From: Actinoplanes octamycinicus
Lineage (GTDB): Bacteria; Actinomycetota; Actinomycetes; Mycobacteriales; Micromonosporaceae
Reading direction: 5' to 3'
NCBI RefSeq assembly: GCF_014205225.1
Contig: NZ_JACHNB010000001.1
Location: 3,329,501-3,393,500, forward strand
Length of the DNA stretch: 64,000 nt
In this document: positions 1-64,000 of the stretch, piece by piece
Layout: the number at the start of each line of letters is the position of its first letter
Numbering within the stretch: position 1 is the stretch's first letter
Translations under genes and position numbers: made by a program
The notes under the pieces: model-generated
Told to the model about the DNA's origin: nothing
What the model saw: the letters and a program-made list of their open reading frames with translations, nothing else
Database searches by the model: none

Positions 1-1
1 C

Positions 2-298
2 TACGACGCCGACCTGGTCGTCCCGCGCACGGTGCGCAACCAGTGCGCGCTGCTCAAGGGGATGGCGTTCCGCTACGTGATGCGCAGCCGGGCCGCCGAG
101 CAGTGGTACGCGCAGCAGCGGACCATCCTGGTCGAGCTGGTGGCGGCGCTCGGTCGTACCCCGGAGAAGTTGGATCCGCTCTTCCGGCCGCAGCACGCGG
201 CCGCCGGGTCGGACACCGAAGCCCTCCGGGTGATCGTCGATCAGGTGGCGTCGCTCACCGACCACGCGGCCGTGGCCTGGCACCGCGACCTCTGCTGA
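2..298 (+). CDS. dgt: Deoxyguanosinetriphosphate triphosphohydrolase, C-terminal part
   Basis: Only the last roughly 98 codons lie in the window and the gene runs off the left edge. The fragment reads as the C-terminal end of a dGTP triphosphohydrolase of the HD superfamily, which hydrolyses dNTPs to deoxynucleoside and triphosphate. The closing helix (VDQVASLTD followed by AVAWH near the end) is typical of the actinobacterial enzymes. The HD catalytic residues are outside the window. Its position just upstream of dnaG on the same strand matches the usual dgt-dnaG order in actinomycetes, which is the main support for the call. Confidence 0.8.
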   Translation, partial: YDADLVVPRTVRNQCALLKGMAFRYVMRSRAAEQWYAQQRTILVELVAALGRTPEKLDPLFRPQHAAAGSDTEALRVIVDQVASLTDHAAVAWHRDLC

Positions 299-354
299 GG
301 GCGCGCCCGGACCCTGCTGGCGGTGGCGGCGGCGGGCGAGGCAGGATGTATGCC

Positions 355-2208
355 GTGGCGGGCAGGGTGAAGGACGAGGACATCGCGCTGGTCCGCGACC
401 GGACGTCGATCGCCGACGTGATCGGCGAGACGGTGACCCTGCGCTCGGCCGGCGGCGGCAACCTGAAGGGTCTGTGCCCCTTCCACGACGAGAAGAGCCC
501 GTCGTTCAACGTGGCCCCGGCGCGCGGGGTCTACTACTGCTTCGGCTGCGGCCAGGGCGGCGACGCGATCAAGTTCCTGATGGACGCCGAGCACCTGTCG
601 TTCATCGAGTCGGTGGAGCGGCTGGCCAGCAAGGCCGGCATCCAGCTGCGGTACGACACCGACGGCGCCGCCCCGGCCGGCCCGCGCCCGCAGGCCGGGC
701 AGCGGCAGCGGCTGATCGCCGCGCACGCCTCGGCCGTCGAGTTCTACCGTGACCAGCTCGGCTCGCCCGGCGCGCGGAAGGCGCGGGAGTTCCTCGCCGA
801 GCGTGGCTTCGGCCGGGACTCGGCGGAGAAGTACGGCTGCGGCTTCGCCCCGGACTCCTGGGACGCGCTCAGCAAGCACCTGCGCCTGCAGGGTTTCACC
901 GCCGACGAGCTGATCACCGCCGGGCTCTCCAAGACGGCCCGGTCCGGCTCGCTGATCGACCGGTTCCGCCGCCGGCTGCTCTGGCCGATCCGGGACCTGA
1001 GCGGCGACGTGATCGGCTTCGGCGCGCGCAAGCTGTTCGACGACGACGACGGCCCGAAATACCTGAACACCCCCGAGACGCCGATCTACAAGAAATCGCA
1101 CGTGCTCTACGGCATCGACCACGCCAAGCGGGAGATCGCCAAGCGCGGCCGGGCGGTGATCGTCGAGGGCTACACCGACGTGATGGCCTGCCACGAGGCC
1201 GGCGAGCCGACCGCGGTGGCCACCTGCGGCACGGCGTTCGGCATCGACCACATCGGGGTGCTGCGCCGGCTGCTGATGGACAGCGACAGCTTCACCGGCG
1301 AGATCATCTACACCTTCGACGGCGACGCCGCCGGGCAGAAGGCGGCGCTCCGCGCGTTCGAGGAGGACCAGCGGTTCGTCGGGCGCACCTTCATCGCGGT
1401 CAGCCCGGACAACATGGACCCGTGCGAGCTGCGCCTGGCCCGCGGCGACCTGGCGGTCCGCGACATGATCGCCGGCCGCGAGCCGCTGGTCGACTTCGCG
1501 CTGCGGCACACCATCTCGCGCTTCGACCTGGACACGGTGGAGGGCCGGGTGGAGGCGATGCGCCGCGCCGCGCCGCTGGTCGCCAAGATCAAGGACCGGG
1601 AGAAAAGGCCGGAGTACGCCCGGAAGCTGGCCGGCGACCTCGGCATGGACCTGGAGCCGGTGCAGCGCGCGGTGAACAACGCGCTGCGCGGTGACGCCGC
1701 GGCCGAGCAGCAGGCCGCGCCCCGCCCGGCCGCCCACTCGCCGCAGCGGCTGGTCGAGCGGGACGCGCTCAAGCTGGCGCTGCAGGAGCCGGTGCTGGCC
1801 GGCCCGATGTTCGACGTGGTCGGCCCGGACAACTACGGCGACCCGGTGCTGCGCGCGGTCCGCGAGGCGATCGAGGCGGCCGGCGGGGCCGGGTCCGCGG
1901 TCAGCGGCGTGGTCTGGATCGAGAAGGTGCGCAACGCCTGCACCGACCTGGCCGGCCAGGTGGCGGTCGGTGAGCTGTCCGTCGAGCCGCTGCTGATCGA
2001 CGGCGTGCCCGACCCGCACTACGTGCAGGTCACCCTGGCCAAACTGCAACTGCCGCGGGTCACCCAGGTGATCCGCGACCGGAAATCGAAACTGCAACGG
2101 CTCAACCCGGTCACCAGCAAGGACCAGTATCTGGCGCTGGCCGGGGAGCTCTTCTCGCTGGAACAGCAGGCGCGCGCCCTGCGTGAACAGGCAGCAGGTG
2201 GGATGTGA
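355..2208 (+). CDS. dnaG: DNA primase DnaG
   Basis: This is the bacterial replicative primase, which makes RNA primers at the fork. The 617-aa product has the N-terminal CHC2 zinc site (C41, H44, C62, C65) and a TOPRIM domain with VIVEGYTD near residue 270 and DGDAAG near 322. A divergent C-terminal helicase-binding region follows, and the length is normal for actinobacteria. The GTG at 355 is chosen because it gives the usual start (AGRVKDEDIALV) and has AGGA about eight bases upstream. An in-frame ATG at 346 is the alternative. The stop overlaps the next gene's start. Confidence 0.97.
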   Translation: MAGRVKDEDIALVRDRTSIADVIGETVTLRSAGGGNLKGLCPFHDEKSPSFNVAPARGVYYCFGCGQGGDAIKFLMDAEHLSFIESVERLASKAGIQLRYDTDGAAPAGPRPQAGQRQRLIAAHASAVEFYRDQLGSPGARKAREFLAERGFGRDSAEKYGCGFAPDSWDALSKHLRLQGFTADELITAGLSKTARSGSLIDRFRRRLLWPIRDLSGDVIGFGARKLFDDDDGPKYLNTPETPIYKKSHVLYGIDHAKREIAKRGRAVIVEGYTDVMACHEAGEPTAVATCGTAFGIDHIGVLRRLLMDSDSFTGEIIYTFDGDAAGQKAALRAFEEDQRFVGRTFIAVSPDNMDPCELRLARGDLAVRDMIAGREPLVDFALRHTISRFDLDTVEGRVEAMRRAAPLVAKIKDREKRPEYARKLAGDLGMDLEPVQRAVNNALRGDAAAEQQAAPRPAAHSPQRLVERDALKLALQEPVLAGPMFDVVGPDNYGDPVLRAVREAIEAAGGAGSAVSGVVWIEKVRNACTDLAGQVAVGELSVEPLLIDGVPDPHYVQVTLAKLQLPRVTQVIRDRKSKLQRLNPVTSKDQYLALAGELFSLEQQARALREQAAGGM

Positions 2209-2729
2209 AGCTCTTCCGACGGCGGCCCGCGCTGCCGGCCGCCGACCGGCCTCCGCTCGAGGCGGAGGAGCGGGTCATCGCCTGGTGCGCCTGCGAGCCG
2301 GGCGGCGTCGTGGTGGCCACCAACCGGGGGATCTGGCTGCCGGCCGCCGCCGACCGGCTGGGCTGGCACGAGATCCACAAGGCCGCCTGGTCCGGGCGTG
2401 AGCTGCGGATCACCCCGGCCGAGGTGGCCGAGGAGCGGGACGGCTACACCGTGCTGGTGGACGGGCCGGTGACGACGTTCCTGCTGCTCGAGCCGGGCGA
2501 GGTGCCGGACCAGGTGCGGTCCCGGGTGACCCGCTCGGTGGCGTACACCACGCACCACGAGCTGGACGGCGGCGCGGTCCGGGTGGTCGGCCGCCGGGTG
2601 ACCGGGCAGGACGGCCTGAGCTGGGCGGTCCGCTACGACTCCGGGACCCCGGTGGACCGTCCGGAGATCGTCCAGGCGACCGACGAGCTGGTCGGCGCGG
2701 CGCGGAAAACTGTCGCACCCCCTCCGTAA
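2205..2729 (+). CDS. Conserved hypothetical protein downstream of dnaG
   Basis: This 174-aa soluble protein starts at a GTG that overlaps the dnaG stop by four bases, so the two are probably translationally coupled. It opens with a basic stretch (KLFRRRP) and continues as alternating beta and alpha segments without membrane helices or recognisable catalytic motifs. Similar small proteins follow dnaG in other actinomycetes, as far as I recall, but no function is known to me. An ABC ATPase gene begins ten bases after its stop, so it may be read with that group as well. Confidence 0.75.
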   Translation: MKLFRRRPALPAADRPPLEAEERVIAWCACEPGGVVVATNRGIWLPAAADRLGWHEIHKAAWSGRELRITPAEVAEERDGYTVLVDGPVTTFLLLEPGEVPDQVRSRVTRSVAYTTHHELDGGAVRVVGRRVTGQDGLSWAVRYDSGTPVDRPEIVQATDELVGAARKTVAPPP

Positions 2730-2739
2730 GGTCGGGGGC

Positions 2740-3663
2740 GTGAGTGCCCTCATCCATGCCCGCGGATTGATCAAGAGGTTCGGCGACTTCACCGCCGTCG
2801 ACGGCATCGACGTCGACGTGCAGCCCGGCGAGGCGTTCGGCTTCCTGGGGCCCAACGGCGCCGGCAAGAGCTCCACCATGCGGATGATCGGGTGCGTCTC
2901 CCCACCCACCGCCGGTGTGCTGCGCATCCTCGACATGGATCCGCTGCGGGACGGTCCGGCGATCCGCGCCCGCCTCGGCGTCTGCCCCCAGCTGGACAAC
3001 CTGGATGTCGAGCTGTCCGTCCGGGAGAACCTGACGACCTACGCCCGGTTCTTCGGCATCCCGCGCGCCACCGCCCGCCGCCGGGCCGACGAGCTGCTCG
3101 AGTTCGTCCAGCTCAGTGAGCGCGCCGGGAGCAAGGTGGAGCCGCTGTCCGGCGGCATGAAACGCCGGCTGACGATCGCCCGCGCGCTGGTCAACGAGCC
3201 GGACCTGGTGCTGCTCGACGAGCCCACCACCGGCCTCGACCCGCAGGCCCGGCACCTGGTCTGGGAGCGCCTGTTCCGGCTCAAGCAGCAGGGCGTCACG
3301 CTGGTCCTGACCACGCACTACATGGACGAGGCCGAGCAGCTTTGCGACCGCCTGGTGGTGATGGACGGCGGCCGGATCGTGGCCGAGGGCTCGCCGCGCG
3401 CGCTGATCGAGCGGCACTCCACCCGCGAGGTGGTCGAGCTGCGCTTCGCCACCGAGGACCAGGGGACCTATGCCGGCAAGCTGGCCGGCATCGCCGACCG
3501 GATCGAGGTCCTCCCCGACCGGGTGTTGCTCTACGTCTCCGGCGGCGACGACGCCCTGGCCGAGGTGCACCGCCGCTCGCTGAGCCCGGCCTCCGCCCTG
3601 GTCCGTCGCTCCAGCCTGGAGGACGTCTTCCTGCACCTCACCGGCCGCACCCTGGTGGACTGA
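2740..3663 (+). CDS. ABC transporter ATP-binding protein (DrrA/NodI-type)
   Basis: This is the cytoplasmic ATPase of an ABC-2 type exporter. The 307-aa product has Walker A (GPNGAGKSS) near residue 37, Q-loop (CPQLDNLD) near 90, signature LSGGMKRR near 136, Walker B with LLDEPTTGLD near 160 and the H-loop (TTHYMDEAEQ) near 190. An extra C-terminal domain follows. The signature lacks the usual Q (GGM rather than GGQ), which is common in the DrrA/NodI subgroup. The two membrane subunits follow immediately on the same strand. The substrate is unknown; drug or lipid export is the usual guess for the family. Confidence 0.95.
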   Translation: MSALIHARGLIKRFGDFTAVDGIDVDVQPGEAFGFLGPNGAGKSSTMRMIGCVSPPTAGVLRILDMDPLRDGPAIRARLGVCPQLDNLDVELSVRENLTTYARFFGIPRATARRRADELLEFVQLSERAGSKVEPLSGGMKRRLTIARALVNEPDLVLLDEPTTGLDPQARHLVWERLFRLKQQGVTLVLTTHYMDEAEQLCDRLVVMDGGRIVAEGSPRALIERHSTREVVELRFATEDQGTYAGKLAGIADRIEVLPDRVLLYVSGGDDALAEVHRRSLSPASALVRRSSLEDVFLHLTGRTLVD

Positions 3664-3666
3664 CCG

Positions 3667-4425
3667 ATGACCGCTGCGGCTTACGTGCTGGAGTATCACC
3701 TCGTCAACTACAAGCGGACCTGGCGGTCCAGCGCGCTTTCCACGCTGGTGCTGCCGCTGCTCACCATGCTCGGCTTCGGCCTGGGCGTCGGCGGCTACGT
3801 GCAGACCGACATCGACGGCGCGGCCTACCTCGACTGGATCGTGCCGGGCCTGATAGCCATGAGCGCGGCGCAGACGGCGCTCGGCGAGGCCACCTGGCCG
3901 GTGCTGAGCAGCTTCGAGTGGATGAAAACGTATTTCGCCCAGGCCGCCGCGCCGCTGCGGGTCGCCGACATCCTCGGCGGGCACCTGGCCTTCATGCTGT
4001 TCCGGGTGCTGATCAGCAGCACCGCGTTCACACTGGTCGCGGCCTGCTTCGGCACCATGCACTCGGCCGCCGTGGTGGCCGTGCTGCCGGTGGCCGTGCT
4101 GGTCGGCCTCGCCGCCGCGACCCCGGTGATGGCGTACACCGCGAGCATCCGCAGCGACAGCTATCTGGCCATCCTGTTCCGGTTCGCGGTGCTGCCGATG
4201 TCGCTGTTCTCCGGGGTGTTCTTCCCGATCGAGTCGCTGCCGACGCTGCTGCGCTGGGTGGCCTACGCTCTGCCCCTCTGGCACGGCGTCGACCTGACCC
4301 GCGCCGCCACCCTCGGGGTGAACCCCGGGACAGCCGGCCTGTGGCATGTGCTCTACCTGCTGAGCTGGTGCCTGGCGGGCTGGTTCCTGGCGCACTGGCG
4401 GTTCCAGCGACGGCTGGTGATCTGA
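3667..4425 (+). CDS. ABC-2 type transporter permease
   Basis: This 252-aa integral membrane protein has about six hydrophobic segments and the ABC-2 permease layout. Its late SLFSGVFFPIESLP segment before the last helices corresponds to the family's conserved loop. It starts four bases after the ATPase gene and pairs with the second permease that follows, so the exporter probably works as an ATPase dimer with two different membrane subunits. Nothing in the sequence identifies the cargo. Confidence 0.92.
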   Translation: MTAAAYVLEYHLVNYKRTWRSSALSTLVLPLLTMLGFGLGVGGYVQTDIDGAAYLDWIVPGLIAMSAAQTALGEATWPVLSSFEWMKTYFAQAAAPLRVADILGGHLAFMLFRVLISSTAFTLVAACFGTMHSAAVVAVLPVAVLVGLAAATPVMAYTASIRSDSYLAILFRFAVLPMSLFSGVFFPIESLPTLLRWVAYALPLWHGVDLTRAATLGVNPGTAGLWHVLYLLSWCLAGWFLAHWRFQRRLVI

Positions 4426-4444
4426 CGATGAGGGGTGTTCCACC

Positions 4445-5254
4445 GTGCTGACCCTGGTCCTGCCGAAACTGGTGTCGTTCGAGGGTAGCGCCGGCCGGTC
4501 GGTGCGGGTCACCGAGCGCAACCTGAGCGCGCTGAAATCGGCTTACTGGGTGGTGTTCGCCAGCGGCCTGGTCGAGCCGGTGCTCTACCTGTTCTCCATC
4601 GGGGTCGGGGTGGGCGCGCTGATCGGTGACATCGCGCTGCCCAGCGGCCGGTCTGTGAGCTACACCGAGTTCATCGCCCCGGCCATGCTGGCCGCCTCGG
4701 CGATGAGCGGAGCGCTCACCGAGACCACCTTCAACTTCTTCGGCAAGATGAAGTTCATGCGGCTGTACGACGGCATGCTCGCCACGCCGATCCGGCCGTT
4801 CGAGATCGCCATCGGGGAGCTGATCTGGGCGATGGCCCGGGGCAGCATCTACTCGGTGGCGTTCCTGGCGATCATGGTCGCGATGGACCTGACCACGCCG
4901 TTGCGGGCGCTCGCCGCGTTCCCGGCCACGGTGCTGGTCGGGTTCGCCTTCGGGGCGCTCGGGATGACCACGGCCACGCTGATCCGCAGCTGGCAGGATT
5001 TCGACCTGATCGGGGCCGGGCAGTTCGCGCTGTTCCTGTTCTCCGGCACGTTCGTCCCGGCCGAGTCCTATCCGGCGGCGCTGCGCTGGCTGGTCGAGCT
5101 CTCCCCGCTGTACCGGTCGGTCGACCTGATCCGCGGGATCAGCCTGGGCGCGGTCGGCTGGATCCAGGTGGTCGACGTGCTCTACCTGCTGGCGCTGCTC
5201 GCGGTCGGCCTGGTCGTCTCCGGGCGCCGGATGGGCCGGTTGCTCTGCAAGTGA
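4445..5254 (+). CDS. ABC-2 type transporter permease
   Basis: The second membrane subunit of the exporter is 269 aa long with about six transmembrane helices and the same conserved late loop (LFLFSGTFVPAESYP) as the preceding permease. The start is a GTG at 4445. The two permeases look like ancient duplicates and are presumably both needed. The operon ends here, with a strong inverted repeat just past the stop codon. Confidence 0.92.
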   Translation: MLTLVLPKLVSFEGSAGRSVRVTERNLSALKSAYWVVFASGLVEPVLYLFSIGVGVGALIGDIALPSGRSVSYTEFIAPAMLAASAMSGALTETTFNFFGKMKFMRLYDGMLATPIRPFEIAIGELIWAMARGSIYSVAFLAIMVAMDLTTPLRALAAFPATVLVGFAFGALGMTTATLIRSWQDFDLIGAGQFALFLFSGTFVPAESYPAALRWLVELSPLYRSVDLIRGISLGAVGWIQVVDVLYLLALLAVGLVVSGRRMGRLLCK

Positions 5255-5255
5255 G

Positions 5256-5285
5256 GAACGCCCGGCCCCGCGGGGCCGGGCGTTC
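5256..5285. terminator. Bidirectional hairpin terminator
   Basis: A perfect 15-bp inverted repeat with no loop bases (GAACGCCCGGCCCCG and its complement) sits between the converging exporter operon and the YihY gene. It can terminate transcription from both sides. Confidence 0.85.
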
Positions 5286-5299
5286 TCCGCGCGTTCGGG

Positions 5300-6472
5300 T
5301 CAGCCTTGACTGAGGCCGTGATCGGAGCCCTTCTTCAGCTTGCGAGTGTCCCGCAGCTCCAGGAACGGCTCCTCGTCGGCCGGGTGACCGGCGGCGATCG
5401 CCCGCCCGCGCTCCAGCTCGGCGTCCAGCTCGGCGCCCAGCATGATCGCCATGTTGGAGATCCAGAGCCAGACCAGGAAGGCGATCACCCCGCCCAGCGT
5501 GCCGTAGGTCTTGTTGTAGTTGGCGAAGTTGGCCAGGTAGACCGCGAAGCCGGCGGACGCGGCCACCCAGAGCAGCACCGCGAAGATCCCGCCCGGGCTG
5601 ACCCAGCGGAAACCGCCGGTCTTGGCGTTCGGCGAGGCCCAGTAGAGGATCGCGAACATCAGGCTGACCAGGATCACCAGCACCGGCCACTTGGCGATGT
5701 TCCAGGTGGTCACGGCCACCCCGCCGAGGCCGATCTTCTCGCCGACCACCCGGGCCAGGTCACCGGTGAACACCACGATCGCGGCCGAGGCGATCAGCAT
5801 CACGCCGACCACCGCGGTGACCCCGACCCGGATCGGCAGGGTCTTCCAGATCGGCCGGCCCTCCGGCACGTCGTAGATCGCGTTGGACGCGCGCATGAAG
5901 GCGGCGATGTACCCGGAGGCCGACCAGAACGCGACGAGCAGACCGATGACCGCGGCGAGCCCGGCGCTGCCGGTGCCCTTCACCTGGCTCAGCACCGTGT
6001 TGACCAGCTCCTGGAGCTGAGGGTTCGGGGCGATCTCGCCGACCGCGTCGGTGACGGTGCGCTGCCCGGCCGGGCCGAGCATGCCGAGCACCGAGACGAT
6101 CACCAGCGCGCCCGGGAAGATCGACAGGACGCCGTAGTAGGTGAGCGCCGCGGCCCAGTCCGAGACGTTGTCCTCGGAGAACTGCTTGAAGGTCCGCTTC
6201 AGCGCGGCGAAGATGCCCTTCGCCCGCAGATCGGTGGGCCCGTCCGGCCCGGCGTCCGGTCCGGGCGCGTCGATCTCGCGGGGGTCGGGGGAGTGGCCGA
6301 CGTCGGTGGTCCCGGCGGCGGCCAGATCGAAGTCCTCGGCGCCGCGGCGGCGCGCGTCCGCGGTGTCGTCACCGGATGACGGCTTCGTCCCGGCGTCGGC
6401 GGCCGGGACGGTCGCCGCGACGTCCTTGTCGTCGGGATCGTGGTGCCCTTCCGGGCGGTGTCGGAGTCTCAT
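5300..6472 (-). CDS. YihY/BrkB family membrane protein
   Basis: This 390-aa inner-membrane protein belongs to the YihY/BrkB family, once called ribonuclease BN. The first 100 or so residues are a charged, disordered extension. The core begins at the family motif (DNVSDWAAALTYYGVLSIFP) and continues through six hydrophobic helices to EELERGRAIAAG-like sequence near the end. The ATG at 6472 is chosen because GAAGGGAAG lies at the right distance upstream. The in-frame sequence further upstream looks non-coding. The role of this family in actinomycetes is not established. It is transcribed alone, converging with the ABC exporter. Confidence 0.9.
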   Translation of the reverse strand: MRLRHRPEGHHDPDDKDVAATVPAADAGTKPSSGDDTADARRRGAEDFDLAAAGTTDVGHSPDPREIDAPGPDAGPDGPTDLRAKGIFAALKRTFKQFSEDNVSDWAAALTYYGVLSIFPGALVIVSVLGMLGPAGQRTVTDAVGEIAPNPQLQELVNTVLSQVKGTGSAGLAAVIGLLVAFWSASGYIAAFMRASNAIYDVPEGRPIWKTLPIRVGVTAVVGVMLIASAAIVVFTGDLARVVGEKIGLGGVAVTTWNIAKWPVLVILVSLMFAILYWASPNAKTGGFRWVSPGGIFAVLLWVAASAGFAVYLANFANYNKTYGTLGGVIAFLVWLWISNMAIMLGAELDAELERGRAIAAGHPADEEPFLELRDTRKLKKGSDHGLSQG

Positions 6473-7232
6473 GCGGACTTCCCTTCGGGCGAGGCGACCG
6501 GTCGCCGCGCGCCACCACTCCCCGTTGCGACGTGCGAAGACGACCTGTGGAGTGTGATGCCCGGGGGACGCCGCACCTAACCCTGCGCCGCCGTGCTGAC
6601 CCGGGAAGAACGAGGAGCGTGACGGCTCCGGGCGTACCCCCGGCAGTCGTCCACGGTCCGGCGCGGCGAGCGGACCGCAACCCGACGCGGTCGTGGCGGC
6701 CGCAGGCGTGACCGAAACCGACCACTGCGGCCTTCTAGCGGTCGATCCAGCGATCCGAGTCGATCGGGACATCGGTGGGCATGAGCGCGCAGCGACCTTC
6801 CCGGCCTCGCAAGGCGGGCATTTGCCACGTGCTGGGGCACGCGCCGGACGCACGAGCAGCCGAACGTTGCATGTCCATTTGAACAGATAGTGCACGCGAG
6901 CGTCCGTCCGAAAACGCTCTCCCGGGCTTCGCTCCCGCTTGCTACTCGCTGGTCACCCCGCCCGCGAACATCGTCGCCCGCCGATGAACGTGACGATTTT
7001 CGATCATGAATCCGCCGGTCACGGTGTCGCACGGCAAGTACGCCGATGATCCGCAGCGCGCCGCACGCTCGTATCGGAGGGCAGGACATTCCAGGATGGA
7101 GGCAGCCATGGCATCCCGATGGCTGGGTACTGGCGGATCAAGGGACGTGCCGCGGATGGTCCATACTGGAAGCGTCGGCACGAGCGAATGCACGTGCACC
7201 TGCACGGGTCGTCTCGTCCGGGGAGGAAACTG
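6473..7232. other. Intergenic region without a convincing gene
   Basis: These 760 bases separate the divergent YihY and EboE-like genes. Several open frames cross it, but none has a good start, a ribosome site or protein-like composition. It presumably contains both promoters, although I could not place either with confidence. The base composition is slightly less GC-rich than the neighbours around 6850-7050. Confidence 0.5.
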
Positions 7233-8141
7233 ATGCGGCTGCGACATCCCTCCGGCCGGATCGTGCACCTCGCCTGCGGCGTGAGCCTGATCGAGGCGCG
7301 GACCCCAGCCGACGCCTTCGCGACGATCGACGCGGTCGCCACCGAGCTGCGCGCCGCCCTGGCCGCCGCCCGCCACGACCTCGGCCGGCTCGGGATCGCC
7401 CTGCGCCTGCCCTACCCGCTTGCCGCCGCCCTCGTCGACGACGGGCGCGCCCGCACCCGGCTGCGTGCCGAACTCGACGCCCGAGGCCTCGACGTCGTCA
7501 CGCTGAACGGCGGGCCCGACGCCGAGGGCGGCGGCCCGCCCCCACTGCCCGACTGGAGCGAGCCGGCCCGGCTGCGGCACACCCTCGACCTGGCCCGGAT
7601 CCTGGTCGGCCTGCTGCCCGACGAGGAGGTCCGCGGCGCGGTCGGCAGCTGCGGGCTGGCCCGCCGCGCGGACTGGGATGAGGCCCACGAGCGGGCCGGC
7701 GCCCGGCACCTGTCCCGGCTCTCCGGCGGGCTCGCCGACCTGGCCTGGCGGGTCGGGCGCGCGGTCCGGGCCGGCTTCCAGCCCGCGCCCGGGCAGGTCC
7801 TGGACAGCCCGGAGGACACCGTCGCCGCGCTGACCCGGGTGGACAAGGACCGGCTCGGCGTCTGCCTTGACCTGGCCCGGGTGGTCCGCGACTGGCCGGA
7901 CCCGGCGGACGGCGTCGACCGGCTCACCGACGCCGGCCTGTCGGTGATCACGGCGCGGATCACCGACCCGGCGGCCGCCTGGCAGCCGGTGCTGCGTCAC
8001 CTGCTCGCCGCGGACACCGCCCGCACCGAGTACATCGAGGTGGACGCACCCGGCTCGGCGGCCGGGCACCTGGCGTACGTCATCAATGAACTCACCACCC
8101 TCGGCCTGGTGCCGGAGCACCAGCCCTGCCCCGCGCCCTGA
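7233..8141 (+). CDS. EboE-like TIM-barrel protein (sugar phosphate isomerase-like)
   Basis: The 302-aa product resembles the xylose-isomerase-like TIM-barrel proteins grouped with EboE. The N-terminal part has HLACGVSLIEARTPADA, then GIALRLPYPLA and a VVTLNGGPD strand, which correspond to the family's first barrel strands. In organisms with the ebo cluster, EboE is thought to help move a metabolite precursor to the cell envelope, but no other ebo genes are nearby. The ATG at 7233 is preceded by GGGAGGA at good spacing. A longer in-frame reading back to 7119 is unlikely. A clear hairpin terminator follows, so the gene is monocistronic. Confidence 0.65.
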   Translation: MRLRHPSGRIVHLACGVSLIEARTPADAFATIDAVATELRAALAAARHDLGRLGIALRLPYPLAAALVDDGRARTRLRAELDARGLDVVTLNGGPDAEGGGPPPLPDWSEPARLRHTLDLARILVGLLPDEEVRGAVGSCGLARRADWDEAHERAGARHLSRLSGGLADLAWRVGRAVRAGFQPAPGQVLDSPEDTVAALTRVDKDRLGVCLDLARVVRDWPDPADGVDRLTDAGLSVITARITDPAAAWQPVLRHLLAADTARTEYIEVDAPGSAAGHLAYVINELTTLGLVPEHQPCPAP

Positions 8142-8147
8142 TCCGAC

Positions 8148-8183
8148 GCTGAAGGCCGCCTCGGGATCGAGGCGGCCTTCAGC
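8148..8183. terminator. Hairpin terminator
   Basis: A perfect 15-bp stem (GCTGAAGGCCGCCTC and its complement) with a six-base loop lies seven bases after the EboE-like gene. It probably also serves the convergent YtxH-like gene. Confidence 0.85.
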
Positions 8184-8205
8184 GCGTCATGCGGATCGTC
8201 GCGGG

Positions 8206-8532
8206 TCAGAGCCCGCTGCCGGACCCCTTGCTGCCGCTGCTCGACAGGGTGTCCGACGGGGCCAGCAGCTCGTCGGTGCCACCGCCGGTGCCGGTCTCGT
8301 GGTGCGCCGTGCCGAGCTTCTCACCGAGCTTGGACGACTGCAGCTTGTCCTTGCCCTCGGTGTAGAGCTTGTTGGCCTGAGCCTGGGCGACGCCGGCGGC
8401 CTCCTGCACCGTCGGATGGTCCCAGAGCTTCTGGGCGTTCGTCCGGATCTCCTCGTACTTCTCCCGGCCGGCTCGGCTGCCCAGGACGAAGCCCGCCGCG
8501 AGGCCGGTGAGGAACATCAGCTTTCCGCGCAT
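8206..8532 (-). CDS. YtxH-like small membrane-anchored protein
   Basis: This 108-aa protein has one N-terminal hydrophobic segment (LMFLTGLAAGFVLGSRAG) followed by a basic, helical region (REKYEEIR) and a low-complexity Ser/Gly tail. This is the arrangement of YtxH-domain proteins, which are general-stress proteins in Bacillus. The ATG at 8532 has GGAAGGAG eight bases upstream, which decides the start. It is monocistronic. The function in actinomycetes is not established. Confidence 0.8.
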   Translation of the reverse strand: MRGKLMFLTGLAAGFVLGSRAGREKYEEIRTNAQKLWDHPTVQEAAGVAQAQANKLYTEGKDKLQSSKLGEKLGTAHHETGTGGGTDELLAPSDTLSSSGSKGSGSGL

Positions 8533-8753
8533 GATGGCGGCTCCTTCCGATTCGTGACGCTCACGCGTCTGGAGGCGTGCATACCCATCCTGCCGCGCCG
8601 ATATGCCGTCCATCCTGGTTTCACTCCTGTTGCCGGAAGTCGCACCAGTGACATCCGCCCCGCCACGCGGCACGGGGGTATCCCCTTCGCGCGCCCCGGG
8701 GATCGTCGTGTAATCTTCTCTCCGTCGCCAGGGAAACCGGGCGGCGAGCACGA

Positions 8754-8826
8754 TCCCCTGTAGCTCAATTGGCAGAGCAGCCGGCTGTTAACCGGCAGGT
8801 TATTGGTTCGAGTCCAATCGGGGGAG
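8754..8826 (+). tRNA. tRNA-Asn (GTT)
   Basis: A full 73-nt cloverleaf can be drawn. The acceptor stem TCCCCTG pairs with CGGGGGA, the anticodon stem is GCCGG/CCGGC with loop CTGTTAA, and the T arm is ATTGG/CCAAT. The anticodon GTT at 8787-8789 reads asparagine. The CCA end is not encoded. Confidence 0.96.
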
Positions 8827-8836
8827 CGATACTTCG

Positions 8837-8856
8837 AGGCCCGCTTCCGCGGGCCT
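8837..8856 (+). terminator. Hairpin terminator of tRNA-Asn
   Basis: An eight-base-pair stem (AGGCCCGC and its complement) with a TTCC loop follows the tRNA by ten bases and is followed by a T-rich stretch. Confidence 0.7.
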
Positions 8857-9052
8857 TCGTCGTTTCCGGCGGCAGGCGGCCCACTCGCGGCCACGCCCTC
8901 CTCCGACCGCTCACCCCGGTTTTCGGTACGCCCGCAGCGTGCCGTTCCTGACGAGGCGTCGCCCGGGTCTGCCGGGCTCGTCCTTTCGCCCCCTAGGCCC
9001 GAAGTGCGCGGTTACGCTGAGGCTTGCGTTGTTCGCTCTCAGTGAGGTGGTT

Positions 9053-10315
9053 ATGTCGCAGCCGGTCGAGGTGGACGTCGTCATCGTCGGCGGCGGTCTC
9101 GCCGGACTTTCCGCGGCCCGCCGACTGGACCGAGCCGGCGTGGAATGGCTGCTGGTCGAGGGCTCCGACCGGATCGGCGGCCGGATCGCCACCGACGTGC
9201 ACGACGGCTGGCGGATGGACCGCGGCTTCCAGACGCTGAACACCGCCTACCCCCGGCTGCCCGCCCTGGTCGACGTCGACGCCCTGGAGATGAGGTATTT
9301 CACCTCGGGCGTGCTGGTCCGCCGCGGCGGCCACCTGCACCGGCTGGAGAACCCGCTCCGCGAACCGCTGACCACGCCGCAGACGCTGCTCTCCGGGGTC
9401 GGCTCGCTGACCGACCGGCTCAAGTTCGCCGCGCTGGTCACCCGGTGCGCCACCACGCCCGCCGCGCGGCTGCTGGAGGCGCCCGAGACCACCACCCAGG
9501 AGATGCTGCGCAAAGCCGGTCTGTCCCACCGGATCATCGAGGAGGTGCTGCGGCCGTTCTTCTCCGGCGTCTTCGCCGACCGCTCGCTGGACACCTCCAG
9601 CCACGTCACCGCGATGGTGCTGCGCTCCTTCGCCCGCGGCCGGATCGGGGTGCCGGCTCTCGGCATGGCCGCGCTGCCCGCCGCGGTGGCCGGCCCGCTG
9701 CCCTTCCCGCAACTGCTGATCGGCGCCCGCACCCTGAGCATCGGCTCCGGCATGGTGGTCACCGAGGGCGGCGAGATCCACTGCCGCGCGGTGATCGTCG
9801 CCACCGACCCGGTCAGCGCCGCCGACCTGCTCCCGCAGCTGCCGAAACCGGACATGCACGGGCTCACCACGTTCTACTTCGGTGCCGACCACGCGCCGCT
9901 CGACGAACCCATCCTGCTGCTCGACGGCGACCGCCGGGAGATCATCGCGAACACCGTGGTGATCAGCAACGCGGCCCCCGAGTACGCGCCCAGCGGCCGC
10001 AGCCTGATCGCCGCGACCGTGGTCGGCGTCTCCGCCCCGTCCAGCGCCTCCGAGGCGGTGATCCGGGTCGAGCTGGCCCGGATGTACGGGACGCCGACCG
10101 ACGACTGGGAACTGCTCAACGTGATCAGCCTGCCGAACGCCCTGCCCGCGGCCCGGGTGCCGCAGGCCGCGCTCCGCAAGCCGGTCGCTCTCGGCGACGG
10201 CCTCTTCGTCGCCGGTGATCACCGCGACAGCCCGTCCATCCAGGGAGCGATGGCCGGCGGCTGGCGCACGGCTGGAGCGGTCCTGGCGTCACTCGGCGCC
10301 CGGGTCGGGGTGTAG
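9053..10315 (+). CDS. FAD-dependent amine oxidase-like oxidoreductase
   Basis: The 420-aa product is a flavoprotein of the amine oxidase/protoporphyrinogen oxidase superfamily. An N-terminal Rossmann FAD site (VIVGGGLAGLSAARRL) is followed by the family's second dinucleotide motif (EGSDRIGGRIATD). Near the C-terminus is the flavin-closing motif (GLFVAGDHRDSPSIQGAMAGG). The sequence fits the bacterial group often annotated as NAD(P)/FAD-dependent oxidoreductase, with carotenoid desaturase or amine oxidase relatives, and the substrate is unknown. The ATG at 9053 follows GTGAGG. A 57-aa gene starts 22 bases downstream and may be cotranscribed. Confidence 0.85.
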   Translation: MSQPVEVDVVIVGGGLAGLSAARRLDRAGVEWLLVEGSDRIGGRIATDVHDGWRMDRGFQTLNTAYPRLPALVDVDALEMRYFTSGVLVRRGGHLHRLENPLREPLTTPQTLLSGVGSLTDRLKFAALVTRCATTPAARLLEAPETTTQEMLRKAGLSHRIIEEVLRPFFSGVFADRSLDTSSHVTAMVLRSFARGRIGVPALGMAALPAAVAGPLPFPQLLIGARTLSIGSGMVVTEGGEIHCRAVIVATDPVSAADLLPQLPKPDMHGLTTFYFGADHAPLDEPILLLDGDRREIIANTVVISNAAPEYAPSGRSLIAATVVGVSAPSSASEAVIRVELARMYGTPTDDWELLNVISLPNALPAARVPQAALRKPVALGDGLFVAGDHRDSPSIQGAMAGGWRTAGAVLASLGARVGV

Positions 10316-10337
10316 GTCCCTGTCTGGAGGCTTCAAC

Positions 10338-10511
10338 ATGAGTGACATCAATCCGGAGAACTTCGCCGAATTCACCACCCAGGACGACGGCGAATCACCG
10401 AGCATCGGCGAGGAGGGCCTGCCGGCCGTGATCGACCTGCAGCCCCCCGACATGGTGACAGACCCGCGATCCCAGATCGTTTTGTTGCCACAGACGCTGG
10501 TGGAACGATAG
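10338..10511 (+). CDS. 57-aa acidic peptide of unknown function
   Basis: This short gene has an excellent GGAGG site seven bases before its ATG. It follows the FAD oxidoreductase by 22 bases on the same strand. The product is acidic in its first half (ENFAEF, TTQDDGES, IGEEG) and contains a hydrophobic C-terminal stretch (SQIVLLPQTLVER). It has no cysteine, no signal peptide and no membrane helix. I do not recognise the family. It could be a small accessory protein of the oxidoreductase or an unmodified-looking peptide substrate; the sequence does not decide. Confidence 0.6.
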   Translation: MSDINPENFAEFTTQDDGESPSIGEEGLPAVIDLQPPDMVTDPRSQIVLLPQTLVER

Positions 10512-10558
10512 ATCGCTAGCTGCGGGAGCGGGCCGCGGGTTACTATCGCCGCCGGTAC

Positions 10559-10632
10559 GGGGCGGTAGCTCAGTGGGTTAGAGCAGGGGACTCATAATCC
10601 CTCGGTCGCGGGTTCGAGTCCCGCCCGCCCCA
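10559..10632 (+). tRNA. tRNA with CAT anticodon, probably tRNA-Ile2
   Basis: A 74-nt cloverleaf is clear. The acceptor GGGGCGG pairs with CCGCCCC, the discriminator is A, the anticodon stem is GGGGA/TCCCT with loop CTCATAA, and the T stem is GCGGG/CCCGC. CAT would read Met, or Ile (AUA) after lysidine modification. The arm sequences (GAGCAGG-GACTCATAATC-CT-GGTCGC) resemble E. coli tRNA-Ile2 more than elongator tRNA-Met as I remember them, so Ile2 is favoured. Its 3' end is the left border of the accessory region, and a copy of its 3' half lies at 11805. Confidence 0.93.
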
Positions 10633-10840
10633 CCTTTGCCGGCCTGGGGGCGACCCCCAGACCCCGCGTTACGGGGTTGGGGTTGGCTCGTCGGTCGCGG
10701 TCCGCGCCAGGACAGGTTCACTGGCGCGGAGTGCACGCCTTGATTTGAAGGCGATGGACCTCTGTCGTGCCGTGCGACTACCAGCTCGCGAGTATTGAGC
10801 ACCTGAAGCCGGACCGCGATTGCTGGCCGTACTGCAGACC
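10629..10840 (+). repeat. Duplicated non-coding block, left copy
   Basis: About 212 bases starting with the last four bases of the tRNA recur, imperfectly, at 16398-16622 in the same orientation. Both copies begin CCCACCTTTGCCGGCCTGGG. They share several long identical stretches, including CGGTCGCGGTCCGCGCCAGG and GGACCTCTGTCGTGCCGTGC. The right copy carries about 13 extra bases in the middle. The block contains the tRNA terminator hairpins and no gene. Confidence 0.85.
10644..10677 (+). terminator. Double hairpin after the CAT tRNA
   Basis: Two adjacent stems, CTGGGGG/CCCCCAG (loop CGA) and ACCCCG/CGGGGT (loop CGTTA), begin twelve bases after the tRNA and probably end its transcript. Both stems are duplicated in the right-hand repeat copy near 16413. 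Confidence 0.6.
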
Positions 10841-10969
10841 GCACCCGCGGGTAGGGATCGTGGTGCGTCGCTTCTGCTGAGGTCGCCGCGGTCTGATGTT
10901 CTGCAGCAGTGCCTCGCGGCTTGCCGCCGGAACCGGTGGTCACCGGGGGCAAGCCCTCTCGCAGAGCCG

Positions 10970-11299
10970 TCAGGCGCCGGCCAGGCGGGAGGCGGCCAGT
11001 GCGTTCAGGGAGACACCCTGCTCTGCCGCCCGGATGGCCAGGCGGCGGTGGACCTCTTCGGGTACTCGGACCTGGAACTTGCCGGAGTAGTGGCGGTCGG
11101 CGATGGCCACGGGCGGGGTTTCGCCGGAGGCTTCCATGTCGGCGACGATCTCTTCGGCGACGCGCTGGATGCCGATGAAGGCCTCCATGCGGTCTTGGGC
11201 GAGCCAGGAGACGGAGGGCAGTTCGGCGACGGTGCCGACGTACTCGTTGTCTTCGGCTGACCAGTGAACTCGGTAGGTGTAGTGGTCTGCCACGCTCAC
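10970..11299 (-). CDS. hicB: HicB-family antitoxin
   Basis: The 109-aa product has the HicB layout. A partial RNase H-like fold (YTYRVHWSAEDNEYVGTVAE, LPSVSWLA) is followed by a C-terminal ribbon-helix-helix segment (FQVRVPEEVHRRLAIRAAE). In type II toxin-antitoxin systems HicB neutralises the mRNA-cleaving HicA toxin and represses the operon. It starts at GTG 11299, directly after a hicA-like reading frame on the same strand, which appears frameshifted. The antitoxin looks intact. Confidence 0.85.
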   Translation of the reverse strand: MSVADHYTYRVHWSAEDNEYVGTVAELPSVSWLAQDRMEAFIGIQRVAEEIVADMEASGETPPVAIADRHYSGKFQVRVPEEVHRRLAIRAAEQGVSLNALAASRLAGA

Positions 11300-11512
11300 G
11301 ATCGTTCCCCAACTTCTCGATCGCGGTCAGCACCTGCTTGACCTGGTAAGGCTTGGCCTTGCCACCCTTGTCCTGGATGTTGACCCGGCGTCGCCGGGCC
11401 ACGGCATCTTGAACACGTAGTGCGATGTGCCTTGCGATCGTGGTTCCCCGAAGTAGTGCCGACAGACGAACAGCAGATCCGCGAACCGGACGTTGTTCGG
11501 GTTCCGGCGCAT
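11300..11512 (-). pseudogene. hicA: HicA-like toxin, frameshifted
   Basis: Two reading frames together spell a HicA-like protein. The first gives MRRNPNNVRFADLLFVCRHY, then FGEPRSQGTSHYVFKMPWPG. After a one-base shift near 11390 the other frame continues RVNIQDKGGKAKPYQVKQVL and TAIEKLGND up to the hicB start. The conserved SHYVFK segment corresponds to the HicA active-site histidine region. The second frame also lacks a stop before hicB, so a second lesion is possible. The true start could lie upstream of 11512, because the frame is open to about 11635. A sequencing error cannot be excluded from the sequence alone. Confidence 0.6.
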
Positions 11513-11566
11513 CTCCGCCAAGATCTTCGCCAGTCTGTCCGCCAGGTCTTCCGCGGTACTCCGTTC

Positions 11567-11584
11567 AGTATCGCGGGTGATACT
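11567..11584. promoter_or_regulatory. Palindrome upstream of hicAB, possible operator
   Basis: AGTATC-GCGGGT-GATACT is a perfect 6-bp dyad with a six-base centre, lying about 55 bases before the first plausible hicA start. On the minus strand its GATACT half resembles a -10 box. It is a good candidate for the autoregulatory operator of the HicB ribbon-helix-helix domain. Confidence 0.4.
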
Positions 11585-11804
11585 ACGAACTTGGAGGTGC
11601 CGAGGGGCCGAGACGTAGCTGCTGAACGCCGGCACTGGCGGTCAGTGCCGGTGGGGTTGCGGGCGGGTGTGCGTGAGCAGGGCGCAGCCAAGATCGAATG
11701 GTCCGCAATCAGTCCGCACGAGGTCCGCAAAGGCAGTGCAACGCTGTCAGATCATGACCAGCGTTTCCGCAGCTCGGCGGACTTTTGTGCCGGTAGATCG
11801 ACTG

Positions 11805-11846
11805 CTCATAACGTCTCGGTCGCGGGTTCGAGTCCCGCTCGCCCCG
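11805..11846 (+). other. Partial copy of the tRNA 3' half (att-like site)
   Basis: Forty-two bases match the anticodon-loop-to-acceptor part of the CAT tRNA (10591-10632) at 37 positions without gaps, including an identical 24-base core from the variable region through the T arm. The discriminator is changed and no 5' half is present, so this is not a working tRNA. Direct repeats of a tRNA 3' end are the classic footprint of site-specific integration. This copy would be the right boundary of a 1.2-kb segment that carries hicBA. Confidence 0.75.
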
Positions 11847-11860
11847 CAACCGTTGACCAG

Positions 11861-11917
11861 CACATTGATGGTCGCCGAATGTGGCATTGCGCCAACCAGG
11901 TGTCGTTCGCGTGGTGA
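11861..11917 (+). repeat. Dispersed repeat B, copy 1
   Basis: This stretch resembles 15790-15846: both have CACATT, then a TGCATTGCGC- or GGCATTGCGC-like core, AACC, and end in GGTGAG. It adjoins the tRNA-derived site and holds no gene. Confidence 0.5.
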
Positions 11918-12008
11918 GGCGGTCCCGAAGGCGTGGTCTGGGTGGTTTCATCGTGTGCTCCGGGCCGCCGTATGGTTCACCTCTCTTCCGGCCGGCGCGC
12001 TTTCGGTG

Positions 12009-12671
12009 TCATCGGATGTCGCGACCGGCGCAACAAACTTCGCATGCGCCGCGTCCAGCGGTGATGGCGTCGACAGTCGGTACCCACGTCAGGTCGGATT
12101 GGACGCCGCCGCGTCGCTCGATACGTCGCCAGCCGTGGTTGAGGGCCGCACAGCCTTCACTCAGGTGGAAGACGGAGCCGCCAGAGGTGACTGCGACGCG
12201 TTCCGGGCGCGTGCCGGCTGACGGGCGGCACTGCCAGCATTGGCGGGTGATGAGGTCATGGACGCAGCGGGAGTCGAGCTGTTGCGTGGCCTCAAGCAGG
12301 CCGGTTCTTGCCAAGGCGTCCGCCCGTTCGGCCGCAGCGCCCGAGGTGGTGACCTCCTCGACCCACCGCACCTGATGGCGCTGAGCGGCTGAAGTCAGCC
12401 GCGACCTGAGGTCGCGATGTCGGCCGACAATGGTTTGATCGGCATGAACGTGCACCGCGACGGGTCGCGTCAGTAGGGCGAGGGCCTCGGCAACCGCCGT
12501 CAACAGCATTCGGTCGCTGGACGTCGGTGCGAGTTCGGCGCCGTGGACTTCACGGCTGCGACCTCCGTATTGAAGGACAACTCCCCATCCGCCCGGACCA
12601 CGATTGCCGTCGCACACACCGGCAGGGAACACGTCGACTGCTCGCTGCCGCTTTACATGCGCGTCTGCCAT
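12009..12671 (-). CDS. RNase H-like protein with C-terminal zinc-binding motifs
   Basis: The 220-aa product starts with an RNase HI-like fold. CDGNRGPGGWGVVLQYGG carries the first catalytic Asp, HADQTIV matches the strand with the second Asp, and ERADALAR matches the last Asp. The glutamate of the family's RMEL helix is replaced (DRMLLTAVAEAL), and the usual histidine before ERAD is missing. The C-terminal part has CVHD...CWQC and HLSEGC...CEVC patterns, which look like two zinc sites. RNase H activity is therefore doubtful, and a nucleic-acid-binding role is an inference. It lies alone in the accessory region, transcribed away from the helicase gene. Confidence 0.65.
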   Translation of the reverse strand: MADAHVKRQRAVDVFPAGVCDGNRGPGGWGVVLQYGGRSREVHGAELAPTSSDRMLLTAVAEALALLTRPVAVHVHADQTIVGRHRDLRSRLTSAAQRHQVRWVEEVTTSGAAAERADALARTGLLEATQQLDSRCVHDLITRQCWQCRPSAGTRPERVAVTSGGSVFHLSEGCAALNHGWRRIERRGGVQSDLTWVPTVDAITAGRGACEVCCAGRDIR

Positions 12672-12780
12672 CCGCGACACCCCGATTTTGATCGTAGTTG
12701 ATCGATGCCAGGGCGGTGCTGGCATGGCCAACAGTGGTCGCCGGGTGGATCGGCGGGCCAGCCGTATGTGGTTTGAACAG

Positions 12781-12850
12781 TTCAAACGTTTTGGCAGTGG
12801 GTTCCGGGGATGTCCGCGGGGCGGATCGCATGGTGCATCGCCCGGCCGCC
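12781..12850 (+). repeat. Dispersed repeat A, copy 1
   Basis: This is one of three roughly 70-base related copies (also 15702-15773 and 16331-16402). Shared elements are CAAACG near the left end, a GG-TGCCGG-like middle and GGATCGCATGGTGCATCGCC / GGTTCGCATGGTGCAACGTC on the right. Confidence 0.6.
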
Positions 12851-13366
12851 ATTCAGGTCTGCGAGCTGCGTCGATGTTTGCCTAGTTGAGTGCCCGATAG
12901 GCCGGATACCCGGCTGAGGCTGCGGTCACCTCGTGCGTCCATGACTCGCACATGAAGGAGATCGACGTGTTCCGACGCATCGCCCTCGGCAAGGCCGTCG
13001 AGGTTTCCGACGCTCACGACAATGGAGGCAAGTGACGGAGAGATACGCGTGAACCTGGCCGATGTCAACGACAATGCCGATTGGTAGTAACTGCTCAAAC
13101 GAGTGGACCGGGCCGAGCGCGACCAATGCGCCCCCGTCGATCACGTCCTATGCGACCACGACGAAAAGCAGCCCGGCAACGCTCGGTGGTGCTCCTCATG
13201 AACATGCCGGTTGGCGTACGAGCGCAGTCGAGGCTGATGAGCAGCAACGGTTCCCCGGCGGCCTTCCGTATCGGCACCTCCGTCTGGCGTAGATGCCTTT
13301 ACCTGACAGACCAACGTTACTAATCGTTCTATGATCGCTACTCAACGTCTTCTATGGAGGTCGCCT
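12851..13366. other. Gap with tiny open frames upstream of the NERD helicase
   Basis: The interval has no gene I can support. An ATG at 12952 opens 27 codons (ending GGK), and a GTG near 13049 opens a short frame ending NADW followed by two stops. These could be debris of an older gene. The GC content is visibly lower than in the rest of the window. The helicase promoter should lie near its right end, where AT-rich sequence (TTACTAATCGTTCTATGATC) precedes the gene. Confidence 0.4.
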
Positions 13367-15520
13367 GTGCCCGCTGGAGGATCTGCGATCAGCCGAGCCT
13401 TACGTGAGCGTGAGCATGCGGCAGAGCTCATGCGCCGGTACCGGCGAGCACAGGCCGTCGCAGCTCGATACGAGGCGGCGGCAATAGGCGAGCAGCAAGT
13501 AGCCGCCGCCCTGATCGCGTTGACCGGAGCTGGCTGGACTCTACTGGTGGACCGACGTTGGCCGAGCAATGCGGTATCCAATGTCGACATGATTCTGGTT
13601 GGGCCGGGCGGAGTCTTCGTTATTGACGTCAAGAACTGGAGAAGCCCGCCGAGCGCCCTCGACGGCCGGCTCCACGCAGGCTCGGAGGATCGTCACCAAG
13701 AGATCATCAAACTCCGCGCGATCACGAGCAGAGTGCAAGATGAGCTGGCAATCCTCGATATGGCGCCGGCCGTCGTGGCTTCAGTCATGGTGTTCGCGAA
13801 CCAATCAGTTGAACAGTGTGTCGGTACGGTTTTCCTCCGCGGCGTCAAAGAGATCGCGCCGTGGTTGGCGGCCCTGCCACGCCGCCTCACCACACCGCAG
13901 GTCGGCCGAGTGGCCGTTCACCTCGCTGGCAAGTTTCCCGCGTACGACACACCCGACCTCGTTGAGCGGCCGGTACGGGTTGACGGCAGTGACCCCCAGC
14001 AACAGGCGCCATCGCTCTTCGACGTGGATGCGATCGCTCGCGCCGAGCAGCAGTCCGTGCTGGCCCGCCCGATCGAAAGTTGGATGACATATCTGCATCC
14101 CGACCAGCTCGCCATCGTCAGACGCCGATGGAATGGCCCGGCCCGGATCAGTGGCGCGGCTGGTACGGGCAAGACCGTCGTAGGCCTACATCGGGCCGTG
14201 TGGCTCGCCCAGCGCACGGTAGGTAAAATCCTCTATGTCACATTCGTGAAGAACCTTCCCCGGGTTCAGGCGCAACTCCTGGCGCGCCTTTCTCCGGCGG
14301 TCGCCGACCGGGTCGAGTTTTGCAGCCTGCACGCTTGGGCGAGGTCGCTGCTTGACCAGCGTGGAGTGCACCTACGAGTGGATCTCGCGGCGGTCGGCAA
14401 CTGCTTCTCCCGCGCATGGCTGCATGTCGGGAGAAGCAGCGTTCTGGCAGAGCTCGAACCGAACCCGACGTACTGGCAGGACGAGATCACCTACGTTATC
14501 AAGGGGCGAGGCTTCACTGAGCTGGGACAGTACCTTACGGCTACCCGGCCCGGACGCCGAACTGCGCTGCGACGCGTTCACCGCGAGGCCGCCTGGCAGC
14601 TATACCTGGAGTACGAACGTCTGCGTGCCGAGCGTGGAGTGCACGACTTCACCGATGTACTCACCGAGGCCGTCGCCGTCCTGCGTGACCCAGCCGCTCG
14701 GCCCCGGTACGCCGCCGTCATCGCTGACGAGGTACAGGATTTGACTCTCGTCGGGGTGCGCCTGCTGCATCAGCTCGTCGGTGATGCGCCGAACGGCCTG
14801 CTGCTTATCGGTGATGGTCAGCAGGCCGTCTACCCTGGCGGCTTCCGCCTCAGCGACGCCGGCATCGACATCCGGGGCGGACGCGCCGAAGTCCTGCGGG
14901 TGAACTACCGAAACGCTGCGGACATTCTCACGGCGGCGCTACAGACCCTCGACGGGCAGCCCTTCGACGACATAGACGGGACAGTTGTCACCACTGGCCC
15001 TGCCGTGGAGACCGCCTATCGCGACGGTCGTGTGATCCGCGTCGACGCTGCCACTGCTAACGAACACGACCAAGCCTTCCTCGCCGCCGTGAGGCAGCTG
15101 GCCGGAGACTCATCCGACGATAGGCGGCTTGGTGACGCGGCAGTGCTCTGCGCCCGGAAGAAGGACGTCGTCTACTACCAGCGCCTACTGACCCGCGCTG
15201 GCATCCCGAACAGCAATCTTGAGGACTACGACGGGCAGGCCACCGGCGAGCTAAAAGTGGGAACGTTTCTCCGTTCCAAGGGACTCGAGTTCAAGCATGT
15301 CTTCCTGCCGCATCACGACCGCGACGTAAGGAAAGCGCAGACGGGCAGCCTCACCGAGACCGACCGCCTGGCACTGGCGAAGCGGCAGCTCTTCGTCGGC
15401 ATGACCCGCGCACGCGACGTGCTGTGGATCGGCGCTGTCCCGGATGCGAAGCTGCCGCGACCCAGAACCGGGCAGGAGGCAGCTGCTGTGCCGGACTCTC
15501 CACCGCTCGGCTCGCGGTGA
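13367..15520 (+). CDS. NERD nuclease domain fused to a UvrD-like helicase
   Basis: The 717-aa protein joins an N-terminal NERD domain to a superfamily 1 helicase. The NERD core runs from GEQQVAAAL near residue 45 to VDMILVGPGGVFVIDVKNW near 80-95. Helicase motifs are Walker A (GAAGTGKTVVG) near 264, Walker B (VIADEVQDL) near 452, GDGQQAVYPGGF near 490, VNYRN near 520 and the final FVGMTRARD near 675. NERD is a PD-(D/E)XK-like nuclease fold, and such fusions are predicted to process DNA. The GTG at 13367 has GGAGG six bases upstream, better than the ATG at 13331. GC content is below that of the flanks, which supports transfer. A defence role is inference. Confidence 0.88.
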   Translation: MPAGGSAISRALREREHAAELMRRYRRAQAVAARYEAAAIGEQQVAAALIALTGAGWTLLVDRRWPSNAVSNVDMILVGPGGVFVIDVKNWRSPPSALDGRLHAGSEDRHQEIIKLRAITSRVQDELAILDMAPAVVASVMVFANQSVEQCVGTVFLRGVKEIAPWLAALPRRLTTPQVGRVAVHLAGKFPAYDTPDLVERPVRVDGSDPQQQAPSLFDVDAIARAEQQSVLARPIESWMTYLHPDQLAIVRRRWNGPARISGAAGTGKTVVGLHRAVWLAQRTVGKILYVTFVKNLPRVQAQLLARLSPAVADRVEFCSLHAWARSLLDQRGVHLRVDLAAVGNCFSRAWLHVGRSSVLAELEPNPTYWQDEITYVIKGRGFTELGQYLTATRPGRRTALRRVHREAAWQLYLEYERLRAERGVHDFTDVLTEAVAVLRDPAARPRYAAVIADEVQDLTLVGVRLLHQLVGDAPNGLLLIGDGQQAVYPGGFRLSDAGIDIRGGRAEVLRVNYRNAADILTAALQTLDGQPFDDIDGTVVTTGPAVETAYRDGRVIRVDAATANEHDQAFLAAVRQLAGDSSDDRRLGDAAVLCARKKDVVYYQRLLTRAGIPNSNLEDYDGQATGELKVGTFLRSKGLEFKHVFLPHHDRDVRKAQTGSLTETDRLALAKRQLFVGMTRARDVLWIGAVPDAKLPRPRTGQEAAAVPDSPPLGSR

Positions 15521-15701
15521 GGTTGTGGCGGATGTCGGCGCATCATAACGGCGGGCCCTACGCTGGGCGCTGCGCGCCCTTCGTAGACGTGCGGATGGAG
15601 GCGACGCCATCTTGGTCTCCCGGCCTGGTAACGCAGCCGCCCGAGGCGGCTGAAGGTCGGTATAAATCAGGCTGAGGGACTGGCCGAACGGCCCATGAAC
15701 T

Positions 15702-15773
15702 GGCCAAACGCTCCTGCAGTGGATCGCCGGTGATGATGATCGGGCGGTTCGCATGGTGTAACGCCCGGCACAC
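15702..15773 (+). repeat. Dispersed repeat A, copy 2
   Basis: This copy matches 12781-12850 and 16331-16402. It has CAAACG, GCCGG, and GGGCGGTTCGCATGGTGTAA on the right side. Confidence 0.6.
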
Positions 15774-15789
15774 AACCTGCTTGGCCAAC

Positions 15790-15846
15790 ACATTTGCGCT
15801 GGTCAAATGATGCATTGCGCGAACCCGGCGGGGTTCGGGTGGTGAG
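15790..15846 (+). repeat. Dispersed repeat B, copy 2
   Basis: This stretch is related to 11861-11917. Shared parts are CACATT, the GCATTGCGC core, AACC and the GGTGAG end. Confidence 0.5.
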
Positions 15847-15911
15847 CTGGGTATCGAGCGCGTTTGCGGGGCTGAGGAGGGCTTCGTCGATACATGGAGG
15901 AGGAACCGCGC

Positions 15912-16163
15912 ATGACCCGGCTCACCATCGAGCGAGTGCACCGCTTGTCGAGCCGCCCTTGGCTGTTCGTTACCGGTCAACTGGACGGCGACGCCCTACG
16001 CATCGGCGACGAACTTACGGTCTTGGACGGTGGTGCACCCTCCGGTCTTGCGGTGGTGAGATCCATCGAACTGCACACCGCATCGTCGAAGACCACGGTC
16101 GCCGTCGACGTAGACGTCGTTGACTCTGTTCGGAAAGGTGCGGTACTGGCCCGCGTCAGCTGA
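15912..16163 (+). CDS. Free-standing EF-Tu domain-2-like beta-barrel protein
   Basis: The 83-aa product is almost entirely a translation-factor domain-2-like barrel. RVHRLSSRPWLFVTGQLDG corresponds to the family's RG-VVTGRV segment, then LRIGDEL, VVRSIELH and VRKGAVLARV follow in the expected order. In EF-Tu and related GTPases this domain contacts aminoacyl-tRNA or the partner protein. Here it has no GTPase domain and no partner gene. GGAGGA precedes the ATG at 15912 by eight bases, so it is likely expressed. Similar small proteins occur in actinomycetes as far as I recall, without an assigned role. Confidence 0.6.
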   Translation: MTRLTIERVHRLSSRPWLFVTGQLDGDALRIGDELTVLDGGAPSGLAVVRSIELHTASSKTTVAVDVDVVDSVRKGAVLARVS

Positions 16164-16330
16164 GCCGGCATGTGAGAGCGCTGGGTGCCGGGATGCGGAT
16201 CATCTTCGACTTCGGCGGTGACCTTCGGCAGATCTCCTGGGGCTCTGCGCGGCTTGAGTTTCGAGCGCTCGAGCGGCGGCCAGTTGGCCGCCATCAGTGC
16301 TTACATTGAACTTTAACGATGTCTTGAGCT

Positions 16331-16402
16331 GGTCAAACGTCCCGTTAGCGGGTTGCCGGAGACGGTGGTGGGGTGGTTCGCATGGTGCAACGTCCGGCCC
16401 AC
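16331..16402 (+). repeat. Dispersed repeat A, copy 3
   Basis: The third copy (GGTCAAACGT at left, GGTTCGCATGGTGCAACGTC at right) runs directly into the right copy of the large duplicated block. Confidence 0.6.
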
Positions 16403-16622
16403 CTTTGCCGGCCTGGGGGTGACCCCCAGACCCCGCGTTACGGGGGATGCGGTTTGAGCTTCGGTCGCGGTCCGCGCCAGGACGGGCTCACTGGCGCGGA
16501 GTGCGCGCCGTCGCCAAAGCTTGATCTTGAAGGGGTTGGACCTCTGTCGTGCCGTGCGGCTGCCCGTTCGCGAGTCTTCAGCACCTGAAGACGGACAGCG
16601 ATTGGCAGCCCTACTGCAGAGC
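16398..16622 (+). repeat. Duplicated non-coding block, right copy
   Basis: This is the second copy of the block at 10629-10840. It begins with the same CCCACC that ends the tRNA at the left copy and ends at the shared TACTGCAGA, inside a broken restriction specificity gene. The two copies bracket 5.8 kb of accessory DNA. Confidence 0.85.
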
Positions 16623-16930
16623 GATGATCGTGGGTGGATCCACGATCCGGATGCGGGTAACCGAAACTGCGAGAGCGGTCCTCCTGCCGTACTACGTCCA
16701 CTGCTACTTGATGCATCCCGCGGTCCTGGAGTTCCTCGGCCAGCAGGTCAAACAGGGAATCCAGCCAAGCCTGACCCAGGGCAGCTTCAGAAAGCTGCCC
16801 ATCGCTCTGCCCCCGGTGGACATCCAGCAGGAGGTCGCCGAGGTGGCACAGGCGTTCCGGACCAAGATTGAAGTCCCACGAAAGGGTCGCCGAACTGACC
16901 CGGCAGCTGTACAAGCAGGTAGTTTCCTAG
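16560..16930 (+). pseudogene. Restriction-modification specificity subunit, C-terminal remnant
   Basis: The frame gives VLLPYYVHCYLMHPAVLEFL, then QGIQPSLTQGSFRKLPIALP and PVDIQQEVAEVAQAFRTKIE. This is the typical end of a type I specificity (HsdS) target-recognition domain with its trailing helix. After a one-base shift near 16875 the sequence continues HERVAELTRQLYKQ in another frame to a stop at 16930. The N-terminal domains are missing, and the left end merges into the duplicated block. No hsdM or hsdR gene is nearby, so this is debris of a lost system. Confidence 0.7.
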
Positions 16931-17108
16931 ATGGTCGGTAACCGGGTGACGCTACGGGCGTAGCACCAGGATTTGCTCACGGTGATGATCACGTTGTTGT
17001 CAGAGCTGGCGCTTGACAGCTCGCGCCTTCGATCCGATCGACCGCGCCGACTAACCAGGCCGACCCTTTCACCTCCCCGGGGCAGTTAGTGATGCTGAAC
17101 TCGAAACC

Positions 17109-17390
17109 TTGGTCGCCGAGGCGGTCGTGGATTGCTACGACGAGTATGAGCAGCTCAGTGGCCTCTTCGTCATGATCCAGGAACGTTTGACGGTCCCGTT
17201 CGAGACGGAGCTTCTCGGTGTGCCGGTGGTGATCCGAAAGGTAGATCTGCGTTCGTCGGGGGTCGTGGCGATCTGCCATCGTGGCCGGCTACGGCAGGCG
17301 ATCAGGATTCTGGACCTGCCGTTGCTGGATCCCGCACCGGAGGATGTGCGGTGGATCCAGGCGTACCGGTGGTGGGCGGCCGGCTCATGA
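17109..17390 (+). CDS. Small conserved protein, first gene of the primase-helicase operon
   Basis: The 93-aa product (EAVVDCYDEYEQLSGLFVMI, then PFETELLGVPVVIRKVDL and ending IQAYRWW) resembles a widespread small family that databases often label calcium-binding protein, without evidence known to me. The only start in frame is TTG 17109. The family-like sequence SDAELETL continues upstream to about 17088 without a start codon, so the 5' end may have been altered where it meets the restriction-gene remnant. Its stop overlaps the next gene's ATG, indicating coupling. Confidence 0.7.
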   Translation: MVAEAVVDCYDEYEQLSGLFVMIQERLTVPFETELLGVPVVIRKVDLRSSGVVAICHRGRLRQAIRILDLPLLDPAPEDVRWIQAYRWWAAGS

Positions 17391-18526
17391 GCGAGTACCA
17401 ATACTACGAGTTTGTCGCCCTCGATCAGGCGTTGTCGGCGAAGCAGCAGGGCGAGTTGCGGGCAGTGTCGTCGCGTGGGCGGATCACGTCGTCGGGATTC
17501 ATCAACGACTACCAGTGGGGCGATCTCAAGGCTGATCCGGCCAAGTGGATGGAGCGATACTTCGACGTACACCTGTATCTGGCCAACTGGGGCTCGCGGC
17601 GGATCATGTTGCGGTTGCCGAAGGCGGCACTGGCGCCGGAGACGGTGGAAACGTTCTGTATCGGGGAGTCGGCCGGCTGCTGGACGACTCGTACCCATGT
17701 GATCCTCGATCTTCGTAGTGAAGATGAGGACGGTGACGAGGAATGGTGGGACGAGGAAGGACGGCTCGCGGCCATCGTTCCGGTCCGGGAGGAGCTGGCC
17801 GGCGGTGATCGGCGGCTGCTGTATCTGGCCTGGCTGCTGTGTGTGCAGAACCGGGAACTGAACGATGACGAGCCGGAGCCGCCGGTTCCAGCCGGACTGG
17901 CGAACCTGAGCGGGCCGTTGCAGTCCGTGGCCGATTTCCTTCGCTTGGATCCTGATCTGCTGGACGCGGCGGCTGTGGCGAGCCGGCCGTTGGCTGAGAA
18001 GATTCCCTCCGCCGCCGAGTTGCGCCGCTGGGTGGCGGATCTGCCGGAGGCGGACAAGGACGAGATGCTGCTCCGGGTGCTCCGTGGCGATGCCGGGTTG
18101 CTGCGGTCGGAGTTGCTGCGGACGTTTCATGGTGTGGCGGAGGAGCTGCCTGCCGGAGACGGGCGGACCGCCGGAGATCTGCTTGCCGCCGCTGAGGAGC
18201 GCTGGGCTGCACGGCAGCAGCAGAATCGGGAACGAGAGGCGTCCGATCGCCAGCGTCGTGAGGAAGCGGCCGCCGCGGCCCGCGAGGAACGTCTGGACGA
18301 GCTGGCACAGAATCCGGTCCGCACTTGGAACCAGGTGGACGAGCTGATCGCGACGAAGCGTCCGAAGGACTACGACACCGCGGTGGCACTGCTTTTGGAT
18401 CTACAGGCGCTGGCGGTACGGGAGGGCGAGATCTTCGAGTTCGCGGAGCAGATGACCCGGCTGCGGGAGCGTCATGCGCGGAAGCCGAGCCTGATCGACC
18501 GTTTCGATCGGGCCCGGCTGGACTGA
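17387..18526 (+). CDS. Conserved protein of unknown function, second gene of the operon
   Basis: This 379-aa soluble protein has a conserved N-terminal domain (YYEFVALDQAL, SGFINDYQWGDLK, MERYFDVHLYLANWG, MLRLP), then WTTRTHVILDLRSEDED. It is followed by a long helical, charged region (RQQQNREREASDRQRREEAA) predicted to be coiled coil. I recall this N-terminal type in many bacteria beside the small preceding gene and DNA-handling genes, but no activity is assigned. The ATG overlaps the previous stop by four bases. The primase-helicase gene starts 44 bases downstream. Confidence 0.75.
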   Translation: MSEYQYYEFVALDQALSAKQQGELRAVSSRGRITSSGFINDYQWGDLKADPAKWMERYFDVHLYLANWGSRRIMLRLPKAALAPETVETFCIGESAGCWTTRTHVILDLRSEDEDGDEEWWDEEGRLAAIVPVREELAGGDRRLLYLAWLLCVQNRELNDDEPEPPVPAGLANLSGPLQSVADFLRLDPDLLDAAAVASRPLAEKIPSAAELRRWVADLPEADKDEMLLRVLRGDAGLLRSELLRTFHGVAEELPAGDGRTAGDLLAAAEERWAARQQQNREREASDRQRREEAAAAAREERLDELAQNPVRTWNQVDELIATKRPKDYDTAVALLLDLQALAVREGEIFEFAEQMTRLRERHARKPSLIDRFDRARLD

Positions 18527-18570
18527 TTCGGCTGCCGGGTTGGCGGTGGCCGGCGTGTGAAGATTGGCCG

Positions 18571-20931
18571 GTGGTGTCCGTTGACGCGGTGACAGAGGAC
18601 GAGGTCGCTCGGCTGCGTCGTGAGCTGGAGCGGCTACGGACGGAGAACCAGCGGCTGTCGCGTCTGCTGGATCTGCGAGGCCAGGACACCGCTCCGGCCC
18701 CGGAGCAACTCGCCGCGATGGCCACGCCAGAACCGGTCACGATGGCGTCGTCGGCGACGCAGAAGCTGGCGTTCTACGCCAACCTGTTCCGGGGGCGGCG
18801 GGATGCTTATGCGACGCGTTGGGAGAACAGCCGGCTCGGTACGGCAGGGTGGTCTCCCGCGGTGGCGGGTGGCTGGCGTAAGGGGATGGACCGGCGTACG
18901 GCGGCCTATCTGCCGCTCACCGCGGAGGTGGTTGCCGCCCATCTGGTCGGTGACGTGTTCATGGGCCTGTATCCGCTGCTCACCGACAACACCTGCCAAT
19001 TCTTGGCCGCCGACTTCGACGGCAGCACCGCGATGCTCGATGCGCTGGCCTACTGCAAGGCGGCCCGTGCCAGTGGGGTGCCCGCGGCTTTGGAGATGTC
19101 CCAGTCAGGGCGTGGAGCGCATGCCTGGATCTTCTTCACCGACCCGATTCCCGCGACTACGGCCCGGTCGATAGGAACGGTTCTGCTGCACGAGGCCATG
19201 GTGCTTCGGGGATCGATGGATCTGCGCTCGTACGACCGGCTGTTCCCGAACCAGGACGTTCTACCGGACGGAGGTCTCGGGAACCTGATCGCTGCCCCGC
19301 TGCAGGGCAGGCGCCGCAAGGACGGCCTCACGCTCTTCCTCGATCTGGCGACCCTGGAACCGTACGAGGACCAGTGGGCTTTCCTGTCGGTCCTCGACAG
19401 GCTCAGCCCCGGCGACGCGGAAAGAATCGCTCGCCGCGCGAAACAGGCTGTCGTCGGTGCCGGGGTGGCGAAGATGAGGAGTTCGGATGCCACCAAGGTG
19501 CATCCGCCGCTGCCCATGACGGTGCAGGCAGACCTCGCGGCGGGACTGAGCATCGACATCTCGCAACTGCCGCCGGCCGCGCTGGCCACTTTCAAGCACG
19601 CGGCCTCGCTGGCCAATCCGAAGTTCTACGAGTTGCAGCGGCTTCGCAAGTCGACCTGGGACACGCCGCGATTTCTTCGTGGGTACGACATCACGCTCGA
19701 CGGTCGCCTGGTTTTACCGCGCGGGTTGCGGCACGCAGTCGGACGAATCGTTGAGGACGCCGGATCCCGATTGGCGGTCACGGATACGCGGGATGCCGGC
19801 ACGGAGATCGAGGTCGCTTTCACCGCCGAGCTGACCGCCAGGCAGAGCGCCGGGGTGAGTGCGATGCTCGCCCACGACGACGGCATGCTGGTGGCTCCAC
19901 CAGGCTCCGGGAAAACCGTCATGGCCTGCGCGATGATCGCAGAACGCGCCACCTCGACCCTGATTCTCGTCGATCGCAAAGCGTTGGCCGAACAGTGGCG
20001 ATCGCGCATCGAGCAGTTCCTCGGCGTACGGCCGGGGCAGATCGGCGGCGGCCGCCGCAAGCTCACCGGTGTCGTGGATGTCGCGATGCTGCCCTCGCTG
20101 GCTCGGCGTGCCGACGTTGCGGACCTCATCACCGGGTACGGGCACGTGATCGTCGACGAATGTCACCACCTTGCCGCCGCCGCGTACGACCATGCGGTCA
20201 AGCAGATCGGCGCGCAGTTCTGGCTCGGGCTCACCGCTACACCGACCCGCCGAGACGGCCTGGGGGAACTTGTGACCTGGCAACTCGGCCCTGTCAGGCA
20301 CACCGTGACTGACGAGGACCCGGATACGCTCGCCGCCGTCTGGCAGGAAGAAGCCGGTCCGCGTCGCCTGCTGTTCGTGCACGAGACCCAGTTCCGGGCT
20401 GCTGAGGGGGACCTGTCGTCGCCGGGCGCACTGGCGGCCGTGCACCACTCCCTGATCGAGGATGAAGCACGAAACACCCAGATCGTCGACGATGTCGCGG
20501 CCGCCCTCGCCAAAGGGCGCAACTGTCTCGTGCTCACTCGCCGGGTTGCCCATGTCGACGTTCTGGCTTCGCTCCTCGCGGACCGCGGACATCAAGCACT
20601 CCTGTTGCAGGGCGGCATGACCACTGCGGATCGGCGTGCGGCAGTCGACCGGCTCGCCGAGGCGAAGGCCGGCGACGGGATCCTGGTCATCGGTACCACG
20701 CCGTTCATCGGCGAAGGCTTCGATGCGCCTGTACTCGACACCCTGTTCCTGGCCGGGCCGATCTCCTTCGACGGCCTTCTGATCCAGTGCGCCGGCCGGG
20801 TCATCCGAGCGGCGCCCGGCAAGGACGTCGCGGAGGTGCACGATTACCACGACCCGGCGACGCCGATCCTTGCCGTTTCGCTGCAGCGCCGTACGCCCGG
20901 CTATCGGGCGCTGGGCTTCGCCAAGCTGTAG
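18571..20931 (+). CDS. AEP-type primase fused to a DEAH-like SF2 helicase
   Basis: The 786-aa protein begins with a short coiled coil (VARLRRELERLRTENQRLSR), followed by an archaeo-eukaryotic primase domain of the type catalogued in TOTE conflict systems. Its motifs are FLAADFD near 147 (catalytic acid pair), SGRGAHAWIFF near 180 and SYDRLFPNQD near 220. A superfamily 2 helicase follows: APPGSGKTVMA near 445, VIVDECHHL near 527, LTATPTR near 555 and QCAGRVIRA near 740. The catalytic residues are intact in both halves. Start codons at 18571, 18574 and 18589 are all possible. Its association with mobile-element conflict is from family knowledge; the role here is inference. Confidence 0.88.
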   Translation: MVSVDAVTEDEVARLRRELERLRTENQRLSRLLDLRGQDTAPAPEQLAAMATPEPVTMASSATQKLAFYANLFRGRRDAYATRWENSRLGTAGWSPAVAGGWRKGMDRRTAAYLPLTAEVVAAHLVGDVFMGLYPLLTDNTCQFLAADFDGSTAMLDALAYCKAARASGVPAALEMSQSGRGAHAWIFFTDPIPATTARSIGTVLLHEAMVLRGSMDLRSYDRLFPNQDVLPDGGLGNLIAAPLQGRRRKDGLTLFLDLATLEPYEDQWAFLSVLDRLSPGDAERIARRAKQAVVGAGVAKMRSSDATKVHPPLPMTVQADLAAGLSIDISQLPPAALATFKHAASLANPKFYELQRLRKSTWDTPRFLRGYDITLDGRLVLPRGLRHAVGRIVEDAGSRLAVTDTRDAGTEIEVAFTAELTARQSAGVSAMLAHDDGMLVAPPGSGKTVMACAMIAERATSTLILVDRKALAEQWRSRIEQFLGVRPGQIGGGRRKLTGVVDVAMLPSLARRADVADLITGYGHVIVDECHHLAAAAYDHAVKQIGAQFWLGLTATPTRRDGLGELVTWQLGPVRHTVTDEDPDTLAAVWQEEAGPRRLLFVHETQFRAAEGDLSSPGALAAVHHSLIEDEARNTQIVDDVAAALAKGRNCLVLTRRVAHVDVLASLLADRGHQALLLQGGMTTADRRAAVDRLAEAKAGDGILVIGTTPFIGEGFDAPVLDTLFLAGPISFDGLLIQCAGRVIRAAPGKDVAEVHDYHDPATPILAVSLQRRTPGYRALGFAKL

Positions 20932-20957
20932 TGGCTTTCGGATTTTTCGAATAGCGA

Positions 20958-20963
20958 TATGCT
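20958..20963 (+). promoter_or_regulatory. Likely -10 box of a leaderless transcript
   Basis: TATGCT ends seven bases before the ATG at 20970, so transcription would begin at the start codon. The surrounding sequence (GATTTTTCGAATAGCGATAT) is strikingly AT-rich for this genome. The -35 element is poor. Confidence 0.45.
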
Positions 20964-20969
20964 GGCTTC

Positions 20970-21440
20970 ATGTCGAGCACCCTGCGTGAACGGACCGTTC
21001 TACCTCCGGAAAACCCCGCCGACCTGGTGCGCTTCGCGCGTGGTCTGGCCGACGCCGAGGCTCCCGCGCGAGCGAAGCTGGTGGGCCCGGACGGATCGCA
21101 GCTCGACATCCCGGCCGAACTCTACGAACTGCTGCGCGACGTCGTCGGTGCCCTGTCCCAGGGCATGGCCATCTCGATCGCCCCGCACAACACGATGCTG
21201 ACCACCCAAGAAGCCGCTGACCTGCTCAACATCTCACGACCCACGCTGGTCCGCCTGCTCACCGACGGCGAGATCCCGCACAGCCTGCGCGGCCGGCATC
21301 GGCGAGTCCTGCTGCGTGACATCCTTGACTACTCCGAACGCACCCGCACCGAACGCCGCCGCACCCTTGACCAGATGGCCGCCGATGCCGAGGACGACAA
21401 CCTGTACGAGATCACCCTCGACTCCCTGCCGTCGAGGTGA
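20970..21440 (+). CDS. Excisionase-family DNA-binding protein, likely orphan antitoxin
   Basis: The 156-aa product has an MerR-like/excisionase helix-turn-helix (MLTTQEAADLLNISRPTLVR, GEIPHSLRGRHRRVLLRDIL) and a C-terminal region of the kind that binds a PIN toxin (DNLYEITLDSLP). In actinomycetes such proteins are usually followed by an overlapping PIN-domain ribonuclease gene. Here the following GTG frame closes after 15 codons and no PIN sequence is seen. The gene appears to be transcribed without a leader from the AT-rich promoter just upstream. Confidence 0.75.
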   Translation: MSSTLRERTVLPPENPADLVRFARGLADAEAPARAKLVGPDGSQLDIPAELYELLRDVVGALSQGMAISIAPHNTMLTTQEAADLLNISRPTLVRLLTDGEIPHSLRGRHRRVLLRDILDYSERTRTERRRTLDQMAADAEDDNLYEITLDSLPSR

Positions 21441-21608
21441 CAGCCGGTCATGGTGGCGCGCCGACTCCATGCGAAGGCGCCTGAAATCCATTGTGCCGTC
21501 TCCTTCTTGAGACGCTTCACCGCACAGCGCGGCCGGGCCGCTCGTTACGGCCCGGTGTCCTGTCCCCACGGACCTCGCTACCGGGGCTGCCGCCACTACA
21601 CCGGTGGA

Positions 21609-22358
21609 TCATGGGGGCGTCAACTTCTCGATGGTGTCCAACGGGATCGCGACCAAGCCGCGTTGTTGCAGCCGGGTGTAGGTGTCGCTGCCCGGGGCAC
21701 CGGTGAGCGGCCCGTGATAGGGCACGCCTTGGAGGCCGGCGGCGGTGAACGAGTTCCAGCACCCGTCGGCGGCGAGGATGGCGCTGTTGCCGACGACCGG
21801 CACGTGGCTGACGACGGCACCGAGCGATCCTCGGTTCACATTCTGGGGTGCGTAGAAGCCGAGCAGGGCGCCGTCCGGGCCCCACAACGGGCCCTCCGGG
21901 CCGGCATCGGCGGACCCGCTTGCGGCCTGCGTCCAGACAGTGGCACCCTCACCCACGGCAGGACCCGTGAGGGTACGGACGTGGCTGAGCGTCACCTCGT
22001 GATACCGGTAGCCGTCGATGCGGGTGCGCCCGGTCAGCTTTCCCCGGGCGACGATGACCGACACTCCTTCGGACCGTGCCCGGGACAACGACTCCGGCAG
22101 AGCTAGGCAGGCGTTGGCGGCCAGACCCGCGTCGGCAGTCGTGGGCGACTCGGCTGCTGTCGAGCTCGTCGTCCCCGGCGCCTCGCCGAGGCGGGACCAG
22201 ATGCCCACGCCACCGGCGACGAGCATGACCCCGGCGGTCACGGCGAAAATCGTCTGCCGCCGGCGTCGGGCGCGCTGCTTGACCCGCAGCTGGGTCAGGA
22301 CCACGTCCGGGTCGGCGTCGTGACGCGACAGCACGTCGCGCAGGTGGGCCGGATCCAT
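21609..22358 (-). CDS. Membrane-anchored protein paired with the SigE-family sigma factor
   Basis: The 249-aa product has a cytoplasmic N-terminus rich in basic residues (KQRARRRRQ), one transmembrane helix (TIFAVTAGVMLVAGGVGIW) near residues 36-55, a Ser/Thr linker and an extracytoplasmic domain of about 170 residues with two cysteines. It follows the sigma factor gene by six bases on the same strand. That position and topology suggest a partner or sensor of the sigma factor. No zinc-finger anti-sigma motif is visible, so calling it an anti-sigma factor would be a guess. Confidence 0.7.
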   Translation of the reverse strand: MDPAHLRDVLSRHDADPDVVLTQLRVKQRARRRRQTIFAVTAGVMLVAGGVGIWSRLGEAPGTTSSTAAESPTTADAGLAANACLALPESLSRARSEGVSVIVARGKLTGRTRIDGYRYHEVTLSHVRTLTGPAVGEGATVWTQAASGSADAGPEGPLWGPDGALLGFYAPQNVNRGSLGAVVSHVPVVGNSAILAADGCWNSFTAAGLQGVPYHGPLTGAPGSDTYTRLQQRGLVAIPLDTIEKLTPP

Positions 22359-22364
22359 CAGGTG

Positions 22365-22853
22365 TCAGCCTCGTTCCGCGGTTGTCGCGGCCAGCCGCAG
22401 GGCCGCGCGGGCATGGGACAGGTGTGACCGCACCGTGCCGGGTGAACAGGCGAGGACGTCGGCGATGTCCTCGTCCGTACGGTCGAACAGGTAGCGCAAG
22501 ATGACCGCGACGCGCTGGTGGGCGGTCAGGTGGGTGAGCAAGCGCACGACGGTGTCACGGCTGTCCACCGCCGTGTGCGGATCGTCGCCGGCGCGGTCCA
22601 GGACGGCGAGGTCGGCGGTGGCCTGGGTCCGCCGTCGCCGGGTCTTCCGCCGTTCGGACAGGAAGGTCGTGACCACGGTACGGCGGACGTACGCCAGCGG
22701 GTTCTCCATCTGTCGGATCCGGCCCCACCGGGCCGAGACGACCATCAGCGCGTCCGACAGGATGTCCTCGGCCAGGTGGTGATCGCCGGTCAGCGCGCCG
22801 GCGAACCGGGCGAGGCCGGCCATCTCGGCACGGAGGAACTCCTCGAACGTCAC
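22365..22853 (-). CDS. SigE-family ECF RNA polymerase sigma factor
   Basis: This 162-aa ECF sigma factor belongs to the actinobacterial SigE (Streptomyces-type) family. Region 2 runs through FAGALTGDHHLAEDILSDAL and NPLAYVRRTVVTTFLSERRK. Region 4 includes LTAHQRVAVILRYLFDRTDE and CSPGTVRSHLSHARAALR. The start is GTG 22853. It is followed by a membrane protein gene six bases away, and the pair probably forms a signal-responsive unit. The signal is unknown. Confidence 0.93.
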   Translation of the reverse strand: MTFEEFLRAEMAGLARFAGALTGDHHLAEDILSDALMVVSARWGRIRQMENPLAYVRRTVVTTFLSERRKTRRRRTQATADLAVLDRAGDDPHTAVDSRDTVVRLLTHLTAHQRVAVILRYLFDRTDEDIADVLACSPGTVRSHLSHARAALRLAATTAERG

Positions 22854-23031
22854 AGCGACCTCATTCGGTGGTACTGCCGGTCAGGCGGAACGGCACGGTT
22901 CAGCTTGACAACGCCACGACGCGGCCTCCGTGTGGAGGATGACGCGGAAAATTCGTGGGGAATGAGGGCTGTGCGTGCCGGCCGTCGCTGCCGGCGGACC
23001 GGTCGGGAAGCGCTTATGAAACGTCCTGGGG

Positions 23032-23742
23032 TCAGCCGAAGAGGGCGGCGGGAATGTCGGCGTAGAAGAGGGCCGGGTCGTGGGCCAGGGAGGCCTTGAC
23101 GTTGGCTGTCGGTTTGTCGGCGATGACCTCCAGCTTGCCCGCTTCCAGGCCGTCCAGGGCCTGGGCGACCACCTCGTGCGGGGGGAGTTTGGGGATGTCG
23201 AAGCCGGCCATCATGTCGGTGTCGGCGATGGCCAGGGCCAAGGCGGTGACCTGGGTCTTCTGGTCGGCCAGTTCGAGTCGGAGGCCGTTGGTGAGAGACC
23301 ATTCCGCCGCCTTGGATGCGGCGTAGCCGTTGCTGGCGGGGGCGAAGGCGTACCAGCTCAGGGCGGAGATGACGGTGAGGATGGCGCCGCCTGCGAGTCG
23401 GGGGGCGAAGGCGCGCGTGACGTTCAGGGTGCCCCAGAAGTTGGTGTCGAACTCGCGGCGGATGTTCTCCGTGGAAGGGCCGAGCAGGGGAGCGTTCGAC
23501 GAGATGCCGGCGTTGTTGACCAAAATGTCCAGGTCGCCGACCTCGGCCGCTGCGGCCTCGATGGAGGCCGGGTCGGTGATGTCCAGCCGGAGCGGGACGA
23601 CGCCGGGGATGTCGATACGGTCGGGGCGCCGGGCGGTGGCGTAGACAGTGGTCGCGCCGCGGGCGAGGAGAGCCTCGGCGAACGCCTTGCCGAGTCCGCG
23701 GTTGGCGCCGGTCACTAGGGCTTTTGCACCGTTGATCTGCAT
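23032..23742 (-). CDS. Short-chain dehydrogenase/reductase
   Basis: This 236-aa classical SDR has the cofactor motif TGANRGLG at residues 10-17, LDITD, NNAG near 83 and the catalytic Tyr and Lys in YAASKAAEW near 150. The residues after the first strand (ATARRPDR) suggest NADP(H) preference. It is transcribed alone. The substrate cannot be inferred from the sequence. Confidence 0.92.
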   Translation of the reverse strand: MQINGAKALVTGANRGLGKAFAEALLARGATTVYATARRPDRIDIPGVVPLRLDITDPASIEAAAAEVGDLDILVNNAGISSNAPLLGPSTENIRREFDTNFWGTLNVTRAFAPRLAGGAILTVISALSWYAFAPASNGYAASKAAEWSLTNGLRLELADQKTQVTALALAIADTDMMAGFDIPKLPPHEVVAQALDGLEAGKLEVIADKPTANVKASLAHDPALFYADIPAALFG

Positions 23743-23813
23743 GTCGCCACGCTAAGACCTCACATTGATGTCAGAGGCAAGCGGTGCGAGGTGGATCACG
23801 GTGCTGCCGTCCC

Positions 23814-24398
23814 TCACTCGGTCGGGCGGCCTCGGCGCTCGATGTCGTCGAGCAGCTCCGGGTCCCACTGGGAGGTGTCCCAGTCGTCGCTGGTGACGGT
23901 GGGTTTCCGGCGGCCGCCCAGGTCGGTGCGGCCGGTCTGGCGGCGGACCCGGGAGCGGGTGGTCAGCACGCCGATGAGGAGGGCGACCCAGGCGGCCAGC
24001 TGGAGGGCGCCCAGGACCAGGGCCGGCGCGGTCAGCAACTGGCTCAGCAGGATCAGCAGGACAGCGGCCAGCAAGCCGCCGTAACCGGTGATGCCCGGGC
24101 CGGTCGGGGTGACCCGGTGCGCGCTGACCACCCAGACGATCGTGGAGATCAGCAGGCCGATGACGCAGACCAGCACCGCCGAGCCGAGGATCAGGCTGCT
24201 GATGGCGACGGTCGCGCGGGTGCCGACGGACAGCGGGTCGGCGGCGCCGTCCCGGAGGGCTGCCACGCCGGCCAGGACGAGCACGGTCGTCAGCATCGAG
24301 ACCACCAGGTAGCCCACGCTGAAGCGGATCACCCGGCGGGTGGCCAGGGCGAAGGTCTCCAGGTGGCCCTCGTGCGGCGGCAGGTGCTCGAAACTCAT
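23814..24398 (-). CDS. Four-helix membrane protein of unknown function
   Basis: The 194-aa product has four strongly hydrophobic segments in two pairs (VIRFSVGYLVVSMLTTVLVL; ISSLILGSAVLVCVIGLLIS; GLLAAVLLILLSQLLTAPAL; LQLAAWVALLIGVL) and a hydrophilic C-terminal tail. The ATG at 24398 has GGGGAG seven bases upstream. No family motif is recognised. It is probably monocistronic. Confidence 0.75.
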   Translation of the reverse strand: MSFEHLPPHEGHLETFALATRRVIRFSVGYLVVSMLTTVLVLAGVAALRDGAADPLSVGTRATVAISSLILGSAVLVCVIGLLISTIVWVVSAHRVTPTGPGITGYGGLLAAVLLILLSQLLTAPALVLGALQLAAWVALLIGVLTTRSRVRRQTGRTDLGGRRKPTVTSDDWDTSQWDPELLDDIERRGRPTE

Positions 24399-24597
24399 GA
24401 TGACTCCCCGATCGGTCCGAACATGATGCCGGACCGGCCGCCGAGCCGACAGGGCGGCAGCCGGTGGAGTGCACCACTGCGGTGGTGATGCGGGTTCCGG
24501 TTCGAGGGCAATTCGGGGCAGCGGTTGTCGGTAGCCTCGGCAGGGCCGGGTTGACATGGGCCGAGGTGGCCGTTCAGCGGCAGTGGAGGGTGTCGTC

Positions 24598-25059
24598 ATG
24601 GGATATGTCGTGGACTTCGACACCGTTGCGACGGTGGGACTGGAGTCGTCGCCGGTGGCGGAGGCGCTGGCCGGGCTCCGGGCCAACGAGGCACGGTATT
24701 TCAAGAACAAGTATGGGCATGTCTTCGAGGTGGAGCCGGCTGAGCAAGCGGCTTCGGCTGTCGACCTGGTGAGCCGGATCCTCCGGGAGGAGCGGGGGAT
24801 CGTCATCGCGGCGCGGCCGCTGGAGGCGACCGCCTTCCAGGTGGAGAACATCCGCTGGACCTACGTCTTCTACGAGGACGGGCTGTCGGTCAACGTGCTC
24901 TACACGGTTGACGACGGGGGGAAACGGGCGGTCGGGTTCAAGCTTTCCGACGGGATGGAGGTCCCCGCCGAGCTGGCGGGGTTCAAGTTCGCCCGGCAGC
25001 GGTCGAAGCTGGCCGGGACCATTCGGGGGTCCTATTTCGTGATCAAGAACGAGTACTGA
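24598..25059 (+). CDS. Hypothetical protein
   Basis: The 153-aa product is soluble with no signal peptide. Its sequence is well ordered (FDTVATVGLESSPVAEALAG, NIRWTYVFYEDGLSVNVLYT, GSYFVIKNEY) and has coding character, but I do not recognise a family. GGAGG lies eight bases before the ATG at 24598. It stands alone between a divergent membrane protein gene and a repeat-containing gene. Confidence 0.7.
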   Translation: MGYVVDFDTVATVGLESSPVAEALAGLRANEARYFKNKYGHVFEVEPAEQAASAVDLVSRILREERGIVIAARPLEATAFQVENIRWTYVFYEDGLSVNVLYTVDDGGKRAVGFKLSDGMEVPAELAGFKFARQRSKLAGTIRGSYFVIKNEY

Positions 25060-25158
25060 GGCGGCCGCGACGGTCAGGTGCCGGGCCGGCGCCGTGCGGA
25101 ATTCCGCTGAGGTGACATTCTTCGATACAGTCACGCTCCCAGAGGGAGCGGGAGCGGA

Positions 25159-26478
25159 ATGGCCGACACGGAGGACGAGCAGGGCAGCGCCGCGGAGGCG
25201 ACGGTCGAGGCGGTGCCGACCGACACCGAGGTGCAGGCGGTGCCCTTCGACACCGAGGTGCAGGCGGTGCCGTCCGACACCGAGGTGCAGGCGGTGCCCT
25301 TCGACACCGAGGTGCAGGCGGTGCCGTCCGACACCGAGGTGCAGGCGGTGCCCTTCGACACCGAGGTGCAGGCGGTGCCGTCCGACACCGAGGTGCAGGC
25401 GGTGCCCTTCGACACCGAGGTGCAGGCGGCGTCGTCCGACACTGAGGTGCAGGTGCAGCCGCTCGACGCCAAGGGGGACGTGCGGCCTTTCGGCACCGAG
25501 GGGCAGGCGCAGCCGTCCGACACCGGGGATGTCGACAAGACCGAGCACGCGCCGCTCGCCCAGTGGGCGAGCCGGGTCGGCGCCCGGCCGCAGCCGGCAC
25601 CCGGCTCGGGTGAGCTCCAGACGCCCGCCGATCCGTGGCCGGAGCCGATCCAGGGACTGGTGCCGCCGATCGGCCAGCCGCCGTTCGCGGGTGTGGACCT
25701 GCCGGGGTACGCGTATCCGGCGCCCGCGCCGGCAACGCCTCAGCGGCGTCACCTGGGCGCCGTCCTCGCGGTGACCGCGGTCGCGCTTCTCGTGGGCGCG
25801 GCCGGTGTCCTGGTGGCGCTCTGGCCGGACGACAAGAAGGGCGGCCCGGACGGCAAGAAGGGGAGCCCGGTCGCGGCCCCCTCCGGCGCCGTCACCGAGA
25901 AGCGGGCCGAAGCTACGGCTGGCACGACGATCCCGGGATCCGCGAGGCCCACGACGGCGACGCCGACCGGACCGGCCCCGCTGATCACGCCGCTGAACAT
26001 CTTCGACGTGGACCCGATCTGCGGCGGCGAGGGGTACTGGCCGGCGCAGCCGAAACGGGCCGGGAAGGCGCCGCATCCGGTGCTGGTCTACGGCGACCTG
26101 GGCTCCGGTGAGCGGATGCCGTTCACCATGTTCGAGACCTGGTTCCTGCACGGCAAGGTGAAGGAGGCCACCTGGTCGTCGCAGCAGGATCCGGCGAAGA
26201 TCCAGCTGGTGGCCTGTGTGGACCGGGTGTCGGTCGGCGCGAAGCTGCGCACCTGCACCTACACCGACCCGGACCGGGGGACCGGGACGCTGTTCCGCGC
26301 CTCCTACCGGTTGCACGTCTACGAGGCGGCAACCGGCAGGAAGCTGCTGGACAAGAAGCTCAAGGGGACCGAGAAGGACTGCCCCTACACGCTGCGCGTC
26401 CCGACCGACAAGAAGCTCTTCATGCAGGTCAGCGAGGACGACCTGGTCGCCGCGCTGGGCAAGCTGGTCGAGGGGTGA
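25159..26478 (+). CDS. Membrane protein with a nine-residue repeat tract
   Basis: The 439-aa protein has an acidic N-terminal region dominated by tandem copies of AVPFDTEVQ and AVPSDTEVQ (about residues 18-98). A Pro-rich stretch, one transmembrane helix (LGAVLAVTAVALLVGAAGVL) near 197-216, a Lys/Gly linker (DDKKGGPDGKK) and an extracytoplasmic domain with four cysteines follow. With this topology the repeats would be cytoplasmic. The function is unknown. The repeat tract is a minisatellite at DNA level and could vary in copy number. The stop lies six bases from the convergent chitinase gene. Confidence 0.75.
   Translation: MADTEDEQGSAAEATVEAVPTDTEVQAVPFDTEVQAVPSDTEVQAVPFDTEVQAVPSDTEVQAVPFDTEVQAVPSDTEVQAVPFDTEVQAASSDTEVQVQPLDAKGDVRPFGTEGQAQPSDTGDVDKTEHAPLAQWASRVGARPQPAPGSGELQTPADPWPEPIQGLVPPIGQPPFAGVDLPGYAYPAPAPATPQRRHLGAVLAVTAVALLVGAAGVLVALWPDDKKGGPDGKKGSPVAAPSGAVTEKRAEATAGTTIPGSARPTTATPTGPAPLITPLNIFDVDPICGGEGYWPAQPKRAGKAPHPVLVYGDLGSGERMPFTMFETWFLHGKVKEATWSSQQDPAKIQLVACVDRVSVGAKLRTCTYTDPDRGTGTLFRASYRLHVYEAATGRKLLDKKLKGTEKDCPYTLRVPTDKKLFMQVSEDDLVAALGKLVEG
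25210..25452 (+). repeat. 27-bp tandem repeat inside a coding region
   Basis: Nine in-frame units of 27 bp encode AVP(F/S/T)DTEVQ. The F and S variants alternate strictly over units 2-8, giving a 54-bp higher-order period. Degenerate units continue to about 25530. Confidence 0.95.
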
Positions 26479-26484
26479 CGCGGA

Positions 26485-27879
26485 TCAGCCCCGGTAACCG
26501 CCGATGATCTTGGTGAACTGGTATGCCGACTGGGCCACGCCACTGCACGTGTCGTCGTTCGGGTAGGCGCCCGGGCACTGGCGATCCCGGTTCAGCGACC
26601 AGAACGTCAGCCGGGCGATGGTGTGCTGCTGCGCGTACGCCGTGATGGTCTGCATGTCGGCGAGGGTGACCGTGGCGTGCTCGTCGGTGATCCCGTTCAT
26701 CGACGAGATGCCCACGTGCCGGTACGCCTCGGCGTCCGACCAGCCGTACGCGGACTTGAGTTTGTTCTTCAGGCCGTCCGCGGCCTGAATCGTCAGCTGT
26801 CCCTGGTTGCCGGTGGTGTTGCCCCAGTCGAAGGTCATGATGCCCCAGCCGTCGACCACCAGCCCGGCCGCCGCCGCCCGCTTGATCAGCGAGTCGTCCG
26901 GCCCGGCGGTCCCGCTGCCCAGCGTGATGTAGATGGTGATCCCCGGGTTGTTCGCCCGGATCGTCTTCAGCGCGTCCACCGTCTTCTGCTGGTCGGTCGC
27001 GTTGTTGTACGGCGTGCCCTCGATGTCGATGTCGATCGCCTTCAGCGAGTACGCGTTGATCACCTTCTGGTACGCCGCGGCCAGCGCCGACGCGCTCGGG
27101 CAGTAGTGCTCCAGCCAGGGCCCGCTCGCGCCGCCGAAGGAGACCACCACGTCCCCGCCGTTGGCCCGGATGGTATTGATCGCCGCCTGGTCCTGGCCGC
27201 CGGTGAGCGCCCGCCCGCCGTCCCACTTGGGCTCGCAGGTGCCGCTGTTCAGCATGAACGCCAGGGTGAACCAGGTGACGCCGGTCGCGGCGGTGACCGT
27301 GGTGAGGTTCGGCGGGTTGCCCCAGCCGGTGTAGTAGTAGGGGGCGACCGCCTTGATGCCGGGGCCGCCGGTGGACGGCGGTGGCGTGGTGCCGCCGGCG
27401 CCACCGAAGGTCCACTTCTGGTTCGACGTGCCGGTGCACGACCAGAGCTGCAGCTTGGCGCCGTTCGCGGTGTTCCGGTCCTTGACGTCCAGGCACTTGC
27501 CGGACGCCGTGTTCACCAGGTCGCCGGCCGTGGTGAGGGTCCACTTCTGGCTGGCCACCGTGTCGTAGCAGTCCCACAGGTGGACGGTGGCGCCGTCGGT
27601 GGTCGCGTTGTTCGCCACGTCGAGGCATTTGCCCTTGCCCTGCACCGAGCCGTTGTCGGCCAGGGTCCAGAGCTGGTTGCCGCTGCCGGCCACGCAGTCC
27701 CAGAGCTGGGGGAGGGTGCCGTTGGCGGTGGCACCGCCGGTGACGTCCAGGCACTTGCCGTTCAGCGAACTCTTCAGGGTGCCGGCGCTGGCCGCCGAGG
27801 CGCTGGTGACGCCGAGCACGCCGAGGGTGCCGGCGACGAGTGCGGAGGTGGTGAGGGCGAGGATGCGGGAGCGTTTCAC
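26485..27879 (-). CDS. Secreted GH18 chitinase with N-terminal ricin-type lectin domain
   Basis: This 464-aa secreted enzyme has a signal peptide (residues 1 to about 29, ending SASAASA) and a ricin-type/CBM13 domain (about 32-160) with three repeats carrying NQLW, SQKW and NQKW. A Thr/Pro linker leads to a GH18 barrel. The catalytic motif AIDIDIEG is near residues 280-287, with the acid glutamate present. Family members cleave chitin or related beta-1,4-GlcNAc polymers. The start is GTG 27879 with AAGGGAG upstream, and a plausible promoter lies at 27921-27949. It is transcribed alone. Confidence 0.93.
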   Translation of the reverse strand: MKRSRILALTTSALVAGTLGVLGVTSASAASAGTLKSSLNGKCLDVTGGATANGTLPQLWDCVAGSGNQLWTLADNGSVQGKGKCLDVANNATTDGATVHLWDCYDTVASQKWTLTTAGDLVNTASGKCLDVKDRNTANGAKLQLWSCTGTSNQKWTFGGAGGTTPPPSTGGPGIKAVAPYYYTGWGNPPNLTTVTAATGVTWFTLAFMLNSGTCEPKWDGGRALTGGQDQAAINTIRANGGDVVVSFGGASGPWLEHYCPSASALAAAYQKVINAYSLKAIDIDIEGTPYNNATDQQKTVDALKTIRANNPGITIYITLGSGTAGPDDSLIKRAAAAGLVVDGWGIMTFDWGNTTGNQGQLTIQAADGLKNKLKSAYGWSDAEAYRHVGISSMNGITDEHATVTLADMQTITAYAQQHTIARLTFWSLNRDRQCPGAYPNDDTCSGVAQSAYQFTKIIGGYRG

Positions 27880-27920
27880 GGGGGATCTCCCTTGCCGAGG
27901 GGAATGGGAAAGGTGGCTAA

Positions 27921-27949
27921 CGATTACGCCCCCATCGATGTGTCGTCAA
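27921..27949 (-). promoter_or_regulatory. Putative promoter of the chitinase gene
   Basis: On the minus strand TTGACG (27949-27944) is followed after 17 bases by TAATCG (27926-27921). The transcript would start about 40 bases before the GTG. The -10 match is only moderate. Confidence 0.4.
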
Positions 27950-28107
27950 CCTTGCGCCAGCGTGACGAGCGCAGAGTTTCCCCAGCTCAGGCGCCCTATC
28001 GCGGGGAACCATAAAGGAGCCTTAAAGTTCGAAAATCTATGAAACACGGCAGCCCGGTCGATCGGTGGCCGTGTATTCCCAGGCCGCCCCTCGAAGGAGA
28101 CCGCCGC

Positions 28108-29301
28108 GTGCCCGCCGCCGGAGCGGCTAAGTTCGATGCGATGAGAGTCGATGTGATCGGCGCCGGGATCGGCGGCCTCAGCGCGGCGTTGTCGCTGCTG
28201 TCCGCCGGCTTCGACGTGCACGTCCACGAGCGGGCGGCGGCGCTGAGCGAGACCGGCGCCGGCATCCAGATCAGCCCGAACGCCTCCCGGGTGCTGCACG
28301 GCCTCGGCCTGGCCGGCGCGCTGGCCGGTCCCGCCGTCCGGCCGCTCGCCTTCCACCAGCGCCGCTGGCAGGACGGCCGCACGCTGCAGCGGGCGCCGCT
28401 GGGTGAGCCGATCGAGGCCCGGTTCGGGTTTCCGTACTACCACCTGCACCGGGCCGACCTGCTCGCGGTGCTGGCCGCCGCGATCCCGGCCGAGCGGATC
28501 CATCTGGGACGCCGGCTGACCGGGATCACCGAGGAGCGGGACCGGGTGCGGGCCCGGTTCGCCGACGGCTCGGTCACCGAGTCGGAGGTGCTGGTCGGCG
28601 CGGACGGCATCCACTCCCGGGTGCGCGCCGAGCTGTTCGGCGCGGAGGACGCCCGGTTCACCGGCTGCGTCGCGTACCGCGGCCTGGTGCCCGCCGACCG
28701 GGTGAGTGACCTCGGGATCGAGGTGACCACGCAGGTCTGGCTGGGTCCCGGGCGGCACTTCGTGCACTACTTCGTCAGCGGGCAGCGGATGCTCAACTTC
28801 GTCGCGGTGATCGAGCGGGACGCCTGGACCCACGAGTCGTGGACCGACCGGGGCGATCCGGCCGACGTGCTGGCCGCCTACCGGGGGTGGCATCCGCAGG
28901 TCCGGGAGATCGTCGAGGCCGCCGACGAGACGTACATCTGGGCGCTCTTCGACCGGGCGCCGCTGGCGCGCTGGTCGCGAGGCCGGGTCACGCTGCTCGG
29001 CGACGCCTGCCACGCGATGCTGCCGTTCATGGCGCAGGGTGCCGCGCAGGCCGTCGAGGACGGCGCCACGCTGGCCGGCTGCCTGGCCGCCGGGCGGGCC
29101 GACCCGGCTGGGGCGCTGCTGCGCTACCAGGACCTGCGGCGCGAGCGGACCGCCCGGGTGCAGGCCATGTCGGCGGCGAACAAGACCCGGTTCCACCTGC
29201 CCGACGGCCCGGCCCAGCGGGACCGCGACGCGCAGCTGGCCGCCGGGTCGACCGGCTGGTCGTTCGACGCGATGGCCTGGCTCTACGAGCACCGGGCCTG
29301 A
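28108..29301 (+). CDS. FAD-dependent monooxygenase (salicylate hydroxylase-like)
   Basis: The product is a class A flavoprotein monooxygenase. It has the FAD-binding GxGxxG (VIGAGIGGLSAAL), the DG motif (LVGADGIHSRVR) near residue 165, and the GD motif (GRVTLLGDACHAMLPFMAQG) with AVEDGATLA near 300. Such enzymes hydroxylate aromatic rings using NAD(P)H and oxygen. The GTG at 28108 has GAAGGAG eight bases upstream and gives 397 aa; an ATG at 28141 would begin right at the Rossmann strand. The stop adjoins the stop of the convergent radical SAM gene, so it may belong to that biosynthetic locus, although it is transcribed from the other side. Confidence 0.9.
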   Translation: MPAAGAAKFDAMRVDVIGAGIGGLSAALSLLSAGFDVHVHERAAALSETGAGIQISPNASRVLHGLGLAGALAGPAVRPLAFHQRRWQDGRTLQRAPLGEPIEARFGFPYYHLHRADLLAVLAAAIPAERIHLGRRLTGITEERDRVRARFADGSVTESEVLVGADGIHSRVRAELFGAEDARFTGCVAYRGLVPADRVSDLGIEVTTQVWLGPGRHFVHYFVSGQRMLNFVAVIERDAWTHESWTDRGDPADVLAAYRGWHPQVREIVEAADETYIWALFDRAPLARWSRGRVTLLGDACHAMLPFMAQGAAQAVEDGATLAGCLAAGRADPAGALLRYQDLRRERTARVQAMSAANKTRFHLPDGPAQRDRDAQLAAGSTGWSFDAMAWLYEHRA

Positions 29302-31131
29302 TCAGCGGCCGGGCACCTCGGGGACGGCCAGCGCCACCGCCAGCGAGCCGTCGAGGAAGACCAGGCCGCGCCGGGCGAACTCGGCGAGCACCTCGTCCAC
29401 CAGGCCCGGCCGGCCCAGGCGCCGCCGGATCGCCGCCACCCCGGTCGGCCGGTCCACACACGACAGGTAGACCTCGGCGATCGGGCCGTCGAAGGTGTAG
29501 GTGCCCGCGCCGCCCGGATGCCGGGTGTCGCGGATCTGCAGCGCGCCCGCCGCCGCCCGGTAGGTCAGCGCCGGCCGCGGCTCGCGGGACCAGGCCGCGG
29601 ACCAGTCGTCGAGGGCGGCGGTCAGCGGGGCGTAGGCCGCGTCGGGCAGGGCGTCGCCGGACTCGTCGTCGAAGAAGTAGGCGAGCCGGTCCAGGTCGAG
29701 ATCGGGCGGGTAGACGTACCGATAGCTCTGCTCTGGTGATCTTTTTTGGACAGTGCGGAAGAGCGGGCTGAAACGCTCCAGCCAGATCCGCCCGGAGTCG
29801 GCGGGTGGCTGCAGGTGCGTCAGGTGCGGCACCAGCGCCGCCTGCCCGGCGTAGTCCTCGGCGGTCTCGCCCGGGAAACCCCAGAGGATGCTCCAGGCGA
29901 CATCGATCCCGTAGTAACCGGCCCAGCGGAGCAGATTCACGTTCTGTGCGGCCCGCACGCCCTTGTCCATCAGGCCCAGCACGTGCGAGCTGAGCGATTC
30001 CAGTCCGGGCTGCAGGCGGGTCACCCCGCCGCGCGCCAGGGTCCGCAGCTGCTCGCCGGTCAGATTGGCCTTGACCTCGTAGAAGAACTCGTAGTCGTGC
30101 CGGCCGTCGGCGAGCGCCGGGAACAACTCGGTCAGGTGCCGCATGTCGAGGATGTTGTCGACCGCCTCGAACCGCAGCGTCCGGTGCCGGCGGGCCAGAG
30201 TGTCCAGCTCGGCCAGCACCCGCGCCGCGGACTTGCTGCGGTAACTCATCGTGGTCGCGTTGAGGCCACAGAACGTGCAGTGGTGCTTGGCGCCCCACCA
30301 GCAACCGCGGGAACTCTCGAAGGGCAGCCACACCTCGCGGCGCTCGGCGGGGGCGAGCAGGCCGAGGCGTTCGGCGCGGGCGAAGTACTCGCGGTAGTCC
30401 GGCGGCGGCAGATCATCGAGATCCCGATGCGCGGGCGCGGCCGCTGTCCGGACCAGGCCGCTGGCCTCACGACCGATCATTTTCGGTACGTCCGACGCCC
30501 TCACGCGACGCGCCACCCCCGGTACCGCCGCCGGGTCCACCCCGTCACGCAGCGCCCGCAGCACCGCCGGGAACGCGGTGTCCGCCTCCCCGGACACGAT
30601 CAGGTCGATCGCCTCGACCCGGCGCAGCAGCTCGAGCCCCATCTCGTCGTCGAACCCGGCCCCACCGAACAGCGTCACCAGCCCCGGATGCGCCGCCTTC
30701 AGCCGCCGGGCCAGCGCGATCGACGCCGTGGTCTGCTGGAACGTGCAGCTGAACCCGGCCACCTCGACCCGGTCCCAGGGATGACCGGCCACCAGGTCGT
30801 CGAGCAGCGCCGGCACGTCCTCGTCCCGGGCCCGCAGCAGCCGCTCGCGCCGCTCCCCGGTGATCCCGATCGCGTCGAGCAGCCGGCCCTGCGGGTCGGG
30901 CGCCGCCGCGCCGAACGCCGCCGGCGCGAACAGCCAGTCGCCGAGCAGCGGCCCGCGCGCGTCGGCGACCGACCGGTAGAAGTCCACGCCGGTCCGGGCC
31001 GCCAGGTCCAGGTTGGCGTGCAGCGTGCCGACCGGGAAGCCGTGCGCCTCGCCGATCGCCTTGAGCAGGCCGAGCTGGATCGACGGCCGGTCCACGCCGA
31101 GGAACGGCATGGCGACCAGGACGGTACGCAT
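29302..31131 (-). CDS. B12-binding radical SAM enzyme, RiPP-maturation class
   Basis: The 609-aa product has an N-terminal cobalamin-binding-like domain (about 1-200; GFSCTFQQT, TLFGGAGFDDE, IVSGEAD). A radical SAM core follows with an atypical cluster motif C277-x7-C285-x2-C288 (CWWGAKHHCTFCGLN). This is the signature of the family annotated as RiPP maturation radical SAM protein 1 / C-methyltransferase. After the barrel comes a C-terminal extension of about 130 residues. The start lies four bases after the 82-aa gene's stop, so the two are translationally linked. Peptide C-methylation is the expected chemistry by family, not shown here. Confidence 0.85.
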   Translation of the reverse strand: MRTVLVAMPFLGVDRPSIQLGLLKAIGEAHGFPVGTLHANLDLAARTGVDFYRSVADARGPLLGDWLFAPAAFGAAAPDPQGRLLDAIGITGERRERLLRARDEDVPALLDDLVAGHPWDRVEVAGFSCTFQQTTASIALARRLKAAHPGLVTLFGGAGFDDEMGLELLRRVEAIDLIVSGEADTAFPAVLRALRDGVDPAAVPGVARRVRASDVPKMIGREASGLVRTAAAPAHRDLDDLPPPDYREYFARAERLGLLAPAERREVWLPFESSRGCWWGAKHHCTFCGLNATTMSYRSKSAARVLAELDTLARRHRTLRFEAVDNILDMRHLTELFPALADGRHDYEFFYEVKANLTGEQLRTLARGGVTRLQPGLESLSSHVLGLMDKGVRAAQNVNLLRWAGYYGIDVAWSILWGFPGETAEDYAGQAALVPHLTHLQPPADSGRIWLERFSPLFRTVQKRSPEQSYRYVYPPDLDLDRLAYFFDDESGDALPDAAYAPLTAALDDWSAAWSREPRPALTYRAAAGALQIRDTRHPGGAGTYTFDGPIAEVYLSCVDRPTGVAAIRRRLGRPGLVDEVLAEFARRGLVFLDGSLAVALAVPEVPGR

Positions 31132-31135
31132 CGCG

Positions 31136-31384
31136 TCAGCGGCCGATTTTCATCACCTTGACCCGGACCACCTGGCTCGCCGGCGAGTCCGCGACGAACG
31201 CCGCGCCGAACTCCGAGTCCACCGAGTCCACCTCGACGCTGACGCTGACCAGCCGATCCTCGCCGACCGACTCGCGGATCGCGGTGACCAGCGCGCGCAG
31301 CAGGTCCGGCGCGGGCAGGCCACCCTGCTCGACCGCCTCGGCGAGGGCGTCGATGTCGGTACGGCTGACCACTACCTCGTCCAT
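31136..31384 (-). CDS. 82-aa candidate RiPP precursor or partner protein
   Basis: This small gene lies between the SARP regulator (13 bases upstream) and the radical SAM gene (four bases downstream). The product has an acidic, helical N-terminal half resembling a leader (SRTDIDALAEAVEQGG, LLRALVTAIRESVGED). Its C-terminal half is rich in valine at alternate positions (LVSVSVEVDSVDSEF, VVRVKVMKIGR). Valine is a known target of cobalamin-dependent radical SAM C-methyltransferases in other peptides. It has no cysteine and no signal peptide. A precursor role is inferred from position and composition; a recognition or chaperone protein is the alternative. Confidence 0.6.
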   Translation of the reverse strand: MDEVVVSRTDIDALAEAVEQGGLPAPDLLRALVTAIRESVGEDRLVSVSVEVDSVDSEFGAAFVADSPASQVVRVKVMKIGR

Positions 31385-31397
31385 GCTTCTCGTCCTC

Positions 31398-34157
31398 TCA
31401 CGCGTCGGCCCGGGCGCGGACCGCCGCCGCGCCCGGATGGCCGATCAGGTCGAACAGGTCGGCGGCGGACCGCCAGGCGGCGCGGGCGGCCGCCGTGTCG
31501 CCGGCCGCGTGGTACGCGTCGCCCAGCGAGGCGGTGCTGTCCGCCTCGTTGTACCGGTCATCGAACTCCTGATAGAGCGCCACCGCTGTCCGGTACGCGT
31601 CGATCGCCTCCCGGTGCCGGCCCAGGCGCTGGCCGGCGTACCCGAGACTGTCCCAGGTCTCGGCCTGGCCGAACCGGTCCCCGGCGGCGGCCTGCAGGCG
31701 CAGCGCCGCCCGGCAGACGGTGACCGCCTCGGCGTAGTCGCCCAGCATGGCGTGGAACCAGCCGATCGCGTTCAGTCCGCGGCCCCGCCCGGCCGGGTCC
31801 CCGGCCGCGGTGAACAGCTCGACCGCCTGCTCGGCGTGCGCCAGCGCCTCCCGGTAGCGCCCCCGCACCTCCAGCAGCCAGGCCTGGTGCCGGTGGGTGT
31901 GCGCCTGCCCGGCGACGTCACCCGCCAGCCGGTAGAGCCGCAGCGCCTCGGCCAGGTGCGTGCCGGCCTCGTCCAGCCGGCGCAGCCGCAGGTGGGCGCA
32001 GCCCAGGTACCGGTGGGCGAAGGCGGCCTTGACCGGCTCGCCCAGCCGGCCGGCCGCGGCCAGCGCGGCGGAGAGCGCCTCGATCGAGTCGTGCCACCGC
32101 CCGTGGTACGACAGGTACCGGGTCAGCGCCCAGGCCAGCCGCCACACCGTCGCGTCGTCGGCCGCGCCGCGCAGCGCCGCCAGCATCACGTGGTACTCGG
32201 CGCCGAACCAGGCCAGCGCCTCCGGCTGACCGGCCGGGCGCTCCGCGACGGTCCCCGGCGGCAGCGGCGGCGGCTCGGCTGCCGGCTCGTCGCGCAGCGG
32301 GTTGAGCAGCAGGTCGGCGGCGTACGCGCTGTGCACGTAGTAGCCCAGCACCCGGCGTCGCGCGGCGGCCCGCTCCGGCTCGGTGTCGAGGGTGCCGGCC
32401 AGCTCGGTGGCGTACGCCCGGAGCAGGTCGTGCAGCGTGTACCGGCCGGCCGCCCGTTCCAGCAGGTGCGCCCGGGTCAGCTCGTCCAGCAGCGGGCGCA
32501 CCGCGGTGACCGGCAGGCCGGCCAGGGCGGCCGCGGCCGGCGCCCCGAGGTCCGGGCCGGGATGCCCGGCCAGCCGCCGGAACAGCTCCGCCGCGGCCGG
32601 GCTGAGCTGCCGGTACGACCAGGAGAACACGGCGCGGACGTTGCTCTCCAGGTCCGGGTCGTCGAACTCGGCCAGCCCGCCCTGCGCCTCGCGCAGCTCG
32701 CCGGCCAGCACGGCGAGCCGTAGCTCCGGCGCCACCGCGGCCCGGGTGGCGACGATCGCCAGGGCCAGCGGCAGCCGCGCGCAGCGCGCCACGATCTCGT
32801 CGACCGCGTCCGGCTCGGCGGCCACCCGGCGACCGCCGATCCGGTACCCGAGCAGGTCCCGGGCCTCGCCGGCCGGCGGCAGGGCGAGCGCGAGCGGGTG
32901 CGCGCCGGCCGTGGTGACCAGCCCGGACAGCCGGTTGCGGCTGGTCACCACGGCCAGGCAGCCGGGCGCCCCGGGCAGCAGCGGCCGGACCTGGTCGGCG
33001 TCCCAGGCGTTGTCCAGCAGGATCAGCACCCGCCGCCCGGCCAGCAGGCTGCGGAACAGCCCGGCCCGGGCGGGCACCCCGGCCGGGATCCGCTCGGGCG
33101 GCACGTCGAGCGCGTCCAGGAAACCGCCGAGCGCCTCGGCCGGCGCGACCGGGTCGCCGGTCGCGCCGAACCCGCGCAGGTTGACGTAGAGCTGGCCGTC
33201 CGGGAAGTGCCGGGCGGCCCGGTGCGCCCAGTGCACGGCCAGGGCGGTCTTGCCGATCCCGGCCATCCCGTCGATCGCCACCGGCCGGGCCGGCCCGGTG
33301 GTCCGCACGGCGTCCAGCTCGCGCAGCTGCGCGGTGCGGCCGGCGAAGCCGTACACGTCCGGCGGCAACTGGGCCGGGACGGTCACCGTCCGGGCCGGGG
33401 GCGGGGTGCGGACCTCGCCGCGCAGGAGCGCCTCGTGCAGGGCGCGCAGCTGCGGGCCCGGGTCGGCGCCGAGCGTCTCGGCCAGGCGGGTGCGGACCGC
33501 GGCGTACCGGTCCATCGCCTCGGCGTCCCGGCCGGCCAGGTGCAGCGCCTCCATCAGCAGCGCTTCCAGCGGCTCGGCCAGCGGGTACTCGGTGATCAGC
33601 GGGGGCGCCGCGGCGATCACCGCGTCCGGGTGGCCGAGCCGCAACTCGGTCCGGGCCCAGGCGACCGCGGCGTCCAGCCGGCGCTGGTGCCAGGCCTGCC
33701 GGACGCCGTCCGCCCAGTCGCCGGTGAGCGCGGCCAGCGGCGCGCCCCGCCACAGGCTCAGCGCCTGGGCCAGCGCGGCCGCCCGGTCCGCCGCCGGGCG
33801 CGCCGGGTCCCGGCCCTGGTCGGTGAGGCGGCCGAAGCGGTGCAGGTCGACCCGGTCCGGATCGACGTCGAGGACGTAACCGGCGTGCCGGCGGTCGAGC
33901 CGCCCGGCGGTGTCGTCGCCGAGCACCGCGGCCTGCCGGAGCAGCCCGCGGATCCGGCTGAGGTGCGAGTAGAGCACGTTGCGGGCCTCGGCCGGCGGGT
34001 CGTCGCCCCAGACCCGGTCGACCAGCGTCGCGAGCGGCACCGGGCGGCCCGGGTCGATGGCCAGGGCCGCGAACACCGCCTGCTGCCGCGGCGTGCCGGT
34101 GTCCAGCTCCCGGCCCGCGGCGAGCAGCTGAACCTCCCCGAGCAGCCGAACGTCCAT
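31398..34157 (-). CDS. AfsR/SARP-type transcriptional regulator with NB-ARC and TPR domains
   Basis: This 919-aa regulator has an N-terminal OmpR-like DNA-binding domain (VRLLGEVQLLAAGRELDTGT) and a bacterial transcriptional activator domain to about 250. An NB-ARC ATPase (P-loop GMAGIGKTAL near 294-303; LILLDNAWDADQVRPLLPG) and C-terminal tetratricopeptide repeats (about 640-919; AHRYLGCAHLRL, DSLGYAGQRLGRH) follow. Such proteins activate antibiotic or peptide clusters. It heads the operon containing the 82-aa peptide and radical SAM genes, so it is probably their cluster-specific activator. The start at ATG 34157 has GGGGGC upstream. Confidence 0.93.
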   Translation of the reverse strand: MDVRLLGEVQLLAAGRELDTGTPRQQAVFAALAIDPGRPVPLATLVDRVWGDDPPAEARNVLYSHLSRIRGLLRQAAVLGDDTAGRLDRRHAGYVLDVDPDRVDLHRFGRLTDQGRDPARPAADRAAALAQALSLWRGAPLAALTGDWADGVRQAWHQRRLDAAVAWARTELRLGHPDAVIAAAPPLITEYPLAEPLEALLMEALHLAGRDAEAMDRYAAVRTRLAETLGADPGPQLRALHEALLRGEVRTPPPARTVTVPAQLPPDVYGFAGRTAQLRELDAVRTTGPARPVAIDGMAGIGKTALAVHWAHRAARHFPDGQLYVNLRGFGATGDPVAPAEALGGFLDALDVPPERIPAGVPARAGLFRSLLAGRRVLILLDNAWDADQVRPLLPGAPGCLAVVTSRNRLSGLVTTAGAHPLALALPPAGEARDLLGYRIGGRRVAAEPDAVDEIVARCARLPLALAIVATRAAVAPELRLAVLAGELREAQGGLAEFDDPDLESNVRAVFSWSYRQLSPAAAELFRRLAGHPGPDLGAPAAAALAGLPVTAVRPLLDELTRAHLLERAAGRYTLHDLLRAYATELAGTLDTEPERAAARRRVLGYYVHSAYAADLLLNPLRDEPAAEPPPLPPGTVAERPAGQPEALAWFGAEYHVMLAALRGAADDATVWRLAWALTRYLSYHGRWHDSIEALSAALAAAGRLGEPVKAAFAHRYLGCAHLRLRRLDEAGTHLAEALRLYRLAGDVAGQAHTHRHQAWLLEVRGRYREALAHAEQAVELFTAAGDPAGRGRGLNAIGWFHAMLGDYAEAVTVCRAALRLQAAAGDRFGQAETWDSLGYAGQRLGRHREAIDAYRTAVALYQEFDDRYNEADSTASLGDAYHAAGDTAAARAAWRSAADLFDLIGHPGAAAVRARADA

Positions 34158-34237
34158 AGTGCCCCCGCACCCATGGTTTCCTGCGCCGCAAGGTGGCCGC
34201 AAGGTACGTGAGCAGGACAGGGGACGACCGTTCGGGC

Positions 34238-34990
34238 ATGACTGACCACCAGCACGAGCACCACCACCCGAACGGTGTCTGCGACACCACCGGCCGGCAC
34301 GGCATGCTGCTGGTCGGCGCCGACCCGATCTACCTGTCGCACCTGCCGATGTACGTCTGCCCGCACCACTTCCAGGTCCTGCTCGAGGCGGAGCTGCCGG
34401 CCGCCGCCCGGGACACGCTGGCCGGCGACCGGGCCCGGCACGGCGACGGCCTCTACACCTTCGACCCGGACGAGTTCCCGATCGCCGAGCTGGAGCCGCG
34501 CGACGGCGTGCCGGCCCGGACCTCGCTGACCGGGACGGTGTTCCGCGGCCACTTCGAGCGCGGCGGCGTCCCGATCGCCAAGGGCGTGCCGGTCGCGGTG
34601 CGGCGGGTGGTCTGGTTCCGCGACGTGGAGCAGGCGTCGGCGTCCCGCGGGCTGCCGTACCTCTGCTTCGGCCGCGGCGAGCAGGTCTACCTGGCCCACG
34701 AGGTGACCACTCGGCCGAACTTCGACCAGGTCCTCGCCGTCCGGTTCGTGCCCGGCACGGTACGTACCCAGGTCGGCCACCCGCTCGACGACGACGTGGC
34801 GGAGTTGCGCTTCGCGGAGGCGCAGCCGGTCGCCTTCGGCCGCGACGACGGCATCGAGCGGCGGCTGGCCGCCGGCGAGGTGGCCACCGGCCAGTTCCGG
34901 CTGACCCGCTCGCCGAGCGCCTCGCGCGGCTTCACGGTCGGCATCGAGGTCGAGCGGGAGCTGTACCTCGAGATCGACGAACTCGCCTGA
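34238..34990 (+). CDS. Conserved hypothetical protein, divergent from the SARP gene
   Basis: The 250-aa product has a His-rich N-terminus (TDHQHEHHHPNG) and a conserved segment (GMLLVGADPIYLSHLPMYVC, PHHFQVLLEAEL). I recall that segment from uncharacterised proteins, usually with an export signal that is absent here. The ordered beta-rich remainder includes RFVPGTVRTQVGHPLDDDV. The divergent spacing of 80 bases to the SARP gene suggests shared control. The function is unknown. Confidence 0.7.
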   Translation: MTDHQHEHHHPNGVCDTTGRHGMLLVGADPIYLSHLPMYVCPHHFQVLLEAELPAAARDTLAGDRARHGDGLYTFDPDEFPIAELEPRDGVPARTSLTGTVFRGHFERGGVPIAKGVPVAVRRVVWFRDVEQASASRGLPYLCFGRGEQVYLAHEVTTRPNFDQVLAVRFVPGTVRTQVGHPLDDDVAELRFAEAQPVAFGRDDGIERRLAAGEVATGQFRLTRSPSASRGFTVGIEVERELYLEIDELA

Positions 34991-35002
34991 ACGGGGTCCG
35001 GC

Positions 35003-35623
35003 ATGACGCTGCGGCCCGGTGACCACCTCTGGTACTGGACGACCACCTGCCGGGTCTCGTTCGACCCGGGCATCCCGTGGGCCGAGTGGTTCCCCGGTGC
35101 CACCGGACCGGTCGACCTGCGGGGGGAGGGCCCGCAGATCTTCAACTACGTGGTCCACGAGTCGGGGATCGTCCGCGGCCGGCCGCACCTGAGGAACCAC
35201 CCGGGCACCTACACCTGGCTGAACCACAACCCGGGCAACCTCACCGGCCGGCCGGGCGGCCCGGACCTCGGCCAGTACCCGGACCGGTTCAACGGGGAGC
35301 ACTTCCTGGTCTTCCCGGACCGGGAGACCGGGTTCGCCGCCATCGCCCGGCTGCTGCGTGGCCCCGCCTACGCCGGGCTGACCCTGACCGCGGCCCTTCG
35401 TGCCTACCCGTCCGGCATCGCCCACCACGATCCGGGCCGGTACGTCGCGCAGGTCGCGGCCGCGGCCGGCGTCGACGCGTCGGCGACCGTCGGCGACCTC
35501 GACGACGACCAGATGCTGGCCGTGCAGCACCGGATCGCCGGGATCGAGGGCGCGGTGGCCGGCGAGACCCTCGCCCCCGACTCGCCGGATCTGCCCGCCG
35601 AGGTCGCTGTGCTGCTGCCCTGA
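35003..35623 (+). CDS. Lysozyme/transglycosylase-like hypothetical protein
   Basis: The 206-aa product contains YTWLNHNPGNLTG and a following FLVFPDRETGFAAIARLL, which resemble the NNPGNI and F-s-e-GiRA motifs of phage and bacterial structural or cell-wall-lytic proteins. The similarity is motif-level only. There is no signal peptide. The gene starts 12 bases after the preceding one and is probably cotranscribed with it. Confidence 0.55.
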   Translation: MTLRPGDHLWYWTTTCRVSFDPGIPWAEWFPGATGPVDLRGEGPQIFNYVVHESGIVRGRPHLRNHPGTYTWLNHNPGNLTGRPGGPDLGQYPDRFNGEHFLVFPDRETGFAAIARLLRGPAYAGLTLTAALRAYPSGIAHHDPGRYVAQVAAAAGVDASATVGDLDDDQMLAVQHRIAGIEGAVAGETLAPDSPDLPAEVAVLLP

Positions 35624-35737
35624 GAGATGCGGTTCCGGTTCCGGGAGACCTTGACGGCGGTTGATGTCTGTTGTTCAACTGTGTTTGCTCACGGTCGAAC
35701 ACGAGCGCTTCTGAACCGTCCTCAAGGAGCATCGCGC

Positions 35738-38200
35738 GTGAAGAAACAGATCCTCACGGTGGCGGCCGTGGTCGCCGCCGTCCTGGCGGCGGCGCCACCG
35801 GCCGTCGCCGCCGATCCCGAACCCGCCTGGCACGCCGGCGTCCCGCCGCTCGCCACCCCGTGGACCGACCAGGTCGGCCCGGACAACGCCCTGCCCGAGT
35901 ACCCGCGTCCGCAGCTCACCCGCAGCAGGTGGCAGAGCCTGAACGGCGTCTGGCAGTTCGCCCGGGCCACCGCCGGCCAGGCCGTGCCGGCCGGGCAGAG
36001 CCTGGCCGAGCGGGTGCTGGTGCCCTATCCGATCGAGTCCGCGCTCTCCGGCATCCAGCGCCACGAGGACCGGATGTGGTATCGGCGGACCTTCACCGTG
36101 CCGAGCGGCTGGAACATCAACGCCGGCAACCGGCTCCGGCTCAACTTCGGCGCCGTCGACTACGACGCCAAGGTTTACGTGAACGGCACGCTGGTGGCCA
36201 CCCACCGCGGCGGCTACGACAAGTTCGACGCCGACGTCACCGACGCGCTGACCGGCAGCGGCGAGCAGGAGCTGATCGTCTGGGCCGAGGACCTCACCGA
36301 CGCCACCGGCCAGCCGATCGGCAAGCAGCGCCGGACCAGCGACCGCGGCATCTTCTACCAGGGCAGCTCGGGCATCTGGCAGACCGTCTGGATGGAGCCG
36401 GTGCCGGCCTCGTCGATCACCGGCCTGCGGGTCACCCCGGATCTCAAGGCCGGCGTCCTGCGGCTCACGGTCGACGTCGCGGGACGCGACGACCTGCAGG
36501 TCAAGGCCGTGGCGCGGGGCAGCGGCGCGGTGGCCGGCAAGATCCAAGGGCCGTCCGGTACGGAGTTGGCGCTCCCGGTGACCCGTCCGCATCTGTGGTC
36601 GCCCGACGACCCGTACCTCTATGACCTGGACGTCTCCCTGGTCGACGGCAAGACGACCGTCGACAAGGTCGGGTCGTACTTCGGGATGCGCTCGGTCGGC
36701 ACCGCCCAGGGCGGCGACGGCCGGCTGCGGATCACCCTGAACGACAAGATCCTGTTCCACATGGCCAACCTCGACCAGGGCTTCTGGCCGGACGGGCTCT
36801 ACACCGCGCCCACCGACGCGGCGCTGAAGTGGGATCTCAAGAAGGACAAGGAGATGGGCTTCAACGCGGTGCGCAAGCACATCAAGGTGGAGCCGGACCG
36901 CTGGTACTACTGGGCCGACAAGCTGGGCCTGATGGTCTGGCAGGACATGCCGGCCGCGAACACCGGCCCGATCCCGGAGGCGTGGCGCGGGCAGTTCGAG
37001 GCCGAGCTGCACGAGATGGTCCGCGAGCACCAGAGCTGGACCTCGATCGTCGCCTGGGTGCCGTTCAACGAGGGCTGGGGCGAGTGGGACCGGGCCGCCA
37101 CCGGCCGGATCGCCGACCAGGTCAAGGGGCAGGACCCGACCCGGCTGGTGAACGCGCACAGCGGGGTGAACTGCTGCAACTCCAAGGGTGACTCGGGCAG
37201 GGGCGACGTCATCGACTTCCACCAGTACCTCGGCCCGGCGTCGCCGCGGCCCACCGCCGAGCGGGTGTCGATCGACGGCGAGCACGGCGGGTACGGCCTC
37301 AAGGTCGCCAACCACATGTGGTTCGGTGACGGCAACGCCTACCAGATGACGCCCGACAAGGCGACGCTGACCAGCCGGTACGTGCAGAACCAGGAGGACG
37401 TGCTGACCTCCGCGCAGCGGTGCGGGATCAGCGCGGCGATCTACACCCAGCTCTCCGACGTCGAGGGCGAGCTCAACGGCTTCTTCACCTACGACCGGCG
37501 AGTGACCAAGATGGACCTGGCCCAGGTCAAGGCGGTCAACCAGAAGATCGTCGCGGGCGCGGACGGGACCACCGCCGGCATCCCGCAGCCGGACCCGGGC
37601 ACCCCGGGGCTGACCGGCGTGGCGTTCTGGCCGCTCGACGGGTCGTACGGCGACCTCACCCCGGTCGGCGACCCGGCCTTCACCGACGGGCACACCGGCC
37701 AGGGCGTGGCGTTCAACGGCAGCAACCAGTTCCTGGACGCCGGCCGCCCGGTGCTGGACACCGCCTCCGACTACTCGGTGGCGGCCTGGGTCAAGCTGGA
37801 CAAGGCGGACGGCGCCTTCCAGACCGTGGTCAGCCAGGACGGGGCCGCGAACAGCGACTTCTTCCTGCAGTACTCGGGCGCCGACCAGCGCTTCGCGATG
37901 AGCTTCGCGGGCGTCCGGGCGCTCGCGCCGGCCAAGCCGGAGGCCGGCCGCTGGTACCACCTGGTCGGCGTGCGCGACTCGGTCAAGGGTGAGCTGCGCC
38001 TGTACGTCGACGGCGCGCTGGCCGGCACCGCCGACGCCTGCCTGCCGCAGGCCGCCCCGACCGGCCACACGGTGGTCGGCCGCGGCAAGTTCGGCGGCAA
38101 CCCGGTCGACTACCTGGACGGCGTCGCCGACCAGGTGCACCTCTACGACCGGGCGCTCTCCGCCGACGAGATCAGCCAGCTCCACGCGTCGAACCAGTGA
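35738..38200 (+). CDS. Secreted GH2-family glycosidase with C-terminal LamG domain
   Basis: The 820-aa protein has a signal peptide (about 1-28, ending AVAA) and a GH2 sugar-binding domain (LTRSRWQSLNGVWQFARA). A jelly-roll and immunoglobulin-like region, then a TIM barrel, follow, with the acid/base motif WVPFNEGWGEWD near residue 443 and a plausible nucleophile in SIDGEHGGYG near 513. A C-terminal LamG/concanavalin-like domain (about 640-815; GQGVAFNGSNQFLDAG, YLDGVADQVHLYDRALS) is probably carbohydrate-binding. The start is GTG 35738 with AAGGAG eight bases upstream. Substrate is uncertain; beta-galactosidase or related activity is usual for the family. Confidence 0.9.
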   Translation: MKKQILTVAAVVAAVLAAAPPAVAADPEPAWHAGVPPLATPWTDQVGPDNALPEYPRPQLTRSRWQSLNGVWQFARATAGQAVPAGQSLAERVLVPYPIESALSGIQRHEDRMWYRRTFTVPSGWNINAGNRLRLNFGAVDYDAKVYVNGTLVATHRGGYDKFDADVTDALTGSGEQELIVWAEDLTDATGQPIGKQRRTSDRGIFYQGSSGIWQTVWMEPVPASSITGLRVTPDLKAGVLRLTVDVAGRDDLQVKAVARGSGAVAGKIQGPSGTELALPVTRPHLWSPDDPYLYDLDVSLVDGKTTVDKVGSYFGMRSVGTAQGGDGRLRITLNDKILFHMANLDQGFWPDGLYTAPTDAALKWDLKKDKEMGFNAVRKHIKVEPDRWYYWADKLGLMVWQDMPAANTGPIPEAWRGQFEAELHEMVREHQSWTSIVAWVPFNEGWGEWDRAATGRIADQVKGQDPTRLVNAHSGVNCCNSKGDSGRGDVIDFHQYLGPASPRPTAERVSIDGEHGGYGLKVANHMWFGDGNAYQMTPDKATLTSRYVQNQEDVLTSAQRCGISAAIYTQLSDVEGELNGFFTYDRRVTKMDLAQVKAVNQKIVAGADGTTAGIPQPDPGTPGLTGVAFWPLDGSYGDLTPVGDPAFTDGHTGQGVAFNGSNQFLDAGRPVLDTASDYSVAAWVKLDKADGAFQTVVSQDGAANSDFFLQYSGADQRFAMSFAGVRALAPAKPEAGRWYHLVGVRDSVKGELRLYVDGALAGTADACLPQAAPTGHTVVGRGKFGGNPVDYLDGVADQVHLYDRALSADEISQLHASNQ

Positions 38201-38209
38201 CCACCCGCG

Positions 38210-38244
38210 GAGGAGCCCGCCGGATTCGTGCCGGCGGGCTCCTC
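38210..38244. terminator. Hairpin terminator after the GH2 gene
   Basis: A 14-bp perfect stem (GAGGAGCCCGCCGG and its complement) with a seven-base loop begins nine bases after the stop codon. Confidence 0.85.
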
Positions 38245-38274
38245 CACCCCGGGCGGCCGATAGGGTGCGTCACT

Positions 38275-38850
38275 GTGAGCCGCCAACCCACCTCGAACCG
38301 TCGCAGCGAGCAGTCCCGGCAGGCGATCCTGACCGCCGCCGCCGGGCTCTGCGCCGAGGTCGGTTACGCCGCGACCACGGTCGAGGGGATCGCCGCCCGG
38401 GCCGGGGTCGGCAAGCAGACGATCTACCGCTGGTGGCCGTCCAAGGCGGCGGTGCTGCTGGAGCACATGGAGCGGGTGCGCGAGGCGCAGGCCGGCTTCC
38501 CGGACACCGGTGACCTGCGGGCTGACCTGCTCGCCCAGACGTCCGCGGTGCAGGCGCTGTTCGGCGGCGACCTCGGCGCGGTCTGGCGGGGGCTGCTGAT
38601 CGCGGCGCAGTCCGAGGACGTCGCGGCGGCCGGTGTGCGCGCGCTGCTCGAGCAGGCGATAAGCGACGCCAAGGAGCGCCTGGCGCGCGCCCGGGAGGCC
38701 GGTGAGCTACGGCCGGACGCAGACCTCGACATGGCCGTGGAGATCATTTACGGGCCGCTGTACCACGCCTGGCTGCTGCGGGCGCGGCCGCTGCCGGAGG
38801 CGTACATGAAAGAGGTCCTGGCCCTGGTCTTCGAGGGCCTGGCGGGCTAG
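38275..38850 (+). CDS. TetR-family transcriptional regulator
   Basis: This 191-aa repressor has a standard TetR N-terminal helix-turn-helix (AILTAAAGLCAEVGYAATTV, GIAARAGVGKQTIYRWWPSK) and a ligand-binding C-terminal domain of the TetR_C_11-like type (VWRGLLIAAQSED). The start is GTG 38275. Its stop overlaps that of the convergent LysR gene. Its target is unknown; the GH2 gene upstream is separated by a terminator. Confidence 0.92.
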   Translation: MSRQPTSNRRSEQSRQAILTAAAGLCAEVGYAATTVEGIAARAGVGKQTIYRWWPSKAAVLLEHMERVREAQAGFPDTGDLRADLLAQTSAVQALFGGDLGAVWRGLLIAAQSEDVAAAGVRALLEQAISDAKERLARAREAGELRPDADLDMAVEIIYGPLYHAWLLRARPLPEAYMKEVLALVFEGLAG

Positions 38851-39728
38851 CGTCGCGCGTCCTCGGCGGCCCGGAGGAAGGCGCGGACCAGCGGCGTCTC
38901 GCCGGCCCGGCGCCACACCGGCGCGTAGCGGAGGACCGGCCCGTCGGCGATCGGCAGGAAGGTGATGTCCCGGCGCACCCGGGACTCGGCGATCTGCGCG
39001 CCGACCGGGGTGATGACGCCGCCACCGGCGACAGCGGTCAGCGCCTCGTTGAGGGTGGTCACCCCGACGCCGCGCTGGATCGGCCGCCCGGACGGGGTCA
39101 CCGGCGGGGTGTGCTGGGCCCAGACGTAGTCCGGGATCGGCCCGTCCGGGAAGATCACCGGGTAGTCGCCCAAGTCCTCCATGGTGGCCTGCTCCCGTGC
39201 CGCCAGCGGGTGATCGGACGCGACGGCCAGCACCAGCCGTTCGGTGAACAGCTCCGGTCCGACCATCAGATCCGGCTCCCGGATCGGCAGCCAGAGCACC
39301 GCCACGTCGACCCGGCGGGCACGCAGGCCACCGAACGGATCGGTCGGGATCACCTCCGGCATCCGCAGCGTGGTCTGCGGGTGCCGCTGCCGGAACAGGT
39401 CGAGGACGGCGAGGAACTCCTGGTGGTGGGTGTCGTAGGTGCCGACGCTCAGGGTGCCGGCCTGACCGCGGGCGATGGATGACGCCTCGTCGACGCCGGC
39501 CATGATCTCGGTGTAGCCGGCGGCCAGCCGGTCGCGCAGGCCCACGCCCAGCGGGGTGAGGCGCACGCTGCGGCTGGTCCGCTCGAACAGGGCGCCGCCG
39601 ATCCGCCGCTCCTGCTGCTTGATCGACTGGCTGACCCGGGCCTGGGAGACGTGCAGACGTTCGGCCGTCCGCCCGAAGTGCAGCTCCTCGGCGAGGGTCA
39701 GGAAGATCTCGATGTCACGTAACTCCAC
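38847..39728 (-). CDS. LysR-family transcriptional regulator
   Basis: The 293-aa product has the LysR winged helix (MELRDIEIFLTLAEELHFGR, AERLHVSQARVSQSIKQQER) and a periplasmic-binding-like effector domain (GTLSVGTYDTHHQEFL, GELFTERLVLAVASDHPLA-like). No divergent target gene is adjacent; the next gene upstream encodes a secreted protein in the same direction, 95 bases away. The regulated gene is therefore unclear. Confidence 0.92.
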   Translation of the reverse strand: MELRDIEIFLTLAEELHFGRTAERLHVSQARVSQSIKQQERRIGGALFERTSRSVRLTPLGVGLRDRLAAGYTEIMAGVDEASSIARGQAGTLSVGTYDTHHQEFLAVLDLFRQRHPQTTLRMPEVIPTDPFGGLRARRVDVAVLWLPIREPDLMVGPELFTERLVLAVASDHPLAAREQATMEDLGDYPVIFPDGPIPDYVWAQHTPPVTPSGRPIQRGVGVTTLNEALTAVAGGGVITPVGAQIAESRVRRDITFLPIADGPVLRYAPVWRRAGETPLVRAFLRAAEDARR

Positions 39729-39822
39729 CAGGCCCGCCTCCTTCGCCGATCATGGCGCGATCGGAGAGTGTACGGCGACGCCCGGGGTCACGTGGTCCCG
39801 CGACCCCGGGCGGCCCGGCGGG

Positions 39823-40380
39823 TCAGACCCGGCACTGCCAGGAGGCCGCGTCCCGGAAGTCGGCGAAGCGGTCGATCGTCGCCGCCGTGCCCGCCGTGTA
39901 CCGGCAGACGGCCGGCAAATTCACGTCGAAGTAGGTCGGCCCGCCCCGGCTGTAGTTCACGCAGTGCCAGTCGTAGACCGTGGTCCCGGTCAGGATCGAG
40001 GCGCTGTGGCCGGTCGACACGCAGTAGTCGTCGATCGCCGGGGTGAGGACCGCCGGGCTCACCCGCCAGCAGCTGACCGAGGCGGGATCGGTGAAGCTGC
40101 CGATCCGGTCGACCGCGTCGCCGGTCCGGTAGGTCCAGCGGCAGGCCGCCTCGAAGGTCAGGTCGTGCCGGCTGCCGTCGCCGGCCACGCAGTGCCAGTC
40201 GTAGGCGGTCGAGCCGGTCAGCGTGGCGTCGGCGTACCCGATCGAGCGGCAGTAGGCGCCGAGATCGAGGCCGCCGAGCTGCTGGGGCGTCGCGGAGGCC
40301 GCGGCGGCCGGGCTGATCGCGGCGACCACCCCGGCGAAGCCGACGACCAGGGCGATCAGCATCTTGCTGAACGAACGCAT
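39823..40380 (-). CDS. Secreted protein with two tandem YDWHC domains
   Basis: The 185-aa product has a signal peptide (about 1-28, ending PAAAAS). Two homologous domains of about 70 residues follow, each with CRSIGY/CVSTGH, LTGSTAYDWHCV/LTGTTVYDWHCV, a paired later cysteine (AACRW/AVCRY) and SCW/QCR at the end. The conserved cysteines suggest two disulphides per domain. I do not know a function; exported small domains of this type are frequent in related actinomycetes. Confidence 0.75.
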   Translation of the reverse strand: MRSFSKMLIALVVGFAGVVAAISPAAAASATPQQLGGLDLGAYCRSIGYADATLTGSTAYDWHCVAGDGSRHDLTFEAACRWTYRTGDAVDRIGSFTDPASVSCWRVSPAVLTPAIDDYCVSTGHSASILTGTTVYDWHCVNYSRGGPTYFDVNLPAVCRYTAGTAATIDRFADFRDAASWQCRV

Positions 40381-40593
40381 GGTTCTCCTGACATACCCGG
40401 AACCATCCTGTATGGACGGTTGGCAGGCACAGCCTAGGGCGCTGACGTCATTCTGCAAGAGCTTGCAAGAAGAACGTAACCGCATCCACAGAATGATTCA
40501 CCTTGCAGTAACCGTCCGGATTCACCCGATGTGGCGCTCGACCCCGGGGGCGTCGGCGCGGTACCACAGAGACACCGCGACGAGGGGAGCACC

Positions 40594-41850
40594 GTGCACT
40601 GGACCAGGTACGCCCTCGTCACGCTGATCCTGGTCGCCGGTCTCGGCGCGCCGTCCCGGGCGGCCGCCGGTCCCGGCCGGTGCGCGCTGACCGTGGTCGC
40701 CCACGAGGACGACGACCTGCTCTTCGTCAACCCGGAGATCAGCGACGACATCGCGGCCGGCCGCTGCGTCACCACCCTGTACGTCACCTCCGGCGACGCC
40801 GCCCGCGGCCCGGACTACTGGCGTTCCCGGGAACGCGGCGAGATGGCCGCCTACGCCCGGATGGCGGGCCGCCCGGCCCGGTGGACCGAGCAGACCCGGC
40901 TGGTCCGCGGGCACCCGGTGCACCGGGCCACCCTGGCCGGCACCCGGATCACCCTGCTCTTCCTGCGCCTGCCGGACCGGGTCGGCGGCTGGCCGGACCA
41001 GACCCTGCAACTGCTCTGGCTGGACCCGTCCGTCCGGATGTACACGCTGGACGCCGGGCACCGGTACACCCGGGCCACCCTGCTGACGGTGCTCACCGCG
41101 GTCATGGTGATCTACCAGCCCACGGTCATCCGCACCCTGGACTTCCGGGGCGCCTACGGCGACGGGGACCACGACGACCACCACACGGTCGCCTACCTCA
41201 CCCACGCGGCCCAGTTGCGCTACCGCACGCCGCACCGGATCACCGGCCACCTCGGGTACCCGGTCGCCCGGCGCCCGGCGAACCTGACCGCCGCCCGGTA
41301 CCGGGCCAAGCTCGGCCACTTCCTCGCCTACGCCCCGCACGACCGGGTGGTCTGCCAGACCGCCGACCGGTGCGACCGCGGCGGTTACGGCGCGTACCTG
41401 CGCCGCGACGTCCGTGTGCCGGCGCCGGCCGGGCCGGGCCGCAACGTGGCCGGGCAGGCCCTCCCGGCCGCCTCCTCGGGCAACGAGGCGACCGTCGAGG
41501 TGGCCGCCAAGGCGGTCGACGGGCGGCGGGACGGTGCCCTGCTCGGCGAGTGGGTCACCGTCGGCGAGCGGGCCGGCGCCTGGCTCACCCTGACCTGGCC
41601 GGACCCGCAGGTGCTGAACCGGATCGTGCTCTACGACCGGCCGAACCGCGCGGACCGGATCACCGGCGCCGTGCTGCGGTTCTCCGACGGCAGCACGGTC
41701 CCGGTCGGCCCGCTGCCGGACGACGGCTCGCCGCTCACCGTCCATTTCGCCCCGAAGGCGGTGACCAGCCTGCGCTTCACCGTCACCGGCGTCTCCGGCA
41801 CCACCCGGGACGCCGGCCTGGCCGAGATCCGCGCGGTGACCGCCGCCTGA
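40594..41850 (+). CDS. Secreted PIG-L-type deacetylase with C-terminal discoidin-like domain
   Basis: The 418-aa protein has a signal peptide (about 1-24), then a PIG-L/LmbE deacetylase domain with the metal-binding VVAHEDDDLLF near residues 34-44 and DGDHDDHHTVAY near 212. A C-terminal beta-sandwich (about 285-418; WVTVGERAGAWLTLTWPDP, LNRIVLYDRP) resembles F5/8 type C carbohydrate-binding domains. The enzyme probably removes acetyl groups from an extracellular GlcNAc-containing substrate. The start is GTG 40594 after GAGGGGAG. Confidence 0.88.
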   Translation: MHWTRYALVTLILVAGLGAPSRAAAGPGRCALTVVAHEDDDLLFVNPEISDDIAAGRCVTTLYVTSGDAARGPDYWRSRERGEMAAYARMAGRPARWTEQTRLVRGHPVHRATLAGTRITLLFLRLPDRVGGWPDQTLQLLWLDPSVRMYTLDAGHRYTRATLLTVLTAVMVIYQPTVIRTLDFRGAYGDGDHDDHHTVAYLTHAAQLRYRTPHRITGHLGYPVARRPANLTAARYRAKLGHFLAYAPHDRVVCQTADRCDRGGYGAYLRRDVRVPAPAGPGRNVAGQALPAASSGNEATVEVAAKAVDGRRDGALLGEWVTVGERAGAWLTLTWPDPQVLNRIVLYDRPNRADRITGAVLRFSDGSTVPVGPLPDDGSPLTVHFAPKAVTSLRFTVTGVSGTTRDAGLAEIRAVTAA

Positions 41851-42462
41851 TCAGCGGGGGTAGCCGGTGCCGCCGGTCAGGTCGAGCGCGAGGCCGCCGC
41901 CGACCGACTGGAAGGTGTAACCGGCGAACTGGTGCCGATCCAGGGCCTGCTGGGCGGTGCCGTCATAGGGCTCGATCCGCTCCGCCCAGGCGGCGATCTC
42001 CCGGTACGACCGGGCGCTCACCATGCCGCGCAGGCAGTAGTCGATCATGGCGGCCGGATCGGTGGGACCGTCGGCCTCGGGCAGCCACCCGGCCCGGCCG
42101 CAGCTCACCATCCACACCTTGTCCGGAGCGCCGGGCATGCGGATCAGGACCAGGACGAGGCTGCGCCCGGCGTGACCCGGGAACGGCGCGGTCATCCGCA
42201 CCACGCGGCCCACGTCCCAGGTGTCCTCGGTGGCTTGCGTCTTCCACCGGGCCGTCCACGCCGTGGTCACCCCGGTCACGGTCAGCCCGGGGATCGGCGC
42301 CGGGGCGACCGGCGCCGGTGGGCTGGTGGCAGGCGGCGTGAGCGCCGGCCGGGCGGCCGGCAGCGGCGCCGGGGCGGCCGCCCAGAAGAACGCCGCGGCG
42401 ACCAGCGCCGCCAGCGACGTGGCCAGCCACTCGGCACGCCGCCGGCGGGCCGGCCCGGTCAT
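41851..42462 (-). CDS. Membrane-anchored hypothetical protein coupled to the macrodomain gene
   Basis: The 203-aa product has a short basic N-terminus, one transmembrane segment (LATSLAALVAAAFFWAAAPA), a Pro-rich linker and an extracytoplasmic domain (WTARWKTQATEDTWDVGRVV, MVSCGRAGWLP). Its ATG overlaps the stop of the macrodomain gene by four bases. No family is recognised. Export of the product does not obviously fit a role with the cytoplasmic macrodomain protein. Confidence 0.75.
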   Translation of the reverse strand: MTGPARRRRAEWLATSLAALVAAAFFWAAAPAPLPAARPALTPPATSPPAPVAPAPIPGLTVTGVTTAWTARWKTQATEDTWDVGRVVRMTAPFPGHAGRSLVLVLIRMPGAPDKVWMVSCGRAGWLPEADGPTDPAAMIDYCLRGMVSARSYREIAAWAERIEPYDGTAQQALDRHQFAGYTFQSVGGGLALDLTGGTGYPR

Positions 42463-43112
42463 CGCCGGGCAGCCGGTGGGGTGATCCGCACCCGCTCGCC
42501 GGCCGGCCGGGTCTCGATGTCACCGAGCTGGGCCGCCACCGTGGCGCGCAGCTCGGCGTAGTCGTCGAAGGAGTAGTCCTGGAACAGCGTGTAGCCCGCC
42601 CACATCAGGTTCGCGCAGACCTGGGCCGGCACCCGGCCGGTCGCCGCGCCCATGCCGACCAGCGCGACCGACGTGATGCTGCCCGGCGCCTCCGCGTTCT
42701 GCATGTGCACGGCCTGGAAGGCGGCGGCGCAGGCGAGCGCGACATTGAGGGTCTCCCGCACGTTCTCCGAGGACTGCTCCATGGTGGGGGCGGAGATCAG
42801 GAATCGCGGGGTGGCCGCGCCGGACGGCACGCAGACCGCGCTGCCGATCGGCAGCGTCCCGCCGAACCGCTCCTTGATCGCGCGCTGCACCCGCAGCTGG
42901 ATGCCGGCGCCCAGGTGCCGCTTGATCACCGCGTCCACCCCGCCGTTCATCGCGCCGTGCGAGTTGGTCGGGCTGACCCACGCGTCCGCCTGCTGGGTCA
43001 GGATCGATCCCTTGTGGATCTCGACCTCCGGGTTGCCGGCGAAGGCCGACCTCCAGGCCTCGATCACCTTGGCGTTGACATCGACGAGGATTACCTTGCG
43101 CAGCGTGGTCAC
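42459..43112 (-). CDS. Macrodomain protein (ADP-ribose binding or hydrolase)
   Basis: The 217-aa product is a macrodomain. After an initial strand (VILVDVNAKVIEAWRSAFAG) come ILTQQADAWVSPTNSHGAMN and GGVDAVIKRHLGAGIQ, equivalent to the catalytic N-GGVD loop of hydrolytic macrodomains. SVALVGMGAATGRVPAQVCA later is equivalent to the second ADP-ribose phosphate loop. Macrodomains bind ADP-ribose and some remove it from protein or nucleic acid. It starts at GTG 43112, 65 bases from a divergent gene that encodes an ADP-ribosyltransferase domain, which makes an eraser/antidote role plausible. Confidence 0.85.
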   Translation of the reverse strand: MTTLRKVILVDVNAKVIEAWRSAFAGNPEVEIHKGSILTQQADAWVSPTNSHGAMNGGVDAVIKRHLGAGIQLRVQRAIKERFGGTLPIGSAVCVPSGAATPRFLISAPTMEQSSENVRETLNVALACAAAFQAVHMQNAEAPGSITSVALVGMGAATGRVPAQVCANLMWAGYTLFQDYSFDDYAELRATVAAQLGDIETRPAGERVRITPPAARR

Positions 43113-43177
43113 GGGCAGCAACCTACCGCGAGGGTCCGACAAAAGAGTGGCGCCGGCGGGCCTGCCATCATCGCCGC

Positions 43178-44740
43178 GTGACGGAGACGAATGACCCGCT
43201 GAAACTGTCCGAGCTCTTCGCCGGCGGCGGCGAGCCGTGGCAGCCGCTGCTGCAGCCGGTGATCGAGGCTCAGCCGGGCGCCGCGAGCTTCATCGGCCCG
43301 GGCCGCAGCCCGCAGGTGGTGCCGGTCCGGGAGCTGACCTTCCAGGCCCTGAAACCCAACCCGCCGGAGAAGTGGAAGGTCGTCGTCTTCGGCCAGAACC
43401 CCTACCCGCGGCCGGAGAGCGCCACCGGCATCGCGATGTTCGACAACACCTTCCACGACTGGGCGGACAGCCAGTTCGGCCGGGTGGTCAGCATCCGCTG
43501 CATCATCAAGGCCGCCGCGATGTGGAAGTACGGCATCCCGAAGAAGACGCCGATCGCCGACATCCGGGCGCTGCTCAAGTCCCACGACACGGTGCAGCCG
43601 CCGGAGTGGTTCCAGGCCATGCTGACGCAGGGCGTGCTGCTGCTCAACGCGGCGCTGACCGCGAGCGCCGACGGCGCGATGGGCACCGACCAGCACACCG
43701 CGTTCTGGCGGCCGGTCGTGGAGCGGATCGTCGAGGAGATCCTGCGGGCCAAGTCCGAGGCGGACGAGCCGGACCGGGGGGTCGTCTTCGCCTGGTGGGG
43801 CGCGCACGCCCGGACCCTCAAGAGTCTGGTCCTGCGGCTGGAGAAGAAGTATCCCGGCGTCGAGGTGCGGCACCTCGACCACCCGAACCCGGCCGCCCAG
43901 GGCGACATCTTCTGCGACAACGAGCACTTCACCGTGGTCAACGACGCGCTGCGCGGGCTCGGGATGGACCCGGTCGACTGGCTGCCCAGCGCCGGGTGGA
44001 ACCAGGCCTCCGACCACGCCGACCGGATGGGCGCCTTCATCACGTCCACCATGGAGCTGCACCAGCTCTACCTGGAGCGGCTGGCCGGCGTCAAGGACGA
44101 GGGCCTGTCGCTGCCGGCGATCACCGGCGTGCTCGACACCCCGCTGCTCGACTTCCGCAAGGCGGTCGCGCCGGCCGCCGAGACGCTGGGCGGGCTCGAC
44201 CACTACGTCGAGCGGTCGCAGGCCTTCGGCGAGCGGCTGACCGGCACCGCCGGGCTGAGCGCCGACGAGGTGGCCGCGCTGTACCTCTACACCTGCGAGT
44301 CCGCCTTCTACCGGCAGATCAACGCGACGCTGCGGGACCCGGACCGCAGCCGGATCACGCCGTACCTGCCGTACCTCAGGCTGTTGTTCTCCGCGGTGGA
44401 CCGCCTGCCGGTGCGCCGGGAGCCGCTCTGGCGGGGCGTCTCGCTCGATCTGCGCGCGCAGTACCCGCTCGGCCAGACGGTGACCTGGTGGGGCGTGTCG
44501 TCGTGCACCTCGGAGATCGGTGTCGCCCGGGCCTTCCTCGGCGGCCGCGGCAGACGCACGCTCTTCGAGGTCACCCCGGCCCGCGCGGTCGGCATCCGGA
44601 GCTTCTCCGCCTTCACCGGCGAGGAGGAGTTCATCCTGGCGCCCGGCACCCAGCTCAAGGTCACCGAGGTGACCGCGGCCCGCGGCGGCCTGTGCACCGT
44701 CAAACTCACCGAGCTGGCCGAGGCGCGCATGGTCGCCTGA
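43178..44740 (+). CDS. Uracil-DNA-glycosylase-like domain fused to an ADP-ribosyltransferase domain
   Basis: The 520-aa protein has two parts. Residues about 60-275 follow family-1 UDG: VVVFGQNPYPRPESATGIAM for GQDPYH, QGVLLLNAALT for the conserved Asn strand, VVFAWWGAHA, and HLDHPNPAA for the HPSPLS loop. The catalytic Asp of GQDPY is Asn here, while Tyr, Asn and His are kept. Residues about 290-520 look like an R-S-E-class ADP-ribosyltransferase: LWRGVS near 415, WGVSSCTSE near 438 and FTGEEEFILAPGT near 478 with the E-x-E pair. The divergent neighbour is a macrodomain gene. A DNA-directed modifier is inference. Confidence 0.85.
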   Translation: MTETNDPLKLSELFAGGGEPWQPLLQPVIEAQPGAASFIGPGRSPQVVPVRELTFQALKPNPPEKWKVVVFGQNPYPRPESATGIAMFDNTFHDWADSQFGRVVSIRCIIKAAAMWKYGIPKKTPIADIRALLKSHDTVQPPEWFQAMLTQGVLLLNAALTASADGAMGTDQHTAFWRPVVERIVEEILRAKSEADEPDRGVVFAWWGAHARTLKSLVLRLEKKYPGVEVRHLDHPNPAAQGDIFCDNEHFTVVNDALRGLGMDPVDWLPSAGWNQASDHADRMGAFITSTMELHQLYLERLAGVKDEGLSLPAITGVLDTPLLDFRKAVAPAAETLGGLDHYVERSQAFGERLTGTAGLSADEVAALYLYTCESAFYRQINATLRDPDRSRITPYLPYLRLLFSAVDRLPVRREPLWRGVSLDLRAQYPLGQTVTWWGVSSCTSEIGVARAFLGGRGRRTLFEVTPARAVGIRSFSAFTGEEEFILAPGTQLKVTEVTAARGGLCTVKLTELAEARMVA

Positions 44741-44782
44741 CGGTCTTTTTTCTGGGGTACGACGTCAGCACCGTCCTCGTTC

Positions 44783-45427
44783 TCAGCGGCACCGCCACAG
44801 CAGCGGGTCGTTGCTGACGTCCGGCCCCGAGCTGTACCCGCTGATCGTCCGGCCGTCGTCGCTGATGCTGGTCAGCATGTAGGAGGCGGCCTCGCGGTCC
44901 AGTCCCGGCAACCGGACCGGCGCCGGCCCGGCGAGCAGCGCGGGAGTGTCCTCGCCGGCGCCGGCCACCCAGCCGTTCGGCGTGATCAGCTCGGCCCGCC
45001 ACAGCCCGTCCAGGCGCTCGTAGGCCCCGCTGGTGATCCGGTAGCGCATCGGCGTGAACTCCCGCTGCCGCGGGCTCTCGAAGACCGCGTCGCCGGCCAC
45101 CCAGCCGTTGCTGATCGAGGTCGGCCAGAACGCGCTCGCCCGCCGGCCGTCCACCGTGGGCAGTCGCATCGCCTGCCCGGTGCCGCCCGGCCACCACAGG
45201 TATCCGCTGTCCAGGCCGGTCTCCGAGCCGACCCGGCCGACGACGGTGCCGTCCTCGTCGAGCCCCTCGACCACCCCGTGGGTCGCACCCGGCGGCAGCG
45301 GCAACGGCACCGGGGCGGCGGTCACCGACGCCCACCGGGCCGGCACCTCGTCCGGCGCCGCGCCCAGGGCGCCGGCCACCACGCCGGCGTCGTTGATCGC
45401 CACGGCTGCGGCGTCCCGGCCGCGCAT
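44783..45427 (-). CDS. HAF-repeat-like protein, probably 5'-truncated
   Basis: At least 214 aa are read, made of repeated segments of the HAF/beta-propeller type (VAINDAGVVAGALG, GYLWWPGGTGQAMRLP, TSISDDGRTISGYSSG). The same repeat pattern continues upstream in frame (IDDLNSAGAGVG, FDARGRQHAYAYRDGRF) to a stop near 45578 without any ATG, GTG or TTG. The annotated ATG at 45427 therefore lies inside a repeat. The gene has probably lost its start and signal peptide. No function is assigned. Confidence 0.5.
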   Translation of the reverse strand: MRGRDAAAVAINDAGVVAGALGAAPDEVPARWASVTAAPVPLPLPPGATHGVVEGLDEDGTVVGRVGSETGLDSGYLWWPGGTGQAMRLPTVDGRRASAFWPTSISNGWVAGDAVFESPRQREFTPMRYRITSGAYERLDGLWRAELITPNGWVAGAGEDTPALLAGPAPVRLPGLDREAASYMLTSISDDGRTISGYSSGPDVSNDPLLWRCR

Positions 45428-45587
45428 CTCGGTGAACCGGCCGTCCCGGTAGGCGTACGCGTGCTGCCGCCCTCGCGCGTCGAAGGCGCTGCCGACCCCG
45501 GCGCCGGCGCTGTTCAGATCGTCGATCGAGGCGTCCGAGCCGGCTGCTTTTCCCGACGGGCTGGCGCCGATGTGTCAGACTGCGCGG

Positions 45588-45893
45588 ATGCTGGACGACG
45601 CGAAACCGCCGGTGATCGCCGCGAACATCTTCGGCCGCACGATGCTGGCCTTCCCCGCGCTCCTGCTGATCGCCTGGACCGCCGCCGCCCAGGAGGAGGG
45701 CGACACCTGGGTCAACGGCGACGGCCCCGGCGCCATGATCTTCTCCCTGGCCCTGGCCGCTCTCGCCCTGGCCGCCCTCCTGATCGCCCCCCTGAACCGC
45801 TTCCGCCGAGCCCGCCCCGCGGTGGTCCTCGGCTGGTCCCTCGGCGCGCTCATCACCGTCACCACCATCGCGTCGCTGACCTACACCGGCTGA
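45588..45893 (+). CDS. Small membrane protein with three hydrophobic helices
   Basis: The 101-aa product has hydrophobic segments MLAFPALLLIAWTAAA, FSLALAALALAALLIAPL and VVLGWSLGALITVTTIASL. No ribosome site is seen before the ATG at 45588. CAGACT, seven bases upstream, could be a -10 box for a leaderless transcript. The SGNH-hydrolase gene starts five bases after its stop. The function is unknown. Confidence 0.6.
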   Translation: MLDDAKPPVIAANIFGRTMLAFPALLLIAWTAAAQEEGDTWVNGDGPGAMIFSLALAALALAALLIAPLNRFRRARPAVVLGWSLGALITVTTIASLTYTG

Positions 45894-45897
45894 CCCG

Positions 45898-46776
45898 ATG
45901 AGGCCGCGCCGCTGGCAGGTTGTCGTGATGGGGGTGCTCGGGGTCTTCGCGCTGGCCTGTGAGGGTGGGGCGGGGGCGGCCGGGGATCCGCAGCCGACCA
46001 AGGCCCGGACCAAGGCGCCGACCAGCGCGGCGGCCGGTTATCCGGGGTCGATGGCGGCGCTGGGTGACTCGATCACCGCCGGGGTGGGCAGCTGCCTGGC
46101 CTACCTGGCCTGCGCCAAGAACTCCTGGGCGGTCGGCGACGGCAACGGGATCAAGAGCCACTACAAGGGGATCCTCGCCAAGAACGCCAAGATCGAGGGG
46201 CACGTGCACAACTTCGCCGAGCCGGGGGCGGAGGCGGACGCGCTGGCCGGGCAGGCAGCCCGGGCGGTGGCCGCCAAGGTGCAGTACGTGACCGTGCTGA
46301 TCGGCGCGAACGACGCCTGCGCCGGGCGGGTCGGCGACATGACCCCGGTGGCGACGTTCCGCGACCAGGTCGACCGCGGGCTGGCCAAGCTGAAGAAGGG
46401 CCTGCCCAAGGCGCGGGTGCTGGTCGCCAGCGTCCCGGACCTGTACCGGCTGTGGCAGGTGGGCCGGGACGAGGACGCCGCGGTCCGGGTCTGGCGCAGC
46501 GGCGGGATCTGCCCGTCGATGCTGGCCGACCCGACTTCGACGGCGAGCGCCGACAACCGCCGGCGGCGCGCGGTCCGGGACCGGATCGACGCCTACGACG
46601 AGCAGCTGCGCGCGGCCTGCGAGGCGTACGGCAGCCGGTGCCGCTGGGATGACGGCCGGGTGCACGACCTGCGCTTCACCATCGACCTGGTGAGCCCGCT
46701 CGACTACTTCCACCCCAGCCTGGAGGGCCAGAACGAGTTGGCCGCGGTCACCTTCCCGGAGCGCTTCGACTGGTGA
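45898..46776 (+). CDS. SGNH/GDSL hydrolase lipoprotein
   Basis: This 292-aa exported esterase-type protein has a lipobox (GVFALAC, lipidated Cys about residue 21) and the SGNH blocks ALGDSITAG near 57, VLIGANDAC near 138 and the catalytic His in DYFHPSLEGQ near 270. Such enzymes hydrolyse esters or acyl groups at the cell surface. It closely follows a small membrane protein gene and overlaps nothing downstream. Confidence 0.88.
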   Translation: MRPRRWQVVVMGVLGVFALACEGGAGAAGDPQPTKARTKAPTSAAAGYPGSMAALGDSITAGVGSCLAYLACAKNSWAVGDGNGIKSHYKGILAKNAKIEGHVHNFAEPGAEADALAGQAARAVAAKVQYVTVLIGANDACAGRVGDMTPVATFRDQVDRGLAKLKKGLPKARVLVASVPDLYRLWQVGRDEDAAVRVWRSGGICPSMLADPTSTASADNRRRRAVRDRIDAYDEQLRAACEAYGSRCRWDDGRVHDLRFTIDLVSPLDYFHPSLEGQNELAAVTFPERFDW

Positions 46777-46859
46777 CCGGTCCATCTCGGACAGCGGACG
46801 GGCGCCGGGCGGGTGTCACGGGCCGGAGGGACGGGCTCACATCGAGTAACCTGCATCAC

Positions 46860-48062
46860 ATGCCGGACCTGTATTCACGGCGATCGTTCATCGCCGGAGT
46901 CCTGACCGCGGGGATGCTCTCCACCGCTGCCGGTTACCTGTTCACCCGTCGCACCCCGGTGACCCTCACGCTGGTCACCGGGGCCGACTCGACCGGGGCC
47001 CGGGACCTGCTGATCAACCTGTGGAACAGGTTCCACCCGGACGTGACGATCGAGGTGGTCGAGGTGAACAGCTCGACTGCCGACCAGTACGACAAGTTCG
47101 TCAGCACCAAGGCGGACATCTACAACCTGGACATCATCCACATCCCGCGGTTCTCCGCCCGGGGCCGGATCGCGCCGATCGACCGGCCCGAGGGGCTCAC
47201 CCTGCTCGCCCCGGTCCAGCGGGCCAGCCAGGTCGGGGACGGGTCGGCCCAGCTCTGGGCGGTCCCGTTCAACACCGACGTGGGCATGCTCTTCCGCCGG
47301 ATCCGGGACAAGACCGTAGCCGACCCGGAGCCGGCCCTGGACCAGGTGATCGCCGCCACCGGCGAGCTGGCCGGGCCGCTCGCCGGTCAGCTGGCCAGCG
47401 AGGCGTCCACCACCGACGAGGCGTTCGTGATCAATGTGCTGGAGCAGGCGCTCGCCCAGGACTCGCGGATCCTCGACGACAAGGGTGTGGTCTCCACCAG
47501 CCTGGGCCAGTGGCAGGACGCGCTGGCGCCGCTCAAGGAGGCGATGCTCGGCAAGCGGATCGTGGCGGTCAGCGGCGAGGAGAACACCAACGACGCGTTC
47601 CAGGACCGCACCCTGCGCTACATGCGCAACTGGCCGGTCTGGTACCCGCGGATCGACCGGGAGGAGCGGGCGAAACCGGACACCGCGGCGGTCCGGATCG
47701 GCCGGCTGCCGATCGGCATCCTCGGCGGGCAGAGCCTCGCGGTGGCCGGGGACACCGCGCATCGCGAGGAGGCCGAGGCGGTGATCCAGTTCCTGACCGG
47801 CATGCCGGCCCAGAAACTGCTGGCCACCTACGGGTTCGCGCCGACCGGGCAGGAGGCCTACAACGACGCCGAGGTGAAGGCCGCGATGCCGCACCTGGAG
47901 AAGGTGCGCTCCGCGGTGGAGGGCGCCCACCCGAGACCGATGAACGAGGGGTACGCCGACTTCTCCCGGGTGGTCCGCCAGCACACCTACGACTACCTGC
48001 GCCGGCCCGACGCCGAGCTGACCGAGACCTTCGTGGAACAGATCCAGGAGGCGCTGAAATGA
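46860..48062 (+). CDS. Extracellular solute-binding protein (orphan)
   Basis: The 400-aa product has a twin-arginine-like signal (SRRSFIAGVLTAGMLSTAAG) and the fold pattern of sugar-type ABC solute-binding proteins. That pattern includes LITLVTGADSTGARDLLINL-like strands, LWAVPFNTDVGMLFRR and WPVWYPRIDREERA, with an AVQFLTGMPAQK-like helix. The usual permease and ATPase genes are absent; the next gene encodes a two-helix membrane protein that overlaps by four bases. It may work with a transporter elsewhere, or as a sensor component. ATG 46860 is chosen because the signal begins there. Confidence 0.82.
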   Translation: MPDLYSRRSFIAGVLTAGMLSTAAGYLFTRRTPVTLTLVTGADSTGARDLLINLWNRFHPDVTIEVVEVNSSTADQYDKFVSTKADIYNLDIIHIPRFSARGRIAPIDRPEGLTLLAPVQRASQVGDGSAQLWAVPFNTDVGMLFRRIRDKTVADPEPALDQVIAATGELAGPLAGQLASEASTTDEAFVINVLEQALAQDSRILDDKGVVSTSLGQWQDALAPLKEAMLGKRIVAVSGEENTNDAFQDRTLRYMRNWPVWYPRIDREERAKPDTAAVRIGRLPIGILGGQSLAVAGDTAHREEAEAVIQFLTGMPAQKLLATYGFAPTGQEAYNDAEVKAAMPHLEKVRSAVEGAHPRPMNEGYADFSRVVRQHTYDYLRRPDAELTETFVEQIQEALK

Positions 48063-48418
48063 CCGACGGCACCGGCCTGCAGGCCTGGCTCGTCCCGGTC
48101 TTCGTGACCGCGGGGATCATCCTGGTCGAGACGGTGGTCTGGCTGGTGGCCGGGCGCCGCCGCCCGGCCCGCCCGGCCGGCACGCTCGCCGACCGGCGCG
48201 CCCAGACGATCGCCCTCGGGCTGCTGGTGCTGCTCGCCCTGGCCGTCGCCGGCATGGCCAGTCTCGGGCCGAACCTCGCCGACCAGCTGGCCAGCGTCAT
48301 CGCCGCCCTGCTCGGCGGGGTGTCCGCCTTCCTGACCTACCTCTCCTACAAGTCCACCGTGGACGCCAAGGCCGCCCGCGCGAAGCCGGCCGACGCCGAC
48401 CGGCCGCCGCCTAGCTGA
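48059..48418 (+). CDS. Small membrane protein coupled to the solute-binding protein
   Basis: The 119-aa product has three hydrophobic segments (LVPVFVTAGIILVETVVWLV; TIALGLLVLLALAVAGMASL; ASVIAALLGGVSAFLTYLSY) and a basic C-terminal tail. Its ATG overlaps the solute-binding gene's stop by four bases. No family is recognised. Confidence 0.7.
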   Translation: MTDGTGLQAWLVPVFVTAGIILVETVVWLVAGRRRPARPAGTLADRRAQTIALGLLVLLALAVAGMASLGPNLADQLASVIAALLGGVSAFLTYLSYKSTVDAKAARAKPADADRPPPS

Positions 48419-49241
48419 CCGCCCGGTGCCGCAGGCGCAGGACCACGGCACCTCCCCAGGCGAGCAGACCGAGAACGGTCAGCAGCTTGAAGATCACGTA
48501 GCCCTCCCAGGGCGCGCCCGGCACGTCCGGCGGGATCGCCGCCGCCGGATCGAGCAACGCGCTCACCGCCGCCAGCGAGGGCAGGGCCAGCAGCGCGCCA
48601 CCGGCCCAGGCCGGCGCGTTCCACCGGCGGCGGCCGACGTGCCGGGCGGTGAACCGCAGCGCCAGCCAGCCGCCGAGCAGCAGGCCGGCCACGCCGCCGG
48701 CCAGCGCCAGCGGGCGGACCAGGGCCGGCTCCGGCCGCTGGAGGACGACGCCCTGGTCGCCGGTCCAGCCGTCCCGGAAGACGGCCAGCTCCACGCCGGC
48801 GCGGCGGGCGGTCACGAACTCCACCGTCTCCATCTCGGAGAGCCGCTCGGTCCCGGAGTGCGGCAGCACCCGCCAGCCGGTCCGCTCCAGGGTGGCGCGG
48901 ACCGCCACGAGGTCCGGCACCGGGGCCGGGACCAGGACCGACCCGCCGTCGTACTCATCGTCGGTCAGCAGCCGCGTCTCCCAGTCCGGCGATCGGTCGC
49001 CGAAGATCGCGTCCCACCGGTCGATCGGGCCGGCCGGCGCGCCGGGCAGCACCTCGGCGACGATCTCCCGGGCCCGCTGGTCGTCCGGCAGCGGACGGGC
49101 GTCGCGCCACCCGAGCCAGGCGCCGGCCGAGGCCAGCGCGGCCGCGACGACGAACGCCACGGAGGCCACCGCGACCCAGCGCACCACCCGGTGCCCGGTG
49201 CGCTGCCCGGTGTGCCGCAGGTCGGTCGCCAGAATCGACAT
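48411..49241 (-). CDS. Membrane protein of unknown function
   Basis: The 276-aa product has an N-terminal transmembrane helix (VASVAFVVAAALASAGAWLG) and an extracytoplasmic domain of about 130 residues. Two or three C-terminal helices follow (LALAGGVAGLLLGGWLALRF; AGGALLALPSLAAVSALL; FKLLTVLGLLAWGGAVVLRL). The end overlaps the convergent small membrane protein gene. The phosphatase gene on the same strand ends ten bases upstream. The function is unknown. Confidence 0.75.
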   Translation of the reverse strand: MSILATDLRHTGQRTGHRVVRWVAVASVAFVVAAALASAGAWLGWRDARPLPDDQRAREIVAEVLPGAPAGPIDRWDAIFGDRSPDWETRLLTDDEYDGGSVLVPAPVPDLVAVRATLERTGWRVLPHSGTERLSEMETVEFVTARRAGVELAVFRDGWTGDQGVVLQRPEPALVRPLALAGGVAGLLLGGWLALRFTARHVGRRRWNAPAWAGGALLALPSLAAVSALLDPAAAIPPDVPGAPWEGYVIFKLLTVLGLLAWGGAVVLRLRHRAVS

Positions 49242-49250
49242 GCCGGCACC

Positions 49251-49703
49251 CTAAGGCAGCGGTCCGACACGGTCGAAGCGGGCGACGAAGCGCCGCTGCC
49301 ACGGCGTCTCCACGGCCCGCCGGTGGTAGTGCTCGCGGACGTAGCCGACCGCCTCCCGGGCGGGCACGCCGTCCAGCACGGCGAGGCAGGCCAGCGCGGT
49401 CCCGGTCCGCCCGTGGCCGCCGAAACAGGCGATCTCCACCCGCTCCCGGTCCGCTCGGGCCAGGGCTTCGAGCAAGACCGATTTGGTGTACGCCGGGTCC
49501 GCGGGCAGCCAGAAGTCTCGCCAGCGCACCCAGCGCGCCGTCCAGCCGAACTCGGGCGGCGGGGCGCCCAGCAGGTAGACCCCGAAGTGCGGCGGGTGCC
49601 CGGACGGCATGGGATCGCGCAGGCCACGGCCGCGGATCAGCTTGCCGGACGGCAGCCGCAGCACCCCGGCGCCGTCCTTCTCCCACCCGGCATCCCCGTT
49701 CAT
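49251..49703 (-). CDS. Protein-tyrosine-phosphatase-like protein
   Basis: The 150-aa product carries a CX5R phosphatase loop, CFGGHGRTGTALA, with Cys93 as nucleophile and Arg99. It is a compact dual-specificity-type phosphatase fold (CLAVLDGVPAREAVGYVREH follows the loop). The usual general-acid Asp loop is not obvious and may be in LPADPAYTK. It is probably cotranscribed with the downstream membrane protein gene, ten bases away. Confidence 0.8.
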   Translation of the reverse strand: MNGDAGWEKDGAGVLRLPSGKLIRGRGLRDPMPSGHPPHFGVYLLGAPPPEFGWTARWVRWRDFWLPADPAYTKSVLLEALARADRERVEIACFGGHGRTGTALACLAVLDGVPAREAVGYVREHYHRRAVETPWQRRFVARFDRVGPLP

Positions 49704-49744
49704 CGCCGGAACACTACCCGGCCACGGGATCCGTCCCGGGCCGC

Positions 49745-49750
49745 TATAGT
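49745..49750 (+). promoter_or_regulatory. -10 box before the argS leader
   Basis: TATAGT is a near-consensus -10 element. Its spacing would place the transcript start at or one base from the ATG of the leader peptide at 49757. No good -35 is visible. Confidence 0.55.
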
Positions 49751-49756
49751 CGCGGC

Positions 49757-49807
49757 ATGCACAGTCAGTTCAGCGCGCGACGCCGGCGTCCCCCGGGCCG
49801 CCGCTGA
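49757..49807 (+). CDS. 16-aa arginine-rich leader peptide of argS
   Basis: The short frame encodes MHSQFSARRRRPPGRR and stops at 49807, 79 bases before argS. The four consecutive arginines use CGA, CGC, CGG and CGT, one of each CGN codon, and two more CGC follow. A hairpin lies just after the stop. This is the architecture expected of a ribosome-mediated attenuator sensing charged arginyl-tRNA. The transcript seems to start at its ATG, so it would be a leaderless leader peptide. Regulation is inference. Confidence 0.6.
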   Translation: MHSQFSARRRRPPGRR

Positions 49808-49820
49808 TCTGTGCACTCCG

Positions 49821-49841
49821 CCGGCGGGTCGATCCCGCCGG
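49821..49841 (+). promoter_or_regulatory. Hairpin between the leader peptide and argS, possible attenuator
   Basis: CCGGCGGG-TCGAT-CCCGCCGG forms an eight-base-pair stem thirteen bases after the leader stop. No T tract follows, so it would act as a Rho-independent terminator only weakly. An alternative pairing with the CGN-codon region is possible (CCGGCG is repeated there). Confidence 0.5.
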
Positions 49842-49886
49842 TGACTGTTCGCGTCGCTGGTCGACCCGCTTCGTCCGTACGAAGAC

Positions 49887-51542
49887 ATGGGGTTGATCGT
49901 GAATCTTGAATCTCTGCTGCACGACCGGCTGGCACCCGCGCTGGACGCGGTGGCCGGGCATCCCGTCGATCCGGCCGTGCGGTCCTCGCCGCACGCCGAC
50001 TTCCAGTCCGGGGCGCCGCTGGCGCTGGCCCGGGAGCTGGGCCGGCCGCCCCGGGAGATCGCCGCCGAGGTGGCCGGGAAGGCCGGCCTGGACGGGCTCG
50101 CCACGATCGAGGTGTCCGGTCCCGGCTTCCTCAACCTGACCGTTTCCGACAGCCTGCTCGCCGAGGCGTTGCGGGCCACCGCCGCGGATCCCCGGCTCGG
50201 CGTGCCGGCCGTCGCGGCGCCGGAGCGGATCGTGGTCGACTACTCCGGCCCGAACGTGGCCAAGGAGATGCACGTCGGCCACCTGCGGTCGACCATCATC
50301 GGCGACGCCCTGGCCCGGACGCTGGACTGGCTGGGGCACGACGTGATCCGGGTGAACCACCTGGGTGACTGGGGCACGCCTTTCGGGATGCTGGTCGAGC
50401 ACCTCGTCGACCGGGGTGGCGCGGCCGATCACTCGATCCGGGACCTGACCGCTTTCTATCAGGATGCCCGGGCCACGTTCGACGCCGACGAGGACTTCCG
50501 GACCCGGGCCCGGCTGCGGGTGGTGGCGCTGCAGTCCGGCGATCCGCTCTCCCGGGAGCTGTGGCGGAAACTGGTCGCCCAGTCCGAGGTCTACTTCCTG
50601 GACGTCTACGACCGGCTCGGGGTGACCCTCGGCCCGGACGACTTCGCCGGGGAGAGCCGGTACCAGGACGACCTTCCGGTGCTGGTGGCCGAGTTGCAGG
50701 CCCGGGGGCTGCTGGCGGAGAGCGACGGCGCGCTGTGCGCGTTCCCGGCCGGGTTCACCGGCCGGGACGGCGAGCCGCTGCCGCTGATCGTGCGGAAGGC
50801 GGACGGCGGGTTCGGTTACGCCGCCACCGATCTGGCCGCGCTCCGGCACCGGGTCGCGACGCTGGCCGCGGACCGGCTGCTCTACGTGGTCGGCGCCCCG
50901 CAGCGGACGCACTTCGCGATGGTCTTCGCGGTGGCCCGGGAGGCCGGCTGGCTGCCGGACGGGGTGGTCGCCGAGCACATCGGGTTCGGCTCGATCCTGG
51001 GCCCGGACGGCAAGATGCTGAAGACCCGGGCCGGCGACACGGTCAAGCTGGCCGCGGTGCTCGACGAGGCGGTCAGCCGGGCGTCGGCGCCGGCCGTCGG
51101 GATCGGCGCGATCAAGTACGCCGACCTCTCCGGCGACCGGCGGGGCGACTACGTCTTCGACTGGGACCGGATGCTCGCGATGACCGGGAACACCGGTCCC
51201 TATCTGCAGATGATGCACGCCCGGGCCCGGTCGATCCTGCGGAAGGCGGCGACCGCGCCCGGCGAGATCGTGCCGGCCGAGCCGGCCGAGCGGGATCTCG
51301 CCCTGACCCTGCTCGGCTTCGAGGCGGCGGTGACGGCGGCGGCCCGGTTCGCCGAGCCGCACCGGCTCGCCGGGTACCTGCACGAGCTGGCCGCGGTCTT
51401 CTCCGGCTTCTACGAGAAGTGCCCGGTGCTGCGGTCGGCGGACGCGGTGCTGGCGAGCCGGCTCGGGCTGACCGAGCTGACCGCGCGGACCCTCCACACC
51501 GGAATGTTTCTGCTGGGTATCGAGGGTCCGGAGCAGATTTGA
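49887..51542 (+). CDS. argS: Arginyl-tRNA synthetase
   Basis: The 551-aa product is a class I arginyl-tRNA synthetase. It has the N-terminal additional domain (DFQSGAPLALARELGRPPRE), the HIGH-type motif (MHVGHLRSTIIGD, His at about 129), HLGDWGTPFGML, a KMSK-like loop (GKMLKTRAGDTVKL) near 376 and the C-terminal anticodon-binding DALR domain. The ATG at 49887 gives an extra MGLI; a GTG at 49899 would give the more usual NLESLL start. A leader peptide and hairpin precede the gene. No lysA or other amino-acid gene follows. Confidence 0.96.
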   Translation: MGLIVNLESLLHDRLAPALDAVAGHPVDPAVRSSPHADFQSGAPLALARELGRPPREIAAEVAGKAGLDGLATIEVSGPGFLNLTVSDSLLAEALRATAADPRLGVPAVAAPERIVVDYSGPNVAKEMHVGHLRSTIIGDALARTLDWLGHDVIRVNHLGDWGTPFGMLVEHLVDRGGAADHSIRDLTAFYQDARATFDADEDFRTRARLRVVALQSGDPLSRELWRKLVAQSEVYFLDVYDRLGVTLGPDDFAGESRYQDDLPVLVAELQARGLLAESDGALCAFPAGFTGRDGEPLPLIVRKADGGFGYAATDLAALRHRVATLAADRLLYVVGAPQRTHFAMVFAVAREAGWLPDGVVAEHIGFGSILGPDGKMLKTRAGDTVKLAAVLDEAVSRASAPAVGIGAIKYADLSGDRRGDYVFDWDRMLAMTGNTGPYLQMMHARARSILRKAATAPGEIVPAEPAERDLALTLLGFEAAVTAAARFAEPHRLAGYLHELAAVFSGFYEKCPVLRSADAVLASRLGLTELTARTLHTGMFLLGIEGPEQI

Positions 51543-51664
51543 GCAATCTTGACGGTCGCGCAACCTTCCGTTGATCGACCGATCGCCTGATCCCCCGTTA
51601 GGGTTCCTCTGTCTGCCGCGCCCACGAGGCGCGCGCAACCACATCCTGATGCGAGAGGTTCGCA

Positions 51665-53458
<1,794 letters not shown>

Positions 53459-53465
53459 CCGGCGG

Positions 53466-54266
53466 CTACTTCGTCGTCTCCCAGTTGCCGCGCAGGTCCG
53501 CCATGATGGTCATCGTGGCGGACCGGCCGTCGGCCAGCTGGAACGTGCAGTCGTAGGCACGCAGGCCGTCGGCGCCGCGGGACCCGGCCGGCACACAGCC
53601 GCCGGACTTCACCTCGGTGCCGACCGCCGCCTCCACCCGGCCGTCGCCGAGCACCTTGCTCTGCACCGCCTCGGTCGCCCGGGACTCGACGTGCTGCTGC
53701 TGCAACGGCAGCACCACGTTGAACGCCAGCGCCGACCAGAAGGCCGCCCCGCCGGCCAGGGTGGCCAGGAAGGCCACGTAGTAGGGGAGGCGGTTCCGGC
53801 CGTACGCGTGCGCCTTGCCGGCCCGGCGCATCGCCGAGATCACGCCCAGCGCGCTGAAGAAGAACGTCCAGGCCACCACCGGACGCCAGGACGGCGCCTC
53901 CGGGCGGGCCGCGCCCAGCACCTCGTGCGGGAAGCGGACCAGCAGCTGGCCGTGCTTGTTGCCGGGCGAACCGTAGGGTGGGACCGTGCCGCCGAACGGC
54001 AGCGGCCCGAACTCGGCGGTCTCCGCCGCCGCGCCGCTGTCCGCCGGCGGCATCGCAGCCTCGGCCGGGACCGGGTGCCCCGCCCACGGTGGCCCGACTT
54101 CCGTCCCGGCCGGGTGGCCGGCCCACGGCGCCATGACTTCCGTCTCGGCCGGGTGGCCGGCCCACGGCGCCATGACTTCCGTCTCGGCTGTGTGGGCCGC
54201 CCACGGCGGCGCCATGGAGTACGCGCCCGGCTCATACGGAGTCTGGTGTGTCTCGACGGTCGTCAT
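53466..54266 (-). CDS. Membrane protein with WAGHPA repeats
   Basis: The 266-aa protein begins with about four units of a 13-residue repeat (APWAGHPAETEVM and variants, about residues 19-70). A hydrophilic segment, two transmembrane helices (VVAWTFFFSALGVISAM; YVAFLATLAGGAAFWSALAF) and an extracytoplasmic DUF4333-like C-terminus follow. The C-terminus has two cysteines (GGCVPAG, AYDCTFQLADG) and QSKVLGDGRVEAAVGTEVKS. The ending pattern is common in actinobacterial envelope proteins. The function is unknown. Confidence 0.75.
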   Translation of the reverse strand: MTTVETHQTPYEPGAYSMAPPWAAHTAETEVMAPWAGHPAETEVMAPWAGHPAGTEVGPPWAGHPVPAEAAMPPADSGAAAETAEFGPLPFGGTVPPYGSPGNKHGQLLVRFPHEVLGAARPEAPSWRPVVAWTFFFSALGVISAMRRAGKAHAYGRNRLPYYVAFLATLAGGAAFWSALAFNVVLPLQQQHVESRATEAVQSKVLGDGRVEAAVGTEVKSGGCVPAGSRGADGLRAYDCTFQLADGRSATMTIMADLRGNWETTK

Positions 54267-54348
54267 GGTGGCGGCCCTTCCCGGTAGCGGCTCGGGTGCA
54301 TTTCCGTGCCACCCGAGTTCATCGGCCGGGCCGCGACCCAGTTGAGGA

Positions 54349-55209
54349 TTAGTTCTCCCCGGTTGCAGTTCCGGTGTTGTCCAGCGGCACCTGCATCTCG
54401 GTCAGCCACTCGTCGAAGCAGCCGGGCGGGCAGTGCAGGTACACCTCGCGGGCGTAGCCGGGCGGGACCGGCCGGAACCCGTTGTCCTCGATCCAGGCGG
54501 CGATCCGCCCGCCGGTGCGGAACGCCTCGGCCATCGCGCCCTCGTGCACCGCGGTGGCCGCCTCGATCGGCGGGAGCGTCACCACGTCGAAGCCCGCCTC
54601 GCCCACCTCGGCGTCGCCGATCGGGAAGGCCGCGTGCACGGTGATCGTCTCGTCCTCCGGGCCGGTCGGCGCCGGCCGGTAGTACGCGATCGGTGAACCG
54701 GTCATCGCGATCCCGGCCTGCTCCATCAGCTCCATCAGGCGGGGGTAGAGCGGGGACAGGTTCTCGGTGATCGACGTGGGATGGTCGTACCCCAGGGCGG
54801 TGGCGGACAGCTCCGCCACCCGGACCGCCGGGACCTGCTTCAGGACGATGTCACCGGTGTTCATGTGGCCCTCCGTCTCGATCATCCGGAGACGTGCGTC
54901 GACCAGGGCCAGGCGGGCGCTGTCCCGCTCCACCTGGGTGGCCAGCTCGGCCCGCCGCAGCCGCAGCATCCCGCGCAGCTCACCGGGATCCAGCTTCTCC
55001 TCGATCAGCACCTGCACCTGCTGCAGGCTGAACCCGAGGTCCTTCAGCGCGAGGATCCGGTTGAGCCGCAGCAGCTGCTCCGCGGTGTAGAAGCGGTAAC
55101 CGCTGTGCGAGTCGACGTGGGCGGGACGGAGCAGGCCGATGGCGTCGTAGTGGCGCAGCATGCGCACCGACACCCGGCCCAGGCCGGCGAAGTCTCCGAT
55201 ACTCAACAT
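54349..55209 (-). CDS. MerR-family regulator with GyrI-like effector domain
   Basis: The 286-aa regulator has an N-terminal MerR winged helix (LSIGDFAGLGRVSVRMLRHY, SGYRFYTAEQLLRLNRI) and a linker coiled coil. A C-terminal GyrI/SOUL-like effector-binding domain follows (AAFPIGDAEV, VHEGAMAEAFRTGG, EVYLHCPPGC). Such proteins sense amphipathic compounds, like BmrR. The gene lies 36 bases downstream of the Ser/Thr kinase gene on the same strand and is probably cotranscribed with it. Confidence 0.9.
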   Translation of the reverse strand: MLSIGDFAGLGRVSVRMLRHYDAIGLLRPAHVDSHSGYRFYTAEQLLRLNRILALKDLGFSLQQVQVLIEEKLDPGELRGMLRLRRAELATQVERDSARLALVDARLRMIETEGHMNTGDIVLKQVPAVRVAELSATALGYDHPTSITENLSPLYPRLMELMEQAGIAMTGSPIAYYRPAPTGPEDETITVHAAFPIGDAEVGEAGFDVVTLPPIEAATAVHEGAMAEAFRTGGRIAAWIEDNGFRPVPPGYAREVYLHCPPGCFDEWLTEMQVPLDNTGTATGEN

Positions 55210-55245
55210 GGTCGCTCCACCGTCCCGCCTGACACAGGGGGAGGG

Positions 55246-56694
55246 TCAAGAACCGCTGCCGGTCCCGCCGCCGGTCCCGGTCCCGGTGCCCGGCGCCGTG
55301 GTGGTCGAGGTGGCGGTCGGCTGAGTCGTCGGGTCCTTGGTCGGGTCGTCGGTCGGCTTGGTGGTCGGCTTGGTGGTCGGCTCGGTCTCCGTCGGAGTGG
55401 TGGTCGGCGCCGAGCTGGGCGCCGACGGCGAGGCCGACGCCGAGGCGCTGGCCTGCGGAGCCCTGGTCCGCTTGGTGGGCGTGGTCCGGCGCGGCGTGTT
55501 CTCCACCTGCTGGGGCGCCTCGCTCTCGACATCCGCCGGATCGTCGGTCTGCTCGACCGTGCTGGTGGTGGCCGAGGCGCCACCGCCCGGGCTGGCGTCA
55601 GCGGGGTTTTTCGGATCGCTCAGCGCCCACGCCACGCCCAGGCCACCGGCCAGCACGAAGAGGGCGATCACCGCGATCATCAGGCTGCGCTGGGCACGCG
55701 GCGCCACCGGGACCACGTCGGGCGCGGGCATCGGGGGCGGGGCCGGCGACATCCGCGGGCGGGGGACCGGCTGGGTGGGCAGCGCCGGGCTGATCGGCGC
55801 GGTGGCCGGCGCGCCACTGGTCGGGCGGATCAGCGAGGTGCCGGTCAGCCTCTTCCAGTCCTGCGGGGCGCCGACCGCCTCGTAGGCCGCCTCGGCGAAC
55901 TCGGCCGCGCTGGCGAACCGGTCGGACGGCTGCTTGGCCATCGCCCGGGCGATCAGCTCGCGGACCGCGGGCGGCACGTGCTCGGGCAGCGGATCCGGCT
56001 CGTCCTCCAGGTGACGCAGCGCCACCTGCAGCGCGTTGTCCCCGTCGAACGGCGGCCGGCCGGCGATGCAGTGGTAGGCCACCGCGCCCAGCGCGTAGAC
56101 GTCGGTGCCCGGCGTCAGGTTGCCCTTGGCGACCTGCTCGGGGGCCATGTAGAGCGCGGTGCCGACGATCGAGTTGACCCCGGTCATGCTGGTCATCGAG
56201 TTGGACCGGGCGACGCCGAAGTCCACCAGGATCACCGCGCCGGTCGGTTTCACGATCAGGTTGCCGGGTTTCACGTCCCGGTGCACGATGCCGGCCTCGT
56301 GCGCGGCGTGCAGCGCCTCGGCGGCCTGCGCCACGATCGACAGCGTCTCGCTGACCGGGAGCGGGCCCTGCTTGACCCGGTTGGACAGCGGCTCGCCCTC
56401 GACGAACGCCATCACCAGGTAGGCCACCGTCTCGCGGCCGCCGGCGTCGCCCTCCTCGGCGTAGTCGTAGACCTCGACCACACCCGGGTGCCGGAAGGCG
56501 GCCATCATCCGGGCCTCGCCGTAGAACCGGGCGGCGAACTCCGGGTCGTCGAGCAGTGTGGTGCGCAGCACCTTCACCGCGACGACGCGGCCGAGCACCA
56601 CGTCGGTGCCGCGCCACACGTCGCCCATCCCACCGGTCGCGATCCGTTCGTCCAACCGGTAGCGGTTGTCCAGGAGATGTCCCGCACTGAGCAC
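55246..56694 (-). CDS. Serine/threonine protein kinase, membrane-anchored
   Basis: The 482-aa Hanks-type kinase has a Gly-rich loop (IATGGMGDVWRG), VAVKVL lysine, HRDVKPGNLIV catalytic loop, DFGVARS and APEQ activation segment end. After the kinase domain (about 1-265) come a Pro-rich linker, one transmembrane helix (LMIAVIALFVLAGGLGVAWA) near 340 and a low-complexity Thr/Ser/Pro extracellular tail. No PASTA or other sensor domain is present. The start is GTG 56694. Its substrates are unknown. Confidence 0.93.
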   Translation of the reverse strand: MLSAGHLLDNRYRLDERIATGGMGDVWRGTDVVLGRVVAVKVLRTTLLDDPEFAARFYGEARMMAAFRHPGVVEVYDYAEEGDAGGRETVAYLVMAFVEGEPLSNRVKQGPLPVSETLSIVAQAAEALHAAHEAGIVHRDVKPGNLIVKPTGAVILVDFGVARSNSMTSMTGVNSIVGTALYMAPEQVAKGNLTPGTDVYALGAVAYHCIAGRPPFDGDNALQVALRHLEDEPDPLPEHVPPAVRELIARAMAKQPSDRFASAAEFAEAAYEAVGAPQDWKRLTGTSLIRPTSGAPATAPISPALPTQPVPRPRMSPAPPPMPAPDVVPVAPRAQRSLMIAVIALFVLAGGLGVAWALSDPKNPADASPGGGASATTSTVEQTDDPADVESEAPQQVENTPRRTTPTKRTRAPQASASASASPSAPSSAPTTTPTETEPTTKPTTKPTDDPTKDPTTQPTATSTTTAPGTGTGTGGGTGSGS

Positions 56695-56970
56695 CAGGTG
56701 GACCTTTTCTGATCGGGCGGCCGGGCCGCTTGACGAGTGCTGATCGACTTCCGAGGTTTCTTTGATCGAACGCAGTGCCGCTCAACTGTACAGAGCCCGG
56801 CCGATCAACGGGAGATCAGCGGGCCTGCCGGAAGTGCCGCCGAACACCGTCGTCACGGGCCCTGATCGGCCCGGAAGCGGGTGAGCTGAGCGTCCGCACC
56901 CCGGGCAAGCGAAAGGGTACGGCGGCCGGACCCGGCCGCCATACCCCCGCGATTCAGCTCGTCCGTACGG

Positions 56971-57384
56971 TCACTTCTGGTCGTACGTCGGGGTCACCAC
57001 CACCGCCGTCTCGGCCAGCTCCAACTGCTCGTTCTCCGCCTGGCGCTCGATCGCGGCGCGCGCGGTGGAGGCCGCGGCCCAGCCGGCCGCCAGGCCGAGC
57101 AGACCGATTCCGGCGATCAGGCCCCACGGGCGGCCCGGCTTGCGCCCGGCCAGCGCGGCAGCCGCCGCGTTCGCCCGGACCCACGCCTCGTCGGCCGCGC
57201 CGCCGGCGCGTTCTGCCAGGTAGGAGCCCTTCTTGCTGGCCTTGCGAGCCACCCGCCGGCTCTTCTTGTCGACCTTGGCGGCGGCTTCCTTGCCGGTCTC
57301 CCCGGCGGTGGCCATGGCTGTCGACAGGTAGTTCCACGCCTCCGCGGCGGTCCGTTCAGTCCGGTTCTTCCTGGTCGCGAACAT
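56971..57384 (-). CDS. Small single-span membrane protein (DUF5324-like)
   Basis: The 137-aa protein has a highly charged helical N-terminal region (AAAKVDKKSRRVARKASKKG), one transmembrane helix (LIAGIGLLGLAAGWAAAS) near residue 100 and a short tail. Arrangement and composition resemble the DUF5324 family of actinobacteria. It is transcribed alone. The function is unknown. Confidence 0.7.
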   Translation of the reverse strand: MFATRKNRTERTAAEAWNYLSTAMATAGETGKEAAAKVDKKSRRVARKASKKGSYLAERAGGAADEAWVRANAAAAALAGRKPGRPWGLIAGIGLLGLAAGWAAASTARAAIERQAENEQLELAETAVVVTPTYDQK

Positions 57385-57562
57385 CGTCGGTTCCTCCTGC
57401 GCTAGGCCTTCACGACAACCGTGCCCGGATGTGGGTCACGGCAAACGTCCGGTATGGACGGCATCACGTTTCGAAAACGATTTGACGCCCCGCAGTACTC
57501 TTGACCACGCTCACACGGGCCACTCAGGTGTCTAACAGGTTCGGGGCCTAACCTTTCGGTCA

Positions 57563-57587
57563 GTTTCACCGAACCTTCCGGGGGTAG
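57563..57587 (+). promoter_or_regulatory. SigB/SigF-type promoter before the STAS gene
   Basis: GTTT at 57563 and GGGTAG at 57582 are separated by 15 bases, which matches the GTTT-N15-GGGTAT pattern of actinobacterial stress sigma factors (SigB/SigF group) except for the last base. Transcription would begin about 80 bases before the STAS gene, which encodes a member of the pathway that controls such sigma factors. Confidence 0.45.
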
Positions 57588-57677
57588 TCCATCCGCCCTG
57601 CTCGCCAGGGCTGTTCGTGACGACCACGGATAGAGGAACAACGCCCGGGACGGCCCGGGCGGGTGGAGGGAAGAGGC

Positions 57678-58028
57678 GTGACGCTGTCGATAACGACGTC
57701 GACGCTCGCTGACGGCGCCGTCGAGGTCTCGCCGCGCGGCGAGATCGACGTCGAGAACGCGTACGAGATCCGCGAGGCCGTGGCGGCCCAGCTGGCCGAC
57801 AGATCCCCGGCCCGCATCGAGCTCAACATGCAGCACGTGACCTTCATCGACTCGGTGGGCATCAGCGCGCTCGTGGCCGCCTTCCAGCTGGCCGGGGTGA
57901 GCGGGGTCAAGGTCGTGGTCACCCACCCCAGCCGGTTCGCCCACAAGCAGCTCTGGGTCACCGGGCTGCTCGGCCTCTTCGGCAACCCGCAGCCCCACCA
58001 GGACGACGCCGCCCTCTCCGGCGCCTGA
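57678..58028 (+). CDS. STAS-domain anti-sigma factor antagonist
   Basis: This 116-aa single STAS-domain protein has the conserved pattern (VEVSPRGEIDVENAYEIREA; IELNMQHVTFIDSVGISALV). The phosphorylatable Ser in DSVG is present. Such proteins bind a kinase/anti-sigma factor in their unphosphorylated state and release a SigB/SigF-type sigma factor. No anti-sigma gene is adjacent. The start is GTG 57678 after GGAGGG. A promoter of the cognate sigma class appears upstream. Confidence 0.88.
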   Translation: MTLSITTSTLADGAVEVSPRGEIDVENAYEIREAVAAQLADRSPARIELNMQHVTFIDSVGISALVAAFQLAGVSGVKVVVTHPSRFAHKQLWVTGLLGLFGNPQPHQDDAALSGA

Positions 58029-58061
58029 CCACCCCGCCGCGCCCTCTCCGGAGTTCGTGCG

Positions 58062-58115
58062 GTGCCCGTCACCGGGTGATGAAAAGCAGTGCCCGTCACC
58101 GGGTGATGAAAAGCA
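58062..58115. repeat. Two perfect 27-bp tandem copies with a central palindrome
   Basis: GTGCCCGTCACCGGGTGATG plus GAAAAGCA-type ending is repeated twice without a mismatch. Each unit includes the dyad TCACC-G-GGTGA. Confidence 0.9.
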
Positions 58116-58247
58116 CGGTGCCGAGGCGCCGCGCTCCCGGGACCCACGGGGTTTCCGGAACCATCCGCGGATAGTGAAGGGCGCGGCGATCGCTCTGGAC
58201 GCTGCGTTGGCTGGCTCCGCTTCGCTCCGCGGCAAAACGCCTGGTAA

Positions 58248-58322
58248 CCGGTGACGAGGCAGCCGGTTCCCCGCCACCGGCAAACCCCACCGGCGTCGGA
58301 GAGCCAGTTGCCTCGTCACCGG
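58248..58322. repeat. Inverted repeat with 14-bp perfect arms
   Basis: CCGGTGACGAGGCA (58248-58261) and its exact complement (58309-58322) flank 47 bases that can fold further (ACCGG/CCGGT-like pairs). It may act as a terminator for both converging genes. Confidence 0.75.
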
Positions 58323-58538
58323 CGGCGTCTTGCGGCGGCCAGATCGCCGGGCCCGGCCCGCGCTACTTAGCATGCGATCCGCACCACAGCGAACGCGTAC
58401 CGGAAGCCCTTGAATTTGATCTTGCTTGGCCGGGGCGCTCGGGAGAGTGGGCGGGCGGTCGGAGCGAGGGCGGGGTGGATCAGCGGGGCGCGGCGGGTCA
58501 GTGGCCGGCGTCCGTGACGAGGCAGGACCCGCGTGCGG

Positions 58539-59402
58539 TCAATAGGCGGTCTGGACGCGGATGGCACCGACATTGATCTTGATGTCCTCGTCCTCGTGCG
58601 GGGCGCGGAGCGGGGTGACCACCGCGAAGTTGTCGGCCAGGGCGGCCAGATCGGTGCCCGGGTCGAGTTCCTCCTCGGCGGCCTGGACCGCGGTCCGCAC
58701 GTAGCCGTCGCCCGCCTCGGCGATGCTCATCTGCACCTGGCCGAACCGGGCCAGGGCGGCCTGCTTGAGGCCCCGGATGCCGTCCACGTGCAGGTCCGGG
58801 ACGTTCAGGTTGAACACCGTGCCGGGCGGGGTGTGCAGCAGCGACGGGAGCAGCCGGACCGCCAGTTCGGCGGCGCTGGCCCAGTGGTGCTTCTCCTCGT
58901 CGGCCTTGTGGATCGCGTCGATCGCGGCGCCGCCGCTGGCCGCGGTGGCCTGCGCCGGGGTGAGCACGTCGAGCGAGACGGCCAGGCCGCGGAGCCCGGC
59001 GTGCGAGGCGGTCAGGGTGGCGCCCACGGTGCCGGAGTGGACCACCGCGGCGCCCGCGTTGGCGCCCCGGTTGATGCCGGAGACGACCAGGTCCGGCGGC
59101 GGCCCGAAGGCCTCGCGGAGGGCGAGCAGGACGATGTAGGCGGGGGAGGCGGCCACCCCGTAGGCCGGGATGTTCTTCGCGCCGGCCAGCTCGCGCGGCT
59201 CGGAGACGATCTTGCCCTCCTGGACCACCGCGGTCATCGACGCGCTGCTGCCGCTGGACTCGCTGAGCGGAGCGGCGACCACCACGTCGTGTTCCGCGTG
59301 CGCGAACGCCCGGGCCAGCCAGCGGATGCCGGGCGCCTCGATGCCGTCGTCGTTGGTGATCAGGATCCTCAAGTGGCGATGGTTGCCCGGATTCGCGGTC
59401 AT
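58539..59402 (-). CDS. surE: 5'/3'-nucleotidase SurE
   Basis: The 287-aa product is a SurE phosphatase. It has the metal-binding ILITNDDGIEAPG near residue 13, the Ser and Asn in SGINRGANAGAAVVHSGTVG near 108-127 and a SLDVLTP segment, at normal length for the family. SurE removes phosphate from nucleoside 5'- or 3'-monophosphates. Its ATG overlaps the stop of the upstream PfkB-type kinase gene by one base in a TAATG arrangement, so the two are translationally coupled. Confidence 0.93.
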   Translation of the reverse strand: MTANPGNHRHLRILITNDDGIEAPGIRWLARAFAHAEHDVVVAAPLSESSGSSASMTAVVQEGKIVSEPRELAGAKNIPAYGVAASPAYIVLLALREAFGPPPDLVVSGINRGANAGAAVVHSGTVGATLTASHAGLRGLAVSLDVLTPAQATAASGGAAIDAIHKADEEKHHWASAAELAVRLLPSLLHTPPGTVFNLNVPDLHVDGIRGLKQAALARFGQVQMSIAEAGDGYVRTAVQAAEEELDPGTDLAALADNFAVVTPLRAPHEDEDIKINVGAIRVQTAY

Positions 59403-60340
59403 TATGCGGATGCCTTCTTGATCGGGGTCAGCCGGACTCGGTCGGTCAGCACCCGGACGGCGTCGACGTGCCCGGTGCCGAGGCCGTGCCGGGTGACGTT
59501 GAGGGCGCCGGCGGCCGCGCCGGTGCGGACCGCGTCGGTCATCGAGCCGCCGCGGGCCAGGGTGGCGGCCACCCCGGCGGTCATCGAGTCACCGGCGCCG
59601 CGGTGCTCGGCGGCGGTCAGCCGGGGCAGGCTGACCGTGTAGATCTCGTCGTCGATCAGGGCCAGGGCGCCCTCGTCGGCGCGGGACACCAGGACCGCCT
59701 CGGCGCCGTCGGTGTTGATCTTCACGAGCGCGGACATCAGCTCCCGGGTGGAGCCGTCGGCGGCCAGCCCGTCCTTGATCAGCTCCTCGTGACTGATCTT
59801 GACGACGTTGAGGCCGGCCTCCAGCACCGACTCCAGGTAGCGCCCGCACAGGTCGGCGATCACCCGGCAGCCGTTGGCGCGCAGGTCGGCGGCGAGCCGG
59901 CCGTAGACCTCCGGCTTGATCACCGAGGGGTGCGCCGGGCCGCTGAGGATCGCGATGCCGGCCCGCAGGCCCTCGGCGAGCGTCAGGTTGTAGAGCTCGT
60001 CCAGCTCGTGCCGGGAGAGCGGGACGCCGGGCCGCTCGGCGATCTCCTGGCGGCTGCCGCTGCGCCGGTCGTGCACGTACCACCCGCTGCCGTGCTCGCG
60101 CGCCACCAGCCGGATGGTCACCCCGTGCAGCTCGGCCATCAGCGGAGCCAGCACCCGGCCCACCTCGCCGCCGGCCGCCGTGCAGAGCGTCACCTCGGCG
60201 CCCAGCGACGTGATCATGCGGGTCTGCCAGATGCCCTGGCCACCCGGGTGCACGTGCAATTCGGGCTCGTCATGGTGTTGCTCGATGGTCACCGTCAGCT
60301 GTGGGGCCGGCGCGAAGACCATGACCCGCCCGTCACTCAT
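59402..60340 (-). CDS. PfkB-family carbohydrate kinase
   Basis: This 312-aa ribokinase-like kinase shows the N-terminal substrate motif (HPGGQGIWQTRMITSLGAEV). The C-terminal PfkB signature, HRGAGDSMTAGVAATLARGG, carries the catalytic Asp in GAGDS. The closest style is 1-phosphofructokinase/tagatose-6-phosphate kinase, but the substrate is unclear. Upstream in-frame ATGs at 60349 and 60355 are possible; 60340 begins with a conserved-looking strand. It is coupled to surE, which suggests work on a phosphorylated sugar or nucleoside. Confidence 0.85.
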   Translation of the reverse strand: MSDGRVMVFAPAPQLTVTIEQHHDEPELHVHPGGQGIWQTRMITSLGAEVTLCTAAGGEVGRVLAPLMAELHGVTIRLVAREHGSGWYVHDRRSGSRQEIAERPGVPLSRHELDELYNLTLAEGLRAGIAILSGPAHPSVIKPEVYGRLAADLRANGCRVIADLCGRYLESVLEAGLNVVKISHEELIKDGLAADGSTRELMSALVKINTDGAEAVLVSRADEGALALIDDEIYTVSLPRLTAAEHRGAGDSMTAGVAATLARGGSMTDAVRTGAAAGALNVTRHGLGTGHVDAVRVLTDRVRLTPIKKASA

Positions 60341-60405
60341 GTCTCGCATTCTCATCTTTTCGCGCATCCGGCGTGGCGGTTCGCAAAAAGAACAGAAGCG
60401 ACGTT

Positions 60406-60714
60406 CTACAACTCGAAGCTCGCGGCGGTCAGATCCACCACCGCCCCGGCCAGGTCGGGCCGGTTCTGGAGCAGGTCCTGCAGCCGCCACCGCCACTTGC
60501 CGGCCTCCACGTCCATCGGGTACCGGTCACCGTCGTCCCAGATGCCGGAGGCGATCAGGTAGTCCCGGGTGACGATCAGCTGCTGCTGGATCTCCGGGCC
60601 GAGCAGGTCGCGGACCCGCAGGCTGAACGCGGCGAACCCGGGCCGACCGGCGGCCCGCACGAAGGCCCGGGCGCCGTCCCAGGCCACTCGCGGCTGGTGT
60701 TGCACATTGCTCAT
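60406..60714 (-). CDS. Small hypothetical protein
   Basis: The 102-aa product (VAWDGARAFVRAAGRP, LLGPEIQQQLIVTRDYLI, WRWRLQDLLQNRPDLAG) is soluble and helical, without a recognised family. A start at 60750 is also possible. Codon positions have the GC bias of a real gene. It lies upstream of the pfkB-surE pair on the same strand with a 65-base gap. Confidence 0.6.
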   Translation of the reverse strand: MSNVQHQPRVAWDGARAFVRAAGRPGFAAFSLRVRDLLGPEIQQQLIVTRDYLIASGIWDDGDRYPMDVEAGKWRWRLQDLLQNRPDLAGAVVDLTAASFEL

Positions 60715-60849
60715 GAGGTGATCGTGCGCGATCAATGTGATGATCGCCATACCCCGGGGCGCGGGATCCGGTCCGCGCGAGGCAGCCGCCGGTCCAGGTT
60801 CACCCGTTTCCGGTACGGCCGGAGCGCGCCGGCCGTACCGAAAGGGTGC

Positions 60850-62973
60850 CTAGGGGTGCCAGCCCGGATCGGTGCCGACCGTGGTGAGCCGCTGGGTGGC
60901 CCGGGACAGCGCGACGTAGAGGGTGCGCACGCCGGCCCGGTCGATCGCGATCTCGCCCGGCTCGACCAGCACCACCGCGTCGTACTCCATGCCCTTGGCC
61001 TCCAGCGCGGTGACCACCTGGACCCGCTCCGGCAGGCCGGCGACCCAGCCGGCCACCTCGTCGCGGCGCGGCACCGGGGCGATCACGCCGATCGTCCCGT
61101 CCACGTCGGCCAGCTGTTTCTCGGTCAGCTCGCGGACCGCGGCGGGCAGCGCCGCCCGCTCGGCGACCACGTCCACCGGGTCGACGCCGGTGGACCGGAC
61201 CGCGCGGGGCAGCGGCAGGTCGGGCAGGATCGCCCGGATCACCCCGGCGGCGACCGCGAAGATCTCCGACGAGTTGCGGTAGTTGGTGGTCAGCGCGTAG
61301 CTGTTCCGCTTGCGCGAGCCGAGCGCCCGCTCCCGGGCCCGGTCCAGCTCGGCCGGGTCGCCGGACCAGGCGGTCTGCGCCGGGTCGCCGACGATGGTCC
61401 AGGACGCGTACTGCCCGCGGCGGCCGATCATCCGCCACTGCATCGGCGAGACGTCCTGCGACTCGTCGACCACCACGTGCGCGTAGTCCCGGTAGTCCTC
61501 CTCGCGCTGCACCTGCTGGGCGCGCTGCGCGGCCTGCCGGTCGGCGAACGTGCTGACCTCCTGGATCCCGTCCCGCACGTGGAACGGGTTCTTGGTCTTG
61601 CGCTGCGGCTGCCGCGGGCGGCCCATCAGCTCGTCCAGCTCGTCCAGCAGCGCCACGTCGGCGATCGTCGGGCCGTGCTCGGCGAGCCCGTCGAACGAGC
61701 CCTGCAGGACCGCGATCTCCTCACGGGACAGCAGCCCATTGGCGTACGACCGGAGCCGTTTCGGGTCGGCCAGCCAGCGCAGCACCCGCATCGGGGTGAA
61801 CCGGGGCCACCACGCCTTGAGGAACTCCCGGAAGTCGGCGCGGTCGGCCAGCTCGGCCTCGAACTCGCGTTTCTCCGGCAGGCCGGTCACCTTCTGCTCG
61901 CGGGCCTGCGCCCAGAGCGCGTCGAAGATCCGGTCGAAGCCCTGGCCGCGCACCTCGTTGCGCCGGGCGCCGCGCTGCAGCACCTTGCGCCGGATCTGGT
62001 CCAGCTCCGGGGTGCCGAGCCGGAGCAGCGTGCCGCGGTAGAGCAGGCGCAGCTCGGCCGGGCCGCCCGGGACCGCGTCGTGCGAGGCCCGCTCCAGCAC
62101 CCGGCGCATCCGCAGCGAGCCCTTGATCGCGGCCACCTCGCCGGCGTCCACCCGGGTCGCGTCGTGACCCGGCACCAGCGAGCCGAGCGAGCGCAGCGTG
62201 GCGGTCTCCTCGCCGAGCGAGGGCAGCACGGTGGCGATGTACTCCACGAAGACGCCGGACGGGCCGACCACCAGGATGCCGCCGCCGGCGAACCGGCTGC
62301 GGTCCGAGTAGAGCAGGTAGGCGGCGCGGTGCAGGGCCACCGCGGTCTTGCCGGTGCCCGGGCCGCCGGTGACGATGGTCACCCCGGAGGCGGGGGAGCG
62401 GATCGCCTCGTCCTGCTCGCGCTGGATGGTGGCGACGATGTCGCGCATCCCGCGGCCGGTCGCCTTGGCCAGGCTGGCCAGCAGCGCGCCGTCGCCGACC
62501 ACCCGCATGCCGGGCGGGGCCGACTCCGGGTCGAGCAGGTCGTCCTCGATCCCGGTGACCCGCTCCCGGCTGGACTGGATCATCCGGCGCCGCACCACGC
62601 CCAGCGGCTCGGCCGGGGTGGCCTGGTAGAACGCCGCGGCGGCGGGCGCCCGCCAGTCGACGACCAGCGGTTTCGAGCTGTCGTCGCGGATGCCCATCCG
62701 GCCCACGTAGTGGGTGGCGCCGGTCTTCAGGTCGAGCCGGCCGAAGACCAGGCCCTCGTACTCGGTGTCCAGCGCGTGCCGGCGCCGGGCCGCGTGGTAC
62801 ACCATCGCGTCGCGCTCGACCAGCGCGCCGAAGGTCCCCACCCCGGCGAGCTGATAGCCCTCCTTCTCGGCGCGGGACGCGTCCTGGCGCAGCTCGGCGA
62901 GCCGGGCGTAGACCCGGTCCACGTGCTGCTGCTCGACCGCGATCTCCTGTTGCAGGACGGTGGCGTCGCTCAA
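60850..62973 (-). CDS. HelD/HelR-like UvrD-type helicase, RNA polymerase-associated
   Basis: The 707-aa SF1 ATPase has a coiled N-terminal arm (VEQQHVDRVYARLAELRQDA) and Walker A (VTGGPGTGKTAVALHRAAYL) interrupted by a large insertion. Walker B (VVVDESQDVSPMQW), GDPAQTAW, TTNYRNSSEIF and the final VALSRATQRL motif are present. This layout is typical of actinobacterial HelD/HelR proteins, which release stalled RNA polymerase and can confer rifamycin tolerance. The TTG at 62973 is favoured by AAAGGGAG ten bases upstream; GTG codons at 63000-63015 are alternatives. I saw no rifamycin-associated inverted repeat upstream. Confidence 0.88.
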   Translation of the reverse strand: MSDATVLQQEIAVEQQHVDRVYARLAELRQDASRAEKEGYQLAGVGTFGALVERDAMVYHAARRRHALDTEYEGLVFGRLDLKTGATHYVGRMGIRDDSSKPLVVDWRAPAAAAFYQATPAEPLGVVRRRMIQSSRERVTGIEDDLLDPESAPPGMRVVGDGALLASLAKATGRGMRDIVATIQREQDEAIRSPASGVTIVTGGPGTGKTAVALHRAAYLLYSDRSRFAGGGILVVGPSGVFVEYIATVLPSLGEETATLRSLGSLVPGHDATRVDAGEVAAIKGSLRMRRVLERASHDAVPGGPAELRLLYRGTLLRLGTPELDQIRRKVLQRGARRNEVRGQGFDRIFDALWAQAREQKVTGLPEKREFEAELADRADFREFLKAWWPRFTPMRVLRWLADPKRLRSYANGLLSREEIAVLQGSFDGLAEHGPTIADVALLDELDELMGRPRQPQRKTKNPFHVRDGIQEVSTFADRQAAQRAQQVQREEDYRDYAHVVVDESQDVSPMQWRMIGRRGQYASWTIVGDPAQTAWSGDPAELDRARERALGSRKRNSYALTTNYRNSSEIFAVAAGVIRAILPDLPLPRAVRSTGVDPVDVVAERAALPAAVRELTEKQLADVDGTIGVIAPVPRRDEVAGWVAGLPERVQVVTALEAKGMEYDAVVLVEPGEIAIDRAGVRTLYVALSRATQRLTTVGTDPGWHP

Positions 62974-63128
62974 GTCGGTCGTTCTCCCTTTCGTGCGCAC
63001 CACCAGCGCGCTCACGCGAAGGGGGCAATCGAACTTACTCCTGCCCGGCAACGCGCGTCGAAGCGGCCTGGTGTTCGCCGCATCGTTCGAGCCTTACAGA
63101 AACGACCGGAGGCTCGGGGATGTTCCGG

Positions 63129-64000
63129 CTAAGCGGCCTTGCGCAGGTGCGCGGGGCGCTGCGCCTTGCGGGTGCTGCGGTTCACCCGGCGGACGATGGT
63201 CAGCAGCGCGGCGGAGACCTCGTCCGGGCGCTCCAGCGGCAGCATGTGGCCGGCGCCGGGGCAGACGGTCAACTCCGCGCACGGCAGCGCGCCGGCGATC
63301 GACTCGGCGCAGGCCGGCGGGGTGAGCCGGTCCCGGTCGCCGACCAGCACCGCGGCCGGCACCTCGCCGACCGTGGCCAGGGTGTCCAGCCGCTGCTGGG
63401 CGCCGATCGAGGTGCGGAACCCGCCGATCGAGCGCAGCGACGCCCGGCCCACGCTGCGCAGGGTCAGGCCGAGGTCGTCCTCGGCGCACCGGTCGCCGAA
63501 GAGCAGCCAGCGCAGCGCCGGGGCCAGCGCGGGCAGCACCGCCCGGTGCGGGCGCCAGGCGCCGGAGCGGGCCAGCAGGCCGGCGCCGAGCGTCTCACCG
63601 GCCCGCAGCACGCCGGCCAGGGTGGGCGGCAGGCCGTACCGGGTGTGGGTGTGGCCCTCGGCGGTGGTGGAGACCAGCAGCAGGCCGGCCACCCGGGAGG
63701 CGAACTCGTCCGGGTGACGGTGCGCGTACTCCATGATCGTCATGCCGCCCATCGAGTGGCCGGCGAGCACCACCGGGCCGCTCGGAGCCAGCCGGCGCAG
63801 CACCTCGGCCAGGTCGTCGCCGAGCTGGTCCAGAGTGGCCGCGTGGCGCCGGGTGGCCGAGGAACGCCCGTGCCCCCGCGTGTCGTAGGCGATCACCCGG
63901 GGCGCGCGCCGGCCCAGCCCGCCCGCGCCGCCGTCTTGGCCGCAGAGGGCGCTCACCTGGTGCCGCCACGTGCGCCGATCCAAGCACCAGCCGTGCAGCA
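63129..64000 (-). CDS. Alpha/beta hydrolase, N-terminus beyond the window
   Basis: The visible 290 residues belong to an alpha/beta-hydrolase. It has LHGW...RTWRHQV near the window end, YDTRGHGRSS, the nucleophile elbow GHSMGG with the catalytic Ser, an acid in LVGDRDRLTPP, and the His in CPGAGHMLPLERPD. The first residues lie beyond base 64000. The closest style is the epoxide-hydrolase/peroxidase-like group; the substrate cannot be named. Confidence 0.9.
   Translation of the reverse strand, partial: LHGWCLDRRTWRHQVSALCGQDGGAGGLGRRAPRVIAYDTRGHGRSSATRRHAATLDQLGDDLAEVLRRLAPSGPVVLAGHSMGGMTIMEYAHRHPDEFASRVAGLLLVSTTAEGHTHTRYGLPPTLAGVLRAGETLGAGLLARSGAWRPHRAVLPALAPALRWLLFGDRCAEDDLGLTLRSVGRASLRSIGGFRTSIGAQQRLDTLATVGEVPAAVLVGDRDRLTPPACAESIAGALPCAELTVCPGAGHMLPLERPDEVSAALLTIVRRVNRSTRKAQRPAHLRKAA

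What the first reader, a model, noticed from the sequence alone, without database searches (positions are those of the whole stretch)
42459..44740. Divergent pair: UDG-ADP-ribosyltransferase fusion facing a macrodomain protein
One gene encodes an uracil-DNA-glycosylase-like domain (GQNPYP, LLLNAALT, HPNPAA) joined to an R-S-E-type ADP-ribosyltransferase domain (LWRGVS, SSCTSE, EEEFILAPG). The gene 65 bases away in the opposite direction is a macrodomain with a catalytic-type loop (PTNSHGAMNGGVDAV). In DarTG, a DNA ADP-ribosyltransferase is countered by a macrodomain protein. Here the transferase carries a DNA-base-recognition module whose catalytic Asp is Asn, suggesting binding without cleavage. 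The pair may place and remove ADP-ribose on DNA or a DNA repair intermediate, as a toxin-antidote, phage defence or damage-signalling unit. I know of no described system with this fusion.
Basis: partly seen in the sequence, partly recalled or inferred. Interest (0 to 1): 0.92.

Follow-up and report, generated by a model that had tools for sequence, protein, structure and literature searches.

The report
DNA-damage ADP-ribosylation module with dead glycosylase
A two-gene unit with a DNA-damage-type promoter, found in many soil actinobacteria, joins a DNA-repair-like domain that has lost its catalytic residue to an enzyme that attaches ADP-ribose, and nearly always travels with a protein of the kind that reads or removes ADP-ribose; it may be an undescribed damage-signalling or self-poisoning system.

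Summary
43178-44740 (+) encodes an Ung-fold uracil-DNA-glycosylase domain joined to an R-S-ExE ADP-ribosyltransferase (ART); 42459-43112 (-), 65 bases away, a macrodomain. The pairing is near-obligate: both genes occur in the same 49 of 295 Streptomyces genomes and lie together in 78 of 80 named loci (both misses are contig ends). In 18 of the 49 all three domains share one open frame. Ung's catalytic Asp is absent from 128 of 128 sequences with that column, protists included, while the ART triad persists: a pseudo-glycosylase on a live-looking writer. New here: 78 of 82 unique divergent intergenic regions carry a RecA-NDp (PafBC) DNA-damage promoter motif (shuffles 0.48); in this genome it precedes recA and the macrodomain gene alike, 7 bases before each GTG. 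The pair sits in a 3.7-kb islet absent from one relative, with no conserved third gene and no phage copy found. Best reading: a damage-induced ADP-ribosylation module aimed by a dead UDG. Acceptor, reversal and toxicity are untested. It is not DarTG by family. Seven literature searches aimed at it listed no description.

The parts
43178..44740 (+). UDG-ART fusion gene, GTG start, 520 aa
   Evidence: full-length homologues
43178..44002 (+). N-terminal Ung-family uracil-DNA-glycosylase-like domain (residues 1-275); position of Ung's catalytic Asp is Asn74
   Evidence: 5x3g E 3.3e-21 with the diverse profile; for residue 74
44237..44716 (+). C-terminal R-S-ExE ADP-ribosyltransferase domain (residues 354-513): R419, S441/S442, E482/E484
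42459..43112 (-). Macrodomain gene, probable leaderless GTG start, 217 aa
   Evidence: PF01661; pLDDT 86.3; nearest solved folds: 1njr, YmdB, DarG
43120..43142 (-). RecA-NDp/PafBC-type promoter motif TTGTCGGACCCTCGCGGTAGGTT, 7 bases before the macrodomain GTG
   Evidence: one of 49 such sites in the 10.28-Mb genome against 7 for the reversed pattern
41857..45551 (.). 3,695-bp islet holding the pair, absent from relative G856 whose flanks (86.8% and 83.2% identical) lie 8 bases apart

Best explanation
A DNA-damage-induced, self-contained ADP-ribosylation module. The Ung-fold domain has lost glycosylase chemistry but keeps the pyrimidine-recognition Asn and a new conserved signature, and serves as a reader that docks the protein on uracil-containing or otherwise lesioned or flipped DNA. 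This places the R-S-ExE ART where it modifies a local acceptor (the DNA itself or a bound protein). The macrodomain, made from the same promoter region or even in the same chain, reads or removes the mark. Shown here: domain identity, absence of the Asp, conservation of the ART triad, near-obligate linkage up to one open frame, and the damage-type promoter motif. Inferred: loss of activity, lesion reading, acceptor, reversal, and the outcome (repair signalling or replication stall).
For: Same 49 of 295 Streptomyces genomes hold both genes, none holds one alone at E 1e-100 and 1e-30; same 3 of 396 phylum genomes; of 150 family genomes the fusion is in 25 and the macro in these 25 plus one. Of the 49: 18 single open frames, 12 same-strand, 18 divergent, 1 split over contigs; 120 of 120 listed hits (of 1106) to a triple fusion carry both Pfam domains. 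Residue 74: N 91, E 1 of 92, window included; N17 S14 A2 C1 T1 R1 of 36 divergent. N157 91/92 and 43/48. R419 92/92 and 21/22; E484 92/92 and 21/21. Motif in 78 of 82 unique intergenic regions, shuffles mean 0.48, max 3; 4.28 per kb against 0.014 per kb in 927 kb of flanks; upstream of the macro in 7 of 7 co-directional or fused loci. Same motif 7 bases before recA. dN/dS 0.12-0.20 in five fusion pairs, 0.18-0.40 in three macro pairs. Two unnamed relatives carry a WWE domain before the UDG (WWE as an ADP-ribose binder is recalled).
Against: No biochemical test. ExE usually means protein-arginine transfer (recalled; a PMC7050489 passage calls ARTCs mostly arginine-specific), and ARH1 is the arginine eraser described there, so writer and eraser chemistry may not match. 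The window's own fusion strand lacks the motif, and 30 of 82 regions have it on that strand; 4 of 82 lack it on both. AlphaFold of the UDG half is poor (pLDDT under 50 for 74-114 and other stretches), so pocket geometry is not modelled. The gene is patchy and islet-borne, as toxin and defence genes are. H235, the second catalytic residue, is kept in 92/92 actinobacterial copies. One orphan macrodomain exists (G024).
Confidence: 0.48

Rival explanations
1. Toxin-antitoxin or abortive-infection unit: the UDG-ART is a growth-stopping toxin released by DNA damage or phage, and the macrodomain is its antidote, working like DarTG.
For: ART plus macrodomain tightly linked; islet with an empty site in a relative; patchy (25/150 family genomes); no third partner found in 80 loci; the nearest solved ARTs by sequence are Vis and 6dre/6drh, the latter titled an ART toxin/immunity pair (Tre1 by recall).
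Against: 18 of 49 Streptomyces copies share one open frame with the macrodomain, which removes the usual separate-antitoxin control; dN/dS well below 1; a gene tree that mostly follows families (6 changes, least possible 4); one fusion per genome (G583 in two contig fragments); no phage copy among 44 matching records; of 36 plasmid records with a match four are full-length, two of these 11.85 and 5.7 Mb long; the damage motif is mainly on the macro side (71 of 82 regions).
Confidence: 0.27
2. Protein-arginine ADP-ribosylation with the macrodomain as reader: the UDG domain brings the ART to damaged DNA, it modifies arginines of bound proteins, and the macrodomain binds the mark to recruit or retain the complex rather than erase it.
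For: ExE invariant (E484 21/21, E482 20/21); best folds ART2.2, 6drh and HopU1, arginine enzymes by general knowledge; macro and writer in one chain.
Against: Macro keeps N60, G67, G68 and D70 in all 60 aligned copies, which line up with the N..GGVD loop of DR_2288, suggesting retained catalysis.
Confidence: 0.17
3. The UDG domain is still an active glycosylase with TDG/MUG-like Asn chemistry; it makes an abasic site that the ART then caps.
For: Asn is the catalytic residue in MUG/TDG (recalled); H235 and Y76 are kept in 92/92 and 91/92 actinobacterial copies.
Against: The position is Ser in 14, Ala in 2 and Cys, Thr, Arg in one each of 36 divergent relatives, and residue 235 is not His in 11 of 41; the Leu of Ung's HPSPL (alignment) is Ala239 in 92 of 92.
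Confidence: 0.06

Closest known systems
DarTG (DarT DNA-ART with DarG macrodomain)
   Different: ART is PF01129 R-S-ExE with a UDG domain; macro hits PADLOC DarG only at E 0.012; genes divergent, tandem or fused; RecA-NDp-type motif
SCO6735 macrodomain of Streptomyces coelicolor (PMC5087735, PMC9411070)
   Same: Actinobacterial macrodomain behind a RecA-NDp promoter, raised 5-fold by UV (section read); cleaves thymidine-linked ADP-ribose (title)
   Different: Its same-strand upstream neighbour is an amino-acid permease (passage); no UDG or glycosylase is mentioned in either text
Vis and 6dre/6drh (Tre1 by recall) ARTs
   Same: Closest solved ART domains by sequence; 6drh also among the best folds
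   Different: Those are secreted or injected toxins without a UDG domain, and Tre1's immunity protein is of the ARH type (recalled)
Family-1 UDG 5x3g
   Same: Best UDG match; shares PYPRPESA-G
   Different: 5x3g keeps Asp (GQDPYP, alignment) and has no ART in its 263-residue chain
PARP with PARG/MacroD damage signalling
   Same: A damage-aimed ART plus macrodomain would work in like manner
   Different: PARPs are H-Y-E ARTs with other DNA-binding modules (recalled); no close kinship of the ART was seen

Membership tests
DarTG | Transferase of the DarT family | tested here: not met
   At E up to 1 the fusion matches only PF01129 and PF03496 in Pfam and nothing in PADLOC
DarTG | DarG-type macrodomain | tested here: inconclusive
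   PADLOC DarG E 0.012, 13.1 bits; fold shared
DarTG | Thymidine/guanosine DNA ADP-ribosylation, toxic, reversed by partner | not testable with these tools
   No assay
R-S-E ART (PF01129) | Pfam model over curated cut-off | tested here: met
   39.6 bits, cut-off 22.3
R-S-E ART (PF01129) | R, S, ExE triad | tested here: met
   R419, S441, S442, E482, E484 all 92/92
Family-1 UDG (Ung) as an enzyme | Ung sequence kinship | tested here: met
   PDB UDGs down to E 3.3e-21 with the diverse profile; NCBIfam 3.6e-21 but below equivalog cut-offs
Family-1 UDG (Ung) as an enzyme | Catalytic Asp in GQDPY | tested here: not met
   0 of 128 sequences with the column have Asp
Macrodomain (PF01661) | Pfam model over curated cut-off | tested here: met
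   42.8 bits, cut-off 22
Macrodomain (PF01661) | ADP-ribose binding or hydrolysis | not testable with these tools
   Only loop residues N60, G67, G68, D70 seen conserved in 60/60
RecA-NDp/PafBC regulon | TTGTCR-N11-TAnnnT motif at the promoter | tested here: met
   Window 43142-43120; 49 genome sites vs 7 control; looser form in 78/82 regions, strict form in 58/82
RecA-NDp/PafBC regulon | Induction by DNA damage | not testable with these tools
   No expression data

The most novel reading that the evidence does not exclude
A non-PARP, trans-kingdom DNA-lesion ADP-ribosylation pathway: a dead uracil-DNA glycosylase finds uracil or a related lesion and its own ART marks that site (base, abasic sugar or bound protein), with a dedicated macrodomain to read or reset it; actinobacteria use it in the LexA-independent damage response, and several protist lineages, a choanoflagellate and a red alga among them, keep relatives of the same UDG-ART writer.
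Probability: 0.3. Interest if true: 0.95.

Novelty: new variant of a known kind. Interest (0 to 1): 0.86.

Why it matters
Reversible ADP-ribosylation at DNA lesions is a central eukaryotic response, while bacteria are best known for toxin versions such as DarTG. Here a conserved writer with a damage-type promoter carries its own lesion-type reader and is tied to one macrodomain, sometimes in a single chain. That makes substrate, reversal and role directly testable with two or three proteins, offers a naturally dead UDG as a possible uracil or lesion probe, and links the actinobacterial damage response to an unstudied protist protein family.

Tried and rejected
Phage or plasmid cargo: 44 phage records matched, 0 over 80% of the query; 36 plasmid records matched, 4 over 80%, two of them 11.85 and 5.7 Mb long; in viral contigs 5 stretches matched a pattern of the UDG profile and none was confirmed. 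A third conserved gene: among ORFs of 100 aa or more in 80 loci, the 26 clusters printed are the two genes and frames overlapping them; shorter genes would be missed. An SOS box (CGAAC-N4-GTTCG, 2 mismatches) appears in 12 of 94 regions only. A catalytic-Asn reading of the UDG is weakened by Ser/Ala/Cys in relatives. AlphaFold of the fusion (pLDDT 68.3, pTM 0.46): the ART half is usable, the UDG half is not; no UDG rows are among those shown, which I do not read as absence of the fold. Housekeeping Ung: a separate Ung over cut-off exists at G000 C1:2606328, so this is not that enzyme.

Exceptions to the pairing: L075 and L100 (fusion begins 16 and 13 bases from the contig end, no macro); G656 (two contigs; its fusion locus L220 ends at a contig end); G594/L208 (macro 2.4 kb away with two ORFs inserted); G024, an orphan macrodomain at 64% identity without the fusion. 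Rows dropped before counts: one search left out L001-L003 and L027 and collapsed identical proteins to 92, window included; one search left out L001, L002, loci without macro, same-strand loci and overlapping matches (94 regions, 82 unique); one search did not count L075 and L100 for arrangement. Motif shuffles do not control for common descent; the unrelated flanks do so only in part. Capped lists: one search lists 120 of 1156, keeps 80 of 184, one search lists 120 of 1106, one search lists 120 of 132.

Literature: 10 searches, seven aimed at the system and three at neighbouring topics. Searches found no paper; one search listed 20 of 104 and 13 of 15. Passages by term were seen in PMC9411070, PMC5087735 (one section whole), PMC13036486, PMC9503650 (no hit for the three terms), PMC8223512, PMC6789036, PMC7050489 and PMC8195603; outline and abstract of PMC11833690; everything else in listings only. 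Supplements and most subscription papers were not seen.
Full report

THE PAIRING. In 80 named genome loci (of 184 found) the macrodomain gene is beside the fusion in 78; the two misses begin 16 and 13 bases from a contig end. In 295 Streptomyces genomes the fusion is in 49 and the macro in the same 49. In 396 phylum-wide genomes the close macro (E below 1e-90) and the fusion (E below 1e-270) are in the same three; the other UDG hits there are E 3.5e-12 or weaker, cover part of the UDG half, and are presumably ordinary Ung. In 150 family genomes the fusion is in 25, the macro in these 25 and in one more, G024. Arrangement in the 49: 18 divergent, 12 same strand with macro upstream, 18 one open frame, 1 on two contigs. 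The one-frame form, macro-UDG-ART of 750-812 aa, is common: 120 of 120 listed hits (of 1106) to one of them have both Pfam domains. On a quick tree of 81 fusions the three arrangement states need two changes, fitting one inversion and then one gene fusion.

A PSEUDO-GLYCOSYLASE. In 92 distinct proteins (window included) residue 74, Ung's catalytic Asp by the alignment, is Asn in 91 and Glu in one; Y76 is kept in 91, N157 (Ung's uracil-recognising Asn; role recalled) in 91, H235 in 92. A search with the UDG half alone, which by its length limit leaves out proteins over about 481 aa, reached relatives elsewhere: a Planctomycetota and an Acidobacteria MAG, Salpingoeca rosetta (60% identity over 98% of the query), Gracilaria domingensis, Prymnesium, a Symbiodinium-type gene model (name symbB) and marine protist transcriptomes. 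An ART over the Pfam cut-off is present in the S. rosetta, Gracilaria and one further protist protein; it is below cut-off in the Prymnesium fragment and absent from the listed symbB and mmetsp proteins. In 56 proteins at 70% identity or less, residue 74 is N 17, S 14, A 2, C 1, T 1, R 1 and gap in 20: never Asp. Residue 235 is His in 30 of 41, N157 Asn in 43 of 48, R419 Arg in 21 of 22, E482 Glu in 20 of 21, E484 Glu in 21 of 21 (a few odd letters come from broken or misaligned fragments). So the glycosylase residues are the ones that drift, while the pyrimidine-recognition Asn, a PYPR-ESATG-A stretch and NPAA largely persist, and so does the writer. Some protist proteins have basic N-termini, and two unnamed ones a WWE domain. 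The listed S. rosetta model lacks the ART's first part (match 402-473), possibly a gene-model fault.

A DNA-DAMAGE PROMOTER. RecA-NDp is the RecA-independent damage promoter of actinobacteria and the target of PafBC (passages of PMC8223512 and PMC6789036). The pattern TTGTCR-N11-TAnnnT was written from recall of the published consensus. Its looser form (TGTCR-N11/12-TAnnnT) occurs in 78 of 82 unique divergent intergenic regions (macro strand 71, fusion strand 30), against a mean of 0.48 and a maximum of 3 in 100 dinucleotide shuffles, and at 4.28 per kb against 0.014 per kb in 927 kb of flanks; the strict form is in 58 of 82. All seven co-directional or fused loci examined have it upstream of the macro. 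In this genome the strict form has 49 sites against 7 for the reversed pattern. One lies 7 bases before the GTG of recA and one 7 bases before the GTG of the macrodomain gene. Of 17 other ORFs starting within 8 bases of a site (30 of the 49 sites were fetched; 12 with later starts were not scanned), eight look damage-related by Pfam: RecA, an AlkZ-like glycosylase, a RadA-like protein, a DNA polymerase III delta' type subunit, a UvrB/Mfd-type protein, a DinB-type polymerase, a WYL/PafC-like regulator (its PafC model just below cut-off) and an AAA helicase-like protein; nine do not (protein names are my reading of the domains). In the window only the macro strand carries the motif.

MOBILITY AND SELECTION. 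In relative G856 the flanks are 8 bases apart where the window has 3,695 bp (41857-45551); G834 has the pair without the window's flanks in 16 kb around it. Of 40 genus genomes only G000 and G834 have a listed match over the pair. The fusion tree needs 6 changes for 5 families (least 4, shuffled mean 31.4), so loss and some transfer act on a mostly inherited gene. dN/dS is 0.12-0.20 for five fusion pairs and 0.18-0.40 for three macro pairs. No other gene of 100 aa or more is shared by the neighbourhoods in the clusters printed.

MECHANISM. Shown: who is linked to whom, which residues are kept or lost, and the promoter motif. Inferred: damage switches on the pair; the dead UDG recognises uracil or a flipped or missing base; the ART marks that site; the macrodomain reads or removes the mark. 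A precedent for the chemistry exists: PARP10 modifies U in RNA and dU in single-stranded DNA, and TARG1, DarG and SCO6735 reverse U-ADP-ribose (passages of PMC13036486). The main tension is that ExE ARTs are usually arginine enzymes (recalled), while arginine marks are described as removed by ARH1 (PMC7050489 passages). The one-chain form argues against a classic toxin-antitoxin pair but does not exclude it.

VERDICT. The fusion, the pair and the likely inactive UDG are real and conserved. The damage-type promoter, the single-chain form, the empty site and the protist relatives are added here. By family it is not DarTG. I rate it a new variant of the ART-plus-macrodomain kind, with a fair chance of being a new kind altogether.

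Noticed in passing
L274:5265-6008 and 6781-7458 (G024): The one orphan macrodomain found (64% identity; by eye a Gly of the GGVD loop is Ser) lies 0.8 kb from an Ung-like ORF with GQDPYM and HPSP; motifs of the RecA-NDp type lie just before each (5237, 6720).
   Followed up: partly
P0294, P0298: Two unnamed proteins with a WWE domain in front of the same pseudo-UDG, which may link the UDG to ADP-ribose binding a second time.
   Followed up: partly
P0257, P0321, P0287, P0319, P0276, P0326, P0345: Protist relatives of the UDG half, three with an ART over cut-off; some with basic N-termini.
   Followed up: partly
L259:3820-8444 (G594): Two ORFs, the first sigma-factor-like by eye (not scanned), are inserted between the divergent macro and fusion genes; the pair stays together.
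   Followed up: partly
G000 C1:1269571-1269921 (L001): A second, stronger macrodomain (E 9.2e-41) in a 559-aa open frame elsewhere in the genome.
   Followed up: no
window 41851-42462 (-) and 44783-45427 (-): Two further ORFs fall in or at the edge of the 3.7-kb islet; nothing beyond the pair was seen conserved beside it in other genomes.
   Followed up: no
Plasmid records NZ_CP098484.1 215929-217500 (Streptomyces sp. Caat 7-52) and NZ_CP108854.1 1079243-1080856 (Streptomyces sp. NBC_00841): Full-length fusions on a 334-kb and a 1.5-Mb plasmid record.
   Followed up: no
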